Positions 1 to 64,000 of a stretch of 64,000 nucleotides of DNA are shown here, piece by piece. Position numbers and translations under genes: made by a program. Source of the stretch: Verrucomicrobiia bacterium (lineage in GTDB: Bacteria; Verrucomicrobiota; Verrucomicrobiia; Limisphaerales; Pedosphaeraceae); assembly GCA_036268055.1 (NCBI GenBank), contig DATAUW010000017.1:62001-126000 (forward strand), written 5' to 3'. Numbering within the stretch: the stretch's first letter is position 1; each line of letters begins with the position of its first letter. The notes under the pieces are model-generated. The model searched no databases. It had not been told where the DNA came from and saw only the letters and a program-made list of their open reading frames with translations.

Positions 1-408
1 GTTGGTGCTCGCGGAAGCCTCACGTTCAACCAATAAATCCATCGCCCGCGAAATCGGAATCCGCACCACGCCCGCCCGCTTATCAACCCAGCCATAGGAA
101 TTCAGTTCCTCCTGTTCGCGCATATTGAAGATAGCGAGATCTTCAGGCGCTTTAAGCTGGTCGCGCGGCGCGGGAAAATTGGCGCGCGACGCGGCAATGG
201 CGGGTGAAACTTGCGAGCCCGTTGTATCAGCCCGTTCAGCCTTCATTTCAAAGTGGCGCAACATCCATTTCGACGCCGGAAAAACCAGCACCAGCATCAA
301 CACCACGAGGCCCGCGAACAGCGCGATTCCCGGGAGGCTCACCTCCAGCGGGTTATAGCGAACCGGCGCGGCTTGCTTGGCCGAAGTCGAATCGTTGCCT
401 GGTTTCAT
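1..408 (-). CDS. Act-operon linker membrane protein (3' end cut by window edge)
   Basis: The frame stays open for 136 codons from the ATG at 408 to the window edge, so the C-terminus is missing. Its start overlaps the actF stop in an ATGA, which ties it to the act operon. A short N-terminal stretch is followed by one hydrophobic segment (about residues 24-41), then an extracytoplasmic part containing NSYGWVDKRAGVVRIPI and an MDLLVERE-type ending. Small proteins with this NSYGWVD...RIPI...AMDLL pattern commonly sit between actF and SCO/cytochrome oxidase genes. The function is unknown; a role in complex III/oxidase assembly is inferred from position only. Confidence 0.75.
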   Translation of the reverse strand, partial: MKPGNDSTSAKQAAPVRYNPLEVSLPGIALFAGLVVLMLVLVFPASKWMLRHFEMKAERADTTGSQVSPAIAASRANFPAPRDQLKAPEDLAIFNMREQEELNSYGWVDKRAGVVRIPISRAMDLLVEREASASTN

Positions 409-1559
409 GCGTATTCGATGCGCGGGTCGTTGCGCGGCAGAAGTTCGTGGCGTTTCAACAAAGCGATAAAGATGGCGAACCAAACGCCGCCGACGCCAAA
501 AAATGCCGTGAAGTCAAACCAGCTAATATGAGGGCCGGTGGAGTGAATCGCCGGAACCACGATCCAGTAATCGGCGAGAATGTGCGCGGCAAAAATCATC
601 GCGGCGAGCGCGGTGAGTGGCGGCAGTTTGCGTTTCGATGAACGGAACAGCAGCAGAAAAAACGGCATCACGAAATGAAACGCCAGCAGCGCGGCGATAA
701 GCCATTTCCAACCGCCCGCGATGCGGTGGTGATACCAAATGATTTCCTTGGGCGTGTTGCCGGACCAGTTGATGAGGAATTGGCCGAACATGACGTACGT
801 CCAGAACATCACAAACGCCAGCATCAGATTGCCGAATTGGTGAAATTGAGTCGTCGTCACCACTGAATCGAAGGGCGGGAAATTTTTCAGCCACGCGAGC
901 ATGAGCACCGCGAACGTGATGGCGACAAGGATTTGTCCGATGCAAATGATGATCGCAAACATCGTGGAATCCCAATCCGGTTCAAGCGACATCACCCAAT
1001 CAATGAACGCGAACGTCACGGTGAGCGTATAAATGATGACTGCCGGCCCCGCCAGTTTGCGCATCCGCTTCGTCGGAGTGACATCCGTGGTGGTGTCCTG
1101 TTGCAGCGACCATTTGCGCAAAAGAAATCCAAGGATGCTCCAAATGGCGAATATGATCACCATGCGCGTAACGAAGCCGGGGATATTCAAATACGCCGCC
1201 TTGTTCTGAAGCGTCTTGTCCGCGGCGACAATCGGCGAACAAGCCCAGGGATAAAGTTTTTTAATGCCGGCAAAGATCGGGAGAAAAAGAATCGCCATCG
1301 CCGGCAGCGTCATGAAACCCGCTTCGAGAAAACGCCGCGTGATATTTCCCCAGCGTCCGCCCGCGAGCACGTGAATCATCGTCACGACCAAGCAGCCAAG
1401 GGAAAGCCCAAGCCAAAAAATATAACCGAAGAGATACGAAACAAAAAATTGCGTTGAACCGCCGATGAAACCCGGAATGCACAGCGCGAAGCCAATCAAG
1501 CCGACGACGATGGCGGCAAGCTGCGCGCGATTGAGTTGAGCCGCGAGCGTTGAGTTCAT
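405..1559 (-). CDS. actF: Alternative complex III subunit ActF (quinol:cytochrome c oxidoreductase membrane subunit)
   Basis: This 384-residue polytopic membrane protein has about ten hydrophobic segments and sits last of the six canonical act genes. ActF is a NrfD-related integral subunit of alternative complex III, which oxidises menaquinol and passes electrons to a periplasmic cytochrome c or directly to an oxidase. Visible features include the long N-terminal hydrophobic run and repeated Trp/Phe-rich helices such as FIDWVMSLEPDWDSTMF. Both ends overlap neighbours by four bases (ATGA), indicating translational coupling. The identification rests on gene order and hydropathy together, and is strong in this context. 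Confidence 0.92.
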   Translation of the reverse strand: MNSTLAAQLNRAQLAAIVVGLIGFALCIPGFIGGSTQFFVSYLFGYIFWLGLSLGCLVVTMIHVLAGGRWGNITRRFLEAGFMTLPAMAILFLPIFAGIKKLYPWACSPIVAADKTLQNKAAYLNIPGFVTRMVIIFAIWSILGFLLRKWSLQQDTTTDVTPTKRMRKLAGPAVIIYTLTVTFAFIDWVMSLEPDWDSTMFAIIICIGQILVAITFAVLMLAWLKNFPPFDSVVTTTQFHQFGNLMLAFVMFWTYVMFGQFLINWSGNTPKEIIWYHHRIAGGWKWLIAALLAFHFVMPFFLLLFRSSKRKLPPLTALAAMIFAAHILADYWIVVPAIHSTGPHISWFDFTAFFGVGGVWFAIFIALLKRHELLPRNDPRIEYA

Positions 1560-2128
1560 CGGTGTTCCTCCGATAAATTGGCGCGTTCGTTCGACGGAAC
1601 ATCATTTAGTCGGGCGTCGTGGCTGAGTTGCAACGCGCGGATGTAGGCGGCGATGGCCCAGCGATCCGGCGGCTCGACGCGCGCGGCATAGCTATACATC
1701 ACGCCGTAACCGTGCGTGATGACATTGAAAAAATATCCCGGCGGCGCCTGGCGCAAGCGATCAATGTGATACGAAGGCGGCGCGGGAAAACCGCGTTGCA
1801 CCACCACGCCATGGCCTTCGCCATTGGCATCGTGGCAAACGGCGCAATAAATATCGTAACGCTGCTGCCCGCGTTCGAGTAATTCGCGCGTGACGGCCAC
1901 GGGAAATTGATTCACCAGATTCGTGCCGATTTTGCCGGTATAAAAAGCTTCGTCAGCTTCCAGATGTCCGCGCGGAATAGTTCCGGGAACGAGCGGACGC
2001 GATGCTGCGCCATCGGCAAAGAAATCACTGCTCGCGAGCGGATTGCTGCGGGGTTGATTGAACATGTCGCGGCGGCAGGCGGTGAGACCGAGCGAAAGCA
2101 AAAGAAATGTGATCGCAACCCGTTTCAT
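1556..2128 (-). CDS. actE: Alternative complex III subunit ActE, monoheme cytochrome c
   Basis: This 190-residue protein begins with a lipoprotein-type signal (MKRVAITFLLLSLGLTAC), so the mature protein is probably anchored by a lipidated Cys at about residue 18. A single heme c site, CAVCH, lies near residue 96, and a Met suitable as distal ligand is present downstream (GVMYSYAARV). ActE is the monoheme cytochrome subunit thought to pass electrons out of alternative complex III. It overlaps actD and actF by four bases on each side. The length fits the family. Confidence 0.93.
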   Translation of the reverse strand: MKRVAITFLLLSLGLTACRRDMFNQPRSNPLASSDFFADGAASRPLVPGTIPRGHLEADEAFYTGKIGTNLVNQFPVAVTRELLERGQQRYDIYCAVCHDANGEGHGVVVQRGFPAPPSYHIDRLRQAPPGYFFNVITHGYGVMYSYAARVEPPDRWAIAAYIRALQLSHDARLNDVPSNERANLSEEHR

Positions 2129-2664
2129 TTCTCCACCTCTGAAACTCTTTCCGGATGCAGCGTCAGTAAAAAGCTTTTCGTGGCCGGCAAATCAAATTTG
2201 GGATCGGCCGCTTCGACACAAAGAAAAAAGCGGTCCTGCGACGCGCGGTTGAAATCCGGCGCATTGAAAGCGGGATGATACGGCTGCGGCAAACGGTTCA
2301 ACAGGATCATGCCGATAAGTCCGCCAATCGAAGCGCAAAGAATCGTAAGTTCAAACGTGATGGGGATATAGGAAGGCCAGCTATGAAACGGCCGTCCGCC
2401 AATATTGAGCGGATAATCAACCACCGTGGCGTACCATTGCATGAAATATCCACCCGCCCCGCCAATGATGCCGCAAAGCAGCACGATCAGCGGAACCCTC
2501 GTACGCGATTGACCAACAGCCTCGGCCAGCCCTTCGATAGGAAACGGAGTAAAGGCATCCATGCGCCGATAGCCCGCTTCACGGCAGCGTTGCGCGGCGG
2601 CGAGGACTTCATCCGCCTCGGTGAATTCAGCCATCAAGCCATAAAGTTCGTAGCGCTGCTTCAT
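2125..2664 (-). CDS. actD: Alternative complex III subunit ActD (DUF3341)
   Basis: This is a DUF3341 protein of 179 residues. A longer in-frame ORF exists, but the ATG at 2664 was chosen because it makes an ATGA overlap with the actC stop and gives the typical N-terminus MKQRYELYGLMAEF. The first about 65 residues form a soluble domain (AEFTEADEVLAAAQRCREAG, then DAFTPFPIEGL). Two membrane helices follow, at about residues 66-85 and 108-130. ActD is an integral subunit of the quinol-oxidising complex with no cofactor; its exact role is unclear. Confidence 0.92.
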   Translation of the reverse strand: MKQRYELYGLMAEFTEADEVLAAAQRCREAGYRRMDAFTPFPIEGLAEAVGQSRTRVPLIVLLCGIIGGAGGYFMQWYATVVDYPLNIGGRPFHSWPSYIPITFELTILCASIGGLIGMILLNRLPQPYHPAFNAPDFNRASQDRFFLCVEAADPKFDLPATKSFLLTLHPERVSEVEK

Positions 2665-4070
2665 GGCTTGGCCTCCTTTTCTTCGGAGACCAGCTTGCGC
2701 ACTTCGCTGATGCTCATCAGCGGCAGAAAGCGAATGAACAAAAAGAGCAGCGTGAAAAATAATCCCATGCTGCCGAACAACGTCATCAAGTCCCACTTCG
2801 TCGGAATGAAAATATGCCACGCCGAAGGCGTGAAATCGCGGCTCAACGAGGAAATGACAATGACGAACCGCTCAATCCACATGCCCACGTTGATGAAAAG
2901 CGCCACGCAGAAAAGGCCAACCAGATTCGTCCGCACGCGGCGCGACCAGAGCAGTTGCGGGATGACGCAGTTGAAAAGAATCAGCATCCAGAACACCCAG
3001 CCATACGGGCCGAACGCGCGGTTCCACATCATCGAGCGTTCAAAGACATCGCCGCTGTACCACGCCATGAACGCCTCCATGATGTAGCCGTAAGTGACCA
3101 TCCATCCCGTAGCGAGCATGACGTTCGCCATGTTGTTCAGATAACGCATGGGGATGAGCCCTTCCAGTCCGTAAAGTTTGCGAATCGGAATGAGAATATT
3201 CAGTACCATCGCAAAGCCGGAATAAATCGCGCCTGCCACAAAGTACGGTGGAAAAATCGTCGAGTGCCATCCCGGAACCATCGCAACGGCGAAATCAAAA
3301 CTCACCACGCTATGCACGGAAAGCACCAGCGGCGTCGCAAGTCCCGCGAGCAAAAGATAAAGCGATTGATGGCGCTGCCAGTGGACCGCGCTGCCGCGCC
3401 AGCCCAACGCGAGCATCCCGTAAATCCATTGCTTTGGCCGCGTAGTAGCGCGGTCGCGCAAAGTCGCGAGATCGGGAAGCAAACCGACATACCAGAAAAT
3501 CAACGAGACCGTGAAATAGGTGCTGACGGCGAAAACATCCCAGACCAGCGGACTGCGAAATTGCGGCCACAAATCCATCGTGTCGGGATACGGAAACAGC
3601 CAGAAGAAAACGAAGGGACGTCCGAGGTGAAGCAGCGGAAATAAACCGGCGCAAGCCACGGCGAAAAGAGTCATCGCTTCGGTCAGGCGATTGATGGCAG
3701 TGCGCCATTTTTGCAGCAGCAAAAGCAAAATGGCGGAGATGAAAGTTCCGGCGTGACCGATACCGACCCACCACACGAAATTGACGATGGCAAAACCCCA
3801 CGCCACAGGAATATTGATCCCCCAGATGCCAACGCCGCGAAACAGCAGCACCGTCACCGCGAATAAAAACATCATCAGCAATCCAAACGCGATGGCGAAA
3901 CCGAACCACCAACTGCGTGGATGTTTTCGCGTGAGCACGATCGAGCTGATTTCCTCCGTGACCGAGGCATAGGTCTGGCCCGGCGCGAGGATCTGCGTGG
4001 GATAACCCAACAGCGCGACCGCGGGCCGGCGCTCGGTGACATGGCTGGGTTGAAGTTCTTCGTCGGGCAT
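2661..4070 (-). CDS. actC: Alternative complex III subunit ActC (NrfD family quinol-binding subunit)
   Basis: This 469-residue protein has about ten transmembrane helices and belongs to the NrfD/PsrC family. In alternative complex III ActC carries the quinol oxidation site and docks to ActB. Visible NrfD-like elements include the FVWWVGIGHAGTFISAILLL helix and the GRPFVFFWLFPYP segment following HL. It starts four bases after the actB stop and overlaps actD by four bases. Length and topology are normal for the family. Confidence 0.94.
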   Translation of the reverse strand: MPDEELQPSHVTERRPAVALLGYPTQILAPGQTYASVTEEISSIVLTRKHPRSWWFGFAIAFGLLMMFLFAVTVLLFRGVGIWGINIPVAWGFAIVNFVWWVGIGHAGTFISAILLLLLQKWRTAINRLTEAMTLFAVACAGLFPLLHLGRPFVFFWLFPYPDTMDLWPQFRSPLVWDVFAVSTYFTVSLIFWYVGLLPDLATLRDRATTRPKQWIYGMLALGWRGSAVHWQRHQSLYLLLAGLATPLVLSVHSVVSFDFAVAMVPGWHSTIFPPYFVAGAIYSGFAMVLNILIPIRKLYGLEGLIPMRYLNNMANVMLATGWMVTYGYIMEAFMAWYSGDVFERSMMWNRAFGPYGWVFWMLILFNCVIPQLLWSRRVRTNLVGLFCVALFINVGMWIERFVIVISSLSRDFTPSAWHIFIPTKWDLMTLFGSMGLFFTLLFLFIRFLPLMSISEVRKLVSEEKEAKP

Positions 4071-4074
4071 GAAA

Positions 4075-7000
4075 TTACGCGGGTGATTCGAGTTGCGGAT
4101 TCGGATTGCGCAATTTCGCGCCGTAAGTCGTGCGCGGGCGCGTGTTCAACGTGCCGAGCATTTGATAATCCAGCGCGCTCGCCTTGGTTTTGGAAACGGC
4201 GCTGTTGGGATCGGCAATGTTGCCGAAGACAATGGCCTCGGCGGGGCAAGCCTGCTGGCATGCGGTGACAACTTCGCCATCGCGCAGGGGACGATTTTGA
4301 ATTTCCGCGTTGATGCGCGCCGCGCTGATACGTTGCACACAGTAGCTGCATTTTTCCATCACGCCGCGCGAACGGACGGTCACGTTCGGATTGCGCATCA
4401 GCTTCAAGCTCGGCGTGTGGTAATCGGAAAATTGCAGGAAGTTGAACCGGCGAACTTTGTAGGGACAATTATTCGAACAATAACGCGTGCCGACGCACCG
4501 GTTGTAAACCATGAGATTGAGGCCCTCGTGATCGTGAACCGTTGCGCCAACCGGGCAGACCAACTCGCACGGCGCATTCTCACAATGCATGCAAGGCACG
4601 GGCATGTTGTTGACCTCGGGATTTTCCGGCGCGCCGCGGAAATAATTATCCACGCGAATCCAAAGCATGTTGCGGCCGATGCGCACCTGCTCGCGGCCGA
4701 CCACCGGAATATTATTTTCCGATTGGCAGGCGATGGCACAGGCGTTGCAGCCGATACACGTGTTCAGGTCAATCGCCATGCCCCAGCGATAACCATTGTA
4801 GTCGTGCTCGTGCGGGTGGTAGAGCGTGTCGTCGCGCGCGGGAATGTCGGAGCCTTCCGATTTGATTTTCGCTTCAACGAAATGGGAATCGCGGCGCAAG
4901 TCATCCACCGTGCCCGTGAATAAAATATCGCGGCCTTCAACCGAATTTTGCAGTTGCGTGGTTGCCGGCACGTACGTCTCACCCGTTTTGGAAATCTCCA
5001 GACCTCGCGAAAACCACATCGCAGTCGAAGCGCGCAGCGGATACACATTGAACCCCGAGCCTTGGCCGACGTGGCCAACGCGCGCGCGCCCGTGACCCAG
5101 ATAAACGGCGATGGAATTTTCCGCCTGGCCAGGTTGCACGAGAACAGGAGCGCGCAAAGTGCGTCCGTTCAAAAGAAGTTCGATAACATCGCCATTCGCG
5201 AGTTTTTCCTTTTGGGCCAGCGCGGGACTGATGAGCGCGGCGTTGTCCCACGAAAGTTTCGTAATGGGCTTGGGCAGTTCCTGAAGCCAGCCGTTGTTCG
5301 CGAAACGTCCGTCCCACAAAGAAGGATCGGGGCGGAAAGAAATTTCGAGGGCGTCGGAATTTCCCGCAGGAACCGTCGCGGGTGGCAATTCAAATTTCAA
5401 TCGAACCGATTTCGGCGGCGACTGAGAATCCGCGATGACTCCGTCATGAACGGATTTGCGCCAACCGATTTCAAAGTCGCCCCAAATATTTTGCTGCCGC
5501 CAATGCTCACGAACGATTTCGTAGTTAGACGTAACCGGTTGCGCAATCAGCGCGGCGAGAACTTCATGCGCCGAACGGCCCGCATAAAGCGGCTGGATGA
5601 GCGGCTGGACGATGGAAATGGTGCCATCGCTGGCGCGCGTGTCGCTCCAGGCTTCGAGAAAATGCGTTTGCGGAATATGCCAGTGGCAGAGCGTGGAAGT
5701 CTCGTTGACATCCGGGCTCAGATGAATCGCGGTTTTGACATGCGTGAGCGCATTCACAAACGCGATGTCTGCGGGCGCGGTATAAACCGGATTTCCGCCG
5801 AGGATGACGAGCAATTCGACCTGACCCGCCAACATTTCCTGCGAAAGTTGTTTCAGCGAGGCAAGCTGATCAATCGGCGCGGCTTCGGCTGAAGCGGTAT
5901 AAGTAATGGTGTTTCCAACATTGCCAAGAGCTTCATTAAGCGCTTGGGCGATGGCATGGACGACGGGCGGTTGAGACTCGCCAGCGATGATGATGTTTGC
6001 GCCGGAATTTTGTTTGAGGTCGGACGCAACGGCGTTGAGCCAGCGTGTCGCTGACGAGTCGAGCGATGAGGGCGTGGATTGATTTTGGATTTGAGCGAAA
6101 AGATGACGTGCGAGATTTTCGATTTCGGACGAATTGATCGGAAGCCGATGATCTGCGGCGGCACCGGTGATCGTCGGCGAACTTTCGGCAGCATAAAACC
6201 GGCTCATTTCCGCGCGGCCATCTTTTATTCGGCGAGAAGCGGCAAAGTCGCGGGCATGGCGAAGTTTTTGGGGATGCGAAAAAAGGAAATCGGAATCGAG
6301 CGAAACAATGATGCGGGCCTTTTCAAAGTGATATTGCGGTTCGACGATTTCGCCAAAGGCAAGTTGCGAACCAGCGCGCACATTATCGCGGGAGATGGCT
6401 TGATGCTGATGCCATTGGGCGCGAGGAAACTTTTTCAGCAGCGTTTGAATTTGTGCGGCGAGGGTGGGGGACGTGATCGTTTCTGTGAGCACACGAATAC
6501 CCGCGCCCTGGTTTGTTTTTTGCGCCGCGAGCGCGGAATTGATTGCGCCGAGAAATGCGTCCCACGTGCTGATCTCACCGGCGTTGAGAATGGCTTGCGA
6601 ACGATCGGGATCGTAAAGATCGAGAATGGAAGCCTGCTCAAAAATCCCGGCTGCACCAAGACTCGTGGGATGATCCGGGTTGCCTTCGATTTTGGTCGGA
6701 TGACCTTCATGGCTTTCGACGAGCAGGCCGGTCGCGAAACCATCGTGCTCAATCGCAGTCGCAAAAAACAAAGGTTTGCCGGGAACGATTTCCTCCGGCT
6801 GTTTGACGTAAGGCACGATTTCGTTGATCGGCTGGCGCGTGCAGGCGGTGAGTCCGGCGAGGGCAAATGACGCGCCCATCAATTTCAAAAATTGCCGCCG
6901 GCTCGCGCCATCCGGCCATTCGGACGCTTGCGCGGGAAATTCGCGATGAAGATAGTTTTGAAACTCCGGCGTGTGTGCCAGTTCATCGAGGCTTCGCCAA

Positions 7001-7077
7001 TATTCCGAGCCGCGCGCAGCGGTCAGGCGCGTGCGCAGGGCGGCAAGGTCGTGAGCAGATGTCGCGCGCGGTTTCAT
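4075..7077 (-). CDS. actB: Alternative complex III subunit ActB (molybdopterin-like plus 4Fe-4S ferredoxin fusion)
   Basis: This is the large 1000-residue iron-sulfur subunit. The ATG at 7077 was chosen because it overlaps the actA stop (ATGA) and gives MKPRATSAHDLAAL; the reading frame runs further upstream only by overlapping actA. A twin-arginine motif, SRRQFLKLMG, followed by a lipobox-like LTAC lies near residues 55-80, so export is by Tat. The middle is a molybdopterin-oxidoreductase-like domain, which in this family lacks the cofactor. The C-terminal third has four cysteine clusters for Fe-S centres: CIGCNACAIAC, CMHCENAPCELVC, CVGTRYCSNNC and CSYCVQRI with a late CQQACP. It passes electrons from quinol to the ActA hemes. 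Confidence 0.95.
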   Translation of the reverse strand: MKPRATSAHDLAALRTRLTAARGSEYWRSLDELAHTPEFQNYLHREFPAQASEWPDGASRRQFLKLMGASFALAGLTACTRQPINEIVPYVKQPEEIVPGKPLFFATAIEHDGFATGLLVESHEGHPTKIEGNPDHPTSLGAAGIFEQASILDLYDPDRSQAILNAGEISTWDAFLGAINSALAAQKTNQGAGIRVLTETITSPTLAAQIQTLLKKFPRAQWHQHQAISRDNVRAGSQLAFGEIVEPQYHFEKARIIVSLDSDFLFSHPQKLRHARDFAASRRIKDGRAEMSRFYAAESSPTITGAAADHRLPINSSEIENLARHLFAQIQNQSTPSSLDSSATRWLNAVASDLKQNSGANIIIAGESQPPVVHAIAQALNEALGNVGNTITYTASAEAAPIDQLASLKQLSQEMLAGQVELLVILGGNPVYTAPADIAFVNALTHVKTAIHLSPDVNETSTLCHWHIPQTHFLEAWSDTRASDGTISIVQPLIQPLYAGRSAHEVLAALIAQPVTSNYEIVREHWRQQNIWGDFEIGWRKSVHDGVIADSQSPPKSVRLKFELPPATVPAGNSDALEISFRPDPSLWDGRFANNGWLQELPKPITKLSWDNAALISPALAQKEKLANGDVIELLLNGRTLRAPVLVQPGQAENSIAVYLGHGRARVGHVGQGSGFNVYPLRASTAMWFSRGLEISKTGETYVPATTQLQNSVEGRDILFTGTVDDLRRDSHFVEAKIKSEGSDIPARDDTLYHPHEHDYNGYRWGMAIDLNTCIGCNACAIACQSENNIPVVGREQVRIGRNMLWIRVDNYFRGAPENPEVNNMPVPCMHCENAPCELVCPVGATVHDHEGLNLMVYNRCVGTRYCSNNCPYKVRRFNFLQFSDYHTPSLKLMRNPNVTVRSRGVMEKCSYCVQRISAARINAEIQNRPLRDGEVVTACQQACPAEAIVFGNIADPNSAVSKTKASALDYQMLGTLNTRPRTTYGAKLRNPNPQLESPA

Positions 7078-7730
7078 CGGTGACACAAGCTGCAATCCGT
7101 CATTTGCGTGGTGTTCACGTGATAAGCGGCGACGAGCGATTGGCCGCGAGCGGGTTCGTTGGCCGGCGGCTGCCAATGAAGATTGAAAACTTCCGTCCGC
7201 GGACGAATGAACTTCGCCGGATCGCGATGGCAGTTCAGGCACCAGCGCATGTAGAGCGTTTCATTTTTCCAAGTGAGCGGCATCTCATCCACCGCGCCGT
7301 GGCAGGTGGCGCAACCGATTCCTTTATTGACGTGAATGCTGTGATTGAAGAACACAAAATCAGGAACATAATTGACGCGTTTCCAATGAATCGGCGTGCT
7401 GGTGGCGAGGCTTTGGCGAACCGGTTCGAGCAAAGGCGCGGTGGTGAACAGTTGCGAGTGACAGGTCATGCAGGTTTCGCTGGGCGGCAAACCGGCGAAC
7501 GCGGATTTCTCGACCGACGTATGGCAGTAGCGACAGTCAATGCCGATGTCGCCGACATGATGTTTATGGCTGAAGGGAACCGGTTGCGGAATGGGCACTT
7601 TCACAAGCGTGGTATAGGGCGACCAATAAACCGCGTGCAGCAGCCAGCCACTGAAGCACAAAAGTCCCGCCGCCCCGAGGATGCTGGCGCGCGCGATCGT
7701 ATTTGTGCGTCGGTGAAAAATCTGAGGCAT
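7074..7730 (-). CDS. actA: Alternative complex III subunit ActA, pentaheme cytochrome c
   Basis: This 218-residue protein has one N-terminal membrane anchor (about residues 13-33, ILGAAGLLCFSGWLLHAVYW) and five CxxCH heme sites: CRYCH, CMTCH, CATCH, CLNCH and CSLCH, the last almost at the C-terminus. Five hemes match ActA of alternative complex III. It is the first gene of the operon. An AGGAAAGG ribosome binding site lies a few bases before the ATG at 7730. Its hemes accept electrons from ActB. Confidence 0.94.
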   Translation of the reverse strand: MPQIFHRRTNTIARASILGAAGLLCFSGWLLHAVYWSPYTTLVKVPIPQPVPFSHKHHVGDIGIDCRYCHTSVEKSAFAGLPPSETCMTCHSQLFTTAPLLEPVRQSLATSTPIHWKRVNYVPDFVFFNHSIHVNKGIGCATCHGAVDEMPLTWKNETLYMRWCLNCHRDPAKFIRPRTEVFNLHWQPPANEPARGQSLVAAYHVNTTQMTDCSLCHR

Positions 7731-8053
7731 CGAGCCTTTCCTGCCGCGATCTTAGAAAACCGCAAAGAGCAGCTAAAATGCTGTGGCTCAGTTTTCTGCC
7801 GGATAATGGTTTCTCCGTTGCTTCAGAGCAGCGACGAATCTCTTTAGCATTTGGAATTCCAAAACGATGCAAACGCGCAATCGCGAGTTTTGCCGCAGCA
7901 ATGCAAAAATCTTGCGCAGCGAAAAAATTGTGTGGAAGGAATTTTATTGCAATTTGCGAAAGTCCGGGCGCGTCATTCGCAATTTGCGGCGATGGGCTTG
8001 AAGTAAGGCGAGAGCGACGGAAGCGACGCTAAATTCGCAGGAAATGTCTCCTG
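7731..8053. other. Intergenic region upstream of the act operon
   Basis: This 323-base stretch separates the 5' end of actA from the 3' end of the ARC ATPase gene, both on the minus strand. No convincing gene is seen on either strand; a 109-codon plus-strand ORF here resembles nothing and overlaps actA. The region must hold the act promoter. It contains a perfect 14-bp palindrome (see 7850-7863). No intrinsic terminator for the ATPase gene was recognised. Confidence 0.6.
7850..7863. promoter_or_regulatory. 14-bp perfect palindrome upstream of act operon
   Basis: TTTGGAATTCCAAA is a perfect 14-bp inverted repeat about 120 bases before the actA start. Its position in the only noncoding gap before the respiratory operon makes an operator plausible, but no specific regulator can be named. 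It could be chance in an AT-richer spacer. Confidence 0.3.
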
Positions 8054-9754
8054 TCAAACAACTCCGCTGTGCGTGGCATCTTTGCGGACAGGACGCACAG
8101 GGCCGAGTTTAATGACGTTTTCGGGATCGAAATCGGTCAGCTTCAACCAATCCTCGGTCACATCGGTCGGCGGAAAGAGATCGTTTTCTTCATACTCGCG
8201 CTGCAACGCCAGCAACAGATCGGCGCGTTGTAAATGCGTTTCCTGGCCGGTCTCGATCGTGCGTTTGATGGCAAAACTTTTTGCGCGCTCGACAATCGCC
8301 GCGATGATCGCGCCGCTCGCAAGATCGCCACGATACAGAAAATCTTTTTTGCCGCTGCGATACACGATTTCCAAAAACTGGTTTTCAGGAGTGCGCGCGT
8401 AATGGGCATCGGCGACCGCCTGGGCCAATTCCGTTCGCGGCTCGGCGAGCGGCAGCGATTCCTTCAAATAAATTTCATAGATGGCTTTCGCGCCAATCTG
8501 GTCGGGACGTTTCACGCGAATTTTGCGGTCAATACGGCCTGGGCGCAAAATCGCGGGGTCAATTAAGTCCGCGCGGTTGGAGGCCAAAATCACGACCACA
8601 TTTTGCAGCGGCTCAATGCCATCCATTTCCGTGCAGAACATCGGCACGAGCGTGCTCAAGATGCTGTTAAAACGTCCCGAGCGGCGCGTGCCCAAAATGG
8701 ATTCCGCCTCGTCAATGAACAGAAATGCGAGCGCGCCGTCTTTCGCGCGTTCGCGGCATTGAGTAAACAGATCGCGCACCTGGCGTTCCGATTCGCCGAC
8801 CCACATGTTCAGGATTTCCGGGCCTTTGACGTGCAGGAAAAATTCCGGGTGATCCACGCCCGTCTGCGCCTTGATCTGCTGGCGCAAATTATAGGCGGTG
8901 GCTTTGCCGAGCAGCGTCTTGCCGCAACCGGGCGGGCCGTAGAGCAGAAAACCTTTTGGGACTGTGTGCTCAAAGCGCTTAAATAGATCGCGATGAAGAA
9001 ATGGAAGTTCGATGGTGTCGCGAATGGCTTGCACGGCGTCGGCCTGGCCGCCAATGGATGACCACGGCAACTCAGTGACCGATTCCAGCGAACGCTCGAT
9101 GCGTTTTCCCATGCCGATGACTTCGAGGGCCACGCGCTGATTGACATCGAGACGGACTTCCATGCCGGGCTTCAATTTTTCCTTCACGAGCAGCGCCGAA
9201 CGCAGCAACACGAGCGAAGTCATGCCGGCTTCCTGGCCGATGCGCAGGCGTCCGTCGGAAAGCAATTCATCAATGCGCACGATCGGGCCGTTCTTGTCGA
9301 AGCCCAGGCCTTGCACCACGGCAAACGCTTCGTTGCACAAAACGCGCTGGCCCATCTGCAAACTGTTCAGTGGAATCTTCGGGTCCACGCGGCAAACGTA
9401 ATCCGTGCCGCCAAGGCAGACGTGTGCCTTGTCATTTTCCACCGCCATCAAAAATGTGCCCACGCGAAACGCCGGCGAGCGAAGTTTCTCGACGATCTCA
9501 TCCAGCTTCTCCAGCGCCTGCCGCGCCTGGTCATTCATCTCCTCAATGGCGGAGATGCGTTCGCGCAGGTAAATCAGATCCATGAGGGACGTGTGATGCG
9601 GCGGCAATTTGCCGGCGATCAGGTCCACCAGTTGCAGCGCGGAAAGGGATTCCATCTCCTCGTGCGAAAGGATGTCGCCCAACGGCGGGACGGATTCGGG
9701 AGCAGGGTTTTCGGCCTTCGAAGGCGACGAGGACTTTTTCTTTGATTCACCCAT
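8054..9754 (-). CDS. ARC/Mpa-type AAA+ ATPase (proteasome-associated ATPase family)
   Basis: This 566-residue protein has the ARC/Mpa layout. A charged, low-complexity N-terminus is followed by a coiled coil (about 55-92) and tandem OB-like beta domains (about 95-215). The AAA module comes next, with Walker A GPPGCGKT (about 273-280), pore segment KGPEILNMWVGESERQ (about 310-325), Walker B LFIDEAES (about 345-352) and an arginine-rich LRPGRIDRKIRVKRP segment. In actinobacteria the homologue unfolds pupylated proteins and feeds the 20S proteasome through a C-terminal GQYL tail. Here the C-terminus is HSGVV with no such tail, and no pup, dop, pafA or proteasome gene lies in the window. The ring ATPase assignment is firm; proteasome partnership is not. 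Confidence 0.85.
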   Translation of the reverse strand: MGESKKKSSSPSKAENPAPESVPPLGDILSHEEMESLSALQLVDLIAGKLPPHHTSLMDLIYLRERISAIEEMNDQARQALEKLDEIVEKLRSPAFRVGTFLMAVENDKAHVCLGGTDYVCRVDPKIPLNSLQMGQRVLCNEAFAVVQGLGFDKNGPIVRIDELLSDGRLRIGQEAGMTSLVLLRSALLVKEKLKPGMEVRLDVNQRVALEVIGMGKRIERSLESVTELPWSSIGGQADAVQAIRDTIELPFLHRDLFKRFEHTVPKGFLLYGPPGCGKTLLGKATAYNLRQQIKAQTGVDHPEFFLHVKGPEILNMWVGESERQVRDLFTQCRERAKDGALAFLFIDEAESILGTRRSGRFNSILSTLVPMFCTEMDGIEPLQNVVVILASNRADLIDPAILRPGRIDRKIRVKRPDQIGAKAIYEIYLKESLPLAEPRTELAQAVADAHYARTPENQFLEIVYRSGKKDFLYRGDLASGAIIAAIVERAKSFAIKRTIETGQETHLQRADLLLALQREYEENDLFPPTDVTEDWLKLTDFDPENVIKLGPVRPVRKDATHSGVV

Positions 9755-9831
9755 GCGATGAAGTTACTCCGCTTCTGAAGTTTTGCAAATAGGTCGTGCG
9801 CGAAGCGCAAAAAGTCTTGAACCACCATCGC

Positions 9832-9847
9832 CATCGTTTAACCTCCT
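9832..9847 (-). promoter_or_regulatory. Strong Shine-Dalgarno site and ATG opening a small ORF that overlaps the ARC gene out of frame
   Basis: AGGAGG at 9842-9847 (minus strand) lies seven bases before an ATG at 9834, the best ribosome binding site in the neighbourhood. The frame it opens (MAMVVQDFLRFAHDLF...) runs 71 codons to 9619 and overlaps the ARC start (9754) in a different frame. The ARC ATG itself has only a weak GGAG about 12 bases upstream. This may be a leader or coupling peptide, or point to an uncertain ARC start or a sequence error. Confidence 0.45.
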
Positions 9848-9938
9848 GCACAATTAATCTCGCGCGCGTCCATGATTTTTTTGGCACGCGGTTATGCGGG
9901 CAGAGGTGCGGCAACATATTGAATCAATCAAATATTTT

Positions 9939-11129
9939 ATGTCTCCAAGACCATTGAATGTCGGTTTGATCGGCGGCGGCAAGGGCGCGTTTATCGTGCA
10001 TTCCCAACAGCGGGCAATTTTCATGGATGGCACGCGGCGAGTCGTCGCGGGCGCGTTGTCGTCAGACCCGAAGACGGCGATGGAATCCGCCGAGAATTGG
10101 CCTTTCCCGATCACGGGTTATCCATCCTACGATGCGATGATCAGCGCGCAAAAAAATCTCCCGCGCGAACAGCAACTGGATTACATCCTCATCGTCACTC
10201 CGAACTTCGCGCATTACGACCCGGCGATGAAGGCGCTCAAGGCGGGCATCCCGGTTTTCTGCGAGAAGCCGCTTTGTCTCACGACCAAAGAAGCCGCTGA
10301 CCTCGTGAAAGCCGTGCGCAAATTGAATGTGCCTTTTGCCGTCGCGCATACTTATATCGGCAACTGGACAAGCTGGCTTTCGCGTTACATCGTGCGCAGC
10401 GGTTTGCTTGGTGAAATTCGCTGGGTGGATTCGGCTTACATTCAGGGCTGGCTCGCGACGAAACTCGAAGCCACCGGCCAGACGCAGGCGACGTGGCGCA
10501 CGAATCCGAAATTGGCCGGCGGCTCCGGCTGCGGCGGGGATATCGGCACGCACGCGCTTCAGCAACTGCGTTTTGTCACCGGGCTCGAAGTCACGCAGGT
10601 TTCAGCGCATCTCGAGACTTTTGTCGTCGGGCGCAAGCTCGACGACCATTTCACGATTTATTGCAATCTCAGCAATGGCGGGAAAGCGCTCGTGCGCGCG
10701 TCGCAAATTTGCATCGGCTCGAAGAACGATCTGGGCATCACCGTCGCGGGCACGAAAGGCACCTTGAAATGGCGCGCGGAGGAGCCCGAGAGCGTGACAA
10801 TTCTTTTGCCCGATCAACCGGAGCGCACGTACTGGCGCGGCGCGGTCAGCGCGGGCGATGGCTTCTTGCCTAAAGACACGCCGGCGGAACTTTTATCCGA
10901 GCCGACGATTCCCCCCGGCCATCCCGAAGCGTTCCACGATGCCTTCGCGCGGTTGCATCGCCATTTCGAGGCGGACGTCCGCCACTGGCAGGCAACGGGC
11001 AAGTTCAAGGCCGACGGTTCCAAATACGCGACGATTGAAGACGGCTGGACCGGCATGGCTTTTCTCGAAACCTGCCTCAAGAGCAGCGCGAAAAAAGGCG
11101 CGTGGACGGCGATGCCGAAAAAAATCTGA
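9939..11129 (+). CDS. Gfo/Idh/MocA family NAD(P)-dependent oxidoreductase
   Basis: The N-terminal Rossmann fold begins directly at the chosen start with LNVGLIGGGKGAFIV, a GxGGGxG-like nucleotide-binding loop. The family hallmark EKPLCLT follows near residue 112. A C-terminal substrate-binding domain continues, including GGDIGTHALQQLRFVTG with the Asp and His typical of the active site. The protein has 396 residues from the ATG at 9939; an in-frame ATG at 9894 would add 15 residues without a Rossmann role. Such enzymes oxidise or rearrange sugars and cyclitols; the substrate cannot be read from sequence. It is divergent from the ARC gene. Confidence 0.9.
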   Translation: MSPRPLNVGLIGGGKGAFIVHSQQRAIFMDGTRRVVAGALSSDPKTAMESAENWPFPITGYPSYDAMISAQKNLPREQQLDYILIVTPNFAHYDPAMKALKAGIPVFCEKPLCLTTKEAADLVKAVRKLNVPFAVAHTYIGNWTSWLSRYIVRSGLLGEIRWVDSAYIQGWLATKLEATGQTQATWRTNPKLAGGSGCGGDIGTHALQQLRFVTGLEVTQVSAHLETFVVGRKLDDHFTIYCNLSNGGKALVRASQICIGSKNDLGITVAGTKGTLKWRAEEPESVTILLPDQPERTYWRGAVSAGDGFLPKDTPAELLSEPTIPPGHPEAFHDAFARLHRHFEADVRHWQATGKFKADGSKYATIEDGWTGMAFLETCLKSSAKKGAWTAMPKKI

Positions 11130-11134
11130 CCGCG

Positions 11135-11162
11135 TTTCGCAATGCGCGGCGTGTGTTATAAT
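11135..11162 (+). promoter_or_regulatory. Candidate sigma-70 promoter for the TPR membrane protein
   Basis: A perfect -10 hexamer TATAAT lies at 11157-11162, with a weak TTTCGC-type -35 at 11135-11140 (16-base spacer). It falls between the Gfo/Idh gene and the TPR membrane protein, about 60 bases before the latter's start. Confidence 0.4.
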
Positions 11163-11224
11163 ACCCACGCACCGCGCATTTTTCTTTGATGCCCGGTTGA
11201 TTTCTGGCATTGAAGCAAGCTGAA

Positions 11225-13621
11225 ATGCAACGCACGGCAGAGCCACGTCACGCCCGGATCATCTGTGTGGTCCTCGCGCTGGTTACGCTCGCGCTCTATC
11301 TTCCCGTCGTCGGTTACGATTTCATCCTGTTCGACGATCCGGCGTACATCACTGAAAATCCCCATGTCCTGCAAGGCCTCACTCCTTCGGGAATGGTCTG
11401 GGCGTTCACGACGGGTGAAGCCAGCAACTGGCATCCGCTGGCGTGGCTTTCGGGAATGCTCGACGTCCAGATCTACGGCGTAGCGCATCCCGGCGGTCAT
11501 CACCTGACCAGTGTGTTGTTTCACATCGTCAATGCGCTGCTGCTTTTTGTGGTGCTGCGGCGTTTTACCGGCGCGCTGTGGCGAAGCGCGGTCGTGGCGG
11601 CGCTGTTCGCGTGGCATCCGATTCACATCGAATCAGTCGCGTGGATCGCGGAACGCAAGGATGTCCTGAGCACATTTTTTTGGCTGCTCACATTGCTAGC
11701 CTACCATCGTTACGTGAAGGAATCTTCCGCGCAATCCCCGCAGGCAAAAAAATATTACGCGAGAACACTCATTTTATTTGCATGCGGCCTGATGTCCAAA
11801 CCCATGCTGGTGACGTTGCCATTCGTTTTACTGCTGCTGGATTATTGGCCACTCGGGCGTTTCGCGGAAATCCCAACCGCCTCGCCATTTCGCAAACTGG
11901 ACTGGCTGAAACTGCTGCGTGAAAAAATTCCCATGTTTTGCCTGACGTTGGGATCCTGCATCGTGACCTACCTCGTGCAAAAAAAGGGCGGCGCGGTTTT
12001 GGAAGTGGAAAAATTTCCGATGAGCTTCCGCATCGTCAACGCGATGTTTGCGTACCTCGGTTATCTGGAGAAAATGATCTGGCCGAGCGGCTTGACCATT
12101 TTTTATCCACTGACCGGCGGTGCCCGGCCGGTTGCGCAGATTGTGGCCGCAGTGCTGATCCTGCTTGGAATCAGTGTGGCTGCCGTCTATCTCGTTCGCC
12201 AGCGTCCCTATTTTCTTTTCGGTTGGCTCTGGTTTCTGGGGGTTTTGGTGCCGGTGATTGGGCTCGTGCAGGTCGGTTCGCAATCCATGGCCGACCGGTA
12301 TTCCTACATGTCACTGGTCGGCATTTTCATCATCATCGTTTGGGGCCTCGCCGATTTGCTGGGCAACGGACGCCTTAATCGGCTGAATGCGGCGTGGGCA
12401 ATTCTTATCCCGGCACTAACCGCTTGTGTAGTTCTGACCGCGCACAATCTTCCCTATTGGAAAAACACCGAGACATTGTTTCGCCGCAATCTCGAAGTCG
12501 TTCGCGATAATTCCACGGCGCACATGAACCTGGGCGTTTACTACGATCACACGCACAAACCCAAAGAGGCCGAAAGAGAATTTACCGCCGCGCTGAATTT
12601 GCAACCGCATTCCGGCCTCGTGCTTTCCGCCGTGGGACTTCATTATGCGCAGCAAGGGGAGATGACCAATGCCGCCGTTTTTTATAATAATGCTCTTTCC
12701 GAAGACCCCTCCCTAAGCGATGCCCATTATAATCTCGGCAATGTTCTCGCCGGCGAAGGCAAGCTCGTCGAAGCCGCCGACCAATATCAACAAGCGCTCC
12801 GCTCGAAGCCCGACTCGCCGGACGCGCATAATAATTACGGCGCGGTGCTGTTGCGCCTGGGCCGATTGACTGAGGCGCTCGATCAATTCAAGGAAGCGCT
12901 GCGTCTTCAACCGGATTATCCCGAAGCACAAGACCAACTCGGCAGCGTTTTTCTGAAGCTCGGCCATCCCGAAGTCGCGCAACTGCATTACGAAGCTGCC
13001 ATTCGCCTCAAGCCCGATTTTGCCCACGCGCAACTCCAACTTGGCCTCGCGCTCGCCGAACAAAACTATATCCAGGAAGCCATCCCGCGCTTCCAAACCG
13101 CGATCAAACTTGAGCCGACTAACGACGACGCCTACTTCAATCTCGCCGCCGCATACACCGCATTGAAACGCTATGGCGAAGCTGAGCAGGCGTTCGGCGA
13201 ATCGCTCTGTCTCAACCCGGATGCGCAAACCTATGCCCGTCTGGCGGGTGTTTTGCAAAGCGATGGAAAAACGGATGCCGCCATCCAGAATTACCGCAAG
13301 GCTTTGCAACTGCGTCCCGATTCGGTGAAAGCCTTGCAAGGGCTCGCGTGGATTTTGGCGGCGAGCAACAACGCGCAATTTCGCAATGGCGCGGAAGCCG
13401 TCAAACTCGCCGAGCACGCCAACGATTTGAGCGGCCAAAAACAATTATTGAACCTGATGACCCTGGACGTGGCGTATGCCGAAGCGGGAAGATTCGAGGA
13501 TGCGATAAAAACTGCCCAGCAAGTTCGACAACTTGCGACCGCGCAAAACCAAAAAGATTTCGCCGACAAAGCCTCACAGCGGATCGCGCTATATCAATCC
13601 GGAAAAGCGTTTCACGAATGA
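11225..13621 (+). CDS. TMTC-like membrane protein with C-terminal TPR repeats
   Basis: This protein has about 798 residues and two halves. The first about 410 residues hold some ten hydrophobic segments with a short FDDPAYITENPHV loop after the first helix, as in GT-C-fold O-mannosyltransferases of the TMTC/PMT type; an early WHPLAW and HIESVAWIAERKD also fit. From about residue 435 there are roughly nine TPR units (for example YNLGNVLAGEGKLVEAADQY and NNYGAVLLRLGRLTEALDQF). The likely role is glycosyl transfer or protein scaffolding at the inner membrane, by family only. The start could also be a TTG at 11210; the ATG at 11225 was preferred. Confidence 0.85.
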   Translation: MQRTAEPRHARIICVVLALVTLALYLPVVGYDFILFDDPAYITENPHVLQGLTPSGMVWAFTTGEASNWHPLAWLSGMLDVQIYGVAHPGGHHLTSVLFHIVNALLLFVVLRRFTGALWRSAVVAALFAWHPIHIESVAWIAERKDVLSTFFWLLTLLAYHRYVKESSAQSPQAKKYYARTLILFACGLMSKPMLVTLPFVLLLLDYWPLGRFAEIPTASPFRKLDWLKLLREKIPMFCLTLGSCIVTYLVQKKGGAVLEVEKFPMSFRIVNAMFAYLGYLEKMIWPSGLTIFYPLTGGARPVAQIVAAVLILLGISVAAVYLVRQRPYFLFGWLWFLGVLVPVIGLVQVGSQSMADRYSYMSLVGIFIIIVWGLADLLGNGRLNRLNAAWAILIPALTACVVLTAHNLPYWKNTETLFRRNLEVVRDNSTAHMNLGVYYDHTHKPKEAEREFTAALNLQPHSGLVLSAVGLHYAQQGEMTNAAVFYNNALSEDPSLSDAHYNLGNVLAGEGKLVEAADQYQQALRSKPDSPDAHNNYGAVLLRLGRLTEALDQFKEALRLQPDYPEAQDQLGSVFLKLGHPEVAQLHYEAAIRLKPDFAHAQLQLGLALAEQNYIQEAIPRFQTAIKLEPTNDDAYFNLAAAYTALKRYGEAEQAFGESLCLNPDAQTYARLAGVLQSDGKTDAAIQNYRKALQLRPDSVKALQGLAWILAASNNAQFRNGAEAVKLAEHANDLSGQKQLLNLMTLDVAYAEAGRFEDAIKTAQQVRQLATAQNQKDFADKASQRIALYQSGKAFHE

Positions 13622-13646
13622 CGCAAGTTCGTGCTCAAAGAAAACG

Positions 13647-14456
13647 TCATTGAGGCGCGCCCAGCAACTCACCGACCTTCGCGCGAATATCCTTTTCGCG
13701 CATCAGTGATTCACCCACCAGAATCGCGTTGGCCGTTCCTTGCGCTACCCGCTCCACGTCCGCGCGCGAATGAATTCCACTCTCCGCGACCAGCAATTTG
13801 TCCCGGCCATCATTCGCCGCGCGCAACTTCGCTCCAAGCCGCTCGGTCGTGCCGAGGTCGGTCTTGAAAATTTTCAGATCACGATTATTCACGCCGATGA
13901 CATTCGCGCCGATGGCCAGCGCGCGATCCAGTTCCGCTTCGTCATGTACCTCCACCAACGCGGTCAGTCCGCCCTCGGTCGCCAATTCGTGAAAGTGTTT
14001 CAGCCGCGCGTCATCCAAAATCGCTACGATCAATAAAATCGCGTCCGCGCCCCACTCAATCGCTTCGAGAATCTGCCGCTCATCAATGATGAAATCTTTT
14101 CGCAACAAAGGCAGCCGCACCGCCGCGCGAATTTGTTTTAGATATTCCAGCGACCCTTGAAAAAATTGTTCATCCGTCAAAACTGAAAGACAATCCGCTC
14201 CCGCGATTTCATACGTTCGCGCAATTCGCACCGGATCAAAATCCGCGCAGATGACTCCTGCCGATGGCGACGCCTTCTTGACCTCCGCGATCAATCCCAT
14301 CCCGCCCTGACGCGGATTGCGCAACGCCGTTTCAAAATCCAGCATCCCACCCCGCGCCAGCGTCGCATGCTGCAGATCCCCCGGCGATACTGCGCGTGGC
14401 GGCAACTTCGCGATTTCAATTTTTTTCTGCGCTACAATTTTATCGAGAATATTCAA
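13647..14456 (-). CDS. trpC: Indole-3-glycerol phosphate synthase
   Basis: This 269-residue TIM-barrel enzyme closes the indole ring in tryptophan synthesis, converting 1-(o-carboxyphenylamino)-deoxyribulose phosphate to indole-3-glycerol phosphate. Visible family signatures are the N-terminal ILDKIVAQKKIEI, IAEVKKASPSAG (catalytic Lys), LLRKDFIIDERQI, LVEVHDEAEL, IGVNNRDLKIF and VAESGIHSRADV. The gene begins two bases after the prfB stop, so the two are probably cotranscribed. trpB lies about 25 kb away, so tryptophan genes are scattered here. Confidence 0.96.
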   Translation of the reverse strand: MNILDKIVAQKKIEIAKLPPRAVSPGDLQHATLARGGMLDFETALRNPRQGGMGLIAEVKKASPSAGVICADFDPVRIARTYEIAGADCLSVLTDEQFFQGSLEYLKQIRAAVRLPLLRKDFIIDERQILEAIEWGADAILLIVAILDDARLKHFHELATEGGLTALVEVHDEAELDRALAIGANVIGVNNRDLKIFKTDLGTTERLGAKLRAANDGRDKLLVAESGIHSRADVERVAQGTANAILVGESLMREKDIRAKVGELLGAPQ

Positions 14457-14458
14457 AT

Positions 14459-15602
14459 TTATTCCTCGTCATCTTTCACGCCTTGCATGCGCTTCATTGG
14501 GCAACCGGCGCGCAGCCACCCGTTCACGAACGGATCCAGGTCGCCGTCCATCACGCCTTGAACATCGCTCGTCTCCACGCCCGTGCGCAAATCTTTTACC
14601 ATGCGATACGGCTGGAACACATAACTGCGAATCTGGTTGCCCCACGACACGCTGCCTTTCTCGCCGTAAAACCGTTCCATCTCCTGCTTCGCCGCGTCCA
14701 GTCGTTGCGCGTAAATACGCGAGAGCAACAGCTTCATCGCCGTCGCGCGATTTTGATGCTGCGACCGCTGGCTTTGCGATGCCACCACCAAGCCCGTCGG
14801 GATGTGCGTGATGCGCACCGCGGTTTCGACCTTGTTCACGTTCTGGCCGCCTTTGCCGCCCGAGCGGAACGTGTCCACGGAAAATTCATCCGGTGGAATC
14901 GCGATCTCCTCGGTCTCCTCAATTTCCGCGATCGTATCCACACTCGCAAAACTCGTGTGCCGCCGCTTGTTTGAATCGAATGGCGAAATCCGCACCAGCC
15001 GATGCACCCCGCGCTCCGCCTTGCAAAAGCCGTAGGCGTTCTCGCCCGTGATCAACATCGTCACGCTCTTGATGCCCGCGGTTTCGCCCGGCAACGCGTC
15101 ATTGATTTCCGCCGTCCAGCCGCGGCTCTCGACCCACCGCTGATACATCCGCAAAAGCATGTTTGCCCAGTCGCACGATTCCGTGCCGCCCGCGCCGGCG
15201 TTGATGCTGAGGATGCAATTATTCTTGTCGTGCAGACCGTTGAGAAAAACTTTCAGTTCGAGATTTTCGAGATCCTTGGAGAATTGCGCCAGGTCGCGCG
15301 TCAGTTGTTGCTCCTGCTTGATTTGTTCAGCTTCCGGCTCGGCTTCGCTGAGTTCGACCATCACGCGAAAATCGTCCAGTTGCGCTTCCGCCTTCAGCAG
15401 CGGGTCCACCTTCTTGCGAAAAGTGTTCGACTCATCAATCAGTTTTTGCGCCTGCTCGCGATTGTTCCAAAACGATTCGCCCGCCATCAAGGCGTCAAGT
15501 TCCGCCATGCGTTTCTGCGCGCCCGGGACGTCAAAGAAACCTCCGTAAATGGACCAGCTTCTCCGCCACCGTGACCAACTGCGATTTAATCGTCTCGAAC
15601 AT
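14459..15602 (-). CDS. prfB: Peptide chain release factor 2 (programmed +1 frameshift)
   Basis: RF2 recognises UGA and UAA stop codons and releases the nascent chain. Translation starts at the ATG at 15602 and reads 23 codons (MFETIKSQLVTVAEKLVHLR...) to an in-frame TGA at 15531-15533. A +1 slip there continues in the main frame (DVPGAQKRMAEL...) to give about 380 residues. The downstream part carries the codon-reading SPF motif (ISPFDSNKRRHTSF) and the catalytic GGQ (SGGKGGQNVNKVETAVRITH). A continuous ORF beginning upstream in the second frame gives an N-terminus unlike RF2 and is rejected. trpC follows two bases later. Confidence 0.95.
15530..15545 (-). promoter_or_regulatory. prfB: prfB programmed +1 frameshift site
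   Basis: On the minus strand the bases read CGGAGGTTTCTTTGAC. This has the elements of the classic RF2 recoding site: an internal Shine-Dalgarno (GGAGG), the slippery CTT, the in-frame TGA stop and a following C. Low RF2 leads to slow termination and a +1 slip, which autoregulates RF2 level. Confidence 0.95.
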
Positions 15603-15825
15603 AGTTGCATATATATATGCCACGTTTTCTCGATAATCCAGTTGATTCATTGGATGGGGCAGCGCAGAAGCGAAGGAAAATATAGCGTGCAAAAATCGTT
15701 GTTGGTTCGGGCTGCTCCCCCCGATCAGAAACAGGCCCGTGACAAATTGGTGACAACCGGCAATAGGCTTGACCCAAAAAAGCGAAGCGGGCTTAGTTAC
15801 TCCTGCAATTTTAAGTTATTGCTTT

Positions 15826-16710
15826 ATGAAAGATTTTCACGCCAAGCACGCTTCGCGGGGTTCTCGATCTCACCAACCGAATCTTGGATTCACACTGATT
15901 GAATTGCTCGTCGTGATTGCCATCATCGCAATTTTGGCGGGTTTGCTTTTGCCCGCGCTCGCGAGTGCAAAAGCCAAGGCCAGCCGCATCTATTGTATAA
16001 ATAACCAGAAGCAGTGGGGACTCGCGATGTCCATGTATGCGGACGACAACAGCCAATTTTATCCGGCCTCGCGCGATCTGCTTTATGTCGCCACGCCCGA
16101 CAACAATCCCGTATGGACTGAGATGTATGCGGACGCCACCGCTACACCCGCCATCGGGCTTTCCGATTGGTATAATGCGTTGCCGCCTTATGTATCCGGC
16201 GCTCCACTCTGGCAATACGGAGCGAGCAGCATCAGCAACAATGTTTTTACTTCCTCCCGATCCATCTACATCTGCCCCACGGCTGCGGCCATACGCACAG
16301 TTCCGCCCGATCCTGATCCGGTGACGGGGATTCAACCGGGCGTCGGACCCGGACCAACTTTCAATTATGGGATGAACCAGCGCATCAACTTTAATCTTCC
16401 CGCTCCCGCCAATGTGCCTGAAACTCCGTTCAAGATCACCCAGGCTGCGAATCCCTCCGCATTCGTGGTGTTTTCAGAACAACGGGTGCATGCCAGTGAA
16501 ACGCCCTATTACGGCACCAGCCCGGCGGACTTGAGCAGCACTTATAATTGGTGCAACCGTTTTTCCGGCCGCCACAGTGGCACGGGCAACATCGTTTTCG
16601 GCGATGCTCATGTGGCCAATTTCAAATACGGCTACGTGGTCGGCCTGGCCGCGGGCAAAGTTATTGATCCCAAAGATTCCGACATCAACTGGGAGTTTGA
16701 CGGTCAGTAG
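15826..16710 (+). CDS. Type II secretion/type IV pilin-like protein with N-terminal methylation signal
   Basis: The protein has 294 residues from the ATG at 15826. A prepilin leader ends with [20 protein letters not shown], where cleavage after Gly and methylation of Phe are expected, followed by one hydrophobic helix and [20 protein letters not shown]. The C-terminal part ([21 protein letters not shown]) is typical of the DUF1559-like pseudopilins that are amplified in Planctomycetes and Verrucomicrobiota. No pilus machinery is nearby, so this is an orphan pseudopilin, likely periplasm-facing. An upstream in-frame start at 15769 would add 19 residues before the leader and is less likely. Confidence 0.9.
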
Positions 16711-16763
16711 GCGCTATTCTTTCGTCTTCGCATCAAACCCATTTGCAGGCTGCAACCAAACGC

Positions 16764-17390
16764 TTATTTGGCGTGAATGCGGAAGAACACATTGCTGCCC
16801 GCCGGCTTCCCGCACCATATATTATTGGTGCCATTGGCGAACACATTGCTCTGAACCGTGAGCGCGAACCAATTCGTCGAGGGGAGATTCGTGTTGGCCT
16901 CGGGAATGAATGCGAAGCCATTGGTGGTTGACTGCTGGACGGTGAATTGCACATTGGTTCCAACGGACAGATTGACAATCGTCGTCGCGGGCGGGGTGGG
17001 CGGCGGCGTGGGATCAACCATTACTACCTGTCCGCTGAACCCGTGAATCGAGCAATAATAAACGCAATTCGGGGCGTTGATAGGGACAGTATAGGTTATG
17101 GTCCCGGTGGAAATATTATTATTGACCACGCCGGCTGGTGTCGGACCGAACAAAGAGGTGCCCAGAGCAAACGGGTGAAACCCCGGGGTCGTGCTGATGG
17201 CGAAGGTATAGGTATGTCCACGCATCAAAGTGATCGTGGGACTGCCATCAACGCCATTGATCAGAAAAGCGAACTCTTCGTTAGGCGTGGAAACATTAAA
17301 ATCCTGGGCGTGGGAAATCCCGGCGGCGAACAAGGTTGATGCCGCCAGCGCGAGGCACATCTGCAAACGGGCTTTAATTGTCTTTCTCAT
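16764..17390 (-). CDS. Secreted cupredoxin-like protein
   Basis: A Sec signal peptide (about residues 1-28, ending SHAQ) is followed by a cupredoxin-type domain. Probable copper ligands are the His in GFHPFALG and the Cys and His in YYCSIHGFSGQVVMV, in plastocyanin/azurin order. After a Pro/Thr linker (PTPPPTPPATT) a second small domain ends in FFRIHAK, a tail seen in many verrucomicrobial secreted proteins. It may carry electrons or bind copper outside the cell; the partner is unknown. It is convergent with the pseudopilin gene. Confidence 0.8.
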   Translation of the reverse strand: MRKTIKARLQMCLALAASTLFAAGISHAQDFNVSTPNEEFAFLINGVDGSPTITLMRGHTYTFAISTTPGFHPFALGTSLFGPTPAGVVNNNISTGTITYTVPINAPNCVYYCSIHGFSGQVVMVDPTPPPTPPATTIVNLSVGTNVQFTVQQSTTNGFAFIPEANTNLPSTNWFALTVQSNVFANGTNNIWCGKPAGSNVFFRIHAK

Positions 17391-17571
17391 CTTAAATTCC
17401 TATGGTTTTTGGTCGTTGACTGCTTTATGACTCCCCAGCTTTCCTTTTGTTCCCGCGCGGTTGATTTTTTTGAGTGGCATCCGGTCTTTCCTTGGAAACC
17501 AGCGCTATCAGGCCGTTTCCCTGCGCCGCTCCGCTTGACTTCCGACCCCGCTTGAAGAAAAATCCACCCCT

Positions 17572-19515
17572 ATGGCCGAACAGAAAGTCAATGAGTTGAT
17601 GGAAAAAATCGTATCGCTGTGCAAGCGCAAGGGCTTCGTTTTTCAATCCTCGGAGATTTACGGCGGCATCAACGGCTTCTGGGATTACGGCCCACTCGGC
17701 GCCGAACTCAAGCGCAACGTCAAATATCTCTGGTGGAACGCCATGACCCGTTTCCGCGATGATGTCGTGGGCCTCGAAGCCACCATCATCATGCATCCCA
17801 AAATCTGGGAAGCATCCGGCCACGTCGCGACATTTGCCGACCTGATGCGCGAATGTCCCATGACCAAAAAACGCGTGCGCGCCGACCAGGTCGAATCGCA
17901 ATCCGGGCTCGCCATCCGTTTCGACGGTGCGTTTCAACCGACCGATCTGCCGGAACTCAATAAATTTATTTCTGATTTTGCCCCCAAAATCGGCTGCGAT
18001 AAAACCTACGACGAAGCCATCCAAAAACATTTTCTTTCCACTTTCACCGGTGACAAGACTCGGGTTGAACTCACCAAGGAATCTCCCGCCATCAAATGGC
18101 AATCCTTCGGCATCCTGCTCGCGCCGGGCAAACCTCGCGAAAGCGCCATCAAGACCGCTGAAGAATTTTATCGCCAACTCGGCATGAAAAACCCCGTGCT
18201 GCTCGGCGAGCGCAGCGAACGCGTGGAAAATTCCGTGGATTTTCATCCTGAAAGCAATATTGAGCTTACCGAAGCCCGCCCGTTCAATTTGATGTTCAAG
18301 ACCTACGTCGGGCCGCTCGAAAGCGCCGACAGCGTCGCGTACCTCCGTCCTGAAACTGCTCAAGCGATTTTTGCGCAATACAAAAATGTCCTCGAGACTT
18401 CACGCCAGATGCCGCCGTTCGGCATCGCGCAAATCGGCAAGGCCTTCCGCAACGAAGTCACGCCGCGCAATTTCACTTTTCGCTCGCGTGAATTCGAGCA
18501 GATGGAACTCGAGTTCTTCATCAAGCCCGATGAAGTCGTGGAAGCCGTCAATGGCCACGTAACGGTGCTGGACGAAATTACTCCGCACTCCCCACTTCCC
18601 GCTCCGCACTCCAGTTGGGGCTGGCAGGCGTGGCATACTTATTGGGTTGAGGAACGTGTCCGCTTTTACGAAGGCATCGGTCTCTCGCGCACCACGCTAG
18701 GGTTCCACCGACAGACCGCGGCTGAACTCGCGCACTACGCCCGCGCCTGCGTGGATATTCTCTACAAATTCCCTTTCAGCAAACGCGATGCAAACGGCGA
18801 ATTGATCGGCGACGAATTGGAAGGCATCGCCGCGCGTGGCGATTTCGATCTCAGCCAGCACGAGCGTTTCTCGGGCAAACCGATGAGCGTGTTCGACGAA
18901 GAACTTCGCGCCGCGTGGGGCAAGCTTGACGACGCCAGGAAAAAAGATTTGTCCACGCGCTATTTCGAGCATCGCAAAAATTATCTCGTCAAATCCGGCG
19001 TCGCACCCGAGCAAGCCGAGCAGGACGCGAAGGAAGATGCCGAAGGCTTGGCGAAGGGCCAATATATTCCACATGTCATTGAGCCGTCTGCCGGTGTGGA
19101 CCGCCTCATCCTCGCGCTTATTTCCAATGCCTACGCCGAGGAACAAGTCACCGACGAAAAAGGCAAAGTCGAAACGCGCATCGTCATGCGTTTTCATCCG
19201 CGCATCGCGCCGACCAAGGTCGCGGTGTTTCCGCTGCTCAAGAACAAACCGGAGCTTGTGAAAAAGGCGCATGAAGTTCGGGAGATGTTGCGCCCACACA
19301 TGACAATGTTTTACGACGAAGCCGGGGCCATCGGCCGCCGATATCGCCGCCAGGACGAAGCGGGCACGCCGTTTTGTGTGACGATTGATTTCGATACGCT
19401 CGGCGAAAAACCGGAGTTGTTGGACACCGTCACCTTGCGTGAGCGCGATTCCATGCAGCAGACCCGCGTGAAAATCTCGGAGCTGGTGGGATTGTTGTGT
19501 GACAAAATTCGTTAA
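17572..19515 (+). CDS. glyQS: Glycyl-tRNA synthetase, dimeric class II (archaeal/eukaryotic-like type)
   Basis: This 647-residue single-chain enzyme charges tRNA-Gly and is the alpha2 type, not the bacterial two-subunit type. Visible signatures include FQSSEIYGGINGFWDYGPLG, motif 2-like FGIAQIGKAFRNEVTPRNFTFR, the REFEQMELEFF segment and motif 3 PSAGVDRLILAL. The C-terminal anticodon-binding domain (APTKVAVFPLLKN...) follows. A short Pro/Ser-rich insertion (HSPLPAPHSSWGWQ) sits near residue 345. The next gene starts on its stop codon (TAATG), so the pair is coupled. Confidence 0.96.
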   Translation: MAEQKVNELMEKIVSLCKRKGFVFQSSEIYGGINGFWDYGPLGAELKRNVKYLWWNAMTRFRDDVVGLEATIIMHPKIWEASGHVATFADLMRECPMTKKRVRADQVESQSGLAIRFDGAFQPTDLPELNKFISDFAPKIGCDKTYDEAIQKHFLSTFTGDKTRVELTKESPAIKWQSFGILLAPGKPRESAIKTAEEFYRQLGMKNPVLLGERSERVENSVDFHPESNIELTEARPFNLMFKTYVGPLESADSVAYLRPETAQAIFAQYKNVLETSRQMPPFGIAQIGKAFRNEVTPRNFTFRSREFEQMELEFFIKPDEVVEAVNGHVTVLDEITPHSPLPAPHSSWGWQAWHTYWVEERVRFYEGIGLSRTTLGFHRQTAAELAHYARACVDILYKFPFSKRDANGELIGDELEGIAARGDFDLSQHERFSGKPMSVFDEELRAAWGKLDDARKKDLSTRYFEHRKNYLVKSGVAPEQAEQDAKEDAEGLAKGQYIPHVIEPSAGVDRLILALISNAYAEEQVTDEKGKVETRIVMRFHPRIAPTKVAVFPLLKNKPELVKKAHEVREMLRPHMTMFYDEAGAIGRRYRRQDEAGTPFCVTIDFDTLGEKPELLDTVTLRERDSMQQTRVKISELVGLLCDKIR

Positions 19516-20009
19516 TGTCCGCGTCCTCCCACAAACCGGCGCCCGTCAAATCCGCGCCCACGCTGTACGTCATCATTTTCATGAAGCTCGCGAAGGGTCT
19601 TTTCTTCGCGGGCCTCGCGCTGACGGCGTATGTCCTGTCGGACAATAATCTTCCGCAGGAATATAAAAGTTTCCTGCTGGAGATGAAGCACTACACGCAC
19701 CTTGATCCAGAGCGGCGTTTTTGGGTGGATCTTGCGGGGAAGATCAACGCGGTCACGGAAGCTGGCATGCTCCGCGCCGCGCTGGGAATTTTTCTCTACA
19801 GTTTGTTCGCGTTGGTTGAAGGCATCGGTTTGATCTTTCGCGTCACCTGGATTGGCTGGATGACCATCGGTGAATCCGCATTTTTCATCCCCATCGAAAT
19901 CGCCGAGTTGATGCACGATTTTACCTGGATCGTTTTTGCCATTCTCGTGCTGAATATCTTCATGTTGTGGTATCTTTTCCAAAACCGCCAACGCCTCTTC
20001 AAACATTGA
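19515..20009 (+). CDS. DUF2127-like small membrane protein
   Basis: This 164-residue protein has four hydrophobic segments: near residues 18-41, 83-105, about 107-124 and 133-156. The helix AALGIFLYSLFALVEGIGLIF and the pattern of a 40-residue loop between helices 1 and 2 resemble DUF2127 proteins. Its start shares one base with the glycyl-tRNA synthetase stop, suggesting coupled translation, but no functional link is evident. The function is unknown. Confidence 0.75.
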   Translation: MSASSHKPAPVKSAPTLYVIIFMKLAKGLFFAGLALTAYVLSDNNLPQEYKSFLLEMKHYTHLDPERRFWVDLAGKINAVTEAGMLRAALGIFLYSLFALVEGIGLIFRVTWIGWMTIGESAFFIPIEIAELMHDFTWIVFAILVLNIFMLWYLFQNRQRLFKH

Positions 20010-20024
20010 GCCCGCCACCACGAA

Positions 20025-20483
20025 ATGAAAACTCCCGCGCCCATCATTTCGTTGCTCAAGCCCGAACAGATTGACGCTGCCGTCGCGCTTTTCTGCGCGC
20101 AACTTAGCGAACATCATCTCCCCAATAACGCCGTCGAAATCCGCGCGGTCGTAAAACAACTCATCGCTGATGAGACTCGCGGTTTTGTTCTTGTTGTGAG
20201 CAGCGGTGGGATGTTGGTTGGTATCGCGCTGGGCTGCTCGTATCTCGGAGTCGAACACGGCGGCGAGAGTGGATGGCTGGAAGAACTGTTCGTGACGCCG
20301 GAATGGCGTGGGCAAGGACTGGGTTCCAAACTAATTGAGGAAGTCATTCGTTTGGCACGCGCTCGCGGCTGGCGCGCGCTCGACCTTGAAGTTACCGAAG
20401 ATCACCAACGTGTCGCCTCGCTCTATCGCCGCCACGGCTTTCAACTGCATTCGCGCTCGCGCTATTTTCTCAAGCTGGATTGA
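20025..20483 (+). CDS. GNAT family N-acetyltransferase
   Basis: This 152-residue single-domain GNAT protein has the acetyl-CoA loop motif VTPEWRGQGLGSKLIEEVIRLA near residues 89-110 (R-x-x-G-x-G) and the C-terminal beta-strand pattern VASLYRRHGFQLHSRSRYFLKLD. It could acetylate a small-molecule amine or a protein N-terminus; the acceptor is not predictable. It follows the DUF2127-like gene by 15 bases, so it probably belongs to the glyQS transcript. Its stop abuts the stop of the convergent ygfZ gene. Confidence 0.88.
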   Translation: MKTPAPIISLLKPEQIDAAVALFCAQLSEHHLPNNAVEIRAVVKQLIADETRGFVLVVSSGGMLVGIALGCSYLGVEHGGESGWLEELFVTPEWRGQGLGSKLIEEVIRLARARGWRALDLEVTEDHQRVASLYRRHGFQLHSRSRYFLKLD

Positions 20484-21566
20484 TTAGCGAAACGGCGTTT
20501 CGACAATTTCCGCTGCCAATTCTCCATCCACCGCGCGCACCGTCAACTTGGTCCCGATTTGATTCACCTCTTTGCGAACATAACCCAGCGCAATATTCTT
20601 CAGCACGGGCGAAGTCGCCGCGCTCGTCACATAACCGACCTCCTTGCCGTCGTGAAATAATTTATCGCCGCGCGCGGGCAAACTTTTTAGATCGTCCGGC
20701 AATTTTAGTCCGCGCAACGCCTTCGTCACTTGCCCGTACGTCCGCACCCGCGCAATCACTTCCTGCCCGATATAACAACCCTTGGAATAACTAATCGCGC
20801 GCGCCTCAATTCCCGCTTCGGGCGCAAGGTTCGTTTCATCCATGTCCGCGCCAAATCGTGGCACGCCTGCTTCAATCCGCGCTGTCTCCAAAGCCTGCCA
20901 GCCGCACGCGCGTCCGCCGATTTCCTTCGCCGCCGCGATTAATTTATCCATCACCGCACCCAGCGAACCCACCGGCGCAAACAAATCGAATCCAGCGCTC
21001 CCGGTTCGCGCGTGATTCGCCAAATAAATTTCGCCGAGTGTCGCGTCCTTGATCGTGGCAAAACCCATCGCCTTCGCCGGAATGTCCGCAGTGAGGCCCA
21101 CGCCACGCACGACCGTCTCCGCCTTCGGCCCCTGGACGCTCAGCAATCCATACGCGCTGCTCGCATCCACGACCTGCACGTCATCCGCGATGATATATTT
21201 CTCCAACCGCTCCGCGATCGCCGCCGAAAAGCCGGGCTCGAAATCCAGCAGCAACTCGTCCGCCAGCGCAAAAATATTTAGATCACTTTGAAGTTTCCCC
21301 TTGGCCGTCACAAGCGCGGCATAACAACCTTCGCCAGCCTGCAAACGCTTTACGTCATTGGTAACCTGGCCATTGAGAAGTCGCACGCGGTCCGCGCCCG
21401 TCAGACAAATCCGGCTGCGAAAACTTAAATCCATCACTCCCGCCGCCGAGCGCAACGCCGTGTGCTCAGCCAGCCAGTCGCCATAATCATTCACCACTTC
21501 GCAGCCGTTCACTTCCGCGAACCGCGCGTTCAACCCTTCGTGAAATTCATGCAATGCCAATGTCAT
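20484..21566 (-). CDS. ygfZ: YgfZ/GcvT-type folate-binding protein (Fe-S protein maintenance)
   Basis: The protein has 360 residues from the ATG at 21566, which gives MTLALHEFHEGLNARF; longer in-frame starts add Arg/Ser-rich residues without family similarity. The YgfZ hallmark KGCYIGQEVIAR, with its conserved Cys, lies near residue 250 and separates it from the glycine-cleavage T protein. The DLSFRSRICLTGADRVRLLN segment is the usual GcvT-fold N-terminal part. YgfZ proteins use tetrahydrofolate to support the assembly or repair of certain Fe-S enzymes. The gene lies downstream of the ABC ATPase gene. Confidence 0.9.
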   Translation of the reverse strand: MTLALHEFHEGLNARFAEVNGCEVVNDYGDWLAEHTALRSAAGVMDLSFRSRICLTGADRVRLLNGQVTNDVKRLQAGEGCYAALVTAKGKLQSDLNIFALADELLLDFEPGFSAAIAERLEKYIIADDVQVVDASSAYGLLSVQGPKAETVVRGVGLTADIPAKAMGFATIKDATLGEIYLANHARTGSAGFDLFAPVGSLGAVMDKLIAAAKEIGGRACGWQALETARIEAGVPRFGADMDETNLAPEAGIEARAISYSKGCYIGQEVIARVRTYGQVTKALRGLKLPDDLKSLPARGDKLFHDGKEVGYVTSAATSPVLKNIALGYVRKEVNQIGTKLTVRAVDGELAAEIVETPFR

Positions 21567-21609
21567 CGCCGCAATGTCACCGACAACGCCACGCGACACA
21601 AAGAAAAAT

Positions 21610-22734
21610 TTAGCCCCCGGACTGCGACGCGATCGCCTTTTCCGTAACGGGATCAAAAAAATGCGCGTGCTTCATATCAAAATAAAGCGGCATCGTCTCT
21701 TTGGCGGCGATTCGCTGTTGTTCATGAATTCGCGCCACCAATGCGTGACCGCCGGTCTTTGCGTAAAGATAAGTTTCAGCGCCCAACGGTTCGGTCATCT
21801 CAGCAACGACTGAAACTTTTTCATTCGCTGTCCTCCCATCGGGAACATCCGAAATATTTTCCGGCCGCAGGCCCAGCACAATTTTTTTGTCGTTGAAATG
21901 ACTCAGCGAGGTTTCCATCGCCGCATCCACGCGCGCCGTAAAAGCATCCGCTTGAAATAAAAACGCCCCTTCTTTTTTTACGAGCGTACCTTGGAAAAAA
22001 TTCATCGCCGGCGAACCAATAAATCCCGCCACGAAAATATTTGCGGGCTGGTGATAAAGCGCCATCGGTTCCGCGATTTGTTGAATCACGCCCGCGCGCA
22101 TCACCGCGATACGATCGCCGAGCGTCATCGCCTCCACCTGATCGTGCGTCACATAAACCATCGTCGCTGAGAGTTGATGGTGCAGCGTGGCAATCTCCCG
22201 CCGCATCTGCACGCGCATCTGGGCATCCAAATTCGATAACGGTTCGTCGAACAAAAATAATTTTGGCTGTCGCACAATAGCGCGCCCCAAGGAAACCCGT
22301 TGCCGTTCGCCGCCCGAAAGCTCCTGTGGATGCCGGTCCAGACAGGCATTTAATCCAAGCATTTCCGCCGCACGGTTCACCCTCTCTTGGATTTCTACGC
22401 TTCCCACTTTACGCAGCATCAATCCAAACGCCAGGTTCTCCCTCACCGTCATGTGTGGATACAGCGCAAAATTTTGGAACACCATCGCGATGTCGCGGTC
22501 TTTCGGCGGAACGCCATTCACCGCGCGCCCATCAATCGAAATCGTTCCCGAAGAAATTTCTTCCAGCCCCGCGATCATCCGCAACGTCGTGGATTTGCCG
22601 CAACCCGACGGCCCGACCAGCACCAGCAATTCGCCATCGTTCACGGTAAGGTTCGCATCGGTGACTGCGGAAATCGTTTCTCCGCGCGGGCCTTTGAAAA
22701 TCTTCGACAAATTCTCGACAACAACGAGTGCCAT
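21610..22734 (-). CDS. ABC transporter ATP-binding protein, MalK/UgpC type
   Basis: This 374-residue protein has a nucleotide-binding domain with Walker A GPSGCGKST (about 39-47), Q-loop FQNFALYPHMTV, signature LSGGERQRVSLGRA, Walker B LFLFDEP and H-loop VYVTHDQ. The extra C-terminal TOBE/MalK regulatory domain (about 240-374, VLGLRPENISDVP) marks it as a CUT1-type sugar or polyol importer ATPase. No permease or binding protein is nearby, so it may serve several importers as MsmK/UgpC-like shared ATPases do. That is inference from context. Confidence 0.92.
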   Translation of the reverse strand: MALVVVENLSKIFKGPRGETISAVTDANLTVNDGELLVLVGPSGCGKSTTLRMIAGLEEISSGTISIDGRAVNGVPPKDRDIAMVFQNFALYPHMTVRENLAFGLMLRKVGSVEIQERVNRAAEMLGLNACLDRHPQELSGGERQRVSLGRAIVRQPKLFLFDEPLSNLDAQMRVQMRREIATLHHQLSATMVYVTHDQVEAMTLGDRIAVMRAGVIQQIAEPMALYHQPANIFVAGFIGSPAMNFFQGTLVKKEGAFLFQADAFTARVDAAMETSLSHFNDKKIVLGLRPENISDVPDGRTANEKVSVVAEMTEPLGAETYLYAKTGGHALVARIHEQQRIAAKETMPLYFDMKHAHFFDPVTEKAIASQSGG

Positions 22735-22879
22735 CCCGAATTTTTCAACGTCCCGCCGCCGATGTCGAGTGTGGATTATCCCGTTGACGCTGGCGGCGGC
22801 TTACTCACAATATAATTTCGTGATTGCGCTTTGGCGCGATGCTTCACTGTGTCGTTTACAATTTGACTGAAAATTATTT

Positions 22880-24103
22880 ATGAACCTCGATTCGCTTTAT
22901 TCGGAACTGACTTTAAAAACCAAAACCAAAATGGTGCTGCTCGTCCTCGACGGGCTCGGCGATCTGGCCACGCCGGAGCAGGGGCACATGACGCCGCTTG
23001 AAGCCGCGCACACGCCGAACCTCGACCAGCTCGCCCGTTCCGGCGCGCAAGGCCGCATGGTTCCCGTGGCTCCTGGCATCACGCCCGGCAGCGGCCCCGG
23101 TCATTTGGCGTTGTTCGGTTACGATCCATTGCAATTTCAAGTCGGTCGCGGTGTGATCGAGGCGCTCGGTCTGGGCATTGAACTCAAGGGCGGCGATGTC
23201 GCTGCTCGCGCGAATTTTTGCACGCTGGACGCCAAGGGCATCGTCACCGACCGTCGCGCGGGCCGCATCGAGACCGAAGTATGCGAAGAACTTTGCGCCT
23301 TGCTCGCGAGCAAAATTAAAAAGATTGGCGATACCCAGGTCATCATCAAAGCTGGCAAAGGCCACCGTTTCGTCGTCGTGTTTCGCGGCAAGGGATTGGA
23401 AGGTCCGCTCACCGATGCCGATCCGCATCATGAAGGCGCGCCGATTCCCGTGGTCAAACCAGTGAACGCGAAGTCAACCAAAGCCGCCAAAGCCGCCACA
23501 TTGATCAAGGCTTTTTACAAAGTCGCACTTCCGCTCCTTGCGAAGAAAAAACCGGCGAATGGTTTTCTTATGCGCGGCATTGCGCATCAGCCGCATATCC
23601 CGACGTTTGAAGAGCGCTATCTGCTCAAGCCCGGTTGCATTGCGGTTTACCCAATGTATAAAGGCCTCGCGCAACTCGTGGGCATGACGAAGCTCGAAGG
23701 CCCGCAGACCATCGCCGAGCAATTCCAGCGTTACGTGGCCGAGTACGACAACTACGATTATTTTTTCATCCATTACAAATACACTGACATGTACGGCGAA
23801 GACGGAAATTTCGCGGCGAAGAAAAAAGCGATTGAAGACCTCGACGCCGCCCTGCCGATCCTGACCGGTAAGATGCCCGAAGTGCTCGCCATCACCGGCG
23901 ATCATTCCACACCCTGTCCGGCGAAAGGCCATTCGTGGCATCCGCAACCGGTGTTGCTGATCTCCGCGCTGTCGGGTTGGGACAAGCTCGAACGCTTCAC
24001 CGAGACCGGTGCGAACACCGGTTCGCTGGGAATTTTTGAAGCGAAATTTTTGATGCGGTTGATGCAGGCGAACGCAAAAATGTTCGACAAATTCGGCGCA
24101 TAA
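22880..24103 (+). CDS. apgM: Cofactor-independent phosphoglycerate mutase, archaeal type
   Basis: This 407-residue member of the alkaline phosphatase superfamily interconverts 3- and 2-phosphoglycerate in glycolysis. Metal-binding features are VLLVLDGLGDL at the N-terminus, the PGSGPGHLALFGYDPL segment near residue 74 (with the catalytic Ser region), YDYFFIHYKYTDMYGEDG and AITGDHSTPCPAKGHSWHP. The gene is divergent from the ABC ATPase. A TATAAT sequence at 22811-22816 may be part of its promoter, although a -35 is unclear. An AT-rich tract follows the stop. Confidence 0.95.
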   Translation: MNLDSLYSELTLKTKTKMVLLVLDGLGDLATPEQGHMTPLEAAHTPNLDQLARSGAQGRMVPVAPGITPGSGPGHLALFGYDPLQFQVGRGVIEALGLGIELKGGDVAARANFCTLDAKGIVTDRRAGRIETEVCEELCALLASKIKKIGDTQVIIKAGKGHRFVVVFRGKGLEGPLTDADPHHEGAPIPVVKPVNAKSTKAAKAATLIKAFYKVALPLLAKKKPANGFLMRGIAHQPHIPTFEERYLLKPGCIAVYPMYKGLAQLVGMTKLEGPQTIAEQFQRYVAEYDNYDYFFIHYKYTDMYGEDGNFAAKKKAIEDLDAALPILTGKMPEVLAITGDHSTPCPAKGHSWHPQPVLLISALSGWDKLERFTETGANTGSLGIFEAKFLMRLMQANAKMFDKFGA

Positions 24104-24245
24104 AAAAAATTTAAAAGCGCGGCGGAAAATAATTTTTTGAAATTTTCATTTTAAATTTTTTTAAATAATGCTAGTCAGTCACGATATTAATCGCTTAAAT
24201 CACTTTCAGTGTATCCAACACCAAACCTGATCGGGGGTGATTTTC

Positions 24246-24287
24246 ATGGCAGCCAAGAAAAAAGCTAAGAAAGCGAAAAAGAAATAG
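24246..24287 (+). CDS. 13-residue lysine-rich mini-protein (MAAKKKAKKAKKK)
   Basis: A 13-codon ORF is preceded by GGGGGTGA at 24233-24240, five bases before the ATG and a near match to the 16S anti-Shine-Dalgarno complement. The product is only Met, Ala and Lys, with eight lysines of 13 residues. About 140 bases of very AT-rich DNA lie upstream, and a large hairpin begins 15 bases after the stop. The arrangement looks like an independent tiny gene. A nucleic-acid-binding or histone-tail-like role is guessed from composition only; the ORF is too short for statistical proof. Confidence 0.5.
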   Translation: MAAKKKAKKAKKK

Positions 24288-24301
24288 CACCACCCTGATT
24301 C

Positions 24302-24347
24302 ATCAGGACGGAAAACCTGGTCTGTGAGACGGGTTTTCCCTCCTGAT
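24302..24347 (+). terminator. Long hairpin after the lysine-rich mini-ORF
   Basis: Arms TCAGGA (24303-24308) and GGAAAACC (24310-24317) pair with GGTTTTCC (24332-24339) and TCCTGA (24341-24346), with a C:C mismatch between the two blocks and a 14-base loop. No T-run follows, so it is not a standard intrinsic terminator. It may stabilise the 3' end of the mini-ORF transcript, or act in the leader of the exonuclease gene whose ATG is 25 bases downstream. Confidence 0.55.
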
Positions 24348-24371
24348 CCATGTTCCCCCCTTCTTTGTCCC

Positions 24372-25091
24372 ATGGCCACTTTGGTTTTTGACATTGAAAC
24401 CTCCTCGCTGCCGCTCGAAAACTTCGACGAGGCGCAACAGGAATATCTCTTTCGAGAGCTTCAAAAAATTCCCGATGACACCGCGCGCGAGACACGCCGC
24501 GCCGAAATCCGCCAGCAATTCAACCTTTGGCCCTTCACCGCGCAAATCGTCTGCATTGCCATGCTCAATGCCGATACGGTTCGCGGGCAGGTGCTCTTTA
24601 CCGCCGAAGATTACGACGAGGAAACTGCCGAAGCGGGGCCGGTGGAATTTGTTCCCTGCGCCGATGAAGTGGAAATGCTCACGGCATTCTGGGATGTGGC
24701 GCAGCATTACGATGCCATCGTCACCTTCAACGGGCGCGGATTCGACGTGCCGTTTCTCTATTTGCGGTCGGCGTTGTTGAATGTGCCGATCTCAAAAAAG
24801 AACTGGCTGGGCTATCGCTATCAAACTGAGCCGCACTGTGATCTTGCGGAGCAACTGACTTTTTACGGCGTCAGCGGGCGCGAAGGCGCGGGTCGCCGTT
24901 TCAACCTGGATTTTTATTGCAAGGCATTTGGCATCGAATCGCCCAAAAGTCACGGGGTGAGCGGGCTTGACGTCAATGACATGCTGGCCGCCGGGCAATA
25001 TCGCGAAATTGCCGAATACTGTTTGCGCGACGTGCAGGCGACGGTGCTGCTTTACCAACTTTGGAAAGAACGTCTCGCGGGGATCAAATGA
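24372..25091 (+). CDS. 3'-5' exonuclease, DEDD superfamily (PolB exonuclease-related)
   Basis: This 239-residue RNase H-fold protein starts at the ATG at 24372, placing the first catalytic pair in LVFDIETS at residues 4-11. The second acidic site is in IVTFNGRGFDVPFL (about 117-130), and the third/fourth in GLDVNDMLAAG and EYCLRDVQATVLLYQLW. These fit the stand-alone exonucleases related to the proofreading domain of family B DNA polymerase. The nucleic acid target is unknown. Its stop overlaps the next gene by four bases (ATGA). Confidence 0.88.
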   Translation: MATLVFDIETSSLPLENFDEAQQEYLFRELQKIPDDTARETRRAEIRQQFNLWPFTAQIVCIAMLNADTVRGQVLFTAEDYDEETAEAGPVEFVPCADEVEMLTAFWDVAQHYDAIVTFNGRGFDVPFLYLRSALLNVPISKKNWLGYRYQTEPHCDLAEQLTFYGVSGREGAGRRFNLDFYCKAFGIESPKSHGVSGLDVNDMLAAGQYREIAEYCLRDVQATVLLYQLWKERLAGIK

Positions 25092-25735
25092 AAGACGCGC
25101 CGATTCTCGTATGCTTCGCTCTCAAGGAAGAGGCGAAATATTTTTCTGCGCCAACCACGCGCGGCGGTTGTGAGAAAAGAATCACCGGCATGGGCGGGCA
25201 GAATGCCACCGACGGCATTCGCAAGGCTATCGCCGCATTGCATCCGAGGCTGGTCATCACGGCGGGGTATGCGGGAGGTTTAAATCCTGAGCTTGCGAAT
25301 GGAACGATCGTCTTCGACACCGACAGCGAACTTGAATCAACTCTTGGAACAAAACTTTTGGCGGCCGATGCGATACCGGTAAAATTTCATTGCGCCGATT
25401 GCGTGGCGGTGAACGCCTCCGAAAAACAAGTGCTCTGGCAGTTGACCGGCGCGGATGCGGTGGAGATGGAATCGGCGGTGATTCGTGAAGTGTGCCGCGA
25501 ACATAAAATTCCCAGCGCTACGGTGCGGGTGATCTCCGATGCCGCCCAGGAAAATCTTCCGTTGGATTTTAACGAGTTGATGACGGCGAAATACCGGATC
25601 AATTTCGTCAAGCTTGCGCTGCGTATCGCCAGCCAGCCCGCGAAGATTCCTGAACTGATGCGTTTTCAAAAGCAGACGCTGGCCGCCTCGCAGCGTTTGG
25701 GTGAAGCTCTTGAAAAATCACTGCGCGGATTCTGA
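25088..25735 (+). CDS. Nucleoside phosphorylase-like protein (possible HpnG type)
   Basis: This 215-residue protein belongs to the purine nucleoside phosphorylase/MTA-SAH nucleosidase superfamily. Signatures are an early ILVCFALKEEAKYF, VITAGYAGGLNPELANG near residue 56 and GADAVEMESAVIREVC near 122, the MES motif that contacts the ribose. A short phosphorylase of this kind, HpnG, removes adenine from adenosylhopane. The neighbouring convergent genes are hpnD- and hpnK-like, which makes that role plausible, but MTA/SAH nucleosidase activity is equally possible. Its ATG overlaps the exonuclease stop (ATGA), and its 3' end overlaps the next gene by 18 bases. Confidence 0.78.
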   Translation: MKDAPILVCFALKEEAKYFSAPTTRGGCEKRITGMGGQNATDGIRKAIAALHPRLVITAGYAGGLNPELANGTIVFDTDSELESTLGTKLLAADAIPVKFHCADCVAVNASEKQVLWQLTGADAVEMESAVIREVCREHKIPSATVRVISDAAQENLPLDFNELMTAKYRINFVKLALRIASQPAKIPELMRFQKQTLAASQRLGEALEKSLRGF

Positions 25736-26149
25736 TTGAGTGACCGGCGCGGCCATTGGTTTTTGTTCCAGCAATTTTTCCGAGTAACTGATGAGTCCCG
25801 CGCCGAGCATGATCAACATCACGCCGCTCCAGCGCAACGGTGAAACCGGTTCGTGCAGATAAATCTTCGCCGCAAACGTGGTGAAGACAAAACTCAACGA
25901 AGTCAGCGGCCAGACAAAGCTTACCGAACCCTTGGACATCATGATCAACAGGGCGACGAAGAAAGCTGTCTCGAACGCCAGCCCAAGCCAGATGCGCTGA
26001 TTGGCCGCGCCGGTCTTGATGACGCGCAAGACTTCGCTGACGCTGATTTTTTTGACTGTGCCAATTTCGGTGAGGCCTTTTTTGAGATACACGACGCCCA
26101 CAGCCTCGCAAAAAAGGCCCACAATTAAAATGATCAGCAGTTTAGTCAT
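25718..26149 (-). CDS. Small EamA/SMR-like transporter (four helices)
   Basis: This 143-residue protein has four hydrophobic helices, starting with TKLLIILIVGLFCEAVGVVY. The Glu in helix 1 (LFCEAVG) matches the essential Glu of small multidrug-resistance proteins and half-size DMT transporters. Helix 4 reads SGVMLIMLGAGLISY. It lies five bases downstream of hpnK and probably belongs to the same transcript, where it might move a lipid precursor or amino-alcohol. The substrate is unknown. Confidence 0.78.
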   Translation of the reverse strand: MTKLLIILIVGLFCEAVGVVYLKKGLTEIGTVKKISVSEVLRVIKTGAANQRIWLGLAFETAFFVALLIMMSKGSVSFVWPLTSLSFVFTTFAAKIYLHEPVSPLRWSGVMLIMLGAGLISYSEKLLEQKPMAAPVTQSESAQ

Positions 26150-26154
26150 ACGAT

Positions 26155-26988
26155 TTACAAATCCTGGTAACGAATGAGTTGGATATTTTCGCGCTGCACG
26201 GTTTCTTTCACGCGCTCACTAACCAGGGCGTCAAACTCATGCTTAAATTCGTCGAGCGAAGGATGCGAGTAAAGCTCGGAATCGCCCGGCGGCAACTGCG
26301 GCAGGAGGGCCGCGATGTAGGCTTCGTCCACGCGCGCGTTTTGCAGCAAACCGAAAACACGATCGGTGTGGCGGAGGTTTCGCCGTGACAACGCGCCGCG
26401 GGCTTTCGCCGAGAGGCACAAATAAATGAAGGCGTGGCTCGCGCGATAAAACCATTGCCCGGAGGCAATCCGCGCGTTCAGCCAAAACGGATCGCGCGTC
26501 AGGCGCACTCGTTGGATTTTAAATTCATCCGCGAATTTCATGACCCGTGGAAACACGGTGGGATGTAAATGAAAATGCAGGTGGCCGTTGACGTGATCGA
26601 ACGCCAAGCCCGTGGCGCGAAATTTTTCAAATTGCGCCCGGATCTCCGCACGCAACTGTTCGCGGAGATTTCGCTTCATAAAATAGCGCATGCCGGTGGC
26701 TACAGGATCATGGCTGAATTCTCCGCGCGCATTGACGAGGCCGGGAATTTTTTCATGCGCCAGGGCCGAGTGGCCGTGGGAGAGCGTGAGATGCAGTCCG
26801 ACGCCAAGGCGCGGATTTTCACGCGCCAGCGCGACTGCGTCGGTGAATGCGGGTTCGTTCACCATCAAACTCGCGGTGGTGAGGATGCCGTCGCGATGCG
26901 CACGAATGACCGCCTGGTTGATGCTCTCGGAAGCGCCAAAATCGTCGGCGTTGACGATGAGACGGCGGACAGTCTCAGGGCGTGCCAT
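26155..26988 (-). CDS. hpnK: YdjC/HpnK-type carbohydrate deacetylase-like protein
   Basis: This 277-residue protein has the YdjC (ChbG) fold. The metal-binding motif VNADDFGASESINQAV is near residue 13, and further ligand segments are GLHLTLSHG and DHVNGHLHFHLHP. YdjC family members deacetylate N-acetyl sugars; HpnK is the hopanoid-cluster member and presumably acts on a glycosylated hopanoid side chain. Its start overlaps the hpnD stop by 14 bases. Assignment to HpnK rather than generic YdjC rests on this neighbourhood. Confidence 0.85.
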   Translation of the reverse strand: MARPETVRRLIVNADDFGASESINQAVIRAHRDGILTTASLMVNEPAFTDAVALARENPRLGVGLHLTLSHGHSALAHEKIPGLVNARGEFSHDPVATGMRYFMKRNLREQLRAEIRAQFEKFRATGLAFDHVNGHLHFHLHPTVFPRVMKFADEFKIQRVRLTRDPFWLNARIASGQWFYRASHAFIYLCLSAKARGALSRRNLRHTDRVFGLLQNARVDEAYIAALLPQLPPGDSELYSHPSLDEFKHEFDALVSERVKETVQRENIQLIRYQDL

Positions 26989-27850
26989 AGTTGGGAGTCA
27001 TGGCGCCGGACGCGATGCGCAAGCCGGTGCGCAGAATCAACAAAATTTTCTGGCCTTTGTTCAACCGCGTGGGCTTGGGGCCGAAGACATCGAATTCGCT
27101 GCGCTCCAATTTCCGCAGCAGCCGCCAATATACCGATCCCATGAGTTCAGCGGCGACCATCGAGCGGCGATCCGCCGGGGGCAACGTGAGGCGCGCCTGC
27201 AAATAAAAATGGCGGGCACGCTCATCCACACTGGCCGCGACCTCGCGAAAGCGCGGAGAATATTCGCCGCGCAGAATTTCCTCCGGCGTCACACCGCAAC
27301 GATTCAACTCCGACATGGGCAAATAAATCCGGCCGCGTTCGGCGTCGGTGCGCACATCGCGCAAAATATTCGTGAGTTGGAGCGCCTTGCCGAGATAGAT
27401 GGCGTAATCGCGGCAGGCGGGGTTGCTGTAGCCGAAAATCTCGATGCTCAACAGCCCGACCACCGACGCCACTCGGTAGCAATATTCCTCCAGTTCGGCG
27501 TAACCGGCATAGCGCTTGATGTCGAGATCCATCTCGACGCCCTTGATCAGTTCGTCAAACAGTTCGTAGCGCAAATGATGGCGCTGGATGAACGGCTGCA
27601 ACTCGCGGTTGACGGAAAATTCCGGTGCTTCGCCGGTGCAGGCGCGGCGGATGTCCTCGCGCCAGGCAGCGAGATCGGCGCGGCGTTTTTCGGTGGGCAC
27701 GGATTCGTCGTCGGCGACATCATCCACCTCGCGGCAAAAAGCGTAGAGCGCGGACATGCCGTCGCGCTTTTCCCGGGGGAGCAGGACAAAAGCCAGCGCC
27801 AAATTGGAAGCGCTTTTTCGCGTGATCGTCCGGCTGTCTTGCATGGGCAA
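26975..27850 (-). CDS. hpnD: Presqualene diphosphate synthase-type prenyltransferase HpnD
   Basis: This 291-residue squalene/phytoene synthase family member condenses two farnesyl diphosphates to presqualene diphosphate, the first step to squalene and hopanoids in bacteria using the HpnCDE route. The two aspartate-rich motifs are visible: REVDDVADD near residue 43 and NILRDVRTDAERGRIYLP near 150. A phytoene synthase has the same motifs, so the choice of HpnD is supported mainly by adjacent hpnK. hpnC, hpnE and squalene-hopene cyclase are not in the window. Confidence 0.85.
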   Translation of the reverse strand: MPMQDSRTITRKSASNLALAFVLLPREKRDGMSALYAFCREVDDVADDESVPTEKRRADLAAWREDIRRACTGEAPEFSVNRELQPFIQRHHLRYELFDELIKGVEMDLDIKRYAGYAELEEYCYRVASVVGLLSIEIFGYSNPACRDYAIYLGKALQLTNILRDVRTDAERGRIYLPMSELNRCGVTPEEILRGEYSPRFREVAASVDERARHFYLQARLTLPPADRRSMVAAELMGSVYWRLLRKLERSEFDVFGPKPTRLNKGQKILLILRTGLRIASGAMTPNYGTP

Positions 27851-27917
27851 TGAGTTTACCGCCGGAATGAATGGTTCTTCCCGGAAAAAATTTGAGGCGC
27901 GTGGCTGTGGGTGAGCG

Positions 27918-28298
27918 TCATGGCATGGGCGGCAACGGCGTGTCCTTATCGCGCATCGGCGGCAGGCCGCGCGTTTCCGCGAGGGTGGGGTTCATGGGGC
28001 GATGCGGGCGGCGTTGTTTGCGATATTTTCGCCGCTCCGAGTCTTCCGGCGGGGGTTCGTTCGGATCGCGAAATTGCAACGGGCGGTCCTTGCTTTTGTT
28101 GTGGCGCGGGCGCGGCGGGCGGTTGTTTTTCTTCTTCTTGGAATAATAGACGGCCCACAAAGTGCCGATCAAAATCGCCACAAATAATCCGCCGGCCATG
28201 ATCAGCACCTCGTACATGCTGGAACCGGCACCTCCCGGTTTTGGGCCTCCTCCCAGCAGGTCATCCATTTCGGCGAGCATTACGACAAATTTATTCAT
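27918..28298 (-). CDS. Small single-pass membrane protein with basic Pro-rich tail
   Basis: This 126-residue unrecognised protein has one membrane helix (about residues 29-51, YEVLIMAGGLFVAILIGTLW). A cytoplasmic tail follows that is rich in Lys, Arg and Pro (KKKKNNRPPRPRHNK, then RRKYRKQRRPHRP). Its ATG overlaps the stop of the sigma-54 response regulator (ATGA), so it is translated as part of the two-component operon. It may be an accessory or target of the kinase; this is inferred from position only. Confidence 0.72.
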   Translation of the reverse strand: MNKFVVMLAEMDDLLGGGPKPGGAGSSMYEVLIMAGGLFVAILIGTLWAVYYSKKKKNNRPPRPRHNKSKDRPLQFRDPNEPPPEDSERRKYRKQRRPHRPMNPTLAETRGLPPMRDKDTPLPPMP

Positions 28299-29728
28299 GA
28301 CGGTTCTTCCTTTGATCCGGCAGCCGCCGGTTCTTCTTCACCCTCCGCATCGGCGGTGATATTCAGGCGTTGCATGCGGTAACGTAGCGCATGGCGGCTG
28401 ATTTTCAATTGTTCCGCGGTGCGAGTGAGGCTGAAATGGTTTTGTTCGAGCACCGAAGTAACGAGGTCGCGCTCGAAATTCGCCATCATCTCGTCGAGCG
28501 ACTGGCCGGGCACGGCCTTGTGCGCGGTCGTGGCTTTGCGCAAGCCGGTTTCGATCTGGAAATCCGGCAGGTTGCCGGGCTGGATTTCGTCGGTCGTCTC
28601 GAGGATCAGCGCGCGTTCGATGACGTTGCGCAGTTCGCGCACGTTGCCGGGCCAATGATGCGACAATAATTTTTGCTGCGCCGCGCGGGAAAACTTTCGC
28701 GCGGGCTTTTTGATGCTCGGAGCGAAGTGCTTAAGGAAATGGTTCGCGAGCAGGAGCACGTCCTGATGGCGTTCGCGCAACGGCGGCAGGCGGAATTGCA
28801 CGACGTTGAGGCGGTGGAATAAATCCTCGCGGAATTCATTTTCGCGAATGGCTTCAATAATATCACGATTGGTGGCCGCGATGAGCCGCACGTCCACGCG
28901 CAATTCCTGAGTTCCACCCACTCGGGTGAAAGTGCCGTCTTCGAGAAAGCGCAGCAGCTTCGCTTGCAGCGGACGACTCATGTCCGCGATTTCGTCGAGA
29001 AAAATGCTGCCGCCATCGGCTTCTTCGACGCGGCCCATTTTCTGTTTCAACGCGCCGGTGAAAGCGCCCTTCTCGTGGCCGAACAATTCACTTTCGAGCA
29101 AGGTTTCGGGGATGGCCGCGCAGTTGATTCGCACGTAACTGGCCTGGCGGCGCTGGCTCAGGCAATGCAGCGCGCCGGCGACGAGTTCCTTGCCGGTGCC
29201 GCTTTCGCCAAGGATCAACACGCGGGCGTCCGTCGGCGAAACCGTTTGGATCATCTGCCGCATTTCACGCACGCTCGGCGAATCGCCGACAATCTGTTCG
29301 AGCTGATACGTTTCATTAGCGCGCGCGCGCAACGCGGCGTTTTGATGCAACAGGCGATGCCGTTCGGAACAGCGTTCGACCGCGTGCAGCAATTCCTCGG
29401 GTGCGAAAGGTTTGGCGAGATAATCGAACGCGCCGTTTTTGATGGCTTCGACCGCAAGTTTCGGCGTGGCATAGGCCGTGATCATCAGGATCGGCAACTG
29501 CGGCCAGCGCGCGTGAACCTTGCTGAGCAATTCATAGCCGCTCATGCCGCCGAGGCGCGCATCGGTGATGACCATGAAAAACTCCTCCTGCCCCAGCATC
29601 ACCAGCGCCTCTTCGGCGGATTCCGCCGACCGGACACTGTAGCCCTCGTCGGCAAGGACCGTCGTCAACGAGAGACGCATGTTCTTCTCGTCATCAACAA
29701 CCAGCACTGGCGGCATCGAGGCACTCAT
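28295..29728 (-). CDS. Sigma-54-dependent response regulator, NtrC family
   Basis: This 477-residue activator has three domains. The receiver has phosphoacceptor Asp56 (VITDARLGG), an acidic DDE pair at 12-14 and Lys106. The AAA+ domain has Walker A GESGTGKE (174-181), the sigma-54 contact motif GAFTGA (221-226) and Walker B GGSIFLDEIAD. A Fis-type helix-turn-helix ends the protein (LTRTAEQLKISRHALRYRMQ). It should activate RpoN promoters on phosphorylation by the kinase encoded just upstream. ATGA overlaps on both sides bind kinase, regulator and membrane protein into one operon. Target genes are unknown. Confidence 0.94.
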   Translation of the reverse strand: MSASMPPVLVVDDEKNMRLSLTTVLADEGYSVRSAESAEEALVMLGQEEFFMVITDARLGGMSGYELLSKVHARWPQLPILMITAYATPKLAVEAIKNGAFDYLAKPFAPEELLHAVERCSERHRLLHQNAALRARANETYQLEQIVGDSPSVREMRQMIQTVSPTDARVLILGESGTGKELVAGALHCLSQRRQASYVRINCAAIPETLLESELFGHEKGAFTGALKQKMGRVEEADGGSIFLDEIADMSRPLQAKLLRFLEDGTFTRVGGTQELRVDVRLIAATNRDIIEAIRENEFREDLFHRLNVVQFRLPPLRERHQDVLLLANHFLKHFAPSIKKPARKFSRAAQQKLLSHHWPGNVRELRNVIERALILETTDEIQPGNLPDFQIETGLRKATTAHKAVPGQSLDEMMANFERDLVTSVLEQNHFSLTRTAEQLKISRHALRYRMQRLNITADAEGEEEPAAAGSKEEPS

Positions 29729-31539
29729 GGACCGGGCACGATAAAAGTTTTCGCCGGAAATAATAATATGAATCGCGCGCCCTTTCCAAGCTCAGATTCA
29801 GCCCGCACGGCGCCCCCATACAGTTCGACGTTGTGCTTCACGATGGCGAGGCCAAGACCGGTGCCTTTTTCCTTGGTGGTGACGTAGGCTTCAAAAATTT
29901 TATCAAGCTTGTTGAAGGGAATGCCCGGACCATCGTCGCCGATGACGATGTGCAGGGTATTATTATCGCCATAATGCGCATGGACTTCGATGTTTCCGCG
30001 CCCGTTCAAAGCTTCGCGGGCATTTTGCAGGAGATTGACGAGGACGACGGACAAATGGGTTCGCTGCATGAGCAAAGCCGGCAAGCTGCCGCCATAATCA
30101 CGATGAACCTGAGTGTCGTAGCTGGTTCCGGGTGGGAAAACATCGGCCACGGCGCGGTCCAATTCTTCGGCGATATTTAATTTCTCGACGCGCCCTTCGC
30201 TCAACTGCGCGTAACCCATAAGCTGCGTGAGAATGCGATCGGAGCGTTCGATCTCCTCGCGGATGATGGTGATCTGCTGGGTGAAATCTTTTTTGCCTTC
30301 CTTCAACCCGCGTTGCAGGGAAAAGACGGCGTTGTTGATGATGCCGAGGGGATTCTTGAGTTGGTGGGCAATCTCGGCGGCGAGGCGACCCGCGGCTTTG
30401 AGTTCATCGTTGCGCGCGGCTGATTTGCGTTCCTCCTCCTCGGAAACCCGCTCGCGAAACAAAAGCAACTGCACGCCATAACACGAGGCCGTCATCAGCC
30501 AGAGAATGATCAGCCGCAGGATGAAGGACTCGGTGCCGCCTTCAACCACCATGCCTTCGAGGATGGATTCGTTGGCGAGCGATTTCCTTTCTTCGGACAG
30601 CATGAATTGTTTCTTGGTGGAAATTTCGTGCGGATAGGCGTCCTGCAATAGTTTGCGATTGAGCCGCAACTGTTCCGTGTCCTGCGGCGATTGCGCCAGC
30701 CATTTGATTGACTCCGACGAAAGTTTGACGCCGGCAAATCGTTCGGGGTTATAAATCGGGCCGCCGCCGACGATGCGATTGAGGTCATCCACCAGCGATT
30801 GCTGGAGCATGACATTCGTGCCGCCGTTATAACCGGCAAGCAGGTTCAAGGTTTCTGGGGAGAGCTGCCGGTCGAGGAATTGGGACACGCCATCATCTCT
30901 GGTGGGTTGTTTCAATTTGGCGGCCAGGGATTTCAGGTCGAGAATATCGCTGGTGCCGAATTTCGCCGGGCCGATATAATGTTTCAGCGCGGGCGTGGTA
31001 TAAATAGTCCCGGGACTTTCGGTGACTGTGATGTAGAGCAACCCCGCCGCGAGATAAAGCCCGCTCAAGGAAAGGTTGAGGACGATTTGCGGCGTGGCGA
31101 GGGGAATACTGAGGGCGTTGACAACGATCAGGCCAGGGAAAACCCAGAACAGTGTGCTTTCAAAACCGTTTGTCTCCAGCGTCAATCCCGCGAGCAAAAT
31201 CCCATCCACCAATCCCACGGCGAAGACCACCCACTGCACCAGTCGCGGAGGAAACCGCCGCAGCAACAGCGCGGCCGCGGCGATGGTCGTGAAGATGATG
31301 TAAAAGATGAAAAAGCGCCGGACGGTTTCACCGACGATTTCCCAGGTGGGCGATTCGACGAGCAAACCAGGCCCGTAGAACACATAATAAAAAACGATGA
31401 TGCTGACGATGATGCGCGCGGGCAGGATGATGTTGCGCTGCATCGAGAGGATGCGCGAGGCCTGCTGCGCGGGCTCGGGAACGGGCATCGCCAAAAACCG
31501 GGGCAACCATTTTGGCTTTTGCCAGCGGATGGGATTCAT
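29725..31539 (-). CDS. Membrane sensor histidine kinase
   Basis: This 604-residue kinase has about five N-terminal helices (residues 40-170). A roughly 170-residue extracytoplasmic loop (about 175-340) with no recognised fold follows, then a further helix (about 341-360). A dimerisation domain has the phosphorylated His392 in AAEIAHQLKNPLG. The ATPase domain has GDDGPGIPF and TGLGLAIVKHNVELYGG. It is paired with the NtrC-type regulator through a four-base overlap. The large loop probably senses an envelope signal. It starts 18 bases after coaC and may be cotranscribed with it. Confidence 0.93.
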   Translation of the reverse strand: MNPIRWQKPKWLPRFLAMPVPEPAQQASRILSMQRNIILPARIIVSIIVFYYVFYGPGLLVESPTWEIVGETVRRFFIFYIIFTTIAAAALLLRRFPPRLVQWVVFAVGLVDGILLAGLTLETNGFESTLFWVFPGLIVVNALSIPLATPQIVLNLSLSGLYLAAGLLYITVTESPGTIYTTPALKHYIGPAKFGTSDILDLKSLAAKLKQPTRDDGVSQFLDRQLSPETLNLLAGYNGGTNVMLQQSLVDDLNRIVGGGPIYNPERFAGVKLSSESIKWLAQSPQDTEQLRLNRKLLQDAYPHEISTKKQFMLSEERKSLANESILEGMVVEGGTESFILRLIILWLMTASCYGVQLLLFRERVSEEEERKSAARNDELKAAGRLAAEIAHQLKNPLGIINNAVFSLQRGLKEGKKDFTQQITIIREEIERSDRILTQLMGYAQLSEGRVEKLNIAEELDRAVADVFPPGTSYDTQVHRDYGGSLPALLMQRTHLSVVLVNLLQNAREALNGRGNIEVHAHYGDNNTLHIVIGDDGPGIPFNKLDKIFEAYVTTKEKGTGLGLAIVKHNVELYGGAVRAESELGKGARFILLFPAKTFIVPGP

Positions 31540-31557
31540 AGCGGAGCCGTCAAAAAT

Positions 31558-32106
31558 CTATCTCACCAATTCAAGCGCGCGTTGGGCGATGTCTGTAACC
31601 GGCCACAGTCGCCCGATGCCTTCGTAGCCGCACGAAAGCATTCCCTCTTCGGGGCCGATGAATTGCGCGCCGCGCGATTTGAGCGTGACCACATTTTGCT
31701 GGGTCGCGGGATGCAGCCACATCTTGCCGTTCATGGCGGGCGCGATCAAAAGTTTTGCCTTGGGATTCAGGGCGAGCGCGATGCACGAGAGCGCGTCATC
31801 AGCGATGCCGTGGGCGAGTTTGGCGAGCGCATTCGCCGTGGCGGGCGCGATGAGCATCAAGTCGGCTTCATCGGCGAGTTTGATGTGCGTGGGTTTCCAG
31901 CCTTCCTCTTCGTCATACAAATCGGTCACGACCGGATGGCGCGATAAAGTTTTGAAAGCGAGCGGCGTGATGAAACGCTGGGCATCGGCGGTCATGACGA
32001 CGTGGACGGCGCATTCCTGCTTGGTGAGTTGGCTGGTCAAGTCGGCCGCCTTGTAAGCCGCAATCGAGCCGGTCACTCCCAGAACAATATTTGGCGTCGC
32101 TTTCAT
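31558..32106 (-). CDS. coaC: Phosphopantothenoylcysteine decarboxylase domain protein (stand-alone CoaC)
   Basis: This 182-residue flavoprotein of the HFCD family contains GVTGSIAAYKAADL at the N-terminus (flavin binding), the ADLMLIAPATANALAK segment and the substrate clamp PAMNGKMW. It decarboxylates 4'-phosphopantothenoylcysteine to phosphopantetheine in coenzyme A synthesis. Most bacteria fuse this domain to the CoaB synthetase; here the protein stops after the CoaC domain, so CoaB must be encoded elsewhere. It lies downstream of gmk as in the common yicC-gmk-rpoZ-coaBC order, but no rpoZ is seen in the 135-base gap. Confidence 0.88.
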   Translation of the reverse strand: MKATPNIVLGVTGSIAAYKAADLTSQLTKQECAVHVVMTADAQRFITPLAFKTLSRHPVVTDLYDEEEGWKPTHIKLADEADLMLIAPATANALAKLAHGIADDALSCIALALNPKAKLLIAPAMNGKMWLHPATQQNVVTLKSRGAQFIGPEEGMLSCGYEGIGRLWPVTDIAQRALELVR

Positions 32107-32241
32107 TTATTTCGATTTCCGGCTGCCACGCTTAGTTACTCTAAAATTGGCATTTATGCAAAGAGATTAAGCGGGGTGGATTGTGTCTATTCCACTGAGA
32201 CAGCGACGCGGGGTCACTAGAAATACGTGAAAAAAAGAGAA

Positions 32242-32871
32242 TTAAATCTCTGGCGGATGCGACCGCACCACGCGCATTTTTTCCGCTTCGAGGACGGATT
32301 GCATGCGACGCAAATCCTCGGCGATGGTGGTGCTGATGATGAGATAATCGAAATTTTTCCACTGGGCGATTTCCTGCCGCGCCACGCTCAATCGCTTGGC
32401 GATGATTTGCGGCAAATCCGTCCCGCGCCGCTTCAAGCGCTCTTCGAGAATGGCCAGCGATGGCGGCGTGAGAAATACCTGCACGAGCGCCTGCCGCAAC
32501 TCGGGGTCTTCCTTCGCCCGCTCACGGATAGTCGCCGCGCCTTGCACATCCACGTTCAGCAAAACATCGCGACCCTGGCGCAGCTTGCTCAGGACTTCCG
32601 ACTTTAGGATGCCATAGCTATTGCCGAAGACGGTGGCGTGCTCGAGAAAATTCCCGGCCTGAACGCGTTTGAGAAATGACGTGGCATCGAGAAAATAATA
32701 ATCCACACCATCGTGTTCCGTCTCGCGCGGCAGGCGCGTTGTGCAGGTGACGGCGCGGGCCATCTGTGGATTGGCGGCGAGCAGCTGCTTGCACAACGTG
32801 GTCTTGCCGCCGCCCGACGGCGCGGAGATGACGATCAACAGCGGATTGGAATGTGCGGTGGTTTCGGACAT
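32242..32871 (-). CDS. gmk: Guanylate kinase
   Basis: This 209-residue P-loop kinase phosphorylates GMP to GDP. The P-loop is APSGGGKTTL near residue 18, and the GMP-binding region TRLPRETEHDGVDYYFLD lies at 42-59. The lid region contains RLKRRGTDLPQIIAKRL. It follows yicC by seven bases, the usual bacterial pairing. Confidence 0.97.
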   Translation of the reverse strand: MSETTAHSNPLLIVISAPSGGGKTTLCKQLLAANPQMARAVTCTTRLPRETEHDGVDYYFLDATSFLKRVQAGNFLEHATVFGNSYGILKSEVLSKLRQGRDVLLNVDVQGAATIRERAKEDPELRQALVQVFLTPPSLAILEERLKRRGTDLPQIIAKRLSVARQEIAQWKNFDYLIISTTIAEDLRRMQSVLEAEKMRVVRSHPPEI

Positions 32872-32878
32872 GCGAAAA

Positions 32879-33760
32879 TTATTCGACGTTCTGCGCCTGT
32901 TCGCGAAATTTTTCCAACTCGGCCTTGAGCGTCACCACGGCGCGCGAGATGACGCTGTCGTTGGCCTTCGAGCCGATGGTATTGATTTCGCGATTCATTT
33001 CCTGCGCCAAAAAATCCAAGGTGCGGCCGACCGGTTCCTTGGAATTTAGACAATCGTCGAACTGTTGGAAATGACTTTGAAGACGGGTCAGTTCTTCGGA
33101 AATGTCGGAGCGATCCGCAAAGTAAACGACTTCTTTCAACAGGCGTTCGTCCTCGACGCCGGGCGTTTCCACGCCGGCATTTTTGATGCGCTGGATGAGC
33201 TGGTCGCGATAGCGAAGCTGCACTTCGGGCGCCTGCTTGAGCACTTGGGCGGCGGACTTGCGCATGATGCCGATGCGCGCGGCCAAATCTTTGGCGAGGT
33301 GTGCGCCTTCGCGTTCACGCATCTTGAGCAGGGTGGTGAGCGCCTGTTGCAAGGCCTTTTCAACTGCGGGCCAGAAATCTTCGGCGTCGGCGGGTTCCTC
33401 GTCGGTTTGCAGAACGCCGGGAACGCGCGCGATCAAATCAATCGTGACCGGGCCGGCCAATTTCAGATCCTTGGCGAGGTGATTGAGTTCGCGCAGATAA
33501 GCCTTGGCGAGCGGAATATTGACGCGCACATGGCTGGAGCCGCGGCTCTCACCGGCATGAATGGCGATGCGCGCCGTGAGGCGGCCACGGGCGATGGAGC
33601 GGTTGATGAGGTCGCGAATCTGGGCCTCGAGCACTTCGAGTTCGCGCGGCAGGACCACGGAAATTTCGCTTTGCTTGCGATTAACCGAGCTAAGTTCGAC
33701 CGTGATTTTGATGCCGTCGCGGGCGCATTCGCCACGCCCGTAACCTGTCATGGATTTCAT
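32879..33760 (-). CDS. yicC: YicC family endoribonuclease
   Basis: The protein has 293 residues from the ATG at 33760, which gives the family N-terminus MKSMTGYGRGE; longer in-frame starts add no family sequence. The conserved C-terminal DUF1732 region is present (EPVGRTLDFLAQEMNREINTIGSKA). YicC proteins are ring-forming endoribonucleases implicated in small RNA and mRNA turnover. It heads the yicC-gmk-coaC run. Confidence 0.94.
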   Translation of the reverse strand: MKSMTGYGRGECARDGIKITVELSSVNRKQSEISVVLPRELEVLEAQIRDLINRSIARGRLTARIAIHAGESRGSSHVRVNIPLAKAYLRELNHLAKDLKLAGPVTIDLIARVPGVLQTDEEPADAEDFWPAVEKALQQALTTLLKMREREGAHLAKDLAARIGIMRKSAAQVLKQAPEVQLRYRDQLIQRIKNAGVETPGVEDERLLKEVVYFADRSDISEELTRLQSHFQQFDDCLNSKEPVGRTLDFLAQEMNREINTIGSKANDSVISRAVVTLKAELEKFREQAQNVE

Positions 33761-33876
33761 GCGTCGGCACACTATGGGGAATGTCCCCGCGCCAGCCAAT
33801 CTTTTTTAGGGAGGAAAGAAACAAGCATCCCCGGAAACCGCCGGGACGAACTGCCGCCCGGCCAAATTAATTTTGC

Positions 33877-34650
33877 TTACCTAGCCAACTTTAATTCCAC
33901 AGCCATGCCGGGCGTGAGGTTTTTCCATTTCGCAACGATTACGGACGATGATGAAAAGTTTTTATCCGCCGCAAATAACGAAGGTGTCGAACGCTGGACA
34001 GAATCGGAAGAAGCACCACTTTTAGTGACCAACAAGGCATCGCCATCCCGGGGCGGGTGAATTGGAATCGGTGATTCGATTCGGAGAATCAATTCTCCGA
34101 TCACGTCCTCGGTGTTGGGGTAACAATAAACATCTTCATTTGAGCGAAGGTTGGTAAAATCGCGGATGGTGCGAGTTTGCGCCACGCCGGATTTATAAAA
34201 ATATTTCGCCTCGGTGACGATGGTCTCGCGTTCGCCCGGAGCGACATGAATCAGGACATTCCAGGCTTTGCGGCCATAGGCATTTTCGGTGTAAGCTGAT
34301 TCGGGATGCGAGCCGGGAATGCGCATGACCTCGGCATTCGCGCCCGGCACGCTATTATATTCTTCGTCAAAATTTGTGGTGAGATTCAGTGCGAAGATCG
34401 TATAGGTGACCTGAACATCAACGACCCTGGGGATGTTCGTGGAAACGACCGGGTCCAGTTTGACGTTCATGACCGCCGATTCGATGACGTAGTCCCGGCG
34501 CAATTTTCTTCCCTGCTCAATCCAATTTTTAAGCGTGCGATCGCCAGCCTCTTCGGTCTGGCCGTTTACCGTGAAGGTAAGTAACGTCATCGAAAATATT
34601 ATCAATAGCGCCACAGCGCGGCATTTGAGGAGCCCTGGGATTTGATTCAT
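33877..34650 (-). CDS. Secreted hypothetical protein
   Basis: The protein has 257 residues from the ATG at 34650, chosen because it directly precedes a signal-type helix (VALLIIFSMTLLTFTVNGQ). No known domain was recognised. The mature part is mostly beta-strand-like, with a short charged stretch after the signal (DRTLKNWIEQGRKLRRDY) and a series of polar strands. The longer in-frame ORF from 34788 has an unusual N-terminus and would bury the signal. It lies alone upstream of the yicC operon with a gap of about 115 bases. Confidence 0.65.
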   Translation of the reverse strand: MNQIPGLLKCRAVALLIIFSMTLLTFTVNGQTEEAGDRTLKNWIEQGRKLRRDYVIESAVMNVKLDPVVSTNIPRVVDVQVTYTIFALNLTTNFDEEYNSVPGANAEVMRIPGSHPESAYTENAYGRKAWNVLIHVAPGERETIVTEAKYFYKSGVAQTRTIRDFTNLRSNEDVYCYPNTEDVIGELILRIESPIPIHPPRDGDALLVTKSGASSDSVQRSTPSLFAADKNFSSSSVIVAKWKNLTPGMAVELKLAR

Positions 34651-34826
34651 ATTGAAGTGAGCCAAGACGCAATTTCGCGCCGTGTCAAAAGCATTCGATT
34701 TGCCGGACTGTGATCTCACATCACTTTGGTTGTTTACGTAAACGGGGCGTGCGCCTACCTTGCGTAACGCTTGCGGGGAAACCAACATACCGAGAGCGAG
34801 TCAACCATTCAGCGAAAGAAAAAATC

Positions 34827-34949
34827 ATGGGCGATAAATCCCCCAAAGCAAATCAGAAAAAGACCTCACAGCACGCCTTGAAAACCAGCGCGGCGAACCA
34901 AAAGAAAAAGCAGAATACCGCGGCGTCGTCAGCGAAGCCAAAGAAGTAA
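34827..34949 (+). CDS. Small lysine-rich protein starting MGDKSPKANQKK
   Basis: This 40-residue protein, very rich in Lys, Ser, Gln and Ala, has no hydrophobic segment. The N-terminus GDKSPKANQKK recalls short conserved hypothetical proteins seen in many bacteria (from memory; not searched). The ATG at 34827 was chosen over a 39-residue upstream extension that lacks this composition. A purine-rich GAAAGAAAAAA tract precedes the start. A strong hairpin follows about 35 bases after the stop. The function is unknown; it is probably intrinsically disordered and nucleic-acid-binding. Confidence 0.7.
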   Translation: MGDKSPKANQKKTSQHALKTSAANQKKKQNTAASSAKPKK

Positions 34950-34983
34950 GGGCGTTTCGAGGGTTCACGCCGGAACCGCTCCG

Positions 34984-35011
34984 GCTCTCCCCGCATTGTC
35001 GCGGGGAGAGC
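34984..35011. repeat. Perfect GC-rich hairpin
   Basis: GCTCTCCCCGC and GCGGGGAGAGC form a perfect 11-bp stem with a six-base loop. No T-run follows on either side, so Rho-independent termination is uncertain. It could end the small lysine-rich gene's transcript or be a dispersed palindromic repeat. Confidence 0.6.
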
Positions 35012-35128
35012 AGAGTCGTTGAGTTTGCGGGCATCGCGTGAGAATAACCAAGTCCGCGATCGCGCAAGTTTTCGCTAGTGAATCATCTGGCGCATCAACC
35101 GCGGCGTCTCCAATTTTCCAGCACGGCC

Positions 35129-35665
35129 TCAGTCCGGAAAGCTTTCGCGAACGGAGTTGCGGGATAAAACCATTAGCGTGAAAATCCCGAGCGCGGTGCC
35201 AAAAGGAATTTGAAGACAGTTCAACCCGGCCACCACCATGCAAAAAATGCGATGGTTTCTTTGGCGAAGAAACAGGCCCGCAAACACATTGAGGACGCAA
35301 GCGGTCGCCAGAACAAATCCAAAAAATAGATAAAATCCATTGAGAAAGACCATGATGTTTGCCGGCATCGGCGGAGGCGCATTTCTCGAAGGAGCCCAAA
35401 GTTGCGGATTTGCGAAAAAGGTGCGTATGAAGAGGAAGTGCAAACACAAAAACCCCATGCCGACCAACGCCAGTCCGGCGACGATAAAATGAAAAAAGGA
35501 GAGCAGTCGGATATGTTCGCCGTCTATGATTTGCTGCCGGTCATTCAATGGTGCAATGGGTTGAGACAGGGGCGCAGTTGCCGGGTTGCGAAGCGCGTAG
35601 CCATCAATGGCGCAAACAACCGCGTCATCGGGATATTCCCGGCCGCAATAAGTACATTGTTTCAT
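35129..35665 (-). CDS. Membrane protein with N-terminal zinc-ribbon-like motif
   Basis: This 178-residue protein begins with CTYCGREYPDDAVVC, a treble-clef or zinc-ribbon-like half motif followed by a further Ala/Asp segment. Three hydrophobic helices follow (near 61-83, 102-131 and 140-166). The function is not recognised. Zinc-ribbon plus membrane helices is a common architecture for verrucomicrobial proteins of unknown role, and another example is at 42323-43285. No operon partner is evident. Confidence 0.7.
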   Translation of the reverse strand: MKQCTYCGREYPDDAVVCAIDGYALRNPATAPLSQPIAPLNDRQQIIDGEHIRLLSFFHFIVAGLALVGMGFLCLHFLFIRTFFANPQLWAPSRNAPPPMPANIMVFLNGFYLFFGFVLATACVLNVFAGLFLRQRNHRIFCMVVAGLNCLQIPFGTALGIFTLMVLSRNSVRESFPD

Positions 35666-35840
35666 AGCTCAAGGATGAATGACTTCCATGGCGCGTTCGT
35701 TTTTTACTATTGTTCCGCTCTTTGACAAGGGGCTTGATGGAACGCTTAGAGGCTAGCCGGACGGCGCATTTTATCAATCCTGGAGTTTGCGCCGCGCAAA
35801 CAAATAATCCGACGTGGCGCAAAACTGGATGCGGCAGCGC

Positions 35841-35876
35841 TTGACAACCCGGCGCATACCCCCTCACCCTATGCGC
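35841..35876 (+). promoter_or_regulatory. Predicted CsoR-family operator with adjacent TTGACA
   Basis: A perfect seven-base inverted repeat, GCGCATA (35852-35858) and TATGCGC (35870-35876), brackets the C-tract CCCCCTCACCC. A GC-tract flanked by A/T-containing arms is the design of operators bound by CsoR/RcnR/FrmR tetramers. A consensus -35 TTGACA sits at 35841-35846 just before it, so a repressor bound here would cover the promoter. The CsoR-family gene starts 34 bases downstream. Confidence 0.65.
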
Positions 35877-35910
35877 TGATCATTTGATGCGATGATAGAC
35901 TCAAATTTTT

Positions 35911-36195
35911 ATGAAACGCACGCATAACCGTCCGGGATTGGAAAAGAGGGCTCTCGTGGTCCGTCTGCGAAGAATCAAGGGGCAGATTGAAGCCATTGAA
36001 AAAATGGTCGAAGCCGACACTGATTGTTCCGATTTGCTGATGCAAGTCGTCGCCGCGCGGCGGGCGTTGAAATCGTTCAGCGAGGAAATTCTCGAATCGC
36101 ACATGCACTCGTGCATTGAACAGGCGGCCAGCCCAACTGAAGGGCGCGCCAGCCTGCGATCGTTGCTCACCGTTCTGGAACGCTACGTCGCTTAG
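35911..36195 (+). CDS. CsoR/RcnR/FrmR-family metal-responsive repressor (DUF156)
   Basis: This 94-residue all-helical protein has the LRRIKGQIEAIEKMV and LLMQVVAARRALKSF family segments. Potential ligands are Cys39, His64 and Cys68. The spacing (25 and 4) equals the Cys-His-Cys triad of copper sensor CsoR, rather than the ligand sets of nickel-sensing RcnR or formaldehyde-sensing FrmR. The second-shell Tyr and Glu of CsoR are not obvious. It starts just after a dyad operator and ends 11 bases before an MgtA-type P-ATPase gene, so the two are probably one operon. What signal it senses is open. Confidence 0.9.
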   Translation: MKRTHNRPGLEKRALVVRLRRIKGQIEAIEKMVEADTDCSDLLMQVVAARRALKSFSEEILESHMHSCIEQAASPTEGRASLRSLLTVLERYVA

Positions 36196-36206
36196 TCCAA
36201 TCCGTT

Positions 36207-38858
36207 ATGCCAGCCGAAAATCTCAATGCCCAGCGCACTGCGGATCTCGTGCGCGACGCGGCCATGAAGGACGTTTCCGAGACTTTGCAACGGCTCGGCA
36301 CGGCGGTGGAAGGCTTGAGCGAAGAGGAGGCGGCGGAGCGGTTGGAAGTTTTTGGCCCCAACGAAGTCGCACAGGAGCGGAAGCACGAATGGCTGCATCG
36401 CTTGTGGGTGGCGGTGCGCAATCCGCTGGTGATTTTGCTGACGGTGCTGGCCACGCTTTCTTTTCTCACGGATGACATCGCCGGCGGCACGGTGATGATG
36501 GTGATGGTGATCCTTGGCGTTTCGCTGCGTTTCATCCAGGAAACCAAGGCAGGCAACGCAGCGGCGAAACTCAAGGCGATGATCACCGTCACCGCCACGG
36601 TTTTGCGCGACGGCAAGCAAAAGGAAATTCCGCTGCAACAACTCGTTCCGGGCGACATCATCAAACTCTCCGCCGGCGACATGATCCCCGGCGACGTGCG
36701 GCTCGTGACGGCGAAGGATTTGTTCATCATCCAGGCGACGCTCACCGGCGAATCGTTGCCGGTGGAAAAAACCGATGCCCGCGACGCGCGCGAAAATATT
36801 TCCAATATCGAGCGCACGAACCTTTGCTTTCTCGGCACGAGCGTGGAGAGCGGCGCGGCGACGGGCGTCATCGTGGCGACCGGCACGCAAACTTATTTCG
36901 GCAAGATGGCCAGCAGCCTTGCCGGGCAGCATCCCGATACCGCGTTCGACAAGGGCGTGAAACGCTTCGTGTGGCTGATGCTCACGTTCATGCTGATAAT
37001 GGTACCGATGGTGTTTCTCATCAACGGCATCATGAAGCATAACTGGAGGGACGCCTTTTTCTTCGCGATGGCCGTCGCGGTGGGACTCACGCCGGAAATG
37101 CTGCCGATGATTGTTTCCGTCTGCCTCTCCAAGGGCGCGCTCGCGATGTCGAAGAAAAAAGTCATCGTCAAAAAACTTAATTCGATCCAGAACTTCGGCG
37201 CGATGGACGTGCTGTGCACCGACAAGACCGGCACGCTCACCATTGACCGCGTCATCCTGGAATTGCATTGCGATGTTTTCAAAAACGAGAGCGAAGCGGT
37301 GTTGCGCGACGCGTATCTCATCAGCCATTTCCAGACGGGATTGAAAAACGTGCTCGACCGCGCAGTGCTTCATCACAAGGAATTGCACGGCGAACATGGC
37401 ATCGAGAAATACAAAATGGTGGACGAAATCCCGTTCGATTTTTCGCGCCGCATGATGTCCGTCGCGATCGGATGCCCGAACGGCGACCGGCAGTTGCTCA
37501 CCAAGGGCGCCCCCGAGGCGGTGTTTGCCAAGTGCACGCATTTTTTGAGCGACGATGAAATGTTTCCGATGGAACCCATCCTCGTCGGCGATTTGATCGA
37601 GCAAGTGAATTCGCTGAGTGAAGACGGTTTTCGCGTGCTCGCCGTGGCGACGAAAAAATTGGGCGCGAGCCAGACGACTTTTGCCAAATCCGATGAGTGC
37701 GATTTGTGCCTCACGGGGTATCTCGCGTTTCTCGACCCGCCGAAAGAGAGCGCGTCCAAGGCCATCGAAGCGCTGCGCCAACACGGTGTCACTGTGAAAG
37801 TGCTTACGGGGGATAATGATTTGGTCACGCGAAAAGTTTGCAGTGAAGTGGGCATTCACGCGGAAAAGATTTTGCTCGGCAGCCAGGTTGAGAATTTAAC
37901 CGACGAACAGTTGGCGAAGGAAGTTGAGTCCACGGACGTTTTCGCGCGCCTCTCGCCCGCGCACAAAAAACGCGTTGTCCAGGCGTTGCAACGGAACAAG
38001 CACGTCGTGGGTTTCATGGGCGATGGCATTAATGACGCGCCGGCGTTGCGCGCGGCGGATGTCGGACTCTCAGTGGACAACGCCGTGGACATCGCGAAGG
38101 AATCGGCGGACATGATCCTGCTGGAAAAAAATTTGATGGTGCTCGAAGAAGGCGTGATCGAGGGACGCAAGGTGTTCGCGAATATTTTGAAATACATCCG
38201 CATGGGCGCCAGTTCGAATTTCGGCAATATGTTCAGCGTGCTCGGCGCGAGCGCGTGGCTGCCGTTTTTGCCGATGCAACCGATCCAGGTGCTCACGAAC
38301 AATCTGCTCTATGATTTTTCGCAGGTGCCGATTCCGACGGACAACGTCGGCGAACAATTCACGGCCAAGCCGCGTCCATGGCACATGGGCGAAATCGCGA
38401 AGTTCATTATTTTCATCGGGCCGATCAGTTCGATCTTCGATTACACGACGTATTTTTTGATGTGGTTCTTTTTCAAGTGCGGGAATCTTGCGCTCGCGGC
38501 TCCGCCGGAATTGGCCGCGCGTTTTGCGCATGCACCCGACGCCGATCATACTTATGCCGCCGCGCTGTTCAGCACCGGCTGGTTCGTGGAATCATTGATG
38601 ACGCAAACGCTCATCGTCCACGTCATCCGCACGAACTTGATTCCATTCATCCAATCGCGCGCGAGCTGGCAACTCACTTTGACGACCGTGACCATCATGG
38701 GCGTCGGCGCGGCGCTGCCGTTTTCGCCGCTGGCGAGATACTTGGGCTTCGTGCCGCTGCCGTGGCAGTTCTGGCCGTTCCTCGCATTGACGCTGGTCTG
38801 CTACGTGGCGCTCACTCAGGTCATCAAGACGTTTCTCGTGCGCAAGTCGTGGATCTGA
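36207..38858 (+). CDS. mgtA: Magnesium-translocating P-type ATPase, MgtA type (P3B)
   Basis: This 883-residue P-type ATPase has actuator motif TLTGES (about 177-182), phosphorylation motif CTDKTGTLT (Asp near 338), nucleotide-binding TKGAPEAVFAKC and hinge MGDGINDAPALR (about 604-615). Helix 4 reads VGLTPEMLPMIV, the PEMLP element of the Mg transporters MgtA/MgtB, not the CPC of copper pumps. A C-terminal membrane domain of six helices follows. It should import magnesium or possibly nickel. It lies in a probable operon with the upstream CsoR-family regulator, an uncommon pairing as far as is known. Confidence 0.93.
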   Translation: MPAENLNAQRTADLVRDAAMKDVSETLQRLGTAVEGLSEEEAAERLEVFGPNEVAQERKHEWLHRLWVAVRNPLVILLTVLATLSFLTDDIAGGTVMMVMVILGVSLRFIQETKAGNAAAKLKAMITVTATVLRDGKQKEIPLQQLVPGDIIKLSAGDMIPGDVRLVTAKDLFIIQATLTGESLPVEKTDARDARENISNIERTNLCFLGTSVESGAATGVIVATGTQTYFGKMASSLAGQHPDTAFDKGVKRFVWLMLTFMLIMVPMVFLINGIMKHNWRDAFFFAMAVAVGLTPEMLPMIVSVCLSKGALAMSKKKVIVKKLNSIQNFGAMDVLCTDKTGTLTIDRVILELHCDVFKNESEAVLRDAYLISHFQTGLKNVLDRAVLHHKELHGEHGIEKYKMVDEIPFDFSRRMMSVAIGCPNGDRQLLTKGAPEAVFAKCTHFLSDDEMFPMEPILVGDLIEQVNSLSEDGFRVLAVATKKLGASQTTFAKSDECDLCLTGYLAFLDPPKESASKAIEALRQHGVTVKVLTGDNDLVTRKVCSEVGIHAEKILLGSQVENLTDEQLAKEVESTDVFARLSPAHKKRVVQALQRNKHVVGFMGDGINDAPALRAADVGLSVDNAVDIAKESADMILLEKNLMVLEEGVIEGRKVFANILKYIRMGASSNFGNMFSVLGASAWLPFLPMQPIQVLTNNLLYDFSQVPIPTDNVGEQFTAKPRPWHMGEIAKFIIFIGPISSIFDYTTYFLMWFFFKCGNLALAAPPELAARFAHAPDADHTYAAALFSTGWFVESLMTQTLIVHVIRTNLIPFIQSRASWQLTLTTVTIMGVGAALPFSPLARYLGFVPLPWQFWPFLALTLVCYVALTQVIKTFLVRKSWI

Positions 38859-38970
38859 TCGGAGGGCATCATGGTTAGAACGGCAGAGCAGCGGAATCGC
38901 CATCCTCGGCGGCGGTGTATGATGCGCCAAGGGAAAGGCCCTATCACTCGACGGTCACGGCCGGGAGAAA

Positions 38971-39549
38971 TTAGCGCCTCAACAAATCGCCGACGTCCAC
39001 GCTGACATCGGGGAAGGCCAGCACAGTGGCTTTGCCGCCAGCACGCAAAATAGTTTTGCTGCCGTAGCCGGTGAAATTGGGTTCGCGATAAATTTCAACG
39101 ACGGATTCGATTAGATTTATAATCCAGACTTCATTGATGCCGGCGCGGCCATACAAGGGAAGTTTCGTGCTGCGATCAAAATTGAGTGAGCTATCCGCGA
39201 CTTCGACGATCAAAAAAACTTCGCTGGGAGTGGGATCGCTGGTGGTATAGTAGTTTAGCGAAGGTTAAAGTAATGCAATATCCGGCTCAGGTTCGGAGTA
39301 TTCATCCAAACGAATCGAATTTTGAGGCCAAACCAGCCAGCGGTCACTCGATAGCTTCATGAACAAGTGAGCCATTCTGGCAACGATACCGCGATGAAAT
39401 TGGCCTATTGGTGACATATCAATGATTTCTCCCTCAATCAATTCGACTCGCGCCTCTGGCGACAAGACGCCTATTTCCGCCATGCGGTGGTAATTCGTCA
39501 CGCTGAAACGATGTGTCGTTTGCGCTAACATAGAAAACATCCTAGCCAA
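38971..39549 (-). pseudogene. Uma2-family (PD-D/ExK-like) nuclease, interrupted by an in-frame TAA
   Basis: Two pieces in one frame make a single 193-codon Uma2 (DUF820) protein. The first half begins MARMFSMLAQTTHRFSVTNY and ends SEPEPDIALL at a TAA (39265-39267). The second continues LNYYTTSDPTPSEVFLIVEV and ends in DLLRR. Catalytic-type residues survive on both sides: the Asp of EPDIALL, the Glu of VEVADSS and the Lys of DRSTKLPLYGRAGINEVWI. A single base change, for example AAA to TAA, would explain it. It is most simply a recently disabled gene, with a sequencing error or readthrough less likely. trpB ends directly upstream. Confidence 0.85.
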
Positions 39550-40764
39550 TCACTCCGGCATCTTCAAACCAATCTTATCCGCCGCTTGGGCAACATCTTT
39601 GTCGCCGCGGCCGGAGAGGTTGACGATGATCAAATTGTCGGGACGCATCTTTGGCGCGCGCGCGATGACTTCGGCAACGGCGTGGGAGGATTCGAGCGCG
39701 GGAATGATGCCTTCGAGTCGCGCCAATTTTTGAAAAGCTTCGAGCGCTTTGGCGTCGGTGGCGTAAGTGTATTCAACGCGGTTGGCATCGCGCAGCCAGG
39801 CGTGTTCAGGGCCGACGGCGGCGTAATCCAAGCCGGCGGAAACGCTGTGGGTGAGTTGGATTTGGCCGTTTTCATCCTGCAAAATATACGAGCGCGTGCC
39901 TTGAAGGACGCCGAGCGAACCCCCTTGAAATCTGGCCGCGTGTTTTTCCGGTTGGATACCGAGGCCGCCCGCCTCCACGCCAACCATTTTAACGGAAGCG
40001 TCGTCGAGGAACGGATAGAAAAGGCCGATGGCATTCGAGCCGCCACCGACGCACGCGATGAGCAAGTCCGGCAAGCGCTCTTCCTGTTCGAGGATTTGCC
40101 GGCGTGCTTCGTCGCCGATGACGCGCTGAAAATTTCGCACCATCACCGGATAGGGATGCGCGCCATACGCCGTGCCGAGAATGTAATGCGTCGAGCGCAC
40201 ATTCGTAACCCAGTCGCGCATGGCTTCGTTGACGGCTTCCTTTAAAGTTTTTTGCCCGGCCTTCACTGAGACGACTTCCGCGCCGAGCATTTTCATGCGA
40301 TAGACATTGAGCGATTGACGCTGGCAATCCACTTCGCCCATGTAGATGACGCACTTCAAGCCGAACATGGCGCTAACGGTCGCGGTGGCCACGCCATGCT
40401 GGCCTGCGCCGGTCTCGGCGATGATGCGGGTTTTGCCCATGCGCTTGGCCAAAAGGATTTGGCCCATAGCGTTGTTGATCTTGTGCGCGCCGGTATGCAG
40501 CAAGTCTTCGCGCTTGAGATAAATTTTCGCGCCGCCGAGTTCGCGCGTGAGGCGTTCGGCAAAGTAGAGCGGGGTGGGGCGTCCGCAAAATTCGCGCAGG
40601 TAATATTGCAATTCGCGCTGGAATTCCGGGTCATGCTGCGAGCGAAAATATTCCTGCTCCAACTCCTGGAGTGGATGCATCAAAGTCTCGGGCACGTAAC
40701 GCCCGCCGTAAGGACCGAAATGTCCCTGGGCGTCGGGCACTGTCGAACTGGCTATGGCACTCAT
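39550..40764 (-). CDS. trpB: Tryptophan synthase beta chain
   Basis: This 404-residue PLP enzyme joins indole and serine to make tryptophan. The ATG at 40764 gives [20 protein letters not shown]; longer in-frame starts add unrelated residues. Signatures are [20 protein letters not shown], the PLP lysine in [33 protein letters not shown] and [13 protein letters not shown], the phosphate loop. No trpA is adjacent. It is divergent from the UTP-glucose-1-phosphate uridylyltransferase gene, with about 105 bases between. Confidence 0.97.
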
Positions 40765-40870
40765 GCGGGCAATGTAGCAGAAACCCATGTTAGGCGCGAG
40801 TAATTTGCCAATCGGTTTTGGCCTATGGACAAACGCGGGCTTCGCGTGAAGAATCCTGACGTCGTTATTT

Positions 40871-42250
40871 ATGAGCCAAGCCAATGCCATTGCTGAGTTT
40901 GAAAATAAAATGCGCGCAGCCCGCGTGAGCGAGGCGGCCATTCGCGCGTTTCGCCACAGCTACGAAAATCTTGCCGCGGGCAAAACCGGATTGCTGCCCG
41001 AATCAGAAATCGAACCCGTCGCGAGTTTGCCGAGTTTTGAAAAATTGGATTCCACTTCTTCGGATGGTGCGTTGCTCGCGCAAGTGGTGGTTTTGAAACT
41101 GAACGGCGGCCTGGGCACGGGCATGGGTTTGGAGAAAGCCAAGTCGCTGTTGCGCATCAAAGACGACCTGACATTTCTGGATTTCATCGCGCGGCAGATT
41201 TTACATTTGCGCGAGAAACACAAATCGCCGTTGCGCTTTTTGTTGATGAACAGTTTCAGCACGAGCCGGGACACGCTGGATTTTTTGAAGAAATATCCCG
41301 CGCTGGGCGAGTCCGCGCAGCTTGAGTTGATGCAGAGCGCGGTGCCGAAGGTGGATGCGCAATCGCTTCGCCCGATTGTCTGGCCGAGGCATCCTGAAAT
41401 GGAATGGTGTCCGCCGGGGCATGGGGATTTGTATCCGTCGCTGCTCGGTTCGGGGTTGCTGGAGCAACTGCTCGGCGTGGGCGTGAAATATTTGTTCGTT
41501 TCCAATTCCGATAATCTCGGCGCGAGTTTGGATTTAAAGCTGCTGAATTATTTCGCGACGAGCGATCAGGATTTTCTCATGGAAGTGTGCGAACGCACGG
41601 CGTCGGACCGCAAGGGCGGGCATCTGGCGCAACGCGGCGGGAAATTGCTTTTGCGCGAATCCGCGCAATGTCCGGAAGCAGATGCGGCATCGTTCCAGGA
41701 CATCGGGAGGCATCGGTTTTTCAACACGAACAATCTTTGGGTGCGGCTCGACCGGCTCAAGAAATTACTCGATGTCAGCGGCGGTTTTATTCCGCTGCCG
41801 ATCATCAAGAATGCGAAGACGGTGGACCCGCGCGACAAGACTTCGCCGAAAGTTTTTCAACTGGAAACGGCGATGGGCGCGGCGATTGAATGTTTCGAGC
41901 GGACGGGAGCCATTGTCGTGCCGCGCACGCGATTTGCGCCGGTGAAGACCACCGCAGATCTGCTGGCATTGCGGTCGGATGCTTATGAAATCACGGAAGA
42001 CTGGCGTTTGGTGCTCTCGCCGAGTTGCAATGGTGTGCCGCCGACGATTGATCTGGATGACAATTATAAGATGGTGGATCAGTTGGATGCCGCGCTCGTG
42101 GAGGGCGTGCCGTCCCTGAAACACTGCCAAAAATTGACAATACGGGGCGGGTTCAAGTTCAGTTCGCAGAATGTTTTTAGCGGCGAAGTTGCGTTAAATA
42201 ATGCCACAACGGCGCGCGTGGTGGTTTCGGCCGAAAACACCGCGACTTGA
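40871..42250 (+). CDS. UTP-glucose-1-phosphate uridylyltransferase, eukaryotic-like (UGP2) type
   Basis: This 459-residue protein has the UDPGP family nucleotide-binding loop [20 protein letters not shown] near residues 76-95 and the [13 protein letters not shown] element near 209. The last third forms a left-handed beta-helix-like tail ([20 protein letters not shown]). It makes UDP-glucose from UTP and glucose-1-phosphate for polysaccharide and sugar-nucleotide synthesis. It resembles the eukaryotic UGP2 fold more than bacterial GalU. It stands alone with its own start. Confidence 0.92.
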
Positions 42251-42322
42251 CGTAACATTTCGCCTAGTGCCAAATGGGCCGGTTCCATTTCACATACTAG
42301 AAAGAATAGGCAAGCAAAGCAC

Positions 42323-43285
42323 ATGAGCGAATTTAAATTTCCGTGCCCGAAATGCGGGCAGAACATCCTCTGCGACGCCAGCAACGCAGGCATGCAAATC
42401 GCCTGCCCGGCCTGTCAGACAACTTTAACCGTTCCACCGCCACCGCCACCGCCGCCCGCCGCGCCCGGCAAACTTTCCATCAATAAGGCGGTGCATCACA
42501 AACCCGCGGCCACTCCTCCTGCCGGTGGGGCTTCCGCGCCGCAGCAACCGGCGGCATGGGGCACAAAACCGCCGCCGCAAAAAAAGAAGCGGAAATTTAA
42601 TTTTGGACCGGCGCTGGGGTCAATCTTCGCATTGGCGGTCGCGGGGGCGATTGCGTGGTTCGCTTTCGGCGCGCCTTATTTCAAGGCGCAGGCCGAGAAG
42701 AAAAAACAAGCGGATGCAGAAGCGGCAGCACAGGCGAAAGCCCAGGAAGAAGCCCAACGATTGGCCGCCGAGGAAGCCGCGCGGCCCAAGGCGGTCTGGA
42801 AATTAAATCTGGCGGAAGCGGTCATTCCCGATGCGCCAGCGAAGGGCAAACTGCACGGGGTGGATTTCAAGGCGGAGATGGTTTTGTTTCAGAATGATTT
42901 TCTGACGCTGCGGCAGGACTCGGGGCTGGCGCGGCAGTTCGTCATTTCAGTTCCACTCAAATCGGGTGAGATGCTGCCGGGAAAATCGCTTGAAGTTTAT
43001 TCGACGAACACTATTTCACAACCGCGAATCGGGTTGAATTGGAAATCGGATTCGGGGCAGCCCCCGGGCGCGCAAACCTTCACGAAGGGATATGCGATGA
43101 AATTGGAATTCGGCACGGCGACGCCGGATGGAAGCATTCCTGGCAAAATTTATCTCGCATTGCCGGACACGGAACAAAGTTTTGTCGCGGGAACTTTTGA
43201 AATCGGATCGAAGAAGGCCGCGGGCCAGCCGGGCGCGGCGGCGGCGCCGGGTGAGCCGCCGAGACGGCGCAAACGGGATAGCTGA
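42323..43285 (+). CDS. Zinc-ribbon and single-helix membrane protein of unknown function
   Basis: This 320-residue protein has an N-terminal zinc ribbon FPCPKCGQNILCDASNAGMQ and IACPACQ (residues 7-34). A poly-Pro linker and basic Ala/Pro region follow (to about 90), then one membrane helix (about 96-113, SIFALAVAGAIAWFAFG). A charged coiled-coil-like segment (about 119-150) precedes an unrecognised beta-rich C-terminal domain. The C-terminus is basic (EPPRRRKRDS). The cytosolic ribbon with an exported C-terminal domain resembles other verrucomicrobial proteins. No function can be assigned. Confidence 0.75.
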   Translation: MSEFKFPCPKCGQNILCDASNAGMQIACPACQTTLTVPPPPPPPPAAPGKLSINKAVHHKPAATPPAGGASAPQQPAAWGTKPPPQKKKRKFNFGPALGSIFALAVAGAIAWFAFGAPYFKAQAEKKKQADAEAAAQAKAQEEAQRLAAEEAARPKAVWKLNLAEAVIPDAPAKGKLHGVDFKAEMVLFQNDFLTLRQDSGLARQFVISVPLKSGEMLPGKSLEVYSTNTISQPRIGLNWKSDSGQPPGAQTFTKGYAMKLEFGTATPDGSIPGKIYLALPDTEQSFVAGTFEIGSKKAAGQPGAAAAPGEPPRRRKRDS

Positions 43286-43308
43286 GTTTGAAACGGCGGC
43301 GTGCGAAA

Positions 43309-43785
43309 TCAGCAGCCGCTCTTTTTTTTGCAGGCGCCGAGCTTCTTTAGCTCTTCGCAACTGCCGGTGATCTGCAAGCGCTGGGTCTTGATGGAGAAAC
43401 CGAGGCGGCGGGTGATTTCGCCTTCAAGTTTTTCGATCTTGTCGCTCTCGAATTCCACGATTTTTTCACAATCGTTGCAGATGATGTGATTGTGGTTGGG
43501 ATGCTCGGCGTAGTTGGGATCGTAAAATTTATAGTCCTTGCCGAAATCCATTTCGCGCACGAGTCCGCTCTCGGTGAGCAGGGGCAGGGTGCGATAGACG
43601 GTGGCGCGGGAAACCGATTTGTCCTTGCGCCGTGACCATTCGAGAAGTTGTTCCGCTGTGAAATGTTCTTCGGTGCCGAAAACGGTGTCCACGATCGCCT
43701 GCCGCTGTGAAGTGATGCGGAGATGCTTATGCGCGAGGAAGTGCATGAACTTCTCCTTGGCGGCATTTTTGACGGCAACTGACAT
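43309..43785 (-). CDS. Fur-family transcriptional regulator
   Basis: This 158-residue protein has the Fur layout: winged helix with ITSQRQAIVDTVFGTEEHFT and SRATVYRTLPLLTESGLV, then the dimer/metal region with NHNHIICNDCEKIVEF (Cys-x2-Cys) and a C-terminal CKKKSGC. It should repress iron, zinc or peroxide-defence genes in a metal-dependent way; which is unknown. The start is uncertain. The ATG at 43785 is preceded immediately by a good promoter (see 43792-43819), which would make a leaderless mRNA. The ATG at 43746 has an AAGGAG site and would give a normal leader. The outer start is kept here. Confidence 0.93.
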   Translation of the reverse strand: MSVAVKNAAKEKFMHFLAHKHLRITSQRQAIVDTVFGTEEHFTAEQLLEWSRRKDKSVSRATVYRTLPLLTESGLVREMDFGKDYKFYDPNYAEHPNHNHIICNDCEKIVEFESDKIEKLEGEITRRLGFSIKTQRLQITGSCEELKKLGACKKKSGC

Positions 43786-43791
43786 CCAGTC

Positions 43792-43819
43792 AGTATAAAA
43801 CAGCGGTGCGGCAAGTCAA
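43792..43819 (-). promoter_or_regulatory. Sigma-70-type promoter for the Fur-family gene
   Basis: On the minus strand TTGACT (43814-43819) and TATACT (43792-43797) are separated by 16 bases, close to the -35 and -10 consensus. The predicted start of transcription falls at about 43785, on or beside the first ATG of the ORF. Confidence 0.6.
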
Positions 43820-43857
43820 CGGTTTCGCCGGGCGTGAAGTCGTGTCTGGAGATGTTC

Positions 43858-43990
43858 TTTTTGACGCAGAGGCGCGGAGGCGCAGAGAGGAGAAGAAATC
43901 AGCCACGGGTTAAATACTGAAAGACTTTTTCAAATCGTGTTTAAACCGTGTCCATCCGTGGTTTTTCCCGGTGGCCGTCCGCAAGGACCG
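43858..43990. repeat. Composite repeat before cinA (copy A)
   Basis: This interval holds TTTTTGACGCAGAGGCGCGG followed by GCGCAGAGAGG (43858-43890), then CCGTGTCCATCCGTGGTTT (about 43946-43964) and GTGGCCGTCCGCAAGGACC (43971-43989). The first block recurs at 50092-50122 and in a related inverted form at 61225-61272. The 19-base last block recurs exactly inverted at 50028-50046. A GCAGAGGCGCAGAG motif is recalled as a dispersed element of several bacterial groups (not searched). The repeat makes upstream cinA starts unlikely. Confidence 0.7.
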
Positions 43991-44039
43991 TCAAAAAATG
44001 GGGTTGGAATTTTATGGATGTGCCAGCAAGTTAGGATGC

Positions 44040-45317
44040 GTGAATATTGAGATCATTAATACGGGGAGTGAGTTGATGCTGGGGTTTGTTTTGAACACGC
44101 ATCAGCAGTGGCTTTGCCGGAAGCTTTCTGACGCGGGTTATGATGTCACGCGGCAGGTGGCGATTGCGGACACGGGCAGGGCGATTCAACAGGCGGTGCG
44201 TGAAGCTTTGGGACGCGCGGATTTTGCGATTGTAACGGGCGGACTGGGGCCGACTTCGGATGATATCACGCGGGATTTAATCGCGGAATTGCTCGGTAAA
44301 AAGTTGCAGCTTGATGCGGATATTCTCACAAAACTGGAAAATTTTTTCGCGGAGCGCAAACGTCCGATGCCCGCAAACACCAAAGTGCAGGCACAAGTTC
44401 CCGAGGGCGCGATCGTGCTGCCGAATGCGCATGGCACGGCGCCGGGGCTGGCAATGGAGATCAGCCCGAATCCATTTCGCGCTGACGGCAAGGCGAGCTG
44501 GTTGGTGATGCTGCCGGGGCCGCCGCGCGAGTTGCGGCCAATGTTCACAGACCAAGCGCTGCCGTTGCTGCGCGAGAAACTTCCGCTGAGCGATATTTTT
44601 GTTTGCCGCACGTTGCGCACAACGGGCATGGGGGAATCGTTTGTTGAAGAAAAAATTGCGGACGCGCTCAAGCCGCTGATGGTAGACGGACTTGGGTTGG
44701 GTTATTGCGCGCATCACGGGGCGGTGGATGTGCGGCTCGTGGCGCGGGGCACGAATGCGAATACGATGGTGAGCGATGGCGAAGCCATCATTCGCGAGAA
44801 ACTGGATGCGCATGTTTTCGGCACGGGCGACGAGGAACTCAGCGATGTGGTCGTGCGCCTGTTGACGGAGCGGAAGGAGACGCTGGTGCTAGCGGAATCG
44901 TGCACGGGCGGGTATGTGGCGAATCGCATCACGGACGTGCCGGGCGCGTCGGCGGTTTTTTTATGCGGACTGGTGACTTATTCAAACGAGGCGAAGCGTC
45001 AACTGCTCGGCGTGAAGGCGGAGACGCTGGCGAAGCATGGGGCGGTGAGCCAGGAAACGGCGCGCGAAATGGCGGAGGGCGCGCGGATGCGTTATATGGC
45101 GGACTACGCGATTTCGATCACGGGCATCGCGGGGCCGTCCGGCGGGACGACGGAAAAACCGGTGGGAACGGTCTTCATGGCGCTGGCGATGAACCACCAT
45201 TCCTTTTCGATGAAAGCGATCAATCGGTACGATCGGCCGACATTCAAAGATATTACGTGCCGGCAGGCGCTGGAATTGTTGCGTCGTGCGTTGCTGGCAG
45301 CGGCGGTGAAGAAATAA
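44040..45317 (+). CDS. cinA: CinA family protein (nicotinamide-nucleotide amidohydrolase/competence-damage protein)
   Basis: This two-domain CinA has 425 residues. The N-terminal MoaB/MogA-like domain has NTGSELMLGFVLNTHQQWL and GGLGPTSDDITRDL (about 65-78). The C-terminal amidohydrolase domain has LAESCTGGYVANRITDVPGAS and SITGIAGPSGGTTEKPVGTV. CinA deamidates nicotinamide mononucleotide in NAD recycling. A GTG start at 44040 is preferred: an AGGA lies about six bases upstream and the protein then begins at the family N-terminus. In-frame ATG starts further up lie in or beside repeat sequence. Confidence 0.93.
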   Translation: MNIEIINTGSELMLGFVLNTHQQWLCRKLSDAGYDVTRQVAIADTGRAIQQAVREALGRADFAIVTGGLGPTSDDITRDLIAELLGKKLQLDADILTKLENFFAERKRPMPANTKVQAQVPEGAIVLPNAHGTAPGLAMEISPNPFRADGKASWLVMLPGPPRELRPMFTDQALPLLREKLPLSDIFVCRTLRTTGMGESFVEEKIADALKPLMVDGLGLGYCAHHGAVDVRLVARGTNANTMVSDGEAIIREKLDAHVFGTGDEELSDVVVRLLTERKETLVLAESCTGGYVANRITDVPGASAVFLCGLVTYSNEAKRQLLGVKAETLAKHGAVSQETAREMAEGARMRYMADYAISITGIAGPSGGTTEKPVGTVFMALAMNHHSFSMKAINRYDRPTFKDITCRQALELLRRALLAAAVKK

Positions 45318-45343
45318 AAAACCCGCGAGCTTGCGCTGGCGGG
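45316..45343 (-). terminator. Intrinsic terminator between cinA and the ferredoxin gene
   Basis: Read on the minus strand, CCCGC (45339-45343) and GCGGG (45322-45326) form the outer stem, with an inner AGC/GCT extension and a GCAA loop, followed by six T residues (45316-45321). It fits termination of the ferredoxin transcript. The plus strand lacks a T-run. Confidence 0.7.
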
Positions 45344-45364
45344 CTGGAAAATATCGGGGCGCGA

Positions 45365-45598
45365 CTATTCGCCGTTGTTGCCGATGGCTTCGACGGGGCA
45401 GCCTTCCATGGCCTCCTTGCAACGGGCTTCTTCTTCCGGTGTGCCAGGCTGCTTATAGACGTAGGAATATCCGCCGTCATCGCTGCGGGTGAAATTGTCC
45501 GGGGCCGTTTCGCGGCACAGGTCACAATCAATGCACTGATTATCCACGTAAAATTTACCGGCTACGTTTTCTGCGTATCTGTTTGCCATGTCTGCCAT
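45365..45598 (-). CDS. Ferredoxin, single Fe-S cluster
   Basis: This 77-residue protein has CIDCDLCRETAPDNF near residues 22-36 and a distal EGCPVEAIG near 65-73, which give four cysteines for one [4Fe-4S] cluster, the last in the CP motif. A nearby extra Cys (RCKEAME) might not bind the cluster. It acts as a small cytosolic electron carrier, partner unknown. A start at 45589 (MANRYAEN) is equally possible. It has its own terminator and is divergent from pyk. Confidence 0.92.
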   Translation of the reverse strand: MADMANRYAENVAGKFYVDNQCIDCDLCRETAPDNFTRSDDGGYSYVYKQPGTPEEEARCKEAMEGCPVEAIGNNGE

Positions 45599-45671
45599 AG
45601 GGTTAAATATATGCTACCGGTGGAGCGAAATATCAAGAGCATTTATCTGCATTTCATCGCGGCTTCTTTTC

Positions 45672-45701
45672 TTTACGCGAAAAGATAATCTATCTTATCA
45701 T
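45672..45701 (+). promoter_or_regulatory. Candidate promoter for pyk
   Basis: TTTACG (45672-45677) and TATCAT (45696-45701) lie 18 bases apart in the spacer upstream of pyk, about 30 bases before its ATG. The match to sigma-70 consensus is partial. Confidence 0.4.
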
Positions 45702-45733
45702 GGGCTTGCCGCAATTCCCGCGGCTCCCCTGCC

Positions 45734-47140
45734 ATGCGTAAAACGAAAATCATCGCCACTCTCGGGCCGGCCACTGATTCACCCGAAATGCTCGGGCGGC
45801 TCATTGATTCGGGCCTTAATATTTTTCGGTTGAACATGTCTCATGCGCCGCACGACTGGACGCGTCGCGTGGTGAAGGATATTCGCGCCGAGGCCGCCAA
45901 GCGTGGCGTCACGGTCGGCATTTTGATGGACACCCAGGGGCCGGCGATCCGCACGGGAGATTTGCCCGCGACGATCCGCCTGAAAGTGGGCGACCGATTC
46001 ACCTTCACCGTGCGCGGCGCGAAAAGTTCGGCGGCGTATTCGACGAGCGTGAATTATCCCGAGTTCATTGACGACATCACGGAAGGCAACACCGTGCTCG
46101 TGGACAACGGCGCGATGCACATGAAGGTGCTTAAGAAGGCGGGTGACGAGGTGGAATGCGAAGTCCTGACGGAAGGCGATCTTGGCAGCCGCCGACACAT
46201 CAATTTGCCAGGTGTGAAGGTGAGTTTGCCGGCGCTGACGGAAAAAGATCTGGCCGACATCGAGCTGGGGATGGAATTGGGCGTGGATTTTATCGCGTTG
46301 TCGTTCGTGCGCGCGGCGCGGGACATCCGGGAATTGAAAAAGCTGGTGACGCGGGAAAATCGGCGTCGCCCATTGATCGTGGCGAAGATCGAGGACCAGC
46401 AAGCCGTTAAAAATATCGAGGCGATCATTCACGACGCGGATGCGATCATGGTGGCGCGCGGGGATTTGGGTATTGAAGTGCCGTACGAAGAATTGCCGAT
46501 CATTCAGCGGCGCATCGTGAAGATATGTTTGCGCATCGGGCGTCCAGTGATCGTGGCGACGCACATGCTCGAGAGCATGATCCACTCACCGGTGCCGACG
46601 CGCGCCGAGGTGACGGATGTGGCGAATGCGGTGTTCGAGCAGGCGGATGCGATCATGTTGAGCGGCGAAACCACAGTGGGAAAATATCCGTTGAAATGCA
46701 TGGAAGTGTTCGACCGCATCGCGCAACGAATCGAGCAGAGTGGCGGCGCGAATTATTGGGAGAACGCGGACCTGACGGACCCGCGCGAAAAGATGGCCAA
46801 GAGCGCGGTGGTGATGGCGAATGAATTGCGCGCGCAGGCGATTATTTCGATGATCCGCGGCGGGAGCATGACGCGTTATCTGTCGTGGTTGCGGCCAAAA
46901 TATTCGCTGATCTACGCGCTGGGGCCGCGGCAGGACATCGCGGAACAACTGACGCTGAACTGGGCGGTGACGCCGGTGGTGATTCCGTTCGATCCGTTTG
47001 ATTTGGACGGGAATATCGAATTGGCGTTGAAGACTTTGGTTGAGAAAAAAATGTTGAAGCCGGGAAATAATGTGGTGGTGGTGAGTTCCATTCAGGCGAC
47101 GAATCAGATTGTGGATGCGGTGCAGATGCGGACGGTGTGA
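45734..47140 (+). CDS. pyk: Pyruvate kinase
   Basis: This 468-residue enzyme makes pyruvate and ATP from phosphoenolpyruvate, the last glycolytic step. Family signatures are TKIIATLGPATDSPEML and GLNIFRLNMSHA at the N-terminus, the active-site stretch IVAKIEDQQAVKNIEAII, MVARGDLGIEVP and IMLSGETTVGKYP (the Glu/Thr in the catalytic centre). The C-terminal allosteric domain is present (to VVVVSSIQATNQIV). Its own promoter is suggested upstream. Length is normal. Confidence 0.97.
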   Translation: MRKTKIIATLGPATDSPEMLGRLIDSGLNIFRLNMSHAPHDWTRRVVKDIRAEAAKRGVTVGILMDTQGPAIRTGDLPATIRLKVGDRFTFTVRGAKSSAAYSTSVNYPEFIDDITEGNTVLVDNGAMHMKVLKKAGDEVECEVLTEGDLGSRRHINLPGVKVSLPALTEKDLADIELGMELGVDFIALSFVRAARDIRELKKLVTRENRRRPLIVAKIEDQQAVKNIEAIIHDADAIMVARGDLGIEVPYEELPIIQRRIVKICLRIGRPVIVATHMLESMIHSPVPTRAEVTDVANAVFEQADAIMLSGETTVGKYPLKCMEVFDRIAQRIEQSGGANYWENADLTDPREKMAKSAVVMANELRAQAIISMIRGGSMTRYLSWLRPKYSLIYALGPRQDIAEQLTLNWAVTPVVIPFDPFDLDGNIELALKTLVEKKMLKPGNNVVVVSSIQATNQIVDAVQMRTV

Positions 47141-47314
47141 TGACCGTCTCGCCATGACTTGATTTCGAGAGTGTCCTCCACTCTACACATATTTAAGAAA
47201 CGGTTGAAAATCGTTTCTCGGTCACGCGCCGAGTTTTCTCCTGGTTGAAGTTGGAGGTCAATGAGAAGTGGTGGGCGAGAGCGTGAGTGCTGGTTACAGA
47301 TGGGGAATTCTTTC

Positions 47315-47421
47315 GTCCCTGCGGGACTTGGTTTACGAGGGCCTAAACCCAGCCATAAATGGCTGGGCAAATTTCTGCCGTCCCTGGCGGGACTGCGGCG
47401 GAGCGGCAACTCCGCCCTGCT
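47315..47421. repeat. Cluster of short palindromic repeats downstream of pyk
   Basis: Four palindromes occur in 107 bases: GTCCCTGCGGGAC (47315-47327), CCCAGCCATAAATGGCTGGG (47348-47367), GTCCCTGGCGGGAC (47380-47393) and the GGCGGAGCGGCAACTCCGCC element (47397-47416). The last, with its CTGCT tail, recurs with one mismatch at 54476-54500. The block fills most of the 298-base gap between pyk and the next gene. Confidence 0.75.
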
Positions 47422-47438
47422 ACCTATACTTGCGAAAT

Positions 47439-47852
47439 TTACGCGCCGGGATTTATTTTGGGCGGGAGGGGGCGCATGACTTCGGCTTTGCGGGCTTCGG
47501 CGAGGATGCTCAGGCTGCTGGTCAAGGCCCATAAAATCGCAAACACAAAGAGGGCAATGCCGACGAGCGGCCAGCGCATGTGAATCCAGAGTTGGCGCAG
47601 ATTTTCTGTGGGGTCTTCCGCGTCCGACATGTTGGCCATGTGCGCGAAGCCCCATTTGATCGCGGGGACGCCGCCTATGAGCGTGAGTGCGAATCCCGCC
47701 GCCGTGACCACAATCTGGAGGTAACCGACTTTGCGTCCGGCGAGGATCGTGCCGAAGCCGGGCATCGCGAGGTTGGTCGTGAGGCAACCCCAAGCGGTTT
47801 CGCGGCTAGGCGGCCGGCGCGGGCCGAGGGCCAAAGAGAGCTTCATAGGCAT
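47439..47852 (-). CDS. Small membrane protein of the GYF_2/DUF2752 cluster
   Basis: This 137-residue unrecognised protein has two helices (near 48-66 and 96-115) around a polar loop. The recognisable part starts at WGCLTTNLAMPGFGTILAGRKVGYLQ. The ORF start at 47852 overlaps the preceding gene by 47 bases in a different frame; no other start precedes the conserved part, so the overlap seems real or the true start is a rare codon. It is last in a four-gene minus-strand cluster. Confidence 0.6.
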   Translation of the reverse strand: MPMKLSLALGPRRPPSRETAWGCLTTNLAMPGFGTILAGRKVGYLQIVVTAAGFALTLIGGVPAIKWGFAHMANMSDAEDPTENLRQLWIHMRWPLVGIALFVFAILWALTSSLSILAEARKAEVMRPLPPKINPGA

Positions 47853-48801
47853 ACATTAGCACGGCCGTGGCGAAAGGGAGGTTCAACAGGAGAATAATTT
47901 CGGCGGCGCCCTGAAGCTTCAAGAACGCGGGCGTCTTCGAAGCTTCCTCCACGACTTTTTGAAAGTCCGTCATGGCGGCCATGAATTTTGTGTAATCAAT
48001 CACGCCGGGGCCGATGATGGCCTGGAATTTGACGTAGAGCGAAAGCCACAATTTGAGATAGAGAAAGGTTTCAAAAAGAATATAGGGCGCGAATGCGACG
48101 AGGGTGAGGATGAAAACCTTGAACCAAACGCGGGTAACGACGCGGCGGCTGAGTTGCATGGCGGTCCAAAATTCGAGCCGCTTGTCAATCACTAGCGGCA
48201 GCGCAAATATCCATGCGATTTTCAAATAGATGTAGGGCAGGACGCAGGCAAAGTAGCCGAGCCCGCTGATGAACATGGTCAGGAAACCAGTGAGGAGCAA
48301 CTGCACGAACGGCACGCCGAAGCCGCTGAAGATTTCGGTGACGCGCGCCGGTTGTCCGCGAAGGCACTTGAGAAAAAGCATGTACAGGCCGCCGTAAAAC
48401 ACGCCTTCAATAATGATATAAATAAAATCCACGCCGGGCGGTGCGTAGCGCAACAGGCCAATCAGCCAGATCAAAAAAGTGCCGGTAAAGAGCGTGCCGA
48501 AATTATTGCCGAGCAATGAAACGCCGCGGCGCAGGCATTCGCCGATGTTTAAATTCGGTTCGAGCGCGAGGACGGGGGTGTTGGGATCGTTGGAATAGTT
48601 CGGTGAAATTCTGGGCGGCGCGGAACCGACGACGCCGGCTCCGGCAAATTCGGGGAAGGCGGCGAGCGGTTTCCATTCGCTGGTGCCTTCGAGCTTGGCG
48701 AGCGTGCGGCCATCGGCGCGGCCAGCCTGGATCCATTCACGGATTTCGTCGGCGGTGGAGGGGCCGTATTCCTTTTGGTCGGCTCCGATGATGATGAACA
48801 T
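47806..48801 (-). CDS. GYF_2-domain polytopic membrane protein
   Basis: The protein has 331 residues from the ATG at 48801. An N-terminal GYF_2-like domain MFIIIGADQKEYGPSTADEI (residues 1-52, ending with SEWKPLAAFPEF) is followed by a Pro/Asn linker and about six helices from residue 110, with GVSLLGNNFGTLFTGTFLIW and ILLLNLPFATAVLMYAYEAL among them. GYF_2 domains are short peptide-recognition modules of the YGP...EIREWI type. The gene sits two bases after a DUF2752 gene and overlaps a small membrane protein gene. The function is unknown. Confidence 0.8.
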   Translation of the reverse strand: MFIIIGADQKEYGPSTADEIREWIQAGRADGRTLAKLEGTSEWKPLAAFPEFAGAGVVGSAPPRISPNYSNDPNTPVLALEPNLNIGECLRRGVSLLGNNFGTLFTGTFLIWLIGLLRYAPPGVDFIYIIIEGVFYGGLYMLFLKCLRGQPARVTEIFSGFGVPFVQLLLTGFLTMFISGLGYFACVLPYIYLKIAWIFALPLVIDKRLEFWTAMQLSRRVVTRVWFKVFILTLVAFAPYILFETFLYLKLWLSLYVKFQAIIGPGVIDYTKFMAAMTDFQKVVEEASKTPAFLKLQGAAEIILLLNLPFATAVLMYAYEALFGPRPAPAA

Positions 48802-48803
48802 AC

Positions 48804-49241
48804 TCACAAGGGAGCGAGCCAGTTGAACGGCGCGGCGGGAATATTTCGCAGGACGGTGAAGAGCACGGTGATGGCGATCAGAAGTTTTAACATGAGCGGT
48901 GAAAGGATGAGGCGCGGCAATGGCTCGTATTTCAGCCAGCGTTTTGCGGATAGGAACAGATAAGCGGCGATGATCGGCATGGCGAGCACGAACAGGAGAT
49001 TGTCGTGCATAGCGGTGAGCAGATGACCATGCAGAAGTGCGAACGCGGCGCGGGAGGAACCGCAGCCGGGGCAAAAAATTCCCGTGGTCACGTAGAGCGA
49101 GCAGCGGGGATAGAAACTATTTTGCGACGGGTTGAAATAAAACAGCACCCCTGCCACGGCGAGCGCGGGAAATGCGAGCGCGAGCCACCACCACGAACGG
49201 GACGGTGATGGCGCGGGCGCGATAATGGGCGGGGCTTCCAT
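48804..49241 (-). CDS. DUF2752 membrane protein
   Basis: This 145-residue protein has three helices. The family marker GIFCPGCGSSRAAFALLHGH, a CPxCGxxR-type motif, lies near residue 51. The Cys pair could bind metal or be redox-active, but the biochemistry is unknown. It stands between the two GYF_2 genes with gaps of two or three bases, so they are one transcript. Confidence 0.88.
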   Translation of the reverse strand: MEAPPIIAPAPSPSRSWWWLALAFPALAVAGVLFYFNPSQNSFYPRCSLYVTTGIFCPGCGSSRAAFALLHGHLLTAMHDNLLFVLAMPIIAAYLFLSAKRWLKYEPLPRLILSPLMLKLLIAITVLFTVLRNIPAAPFNWLAPL

Positions 49242-49244
49242 GAA

Positions 49245-49943
49245 TTAACTGAAGTAAGCGCGGACTTCGGATTTGTTGAGGACGACGAGCGCCCAGATGC
49301 CGAGCGGCAAGCCCACGCAGCAGCACGGCGAGATGCAGGGGATCATGGCGATGATGCTTGCGATCACGCAGAAGGTGTGGTTCTCAAGCTTTTTCATTTT
49401 CAACGCGCCGAAAAAAATGAAGATCGCGATCGCGATTCCCAGAATGGAAAAAAAAATGCCCACCGTGCCGCTGGTGGATTGCATCATGCGCATCCACTGT
49501 TGGGCTTCCGGCGGCATGTTGTTGAAGTTATTGAAATTGTTGAATCCATTCATGGGAAAACCGACTGCGTTGGCAAAGATACGGCAGAGGGCGGCGAAGG
49601 CGCCGAGAATGGCGGTGACCATCAGGCCGATGGCGGGGCCGCTGACTTCGCTCAGGGCGACGGCGCGACCGGCATCGTTCGGCAGGCCGGCGCCGAATGA
49701 AGGCGGTGAGGGCGGCGTGGACAGCGGCGGCACGGGCGGGGAGGAAGATAATGGCGGCGGCGTGGCGTTGCCGGGAAAGCTGGTGGCGAATTCGGGAAAG
49801 GTGGAGATGGGTCTCCAATTGGTTTCGCCGATGGCCTGGGCCTGGGTTTGCGCATTGACGCGGCCTTCGGAAATCCACTGGCGCAACTGCTCGGCGGTTA
49901 CCGGGCCGTACTCAACTTGATTCGCTCCAATTATTTTATACAT
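49245..49943 (-). CDS. GYF_2-domain membrane protein with C-rich C-terminal helix
   Basis: This 232-residue protein starts with an GYF_2-like domain (MYKIIGANQVEYGPVTAEQL, to about residue 53, with TNWRPISTFPEF). A Pro/Ser linker (about 58-90) and two or three helices follow. An FNNFNNFNNM repeat lies in the loop, and a final ISPCCCVGLPLGIWALVVLN helix ends near the C-terminus. The GYF_2 domain is similar to that of the 331-residue neighbour. It heads the four-gene cluster. The function is unknown. Confidence 0.8.
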   Translation of the reverse strand: MYKIIGANQVEYGPVTAEQLRQWISEGRVNAQTQAQAIGETNWRPISTFPEFATSFPGNATPPPLSSSPPVPPLSTPPSPPSFGAGLPNDAGRAVALSEVSGPAIGLMVTAILGAFAALCRIFANAVGFPMNGFNNFNNFNNMPPEAQQWMRMMQSTSGTVGIFFSILGIAIAIFIFFGALKMKKLENHTFCVIASIIAMIPCISPCCCVGLPLGIWALVVLNKSEVRAYFS

Positions 49944-50027
49944 GGTGGTCGTGTCTGAAGTTCCTGTGAACCTTTTAAGTCAACTGGCGGAGGAATGCAA
50001 GTTATCGTGGCGAGGTTAAACTGCGGA

Positions 50028-50122
50028 GGTCCTTGCGGACGGCCACGGGGAGAAAGAACTGCGGATGGGATGGCGCTTTGGAGTTGAATTTTTTTTGACG
50101 CAGAGGCGCAGAGACGCAGAGA
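50028..50122. repeat. Composite repeat before the GYF_2 cluster (copy B)
   Basis: GGTCCTTGCGGACGGCCAC (50028-50046) is the exact inverted copy of 43971-43989. TTTTTGACGCAGAGGCGCAG and the following GACGCAGAGAGG (50092-50122) match 43858-43890 with only two or three changes. The order and relative orientation of the two blocks differ from copy A. Confidence 0.75.
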
Positions 50123-50157
50123 GGAATTGGAAATAAATTTTTGGAAAAGAGGGACTG

Positions 50158-50191
50158 CAAAAAAACGGGCGGACTTTTTAGGTCCGCCCGT
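50158..50191 (-). terminator. Intrinsic terminator of rpsA
   Basis: On the minus strand a perfect ten-base stem, ACGGGCGGAC (50182-50191) and GTCCGCCCGT (50165-50174), with a CTAAAAA loop is followed by a seven-T tract. It starts about 30 bases after the rpsA stop. Confidence 0.92.
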
Positions 50192-50222
50192 CTGGTGAAG
50201 TTGTTCGATTTTCGAGGCGCGA

Positions 50223-51887
50223 TTAGTCCTGCTTGGATTCGTCGGCGGCGTCGAAGGCGTGTTGGAGCGCGACGAGGTCTTCGCCGGGTTTCAACGCGTC
50301 GAGAACGGCCTGCTCGGCCTGGAGTTGTTCCGGCGAGTAGGTCGCGGCTTTGATGGAGAGACCGATGCGGCGATCCGACTTGTCAATCTTGATGACGCGC
50401 GCGGTGACTTCCTGGCCGACCTTGAGCACGTTCTTGATTTTCTCGATGCGCTCTTCGCTGACTTGCGAGATGTGCACGAGGCCGTCAATTTCATGCTGCA
50501 ATCCGATGAACGCACCGAAGCTTGCGAGCTTGGTGACGTTGCCGGTGACGAGGTCGCCGACTTTGTAGTACTGATCAATGTTGCTCCAGGGATCCACGCT
50601 GAGTTGCTTGATGCCGACGGCGATGCGCTGGTTGGACTTGTCAATTTCGAGCACAACCGCCTCGACTTCGTCGCCCTTTTTGAGGACTTCGGAAGGATGG
50701 TTGATTTTGCGCGTCCAGGAGATGTCCGAGACGTGGATCATGCCGTCCAGGCCTTCTTCCAGTTCGATGAAAGCGCCGTAGCTGGTGAGGTTGCGAATCT
50801 TGCCTTTGACCTTAGTTCCGGGAGGATATTTCTCCATGGCTTTGTCCCACGGATTGGTCTCGAGCTGGCGGACGCCGAGGGAGATTTTCTGCTCCTCGCG
50901 GTTGATGCCGAGCACGACGGCTTCGAGTTCCTGCTCCGGCTTGAGGACATCGCTCGGTTTGGCGATGCGCTTGGTCCAGGAAAGTTCGGTGACGTGCACG
51001 AGGCCTTCGACGCCGGGTTCGAGTTCCACAAACGCGCCGTAGGGCACGAGGTTGACGACTTTGCCTTTGACCTTGGCGCCGATGGGGTACTTGGCTTCGA
51101 TGGTGTCCCAGGGGTTGGCGAGCTTCTGCTTGAGGCCGAGGCTGACGCGCTCTTTTTCCTTGTTGATGTCGAGGACAACGACGTCGAGGTCCTGGCCGAC
51201 TTTGAGGATTTCCGAGGGATGACCGATGCGGCCCCAGCTCATGTCGGTGATGTGGAGCAAGCCATCAATGCCATTGAGGTCAATGAATGCGCCGAAGTCG
51301 GTGATGTTCTTGACGGTGCCTTTGCGGATATCGCCCGGGGTCATTTCGCCGAGGAGTTTGGAGCGGCGATCGTTGCGTTCCTGCTCGATGAGTTCGCGGC
51401 GGGAAAGCACGATGTTCTGGCGTTCCTGGTTGATCTTGACGACTTTAAATTCGTAGGAATTACCGACGAACGCGGCGAGATTCTTGGTGGTGGTGACGTC
51501 AATCTGCGACGCGGGCAGGAAGGCCTCGACGCCGATGTTGACGAGCAGGCCGCCTTTGACCACGGCTTTGACTTTGCCCATGATGGTTCCGCCTTCATTG
51601 CAGATGGTGAGGATCTTGTCCCAGTTCTGCTTGAATTCGGCTTTTTCCTTGGAGAGGACGACCATGCCGTCCTTGTCTTCGAGCTTCTCGATGAGGACGT
51701 CAATTTCGTCGCCGATCTTCAGGGTTTTGACGTCGTCGAATTCATTGGCGGGGATGACACCTTCGCTTTTGTAGCCGATGTCCACGAGGACTTCCTTGGG
51801 ACGGACTTCGATGATGGTGCCTTTGACAATTTCGCCAGCGGCAAAGCGCATTTCGCTTTGCTTCATGGCTTCTTCCATGGTGAGCAT
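50223..51887 (-). CDS. rpsA: 30S ribosomal protein S1
   Basis: This 554-residue protein has about six S1/OB-fold repeats (about 90 residues each from residue 18). Typical elements include KGGLLVNIGVEAFLPASQID, GIDGLLHITDMSWGRIGHPS, GVEGLVHVTELSWTKRIAKP and GLDGMIHVSDISWTRKINHP. S1 unwinds and docks mRNA on the small subunit. No good Shine-Dalgarno precedes the ATG at 51887; rpsA leaders in other bacteria often lack one. It is monocistronic, with about 210 bases before the next gene and a strong terminator. Confidence 0.96.
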   Translation of the reverse strand: MLTMEEAMKQSEMRFAAGEIVKGTIIEVRPKEVLVDIGYKSEGVIPANEFDDVKTLKIGDEIDVLIEKLEDKDGMVVLSKEKAEFKQNWDKILTICNEGGTIMGKVKAVVKGGLLVNIGVEAFLPASQIDVTTTKNLAAFVGNSYEFKVVKINQERQNIVLSRRELIEQERNDRRSKLLGEMTPGDIRKGTVKNITDFGAFIDLNGIDGLLHITDMSWGRIGHPSEILKVGQDLDVVVLDINKEKERVSLGLKQKLANPWDTIEAKYPIGAKVKGKVVNLVPYGAFVELEPGVEGLVHVTELSWTKRIAKPSDVLKPEQELEAVVLGINREEQKISLGVRQLETNPWDKAMEKYPPGTKVKGKIRNLTSYGAFIELEEGLDGMIHVSDISWTRKINHPSEVLKKGDEVEAVVLEIDKSNQRIAVGIKQLSVDPWSNIDQYYKVGDLVTGNVTKLASFGAFIGLQHEIDGLVHISQVSEERIEKIKNVLKVGQEVTARVIKIDKSDRRIGLSIKAATYSPEQLQAEQAVLDALKPGEDLVALQHAFDAADESKQD

Positions 51888-52098
51888 AATATGTACGTTG
51901 AACTAACAGAGGGAGGCTTGTGAGCGCGTGAGCGCTGGCGAAGACTCCATTGCCTAACTGACCAGACGTTGCGTGGCAACGGAGGTTGAGGGTTAGGTTA
52001 CCGGTTAACTTTTTTTTCTCAGCCTATAATGAACAGCCGCAAAACGGCGTTCAGGCAAGGGGTAGAATAGCTTAAATGGGGCGGGATGCAAGGGGATT

Positions 52099-52452
52099 TT
52101 AGTGGGAAATAGGGGCCATGGATGGACGGGGATCAAACACAGATTGGGAAGAGGCTTTGGTGGCGCTCGATCGGGGTTTGACAATAGGCATCAAATTCTT
52201 TTTGGAACGATTCGCCTGCCTGTCCGGTACAAAAAATTTCGGATAGTCTTCCTGAATAGAGGCTTGGGTGGCATCGCGGGGGCTTCCTCTCAGGTCGGAT
52301 GCCAGTTGCAACTCAGCTCTGGTTCTGTCAGAATCTCTTGAGTTAATGGTTGCTTCCAAGGTTGAAAAGCTGGTCGTGTAGCTTTGGTTCGCGAGGCTTG
52401 AATGCGTGCGGCAGCCGCAGAACAACGCGACGGACGTGATCATGGTAAACAC
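52099..52452 (-). CDS. Small lipoprotein, unknown function
   Basis: This 117-residue protein begins with a short signal peptide and lipobox-like MFTMITSVALFCGC. The rest is Ser/Thr/Arg-rich and polar with no recognised domain. It is less GC-rich than the neighbouring core genes and sits at the left end of the orphan region. No gene partner is evident. The ORF could in part be fortuitous. Confidence 0.5.
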   Translation of the reverse strand: MFTMITSVALFCGCRTHSSLANQSYTTSFSTLEATINSRDSDRTRAELQLASDLRGSPRDATQASIQEDYPKFFVPDRQANRSKKNLMPIVKPRSSATKASSQSVFDPRPSMAPISH

Positions 52453-52551
52453 GCACAGTTAGTCATACTTGTGAAAAATGGTTCTCGGATATTCCGTCCG
52501 CAACTGCCTCGGTATATGAAAAGACTATTGACCCGCCAAAGCATGTCAATA

Positions 52552-53013
52552 TCAGGACTGCGCCCCTCCTGTCCTCTTTAATTTCCTCGAACGGTCCAAT
52601 ACTAGATAAGCAACTCTTTGAGCAACCGTATCGAGTGGAGCGTTTAGAGGCAACGACTCCATTTGTGGTAAATCGTCTTCCCACCCCTTGTCTGCACGAG
52701 ATCGTCCCGGTGTTATGTAATATTTCCCACCTTTTTTATCTATTGTCCAAACCGATGTATTTTTCTCGAAAGCAGACCATGATTTAACTTTTGCATAGTT
52801 GAGCAATACTGGCTTTGAAAATGCCGCACGCGTGGGCGTCGGAACCACAGGATTTCCTTTGGCCATAATTTCCAGGATTGCGTTTTGCAAGGCTTGAGAT
52901 TCTGCGGCAGGAACGACCTTAACCGGCTCGATATCAATGTAGAAACCGGCTTCGGTCTGAGCCACTGTTGGAAGGTAAACTATTTTGTTTCGCAGGTAGA
53001 GATGTAACAGCAT
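52552..53013 (-). CDS. Orphan hypothetical protein
   Basis: This 153-residue protein of unknown function is predominantly polar with alternating strands (KVVPAAESQALQNAILEIMA, then AFSKPVLLNYAKVKSWSAF and TSVWTIDKKGGKYYITPG) and no signal peptide or membrane helix. It is AT-richer than the window average. It lies in an island of orphan ORFs; small proteins of this kind in islands are sometimes immunity or accessory proteins, but nothing here shows that. Confidence 0.6.
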   Translation of the reverse strand: MLLHLYLRNKIVYLPTVAQTEAGFYIDIEPVKVVPAAESQALQNAILEIMAKGNPVVPTPTRAAFSKPVLLNYAKVKSWSAFEKNTSVWTIDKKGGKYYITPGRSRADKGWEDDLPQMESLPLNAPLDTVAQRVAYLVLDRSRKLKRTGGAQS

Positions 53014-53124
53014 AAAATCAATGAATTGGAGTTACAATGAGGTGAGCGCCCATAGTTTGAGTGTTTGTTTTTGGTGCCCTTTCATAATTGATATCCTCGA
53101 TTCAATCTTTTCTGTTTAATTTTT

Positions 53125-53562
53125 CTAAGGCTGGCGCTTCAAGCAAAACTCATAATTTGGTGAGGCTGAGATGCAGGGAAATGGCGTTCCCTCCTTGAGA
53201 GGCCAAGCAGGCCAATAATCATAGCTTCCATATTTCTTTCCTCCTATATCAAAAGTGCGAGTCATCGGATCGTAAAACTGAAAAAAGTAAGTATCCGGCT
53301 TTAAGGCTATTTCGAAACTATTTGAAGAAGCGACCCATTTACCGCTTTCTTCAAATAATTTGTTGGTTCGTTCATAGGCTTGATGTGTATAGGTACCTTC
53401 CTCTCGAAATATCAAAACCTCTCTATACGGAGACGAGAGCCCTTCATACCGCCCAGGGATGCTTTTGGTCCAGGCTGGCGGAAATGTATTGCTCTTTGAG
53501 CAGCTAATTAACAGCGTTAGAGTCAAAATTAGCGTTCCTGAATAATTGAGTTTGGAGGGCAT
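53125..53562 (-). CDS. Putative lipoprotein, unknown function
   Basis: This 145-residue protein has a classic lipoprotein signal (LILTLTLLISC, lipidated Cys near residue 21). The mature part is a compact domain rich in Tyr, Trp and Phe with GRYEGLSSPYREVLIFREEG and ESGKWVASSNSFEIAL, a lipocalin-like beta pattern. The GRYEG/GKW pattern resembles that of small secreted beta-barrel proteins. It is AT-rich relative to core genes. The function is unknown. Confidence 0.68.
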   Translation of the reverse strand: MPSKLNYSGTLILTLTLLISCSKSNTFPPAWTKSIPGRYEGLSSPYREVLIFREEGTYTHQAYERTNKLFEESGKWVASSNSFEIALKPDTYFFQFYDPMTRTFDIGGKKYGSYDYWPAWPLKEGTPFPCISASPNYEFCLKRQP

Positions 53563-53580
53563 ACGTTAATCAGTCTTGGT

Positions 53581-53693
53581 TTTTTTGAACCAAGCTGAAT
53601 TTGTTTTGGCCGATAGTTTGACCGGGTCACTTTTGGCTCGCAACTTTAATTCTTCCCTTTTTCCAGCCCACTTTTCTGGTGAGAAGGAATGTG
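53581..53693. repeat. 113-bp direct repeat, copy 1
   Basis: The sequence runs from TTTTTTGAACCAAGCT through GTTTGACCGGGTCACTTTTG to GAAGGAATGTG and is matched at 55281-55392 at about 88% identity with a few small indels. A central stretch of more than 35 bases is identical. Translated on the minus strand the copies share the peptide LKLRAKSDPVKL, but they need not be coding. Confidence 0.85.
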
Positions 53694-53694
53694 A

Positions 53695-53733
53695 CTGGCG
53701 GGGGCGCCAGCCACTGCACGCGAGGGCGCGTGC
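53695..53733. repeat. Two adjacent GC palindromes
   Basis: CTGGCGGGGGCGCCAG (53695-53710) and GCACGCGAGGGCGCGTGC (53716-53733) are hairpins with stems of six and seven bases, directly after repeat copy 1. Such paired palindromes resemble REP-type elements. Confidence 0.65.
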
Positions 53734-53814
53734 GCTCCCCGGGACGGGAATGGACATTCGCTGCCGGGAGATGGGCGCTATTTCTAAAATATAGGGTGTG
53801 TGATGATCTCTATT

Positions 53815-53930
53815 TCCAGCATCCCTTCAGGATGCGAGTGGGAATGGGGTTGGGGTTCCGGGGGTATTCGTCGCGCGGCGCGCGCTCCTCGACCGCCCGG
53901 CTAATTTCCGTCAACCCTCCGGGTTGAGGA
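53815..53930. repeat. REP-like element bounded by two palindromes
   Basis: The left edge is CATCCCTTCAGGATG (53820-53834) and the right edge CAACCCTCCGGGTTG (53912-53926). Between them GGGTTCCGGGGGTATTCGTC and a CGCGCGGCGCGCGC core can form a long hairpin with GACCGCCCGGC. The layout resembles dispersed repeats recalled from planctomycete and verrucomicrobial genomes (not searched). Confidence 0.6.
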
Positions 53931-53968
53931 ATGGAGATGCGGTGGAGTTAGGCTTCAGGCGGTTTCGT

Positions 53969-54244
53969 ATGCTCGTGCAGCCGGCTTTGATGGAATACGT
54001 TTTATTGAATCTTGTAAGAAATGCTGCGCTGAAGCAAAGTGAGAGCGTAATATATAACCAAATGACAAACCTTATTGTCTCGAACACGCCCGGTTTTTAT
54101 GTACAGACAACCTCACAGGCAGGCGGGGGTTTTACTGTTATCTGGTTATTACCGTATATATTCTTCGCTCTCTTGTTGGCGGGGGTCGTTTTTATAATAG
54201 TCTTGCTTAAAAGACTTTGGTCCAGAAACGATAGGAAGCAGTAA
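53969..54244 (+). CDS. Possible small single-helix membrane protein
   Basis: This ORF of about 91 residues has a polar N-terminus (LLNLVRNAALKQSESVIYNQ), then one strong helix (FTVIWLLPYIFFALLLAGVV) and a basic tail (KRLWSRNDRKQ), a membrane-anchor layout with positive inside. The start is uncertain: ATG at 53969 or 53990; the longer ORF from 53924 begins within the repeat element. No homologue was recognised. Confidence is low because of the surrounding noncoding repeats. Confidence 0.4.
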   Translation: MLVQPALMEYVLLNLVRNAALKQSESVIYNQMTNLIVSNTPGFYVQTTSQAGGGFTVIWLLPYIFFALLLAGVVFIIVLLKRLWSRNDRKQ

Positions 54245-54610
54245 TTTGGATTGATTCGACCCAATTAGCAGATGTTTCTATTTCGCCGGGGCGGTTAGGG
54301 TTAAGTAATTTTGCTCCGGAGACACCGAGTGGGCGATTGTGCTCGAGAACCCATTTGGCAATGAATAGCAACTGGCTAAGGCTTTCGTGGGCACATCTGT
54401 ACACTACCCTCAAAAACGGTGAGGCCGAGATGTCGCTCGGCTGGATTACCTTTGTTGGTGTACGTATGCCCCACCGGCGGAGCGGCAGCTCCGCCCTGCT
54501 TTCCGTCTCATTGGCTTGTTCATACGCTGGTCTTTCTTTACCAGCTCCATCTTCCGTGCCCACTAAATCAGGGGAACCTCATGTCAATACCGGGACCGAT
54601 TTTTTTATCT
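54245..54610. other. Gene-poor repeat region (middle)
   Basis: Nothing that looks like a gene is seen here. The GGCGGAGCGGC palindrome copy (54476-54500) is the only recognised element. ORFs on either strand encode low-similarity, repeat-derived peptides. Confidence 0.5.
54476..54500. repeat. GGCGGAGCGGC palindrome, second copy
   Basis: GGCGGAGCGGCAGCTCCGCC with a CTGCT tail matches 47397-47421 at 24 of 25 positions. The stem GGCGGAGC/GCTCCGCC can form a strong hairpin. The copies are 7 kb apart in the same orientation. Confidence 0.7.
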
Positions 54611-55228
54611 TTAACGTGCTACCACTATAGCCATATCGTCCGCGCAACGCTTTCGATACAGTTCATTGCTCAAACTTCCATGATGTCCGATGGTGATTCC
54701 AATGACCAGCGTAGATTGCCTCCACAATACTACCAAATCTATATCCCCGGGATCACCACTTACGCCACAGTAAGGTGGGCTATTGGAATATACGCTCCTG
54801 ACGAATGCTGGCAACATACTTTCAAGGTTATTCGTATGTTTGGTAAGAAAAAAGGCCTGGGCCGGAGATCGAAGCGATTCCCATTGTGAAATTGGCGCAA
54901 TTTCAAGAACTCTTTTCTCAAAACCAGCAGCATACGCACGGATTAATAGGTTGAAACTCGCAGCCCGGATGAGCACTAATACACCAATAACAAATACAAA
55001 CGCCAAATATATGGCGAAAGGGTTTCGCGTAATTCTTCGCAATACTTTAGTTTTTTGTGCATACAACAACGAGATCACTGTCCCCGTGGCGATCACCGCG
55101 AAACCTGCAGCCTCAACGCCCACGAACGAAATCTTTGCCCAATGGCCCGCCCAATAGGCCAGAGACAACGTAAACCCCATACCAATGATGACCACGGAAA
55201 TTAACAGGAAAATAAAGGTTTTCATCAT
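54611..55228 (-). CDS. Orphan membrane protein
   Basis: This 205-residue protein has three N-terminal helices (near 4-27, 33-55 and 71-90), the first being FIFLLISVVIIGMGFTLSLAY. A soluble C-terminal half (about 95-205) includes PYCGVSGDPGDIDLVVLW. No family was recognised. It is less GC-rich than core genes. It lies between the two copies of the 113-bp direct repeat and could be cargo of the bounded segment. Confidence 0.6.
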   Translation of the reverse strand: MMKTFIFLLISVVIIGMGFTLSLAYWAGHWAKISFVGVEAAGFAVIATGTVISLLYAQKTKVLRRITRNPFAIYLAFVFVIGVLVLIRAASFNLLIRAYAAGFEKRVLEIAPISQWESLRSPAQAFFLTKHTNNLESMLPAFVRSVYSNSPPYCGVSGDPGDIDLVVLWRQSTLVIGITIGHHGSLSNELYRKRCADDMAIVVAR

Positions 55229-55280
55229 TGATCGGAACTTTTTGAACCTTGCAATTCAGTCGTCAAGAGCCAGCTCTAAT

Positions 55281-55392
55281 TTTTCTGAACCAAGCTAAAT
55301 TCGTTTTGGCGGCAGTTTGACCGGGTCACTTTTGGCTCGCAACTTTAATTCTTCTCCTTTCCAGCCCACTTTTCGGATGGGAAGGAATGTGC
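55281..55392. repeat. 113-bp direct repeat, copy 2
   Basis: This is the direct counterpart of 53581-53693, with the same orientation and about 1.7 kb between the starts. It begins TTTTCTGAACCAAGCTAAAT and ends GGGAAGGAATGTG. Differences cluster at the outer parts (GAATTTG/AAATTCG, CCCTTTTT/TCCTTT). Confidence 0.85.
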
Positions 55393-55579
55393 TCAAGAAG
55401 TCCACCGGCGTCAAATCGGAATGTGGATATAGCAAAGCAATCGGCTTACGACATTTCTTTTTGTTTGCAGATGACACCTTTTCAGTCCGGCAAGAGGGCT
55501 ATGATAAGTGGAGATAGTGGAGCGGTGAGGCGATGGTATGTGGCTTGGGTTGGACGCAGGTATTTTAATTTAATTCCAG

Positions 55580-55692
55580 GCGAGCGGGCTTGCTCGCTAC
55601 GCTCGGATAGTTTTTTTGGCGTCGTCTTTCCCAAGGTAGCGCCGGAGGACGGCGCAACCATTGGGCTTTGTTGCCTGAACCTCGTTGAGGTT
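55580..55692. repeat. Multi-hairpin repeat block
   Basis: GCGAGCGGGCTTGCTCGC (55580-55597) is followed by a CCAAGGTAGCGCC...GGCGCAACCATTGG arrangement (about 55631-55662) that can fold, and AACCTCGTTGAGGTT (55678-55692). The CCAAGGTAGC/GCAACC pattern is recalled as recurring in related genomes (not searched). Confidence 0.55.
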
Positions 55693-55830
55693 CCCCAGAT
55701 GATGCAGAGCGGAGATCGGCTTTGTCGCGCGGCGCGGTAACTCAGCATTCGGCATTGCGCGTTCGCTTTGGTTAGTTACGGCTCACGGGTACGTTCGCCC
55801 TCCCGGAATTTAAGCTTTGGAGTATGGGTG

Positions 55831-56775
55831 TTATCTGCCGAAATTGAAGTGGGGGAAGACGACTTCGGCGGTGGTGATGATGAGGAAGATGACGCTGATG
55901 AGGGCGTTGAGCCGGAAGAAGGCGACGTTGATCCATTTGAGGCTGCGGCGTCGAACGAGCCAGTGTTCCAGAAGCAGGCTGACGAGGATGAGGAGCATTC
56001 CGATGATGTAGGCGATGCGGAAGCCCGATAGGAGGCCGAAGATCATGAGGAGTCCCCACATGAGCATGTGGGCGAGGAAGGCGGCGCTGAGGGCGTTGGC
56101 CGGGCCCCAGCGGACGACGAGGGAGCGCAGGCCCTGGCGGCGGTCGAAGTCGTAGTCTTGCAGGGCGTAGATGATGTCGAAGCCGATTAGCCAAAAGACG
56201 ACGGCGGCGGCAAGGAGGATGGGCAGTACGGCGCTTTGTTCGCGCGGCCACCAGACGAATCCGCCTTTGACGGCGAGCCACGCACCGATTGGCGCGAGGG
56301 CGAGGGCGATGCCGAGGAAGACGTGGGTGAAGTCGGTGAAGCGTTTGGTGAGTGAATAAAAGCAAACGATGGCGAGGGCGACGGGCGAGAGGTAAAAGCA
56401 GATGCGGTTGATGAAAAAGCTGACGATGACGAGGCCGGCGCCGCTGAGGAGGCAAAGCATCCAGGCGCTGGCGAGGGAAATTTGGCCGGCGGGCAGGTGG
56501 CGGTTGGCGGTGCGGGGGTTGGCTTTGTCGAATTCGCGGTCGGCGATGCGATTAAAGGCCATGGCGCAGGTGCGGGCGCAGACCATGGCGGCGAGGATGA
56601 GGCAGAATTTTTTCCAGCCGGGCCAGCCGTGGGTGTCGCGGGCGGCGACGACCATTGAGGCAAGGGCGAAGGGGAGCGCGAAAACGGTGTGGGAGAATTT
56701 GACGAAGGAGGCCCACTTGACGATGAAGAAGCTCGAAGGCGTTGAGGGCAAGGTGGTTGTGGGTGAGGCGGGCAT
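55831..56775 (-). CDS. UbiA-family prenyltransferase (probably MqnP, menaquinone synthesis)
   Basis: This 314-residue protein has about eight membrane helices and the two Asp-rich motifs of the family: NRIADREFDKANPRTANRHL near residue 76 and ALQDYDFDRRQGLRSL near 192. It attaches a polyprenyl chain to an aromatic acid. With a UbiX-like flavin prenyltransferase eight bases upstream it most likely belongs to the futalosine menaquinone pathway (MqnP role), which would feed the alternative complex III. 4-hydroxybenzoate (ubiquinone) specificity cannot be excluded by sequence alone. Confidence 0.9.
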   Translation of the reverse strand: MPASPTTTLPSTPSSFFIVKWASFVKFSHTVFALPFALASMVVAARDTHGWPGWKKFCLILAAMVCARTCAMAFNRIADREFDKANPRTANRHLPAGQISLASAWMLCLLSGAGLVIVSFFINRICFYLSPVALAIVCFYSLTKRFTDFTHVFLGIALALAPIGAWLAVKGGFVWWPREQSAVLPILLAAAVVFWLIGFDIIYALQDYDFDRRQGLRSLVVRWGPANALSAAFLAHMLMWGLLMIFGLLSGFRIAYIIGMLLILVSLLLEHWLVRRRSLKWINVAFFRLNALISVIFLIITTAEVVFPHFNFGR

Positions 56776-56782
56776 GGGAGGA

Positions 56783-57352
56783 TTAGTCGCGTTCTTCCTG
56801 CCAGCGGGGGACGAGGGTTTGCGGGACGCCGAGGTGATCGAGGACGCGGGCGACGACGGTGTCCACGACGTGCGCGATTGTAGTGGGATTGTTGTAGAAA
56901 TAGGGGTTGGCGGGGAGGAGAATGGCGCCGGCGAGGAGGAGGAGTTCGAAATTTTTTACGTGGACGAGACTGAGGGGGGCTTCGCGCGGGACGAGGATGA
57001 GTTTGCGGCGTTCTTTGAGCATGACGTCGGCGGCGCGCAGGAGGACGTCCTCACTGTAACCGTGCGCGATGCGGCCGAGCGTGCCCATGCTGCACGGGAT
57101 GACAACCATGGCGTCGAAGGGATTGGAGCCGCTGGCGAAGGGGGCATTCATGCTTTTGAGGTTGTGAGTTTTCACGCCGGGCGCGAGGTGGAGTCCGCCG
57201 GGCAGTTCCTGGGTGATGACGGTTTGCGCGTAGTTGCTCATGACCACGTGGACTTCGTGTCCGCCGAGATTGTCGAGCAGGCGTTGAGCGTAAAGGGCGC
57301 CGCTCGCGCCGGTGAGGGCGACGAGGATTCTCACGAGCGGGCCTTTGGGCAT
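56783..57352 (-). CDS. ubiX: UbiX-family flavin prenyltransferase
   Basis: This 189-residue flavoprotein begins ILVALTGASGALYAQRLLDN with the FMN phosphate loop. Later conserved parts are NPFDAMVVIPCSMGTLGRIAHG and REAPLSLVHVKNFELLLLAG. It makes prenylated FMN, the cofactor of UbiD-type decarboxylases. It directly precedes the UbiA-type gene in one transcript. No ubiD/mqnL is in the window. Confidence 0.92.
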   Translation of the reverse strand: MPKGPLVRILVALTGASGALYAQRLLDNLGGHEVHVVMSNYAQTVITQELPGGLHLAPGVKTHNLKSMNAPFASGSNPFDAMVVIPCSMGTLGRIAHGYSEDVLLRAADVMLKERRKLILVPREAPLSLVHVKNFELLLLAGAILLPANPYFYNNPTTIAHVVDTVVARVLDHLGVPQTLVPRWQEERD

Positions 57353-57486
57353 GGGTTTTGCATCGGAATAATGATGGGGTTGAACGACGCGGGCGGCAAG
57401 TGGATTGACGGTCGTTGCAAAAAATTAGATTCAACTAACGCGCCAAAATTTCTTGTTTCAGCCGCGTTCTTTCGCGAGATTGAGGC

Positions 57487-58728
57487 GTGGCCTATCGCAG
57501 TTTATGGTTTTTGATTTTGCCGTTGCTTCTCGCCGGTTGCGCGACTGGCCAGCACGAATCTTCCGTGGACCTGAACTCCACACCGCAACCGGAAATGGCC
57601 GCTCCCGCGGCGCCTCCAACAGCGCAAAAAGCGATCATCGCGACTGTGCCCATCGCACCGCCGCCGACTAATCAGTTGACCAATCAACCCGCGCCGCCCG
57701 CCCATGCCGAAGCCTGGGTGCAGTTGGATCATTGGTGTCAGACGCGCGGCTACGTGGAATTTCGCCGCACCACGACGGCATCGAGTTATAATTATTCCTT
57801 CGCCTCGACGAACGCCGGGCTCAGCGGGACGATGGTCGTCACCATCGGCAGCCAGATCGCATCGTGGCGCGGGATGATTTTTCATCTTGGGTTTGCGCCG
57901 GTATTTTTCAATGGGCATCCCTTCGTGCATTCGCTCGATGTACGGAAAAATTTTCTGCCGTTGCTTGAATCACCGGTGCGCACGAAGGAAAATCCGGTGA
58001 TCGTCATTGATCCCGGCCACGGCGGGACGGACTCCGGCGCCAAGAGCGTTTATAACGGTCATACGGAAAAAGAATATGTCTTGGATTGGGCGAAGCGGCT
58101 TCAGGCATTGCTCGTGACGAATGGCTGGACAGTCTATCTCACACGCACGAACGATACGTTTGTGCCGCTGACCAATCGCGTGGCGTTCGCCGATTTGCAC
58201 AAGGCGGATTTTTTTCTGAGTTTGCATTTTAATTCCGTGTCACCCGATGAGCAGGCGGCGGGGTTGCAAACGTATTGCCTCACGCCTGAGGGTATGCCCT
58301 CGAACGAGACGCGCGGCTTCAAGGATGATTGGTCGCTCGTGTTTCCAAATAATCAGTTCGACACGGAAAATATCCAATACGCGGCGCGGCTGCATCGCGC
58401 GATGCTCAAGGTCAACGGTCACCTGGATCGCGGCGTGCAACGGGCGCGGTTCATCCGCGTGGTGCGGGAGCAGGAGTGCCCGGCGGTGTTGATGGAAGGC
58501 GGTTTTTTGTCGAACGAACGCGAAGCGCGGCGCATCGCGGACCCGGCATATCGGCAGCGCATCGCCGAGGCGCTGGCGGAAGGTTTGATGGAGGAAATGG
58601 GACAACACGACGTTATCACGAATGAACCAATGGCGGAAACGACGCCCGCGACCAATCATGCTGCAGCCGAAACAAATTCGCCCGTCGAACACGAAAAAAC
58701 GAATCACCATCGCGGAGGAACGGAATGA
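57487..58728 (+). CDS. N-acetylmuramoyl-L-alanine amidase lipoprotein (Amidase_3)
   Basis: This 413-residue protein starts at a GTG (57487) with lipoprotein signal LILPLLLAGC. The catalytic domain (about 165-390) has the zinc ligands of Amidase_3: His in VIDPGHGGTDSG, Glu in HTEKEYVLDW, His in FFLSLHFN and the general base Glu in VLMEGGFLSN. It cleaves the amide bond between MurNAc and the stem peptide in the periplasm. A Thr/Asn tail follows (TTPATNHAAAETNSP). Its stop overlaps the epimerase start by four bases. Confidence 0.92.
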   Translation: MAYRSLWFLILPLLLAGCATGQHESSVDLNSTPQPEMAAPAAPPTAQKAIIATVPIAPPPTNQLTNQPAPPAHAEAWVQLDHWCQTRGYVEFRRTTTASSYNYSFASTNAGLSGTMVVTIGSQIASWRGMIFHLGFAPVFFNGHPFVHSLDVRKNFLPLLESPVRTKENPVIVIDPGHGGTDSGAKSVYNGHTEKEYVLDWAKRLQALLVTNGWTVYLTRTNDTFVPLTNRVAFADLHKADFFLSLHFNSVSPDEQAAGLQTYCLTPEGMPSNETRGFKDDWSLVFPNNQFDTENIQYAARLHRAMLKVNGHLDRGVQRARFIRVVREQECPAVLMEGGFLSNEREARRIADPAYRQRIAEALAEGLMEEMGQHDVITNEPMAETTPATNHAAAETNSPVEHEKTNHHRGGTE

Positions 58729-59678
58729 AGCATGTCATCGTCACGGGCGGCGCGGGGTTCATCGGGTCGCATCTCGTGGAGCGTTTGCTGGCCGATGGCA
58801 AGGCCGTGGTGGTCATTGACGATTGTTCGACCGGCCAACTGGAAAATTTGCGGCAGGTGATGGAGCATCCACGGCTGCGCGTGATCCGAAGCAAGGTTTC
58901 TGAATGCGGTGAATTGCCGGAATTGCTCAAGAGTGCGGAATCTATTTTTCATCTGGCGGCGGCGGTCGGAGTGGAGCTGGTCGTCAATTCACCGATTCAT
59001 GTTTTGCAAACCAATTTGCATGAGACGGAAGTGTTGCTCGCCGCGGCGGCGATAGAAAAAGTGCCGGTGTTGTTCACGTCCACTTCGGAAGTTTATGGAA
59101 AAAGCCAGAAGCCGGCCTTCACCGAAGAAGACGATTTGCTGATCGGGCCGCCGCACTTTGGCCGGTGGAGTTATGCGTGCTCGAAGTTGATGGATGAATT
59201 TCTCGCGCTGGCTTATATGCGCGAGCTGTCGCTGCCGGTAGTGATCGTACGGCTGTTCAATACGGTCGGTCCGCGGCAAACGGGTCGTCACGGCATGGTC
59301 TTGCCGCGATTCATCGCCGCCGCGAAAAGCGGTGAGCCGCTCAAGGTGTATGACGATGGGCGGCAGACGCGGTGCTTCTGTTACGTGCTGGACACGGTCG
59401 AAGCGCTGGTGCGGCTGCAAAATTGTCCGGCGGCGCGCGGCCAGGTGTTCAACGTCGGCGGCACGGAAGAAATCAGCATCGCGGATTTGGCGCGCGAGGT
59501 AGTGGACGTTTTGGGCTCCAAATCGCCCATCGAATTTGTTTCCTATCAAAAAGCGTACGCACCCGGTTTTGAAGATATGCGACGCCGCAAACCAGTGGTG
59601 GAAAAATTATTTCAAGCCACTGGGTTTCGGCCCGCAACGCGTTTGCAAGAAATCATTGCACTTGCGGCGCGGGAATAG
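58725..59678 (+). CDS. NAD-dependent epimerase/dehydratase, extended SDR (UDP-sugar type)
   Basis: This 317-residue enzyme has a VTGGAGFIGSHLVERLL Rossmann loop, an STSEVYG strand, the catalytic YACSK (Tyr-x3-Lys) near residue 150 and NTVGPRQTGRHGMVLPRF. The pattern suits UDP-glucose/UDP-glucuronate epimerases or decarboxylases; substrate is open. ATGA coupling to the amidase gene points to a cell-envelope sugar role. UDP-glucose could come from the UGP2-like enzyme in this window. Confidence 0.92.
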   Translation: MKHVIVTGGAGFIGSHLVERLLADGKAVVVIDDCSTGQLENLRQVMEHPRLRVIRSKVSECGELPELLKSAESIFHLAAAVGVELVVNSPIHVLQTNLHETEVLLAAAAIEKVPVLFTSTSEVYGKSQKPAFTEEDDLLIGPPHFGRWSYACSKLMDEFLALAYMRELSLPVVIVRLFNTVGPRQTGRHGMVLPRFIAAAKSGEPLKVYDDGRQTRCFCYVLDTVEALVRLQNCPAARGQVFNVGGTEEISIADLAREVVDVLGSKSPIEFVSYQKAYAPGFEDMRRRKPVVEKLFQATGFRPATRLQEIIALAARE

Positions 59679-59795
59679 AAATGAGCCAGGGCTTATCTCG
59701 ATTGAGTATACAAGGGCATATAGCTAATTATCGGTAATGAATTACGGGAAACTGAGGGAATATACATTGCCGCAAGTACAAGAGTCGGACAAAAC

Positions 59796-60311
59796 TTAAA
59801 TCGTCGTCCCCACCGGTTTGGTTTCCATCACCCCGGCGATTTTCCAGCCGGAGCGTTCGTGCAGAAGGACGTATTGATAATGACGCGCCCGGCCGCCCCC
59901 GAGAACGGTGACGTTGACGAGGGCGCTGTCGCCGTTGTCGAGGATGACGCCAAATTGTGAGGCGGTGTTTCTGGCGATGAAAGGGAAGCCGGTCTTGACC
60001 ATACGCTCAAAATCGGGGAGCGACATCTGTGTCCGCAGTGATGACGCAGCGAATTCAAAGGCCTTGGGATAATCGTCAGAGCGAAACGCGGCGAGTTGCG
60101 ATTCGATCACGCGCTGGAGCTCCTGTTCGAGGTTGTCCTCGCTGATCTTGAAAGGACGCGCGGGCGTCGTGCGGTGGACTATCTGCGTGGTCTCGAGGCC
60201 ATCGTTATTATAAGTGCGGGCGGAAAGGACGATGAAGACGAAGATCAGGCCGAGGCTGCAACCAAGGGTCACAACCATAATCCAGCGCACAAGTTTAAAT
60301 GTGGATTTCAT
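59796..60311 (-). CDS. DUF4864 membrane-anchored protein
   Basis: This 171-residue protein has one N-terminal helix (about 9-30, WIMVVTLGCSLGLIFVFIVL) and an exported domain with QLAAFRSDDYPKAFEFAASS and MVKTGFPF, the conserved DUF4864 pattern. The function is unknown. It is alone, and no operon partner is apparent. Confidence 0.8.
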   Translation of the reverse strand: MKSTFKLVRWIMVVTLGCSLGLIFVFIVLSARTYNNDGLETTQIVHRTTPARPFKISEDNLEQELQRVIESQLAAFRSDDYPKAFEFAASSLRTQMSLPDFERMVKTGFPFIARNTASQFGVILDNGDSALVNVTVLGGGRARHYQYVLLHERSGWKIAGVMETKPVGTTI

Positions 60312-60465
60312 TCGGCATCGAATGTGGCCGGGTGCGTCAACCGCCTATCCCAGTTTTGACCCAATCGCCAGTATCTCACCCACAAGAGTAATCCAGACAT
60401 CGGTGAAAGACCAGTGGCAAATTCCGCTTCTCTATCCGCGCGATCTATTTCATCATACGCGCACA

Positions 60466-61128
60466 ATGAATTGGGCGAAGCTACGACAAATGCCCTGGCT
60501 AGATACGCGGGCGCACTTTGTTTCACGAATACCGCGTTCGGGAACACTTTTGGATATCGGCTCCTCGGATGGCGAGACGCTGCGGCACTTCGCGGAACTG
60601 CGGCCGGATTTGAAATTTTTTTCGACAGATCTCGAAGGCGCGCCGCAGAATTATCCGCCCGGCTGCGAATTTTTTCGCGGCGATATCCAGTCACAACCGC
60701 TGCCCTGGGCGGATGGTTCCATGTCGGGAATCACGTGCATGCACCTGGTTGAACATCTCACAGACTTGAGCTTGTTGATACGCGAGGCAAAACGGCTGCT
60801 GCGACCGGGAGGAATGATTTATTTCGAGACTCCGCACACGAAGACGGTATCGCTCCCCAGCCTCGTCGGAAAATACACGTTTGATTTCACGATGAATTTT
60901 TTTGATGACAAGACGCACACCAAACCGGTCGTGATCGAGGATTTGGCGGCGAAGTTGACCGGCGCGGGCTTGGAGGTGATCGGGTCGGGCACTTCGCGCA
61001 ATCTGGTTTTTGCGGCGTCGCATCTCGTGTATCAATTTTTGCCCGCCAGCCGGAAGAAGTTCACCGCGCGCGCACATTGGATCGGATGGTCGGCGTACGT
61101 GATGGCGCGGAAAGTGGGTAGTGTGTGA
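60466..61128 (+). CDS. Class I SAM-dependent methyltransferase
   Basis: The protein has about 220 residues from the ATG at 60466. Motif I, GTLLDIGSSDGETLRHF, sits near residues 27-43. Motif post-I STDLEGAPQNYPPG and the MHLVEHLTDLSLLIREAKR helix are followed by RPGGMIYFETP. A C-terminal extension (about 45 residues with ARAHWIGWSAYVMAR) is present. The substrate is unknown. The coding frame continues upstream, so an earlier alternative start (for example a GTG about 60 bases before) cannot be excluded. Confidence 0.85.
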   Translation: MNWAKLRQMPWLDTRAHFVSRIPRSGTLLDIGSSDGETLRHFAELRPDLKFFSTDLEGAPQNYPPGCEFFRGDIQSQPLPWADGSMSGITCMHLVEHLTDLSLLIREAKRLLRPGGMIYFETPHTKTVSLPSLVGKYTFDFTMNFFDDKTHTKPVVIEDLAAKLTGAGLEVIGSGTSRNLVFAASHLVYQFLPASRKKFTARAHWIGWSAYVMARKVGSV

Positions 61129-61224
61129 AGTTTTAATGAAGTGTGGAGGCTAATAAAATTGACGGCTATTCCAGAAATAGCTGTCTCGGTTTGATCCGCG
61201 TTCAATCCTTGTTTCATCTGTGGC

Positions 61225-61272
61225 TAAAAATTCCTGTCCTCCTCCGCGCCTCGGCGTCTCCGCGGTTAATTA
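61225..61272. repeat. GCAGAGG-type repeat, copy C (inverted, diverged)
   Basis: Read on the minus strand the segment gives TTAACCGCGGAGACGCCGAG and then GCGCGGAGGAGGACAGG, related to the CGCAGAGGCGCGGAGGCGC motif of copies A and B but more diverged. A GCCACAGATGAAAC stretch nearby resembles the CCGTGGTTT block of copy A weakly. It lies in the spacer before the isomerase-like gene. Confidence 0.5.
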
Positions 61273-61372
61273 GCTTTTCCACTTGGAAAAAGTCATTCGG
61301 TTGGAGGATTGCCAAGGGTTGAACAGCACTTTACGATTTGGCCGCTCAACAAAAAAATTTAAATTTAAAAAA

Positions 61373-63013
61373 ATGAAATTACCGAAATTGAATCGCGGAC
61401 AGGTGCAACTGATTGCCAGCGGGGATTTGCGCCAATCGGCAAACAAGGTTTGCTGGCCCGCGCAGGCGGAAATGGAGCGCACATTGAAGGCGGCGCTGGC
61501 GGCGGAGGGTTGGCAGGTGGTTCGCGTGCATCCTTACAAAGCTTACGCGGGCCACGGCTTCATCAGTTCGCAACGCGAAGGCATGGAGGCGTTCAAGAAC
61601 GTGGACCCGGATGCGCCGCTGATCGTGGCGGAGGCGGTGTGGCAATATTCCCATCATATCCTCGCGGGACTCACGACACATCGCGGGCCGATTTTGACGG
61701 TGGCGAATTGGTCGGGGCAATGGCCGGGGCTCGTGGGCATGTTAAATTTGAATGGCTCGCTCACGCGCGCGGGAGTGAAATATTCGACCTTGTGGAGCGA
61801 GAATTTTACCGACGAATATTTTCTCGGCAAGTTGCGCCAATGGCTTAAGACCGGCGAATGCTCGCACACCACCGAACACGTCACGCCGTTTGCAAAGGCA
61901 AAACTGGGCGGCACAGCGGCGCGCACCGGTCAAAAGCTCGCGGCGGAATTGCGCCAGGACAAGGCGATCATGGGCGTGTTCGACGAAGGTTGCATGGGCA
62001 TGTTCAATGCGATGATTCCTGAGGAGTTGTTGCATCCTACGGGGGTGTTCAAGGAGCGTTTGAGCCAGTCGGCGCTTTATTTTGAGACGACGCAGGTGAG
62101 CGACGCGGAAGCGAAGGCGGTGCGCGGGTGGTTCAAGAAAAAGGGAATGAAATTCACGACCGGTCGCAATGACAAAACCGATTTGACCGAGGAACAAATT
62201 CTGGCGCAGTGCAAAATGTATATCGCGGCGATGCGCATCGCGGATGATTTTGGATGCGATTGCATCGGCATCCAATATCAGCAGGGACTGAAGGATTTGG
62301 CGCCGGCGAGTGATTTGGTGGAAGGGACGTTGAATAATGGCGACCGTCCGCCAGTGAAGTCGCGCGACGGCAAACGCGTTTTGTTCGCGGGCGAACCGTT
62401 GCCGCATTTCAACGAAGTGGATGAATGCGCGGGGTTGGACGGTTTGATGACGTATCGCGTGCAAAAGGCGCTCGGGCAGCCGGTGGAGAATACGTTACAC
62501 GACGTGCGCTGGGGTGATTGGGATGCGTCGGGCACGGTGAAGGATTACGTGTGGGTGTTTGAAATCAGCGGTTCGGCGCCGCCGGCACATTTTATTGGCG
62601 GATGGAAAGGCGCGGAAGGTTTTCGCCAGCCGCCGATGTACTTTCCGAAAGGCGGGAGCACCTTGCGCGGCATCTCGAAGCCGGGCGAGATCGTGTGGTC
62701 ACGCATTTATGTGACGCCGGGCGGGTTGAACATGGACATCGGTCGCGGCGGGGTGGTGACGTTGCCGCGCGAAGAGACCGAGCGCCGGTGGCAATCCACG
62801 ACCTGGCAATGGCCGATCATGCACGCGGTGACTTACGGCGTGACGCGCGATCAATTCATGGCCAAGCATCAGGCGAATCACGTGCAGTTGGTTTACGGTA
62901 CGGATGCCCGCAAAGCCGATGATTGTTTGGTGGCCAAAGCGGCGATGGCCGAGGCTATGGGAATTAAAGTCAATTTGTGTGGCACGCGCAAAGGTGGAAA
63001 AGCCTGGGCGTAA
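61373..63013 (+). CDS. L-fucose isomerase-like protein
   Basis: The protein has 546 residues from the ATG at 61373; the longer in-frame ORF starts in spacer DNA. The overall layout matches the FucI/AraA-type isomerase superfamily: an N-terminal Rossmann-like part ([20 protein letters not shown]), a central [16 protein letters not shown] region and a C-terminal SDLVEGTLN plus [13 protein letters not shown] segment with candidate metal-ligand His. Close relatives interconvert aldoses and ketoses, with L-fucose or D-arabinose as usual substrates; this member is diverged and its substrate is unassigned. No kinase or aldolase is nearby. An intrinsic terminator follows. Confidence 0.82.
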
Positions 63014-63103
63014 CTCACAAGCAGTAAGTGACTTAAAAAATATTTGAACAGATACGTTCGCGTAGCGGTCTTATTAATAGAGCGTTGTTTATGAGGGTTG
63101 GTG

Positions 63104-63137
63104 AAAGGTCCGCGTCAAGTGATGCGGGCCTTTTTTT
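63104..63137 (+). terminator. Intrinsic terminator of the isomerase-like gene
   Basis: AAAGGTCCGC (63104-63113) pairs with GCGGGCCTTT (63124-63133) over ten bases with one G:T pair, and a run of seven T (63131-63137) follows. It overlaps the stop codon of the convergent M48 gene. Confidence 0.9.
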
Positions 63138-63972
63138 ATTGTGGTTGGATGCCCATGTCAGGGTTGAATATCCGAATTTCTACGAAGACGAGCAGCACCA
63201 CGATTGCGATCATAAATATATAACCCGGCCAGGTGAAATAGTCGGGCTTTTCCGGGCGCGGAAAATCGGGCAGAACTCCCGCATCCACGAGACGGTCGTA
63301 TAAATGCGGATGTGTCTGGCGATTGGTTGCGTTGACTGCTGGAATCTGGTTAAAGCGATACAATTTTTCCAGCGCCTCGGCATACACACGATCGTGCGCC
63401 TGGTCAGTCGTGGCAATCTGGTCGGCGCGCCGTTCCATTTTTTGCGAGAGCGAACGGGAAAAACGCGCGATAAGAAACATCACGAGATAGGGGCCCAGCA
63501 AACCGGCGAAGCCAAAAGTCTTCATGCACGGCACGATAAAGACCAGCGGGAAAAAGGAAAACAAACCGAGCAACCGCCCGGCGAGCACCATTTTGGATTC
63601 GGAAAGGTGCGCCAGTTCATGCGCGCAAATTGCCGAGATTTCGTTGTCGGTGCAGATTTCCACCAACCGATCGCTGAAAATAAGGCGTCGGCCGGTTACG
63701 ATGGCGAAGGCGTTAGCCGATACGCCATCAAGCTGTTCCACGGGTGGTGGCGGGGTATTCAATCGGCGCGAAGTTTCCTCGACAATCATGCGCAGCCTTT
63801 CACTCGCGGGTTTTAGGAAGTTGACCCATCTCAAGTAGCGCAGAGCCAAGCCGAATTGAACGGCCAGTTGAAGCACCAGATAACCTACAGCAATTGGCAG
63901 CATGTCCCAGCCAAATTCATCGGGCATCAGCAAAATTGCGGCAATCAGTAATCCCCAGATGATAAAACGCAT
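63136..63972 (-). CDS. M48-family zinc metallopeptidase (HtpX/Ste24-like), 5' end uncertain
   Basis: This protein of at least 278 residues has the active-site motif ICAHELAHLSES (HExxH) near residue 117 and a later Glu in an EALEKLYRF segment. Helices lie near the N-terminus (IIWGLLIAAILLMPDEFGW, AVGYLVLQLAVQFGLAL), in the middle (LFSFFPLVFIVPCM) and near the C-terminus (WPGYIFMIAIVVLLVFVEI). M48 enzymes cut membrane or exported proteins. The frame is open through the ATG at 63972 to the window end, so the true start may lie beyond it. Confidence 0.85.
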   Translation of the reverse strand: MRFIIWGLLIAAILLMPDEFGWDMLPIAVGYLVLQLAVQFGLALRYLRWVNFLKPASERLRMIVEETSRRLNTPPPPVEQLDGVSANAFAIVTGRRLIFSDRLVEICTDNEISAICAHELAHLSESKMVLAGRLLGLFSFFPLVFIVPCMKTFGFAGLLGPYLVMFLIARFSRSLSQKMERRADQIATTDQAHDRVYAEALEKLYRFNQIPAVNATNRQTHPHLYDRLVDAGVLPDFPRPEKPDYFTWPGYIFMIAIVVLLVFVEIRIFNPDMGIQPQ

Positions 63973-64000
63973 TCCGTTGGCGATCGTTTGATGGCACCAC

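Follow-up and report, generated by a model that had tools for sequence, protein, structure and literature searches.

A CsoR/RcnR-family repressor that appears to have been rewired to an MgtA-type magnesium pump within the Verrucomicrobiota

The regulator-ATPase locus

A repressor of the CsoR/RcnR family and its DNA switch appear to have been rewired, in one group of Verrucomicrobiota, to a Mg2+ import pump, and the locus suggests a response in which excess of one metal is answered by uptake of another. Four elements are established by sequence comparison: the linkage of the two genes, the predicted operator, the Ni/Co-branch ancestry of the regulator and the Mg-type ion path of the pump. In the window (the whole stretch of 64,000 nucleotides that was analyzed), the ATPase gene starts 11 bases past the stop codon of the regulator, and the features of the locus are as follows.

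35841..35846, + strand: TTGACA hexamer, possible -35
35852..35876, strand not applicable: predicted operator, 7-11-7 dyad (from the dyad and the recurrence of its core in relatives; binding inferred)
35911..36195, + strand: CsoR/RcnR-family (DUF156) repressor gene, 94 aa (PF02583 match, alignment, tree)
35923..35925, + strand: His5 codon, W position (paired with InrS His21 in the phmmer alignment)
36025..36027, + strand: Cys39 codon, X position (ligand alignment)
36100..36102, + strand: His64 codon, Y position (ligand alignment)
36112..36114, + strand: Cys68 codon, Z position (ligand alignment)
36207..38858, + strand: MgtA-type (P3B) magnesium-translocating P-type ATPase, 883 aa (TIGR01524, PDB match)
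37092..37106, + strand: PEMLP of helix 4, containing the equivalent of E. coli MgtA Glu331 (sequence and ion-path alignment)

The 11-base gap, the residues Cys39, His64 and Cys68, the perfect 7-11-7 dyad ahead of the regulator and the PEMLP motif of an Mg-type ATPase had been pointed out in an earlier note on this DNA, and all are in place. The TTGACA beside the dyad is present as well, but has no -10 partner at 16-18 nt, and a sigma-70 promoter at this hexamer was rejected.

A pattern-based scan yielded 52 regulator loci, nine of which (L145-L153) encode regulators at least 69% identical to that of the window. All nine have the same ATPase directly downstream and carry an operator variant upstream; in four of the nine, an EIIA gene lies between regulator and ATPase, in L149 the contig end falls inside the ATPase, and six relatives have a divergent OprB porin gene. 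Among the 52 loci, a CDF-like gene is found nearby in 22 and an RcnA-like gene in 5. The suspicion that the pairing is incidental, with the regulator linked to a separate copper or nickel gene, fails among the closest homologs (9/9 with the ATPase) and is half borne out farther away, where the sister regulators stand by the Ni/Co gene RcnA. Judged by these comparisons, the pairing is well supported. Both parts belong to known families, and no printed account of the wiring between them was found: as the earlier note had it, sensor and pump match no described pair that we found, and yet they belong together. The literature, searched by title and abstract start, yielded no description of the pairing, and PMC7689651 and PMC10353221 name both CsoR and MgtA, but apart, in a reference list or gene list. 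Whole-genome searches covered the window's own genome, samples of its family, order and class, and 17 chosen genomes.

The regulator and its metal ligands

The regulator matches PF02583 with 88.9 bits (gathering cut-off 22.8) and is the only PF02583 protein of its genome (5.1 Mb, 96% complete). Its W-X-Y-Z ligands, H5, C39, H64 and C68, make up the same His-Cys-His-Cys set as in the nickel sensor InrS (PMC4235346, PMC7055735). The residues C39/H64/C68, earlier called a Cu triad, are equally the nickel triad of InrS; the copper label is wrong or unproven: the N-terminal H5 completes the InrS set and the second shell of copper CsoR, Tyr at position A and Glu at position B, is missing. Both second-shell residues occur in the CopA-linked, copper CsoR-like proteins of L006, L034, L157 and L166, and the window's regulator has D38 and S84 in their place. 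The Glu at B is lost in the main MgtA-linked clade and also in its RcnA-linked sister clade. An N-terminal His is present in 7 of the 10 MgtA-clade rows and absent from L145, L149 and L150; this count, like those of operator variants and ligand losses below, was made by eye from tables.

It is very unlikely that the ATPase is under the control of a genuine copper sensor (CsoR). The Cys-His-Cys triad at X-Y-Z, shared with the copper CsoR/CopA systems of the same family, fits Cu(I), and InrS, which also has this triad, is a tight Cu(I) binder (PMC4235346, PMC7055735), but the second-shell Tyr and Glu, a CopA neighbor and a TACX9GTA copper operator upstream of the regulator are all missing here, the sister regulators adjoin RcnA, and the CPC-motif pumps of the genome (L022, L024) have no adjacent CsoR since the sole PF02583 match is the window's regulator. 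Copper CsoR identity was thus rejected on second shell, operator form and neighbors, and these features leave the copper reading of the regulator not supported.

The best NCBIfam profile is FrmR (NF008464), with 55.6 bits, below the cut-off of 133 and the same as RicR (55.3 bits). That the protein senses formaldehyde like FrmR, or persulfide like CstR, is improbable in the extreme: the Cys at Z and the N-terminal His suit metal sensing, and no formaldehyde or sulfur gene was recognized on reading through the neighbors of 11 relatives. The RcnR equivalog profile NF011613 gives 42.1 bits against a cut-off of 138, and there is no RcnA gene alongside, the genome being without a NicO match.

The likeness to InrS, the Ni(II) sensor of Synechocystis, extends to the ligand set, the lack of Tyr at A and the alignment of H5 with InrS His21; the differences are that InrS retains Glu at B (PMC4235346), where the window's regulator has Ser84, and that it targets the Ni exporter NrsD and the nik genes (PMC7055735) as opposed to an Mg pump. 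With the Ni/Co efflux pairs RcnR/RcnA and DmeR/DmeF, the locus shares a C-tract operator ahead of the regulator's own gene, and the sister regulators stand divergent from RcnA, but the Z ligand here is Cys, not His, the target is MgtA, and the operator is of type 2 as opposed to TACT-G6-N-AGTA (PMC3902906).

The operator

The dyad at 35852-35876 reads GCGCATA-CCCCCTCACCC-TATGCGC and includes a conserved core, ATACCCCCTCACCCTAT, at 35856-35872. The core has two C-tracts 3 nt apart, with 11 nt between AT-rich arms, as in the type 2 CsoR/RcnR sites (class defined in PMC3902906), so that a predicted G/C-tract operator with AT-rich inverted repeats adjoins the regulator's own gene, as is characteristic of the family. 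The window's operator reads TAC...CTA; the copper-linked L006 has TACX9GTA. The dyad alone is weak evidence: when the 245-nt stretch upstream was base-shuffled 2000 times, a 7-11-7 dyad arose in 1.5% of cases, and a 7-nt dyad with any spacer of 3 to 20 in 18.8%. The C-tract core is strong evidence: with at most one mismatch, ATACCCCCNNNCCCTAT did not turn up in any of 100 shuffled versions of the window, and the 5.1-Mb genome contains a single exact copy. The sole other near match in the genome (1 mismatch) lies within a 500-aa reading frame, and further sites of the regulator were rejected; the frame itself was read as a permease, without a family search. By eye, core variants are found again ahead of the relatives' regulators, and the outer GCG/CGC arms are not conserved there.

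The motif is absent from all 24 regulator-less ATPase loci having upstream sequence (up to 700 nt scanned) and was found in two of four regulator-bearing ATPase loci, namely those where it falls within the scanned 700 nt. In L148, L149, L150, L151 and L153, TTGACA stands 17 nt ahead of the operator's TACCCC, a spacing that differs from that in the window. On the opposite strand, a predicted promoter, TTGAC[GC]-18-TAT, overlies the operator in 6/6 loci with divergent OprB versus 0/4 without it (Fisher p 0.005); this element is also seen in the RcnA-linked sisters L154, L155, L042 and L039 and is missing from 15 other RcnA-linked rows. The idea of a leader RNA, for instance the M-box, was rejected: across 20 ATPase loci, the window's (L047) among them, Rfam gave no match at its gathering score.

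Origin of the regulator and decay of its ligands

The regulator set comprised 82 sequences, leaving out L008 (frame-shifted), L046 (partial), the partial copper-type regulator of L007, and L038, L036, L035 and L045, identical in sequence to L154, L147, L152 and L156, respectively; 80 are in the tree (L195 and L156 dropped). The window's regulator falls within a Verrucomicrobiota clade of 38 rows, 20 of which have a divergent gene for an RcnA-type Ni/Co exporter. The regulators linked to MgtA group in one clade of 10 rows (support 100/99), the sister of which is RcnA-linked (joint clade, 100/97); the MgtA label arises twice in the tree, the second pairing (L110/L116) being separate. The sisters' neighbor is RcnA according to NF007454 (358 and 368 bits in the two proteins tested, cut-off 195) and also matches PF03824. 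In G195 and G509, an MgtA-linked regulator coexists with RcnA elsewhere in the genome; the operator is absent ahead of these RcnA genes, their distant control by the same regulator was rejected, and so Ni export is not co-regulated there.

Four of the 12 members of the main clade show damage as metal sensors: L151 (Y=Arg, Z=Tyr) and L153 (X=Ser, Z=Phe) keep the operator, the regulator reading frame of G004 is broken, and L156/G182 is degenerate (X=Thr), with no operator seen. Such loss of ligands or reading frame in 4/12 members counts against a strict metal response; an X, Y or Z ligand is lost in 2/24 RcnA-linked rows (Fisher p 0.15 against the main clade). In the ATPase tree, from which L152 (a duplicate of L051) was left out, linked and unlinked copies are interspersed, so that a linked-ATPase subfamily was rejected and the regulator is dispensable. 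The damaged ligands and frame, with the operator retained in L151 and L153, and the intermixed tree are compatible with a regulator that no longer senses metal, or is ceasing to, and acts as a simple autorepressor or on another signal, its Ni/Co ligands being relics; this is unlikely, given that the X-Y-Z ligands are intact in 8/12 members, the window included, and that regulator and operator are retained together at all nine closest loci.

The ATPase and its cargo

The ATPase scores 1128.6 bits against TIGR01524 (cut-off 610.75), and its best PDB match is E. coli MgtA, 8uy7. The ion-path residues E331, N709, D738, S776 and D780 of E. coli MgtA (roles of the ion-path residues, including E331, in PMC10925321) are all kept. 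Twelve of 16 pathway positions are identical to E. coli MgtA, and the remaining four show the same difference in 12/12 linked ATPases and 43 unlinked ones, save one residue in L140; the residue table leaves out L069, L071, L147 and L156 (too short) and L149 (38 residues to contig end). None of the 16 residues separates linked from unlinked copies, so that no mark of altered cargo is apparent; because the Mg2+ pathway residues are kept, also in orthologs without the regulator, the cargo is probably unchanged from Mg2+. For the same reason, namely identical pathway residues in 12 linked and nearly all 43 unlinked ATPases, the first of the two alternatives raised earlier, another stress that demands Mg import, fits better than the second, an ATPase carrying another metal.

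It is distinctly unlikely that Ni(II)/Co(II) is itself the cargo, whether the ATPase exports it in place of RcnA or imports it under activation by the metal-free regulator, as with InrS at the nik genes. MgtA does take the place of RcnA by this regulator type in two separate branches, InrS also enhances nickel import genes (PMC7055735), and of 14 MgtA-linked genomes searched for NicO, 10, including that of the window, have no match (present in G195, G509 and G514, weakly in G004), versus a match in 3/4 RcnA-linked comparison genomes, some of the searched genomes being incomplete; but the ion path is that of the Mg2+-importing MgtA regardless of linkage, and export is at odds with the outer-membrane porin at the same operator region in six relatives. 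The OprB porin and an importer at one locus point to uptake.

Enterobacterial MgtA/MgtB share the P3B family and the ion path with this pump but are controlled by PhoPQ and leader RNA (PMC9276622, PMC8264917); in the present locus, the pump gene follows that of a DUF156 repressor, and the Rfam search gave no leader. The window's genome has no CorA and no NicO match, at 96% completeness, and one MgtE, a type of channel that lets Co2+ and Ni2+ through (PMC9276622).

A proposed circuit

The explanation considered best, and somewhat probable, is that a Ni/Co-branch repressor was recruited to a Mg2+ uptake module, which it would release at elevated Ni/Co or a similar metal. The metal-free regulator would occupy the C-tract operator ahead of its own gene and hold down the regulator-ATPase operon and, in relatives, the EIIA gene and divergent OprB as well. 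An increase in Ni(II), Co(II) or a chemically similar metal in the cytoplasm would lead to its binding via H5/C39/H64/C68, the regulator would leave the DNA, and the ATP-driven Mg2+ importer would be made; Mg2+ import may then restore the Mg2+ share relative to competitor ions leaking in via unselective channels, MgtE for instance. The conjectural parts of this scheme are the effector metal, derepression, Mg2+ as the transported ion and the physiological purpose.

Implications

On the wider scale, one may tentatively envisage, with doubt slightly outweighing belief, a cross-metal circuit in which a Ni/Co repressor lineage twice gave up a Ni/Co exporter as its target and took on a Mg2+ importer, joined in the main lineage by a porin at the same operator. 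Cells would then respond to transition-metal stress with Mg2+ uptake and not with metal export. Should Ni/Co indeed govern Mg2+ uptake, a trace metal and the main divalent cation would be connected at the level of transcription. The locus would then be a simple test case for the keeping of metal ratios and for a change of sensor target with operator and fold retained, for which the RcnA-linked sister clade offers a natural before-and-after comparison.

Conservation of the regulator-ATPase pair

A CsoR/RcnR-family (DUF156) regulator gene in the window is followed, 11 bases after its stop codon, by the gene of an MgtA-type ATPase:

-59 to -35 relative to the regulator start: dyad GCGCATA-CCCCCTCACCC-TATGCGC, predicted operator
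35911-36195, + strand: CsoR/RcnR-family regulator, 94 aa (PF02583, 88.9 bits)
36207-38858, + strand: MgtA-type ATPase, 883 aa (TIGR01524, 1128.6 bits, cut-off 610.75)

A Uma2-family protein is encoded in two halves at 38971-39549 (- strand; PF05685 profile positions 3-76 and 98-171) that share one frame with an in-frame stop between them, and is probably a pseudogene.

The earlier note held that the regulator and the Mg-type ATPase belong together and proposed a search for both genes and the dyad in other Verrucomicrobiota. The pairing is real and conserved: at the nine closest loci (L145-L153, 69-83% identity), the ATPase gene lies downstream on the same strand in every case (the L149 contig ends inside it), and a variant of the operator is present in 9/9, although it was not seen at the degenerate locus L156. 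These loci are mostly labeled Limisphaerales, Verrucomicrobiia or Verrucomicrobia subdivision 3; L146 is labeled only "bacterium", and L152 is labeled Proteobacteria, yet its sequence is the same as that of genome G195, which is placed in the window's order. In all, a scan of named genomes for a pair of short peptide patterns yielded 52 loci. Within the order, 17 of 196 genomes match PF02583 and 44 match the ATPase (E 1e-100 or better); in the class sample, the regulator is found in 61 and the ATPase in 90 of 384 genomes. The two genes are neighbors by coordinates in five genomes of the order sample (G000, which is the window's own, G004, G081, G182 and G195) and four of the class sample (G000, G004, G203 and G280). 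No publication describing the pairing was found in the literature searched, most subscription journals being outside its coverage.

An OprB porin gene is located upstream on the opposite strand at 6/9 loci (L146, L147, L148, L151, L152 and L153) and downstream at L150. A PTS EIIA gene (type 2) separates the regulator from the ATPase, directly 5' of the latter, at L147 (where this gene was assigned by PF00359 in L036, an identical sequence), L149, L150 and L152; the same arrangement, without the regulator, occurs at L066, and an EIIA-like stretch lies 3' of the pump at the distant ATPase loci L074-L076, L110 and L116. The association of EIIA with MgtA may predate the one with the repressor.

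The ATPase

The assignment of the pump to the Mg-transport type stands, given the TIGR01524 score and a preserved ion path: 12 of the 16 positions named for E. coli MgtA in an excerpt of PMC10925321 are identical, the differences being T702G, H729Q, Q733N and S813T. The alternative raised in the earlier note, that the ATPase carries another metal, is not favored by comparison of 55 ATPases, 12 regulator-linked and 43 unlinked (L051 and L152 are one locus). The exact window pattern is found in 12/12 linked and 40/43 unlinked sequences (the exceptions carry Ser, at 702 in L140 and at 706 in L058 and L136), E331, N709, D738, S776 and D780 are invariant, and linked and unlinked copies are mixed inside a 22-row clade of the tree. 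Thus, presence of the regulator marks no change of cargo. Import of Mg2+ is the very probable function of the ATPase. Among 30 ATPase loci (L047-L076), 26 lack the regulator, and the operator is absent from all 24 of these that have upstream sequence (up to 700 nt scanned); it was found at two of the four regulator-bearing loci and is situated beyond the scanned stretch at the others, L051 and L069.

Metal site and ancestry of the regulator

The window regulator contains His5, Cys39, His64 and Cys68, an InrS-like His-Cys-His-Cys site. Excerpts of PMC4235346 and PMC7055735 give His21, Cys53, His78 and Cys82 for the nickel sensor InrS; the role of His21, with which His5 aligns in a PDB comparison, is left open in the former, and the latter cites X-ray absorption work identifying it as a ligand. 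The reading as a copper sensor is not supported by the second shell, where copper CsoR has Tyr and Glu and the window regulator has Asp38 and Ser84. In a table of 82 regulators, both residues are present in CopA-linked L006, L034, L157 and L166; Tyr is absent from other CopA-labeled rows (L117, L120, L123 and L170) and present in four rows with no classified neighbor (L164, L181, L189 and L190), so that the neighbor label alone does not define the sensor type. The Glu is also absent from RcnA-linked L042, L039, L154 and L155.

These four are the sister group (joint support 100/97) of the single clade (100/99) formed by the 10 MgtA-linked regulators (window, L145-L153). The enclosing 38-row clade, nearly all from the window's class or labeled Verrucomicrobiota, includes 20 RcnA-linked, 12 MgtA-linked and 3 CopA-linked rows, plus 3 others. 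In 20/20 RcnA-linked rows, the regulator and the RcnA-like gene are divergently oriented (the latter is a broken remnant in L154); RcnA identity was established in two rows (NF007454, 358 and 368 bits, cut-off 195, plus PF03824) and assigned by similarity in the rest. The regulator derives from the Ni/Co branch, with the InrS-like site kept in the window. A switch of partner, with MgtA replacing RcnA, is the most economical interpretation but falls short of proof, because the tree (80 sequences, 102 columns) carries a long-branch warning and its root was not inferred. The MgtA label requires two origins: a second pairing (L110, L116), whose ATPase shares 54% identity with that of the window, nests beside RcnA-linked L113. 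There, a 174-aa protein (L110:4072-4593, L116:5491-5997; no Pfam match for the L110 copy) is encoded between the repressor's operator and the ATPase.

Operator and promoter

The perfect 7-11-7 dyad emphasized in the earlier note is present but is weak evidence alone, because shuffling the bases of the 245 nt upstream 2000 times produced a 7-11-7 in 1.5% of cases (18.8% for a 7-nt dyad with any spacer of 3 to 20). The strong evidence is the inner motif ATACCCCCNNNCCCTAT, contained in 0/100 window shuffles and occurring exactly once in the 5.1-Mb genome. The operator matches the type 2 family site, which an excerpt of PMC3902906 describes as two G/C tracts 2-4 bases apart with AT-rich repeats typically 11 bp apart, and not the TACX9GTA form of copper CsoR, which copper-linked L006 has. 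The copper-type CsoR sequence at L006:8422-8709 is partially repeated at L006:220-354, and the repeat continues into a different kind of reading frame, 886 aa long; this is possibly a duplication or an assembly fault.

The TTGACA noted beside the dyad exists, but no matching -10 was found for it at 16-18 nt. The sequence TTGAC[GC]-18-TAT, read on the other strand from the regulator, lies across the operator at 6/6 loci with divergent OprB and 0/4 without it (window, L145, L149 and L150; Fisher p 0.005, the rows being related). This arrangement recurs with 18 nt in the RcnA-linked sisters L154, L155, L042 and L039; in L107 the spacing is 19 nt, and the arrangement was not seen in the remaining 15 RcnA-linked rows examined. 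The porin seems to have moved into RcnA's position at this promoter, a side that the window lacks.

Genomic context and predicted function

The window's genome (96% complete) has a single PF02583 match, no NicO match, one MgtE, and CPC-motif pumps sited elsewhere (L022, L024); CorA was not matched, while 14/14 control genomes match (13 over cut-off). MgtE lets Co2+ and Ni2+ through (excerpt of PMC9276622) and would therefore offer an entry route for these metals in the model below. Among 17 other genomes searched, NicO is present in MgtA-linked G195, G509 and G514, and weakly in G004; it was not found in MgtA-linked G510, G511, G512, G513, G515, G081, G182, G280 and G203, weak evidence where genomes are incomplete. 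Of the RcnA-linked comparison genomes, G082, G024 and G089 have it and G153 does not. The operator was not found at the RcnA-type genes of G195 and G509. The G514 match spans the whole profile (348.7 bits), and this protein is possibly a nickel importer.

In the main clade, 4/12 members are damaged: metal ligands are lost in L151 (His to Arg, Cys to Tyr) and L153 (Cys to Ser, Cys to Phe), where regulator, operator and ATPase are still together, the G004 regulator has a broken frame, and that of L156/G182 is degenerate. An X, Y or Z ligand (the positions of Cys39, His64 and Cys68) is lost in 2/24 RcnA-linked rows (L121, L122), a difference that is not significant (p 0.15). The N-terminal His is present in 7/10 MgtA-clade and 24/24 RcnA-linked rows (p 0.02, optimistic because the rows are related). 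Given this damage and the loss of the His, some members of the clade may have a relaxed response to metal. The best explanation of the pairing, to which we give slightly better than even credence, is that Ni or Co would release the regulator from its operator, and that this release would raise Mg2+ uptake through the ATPase.
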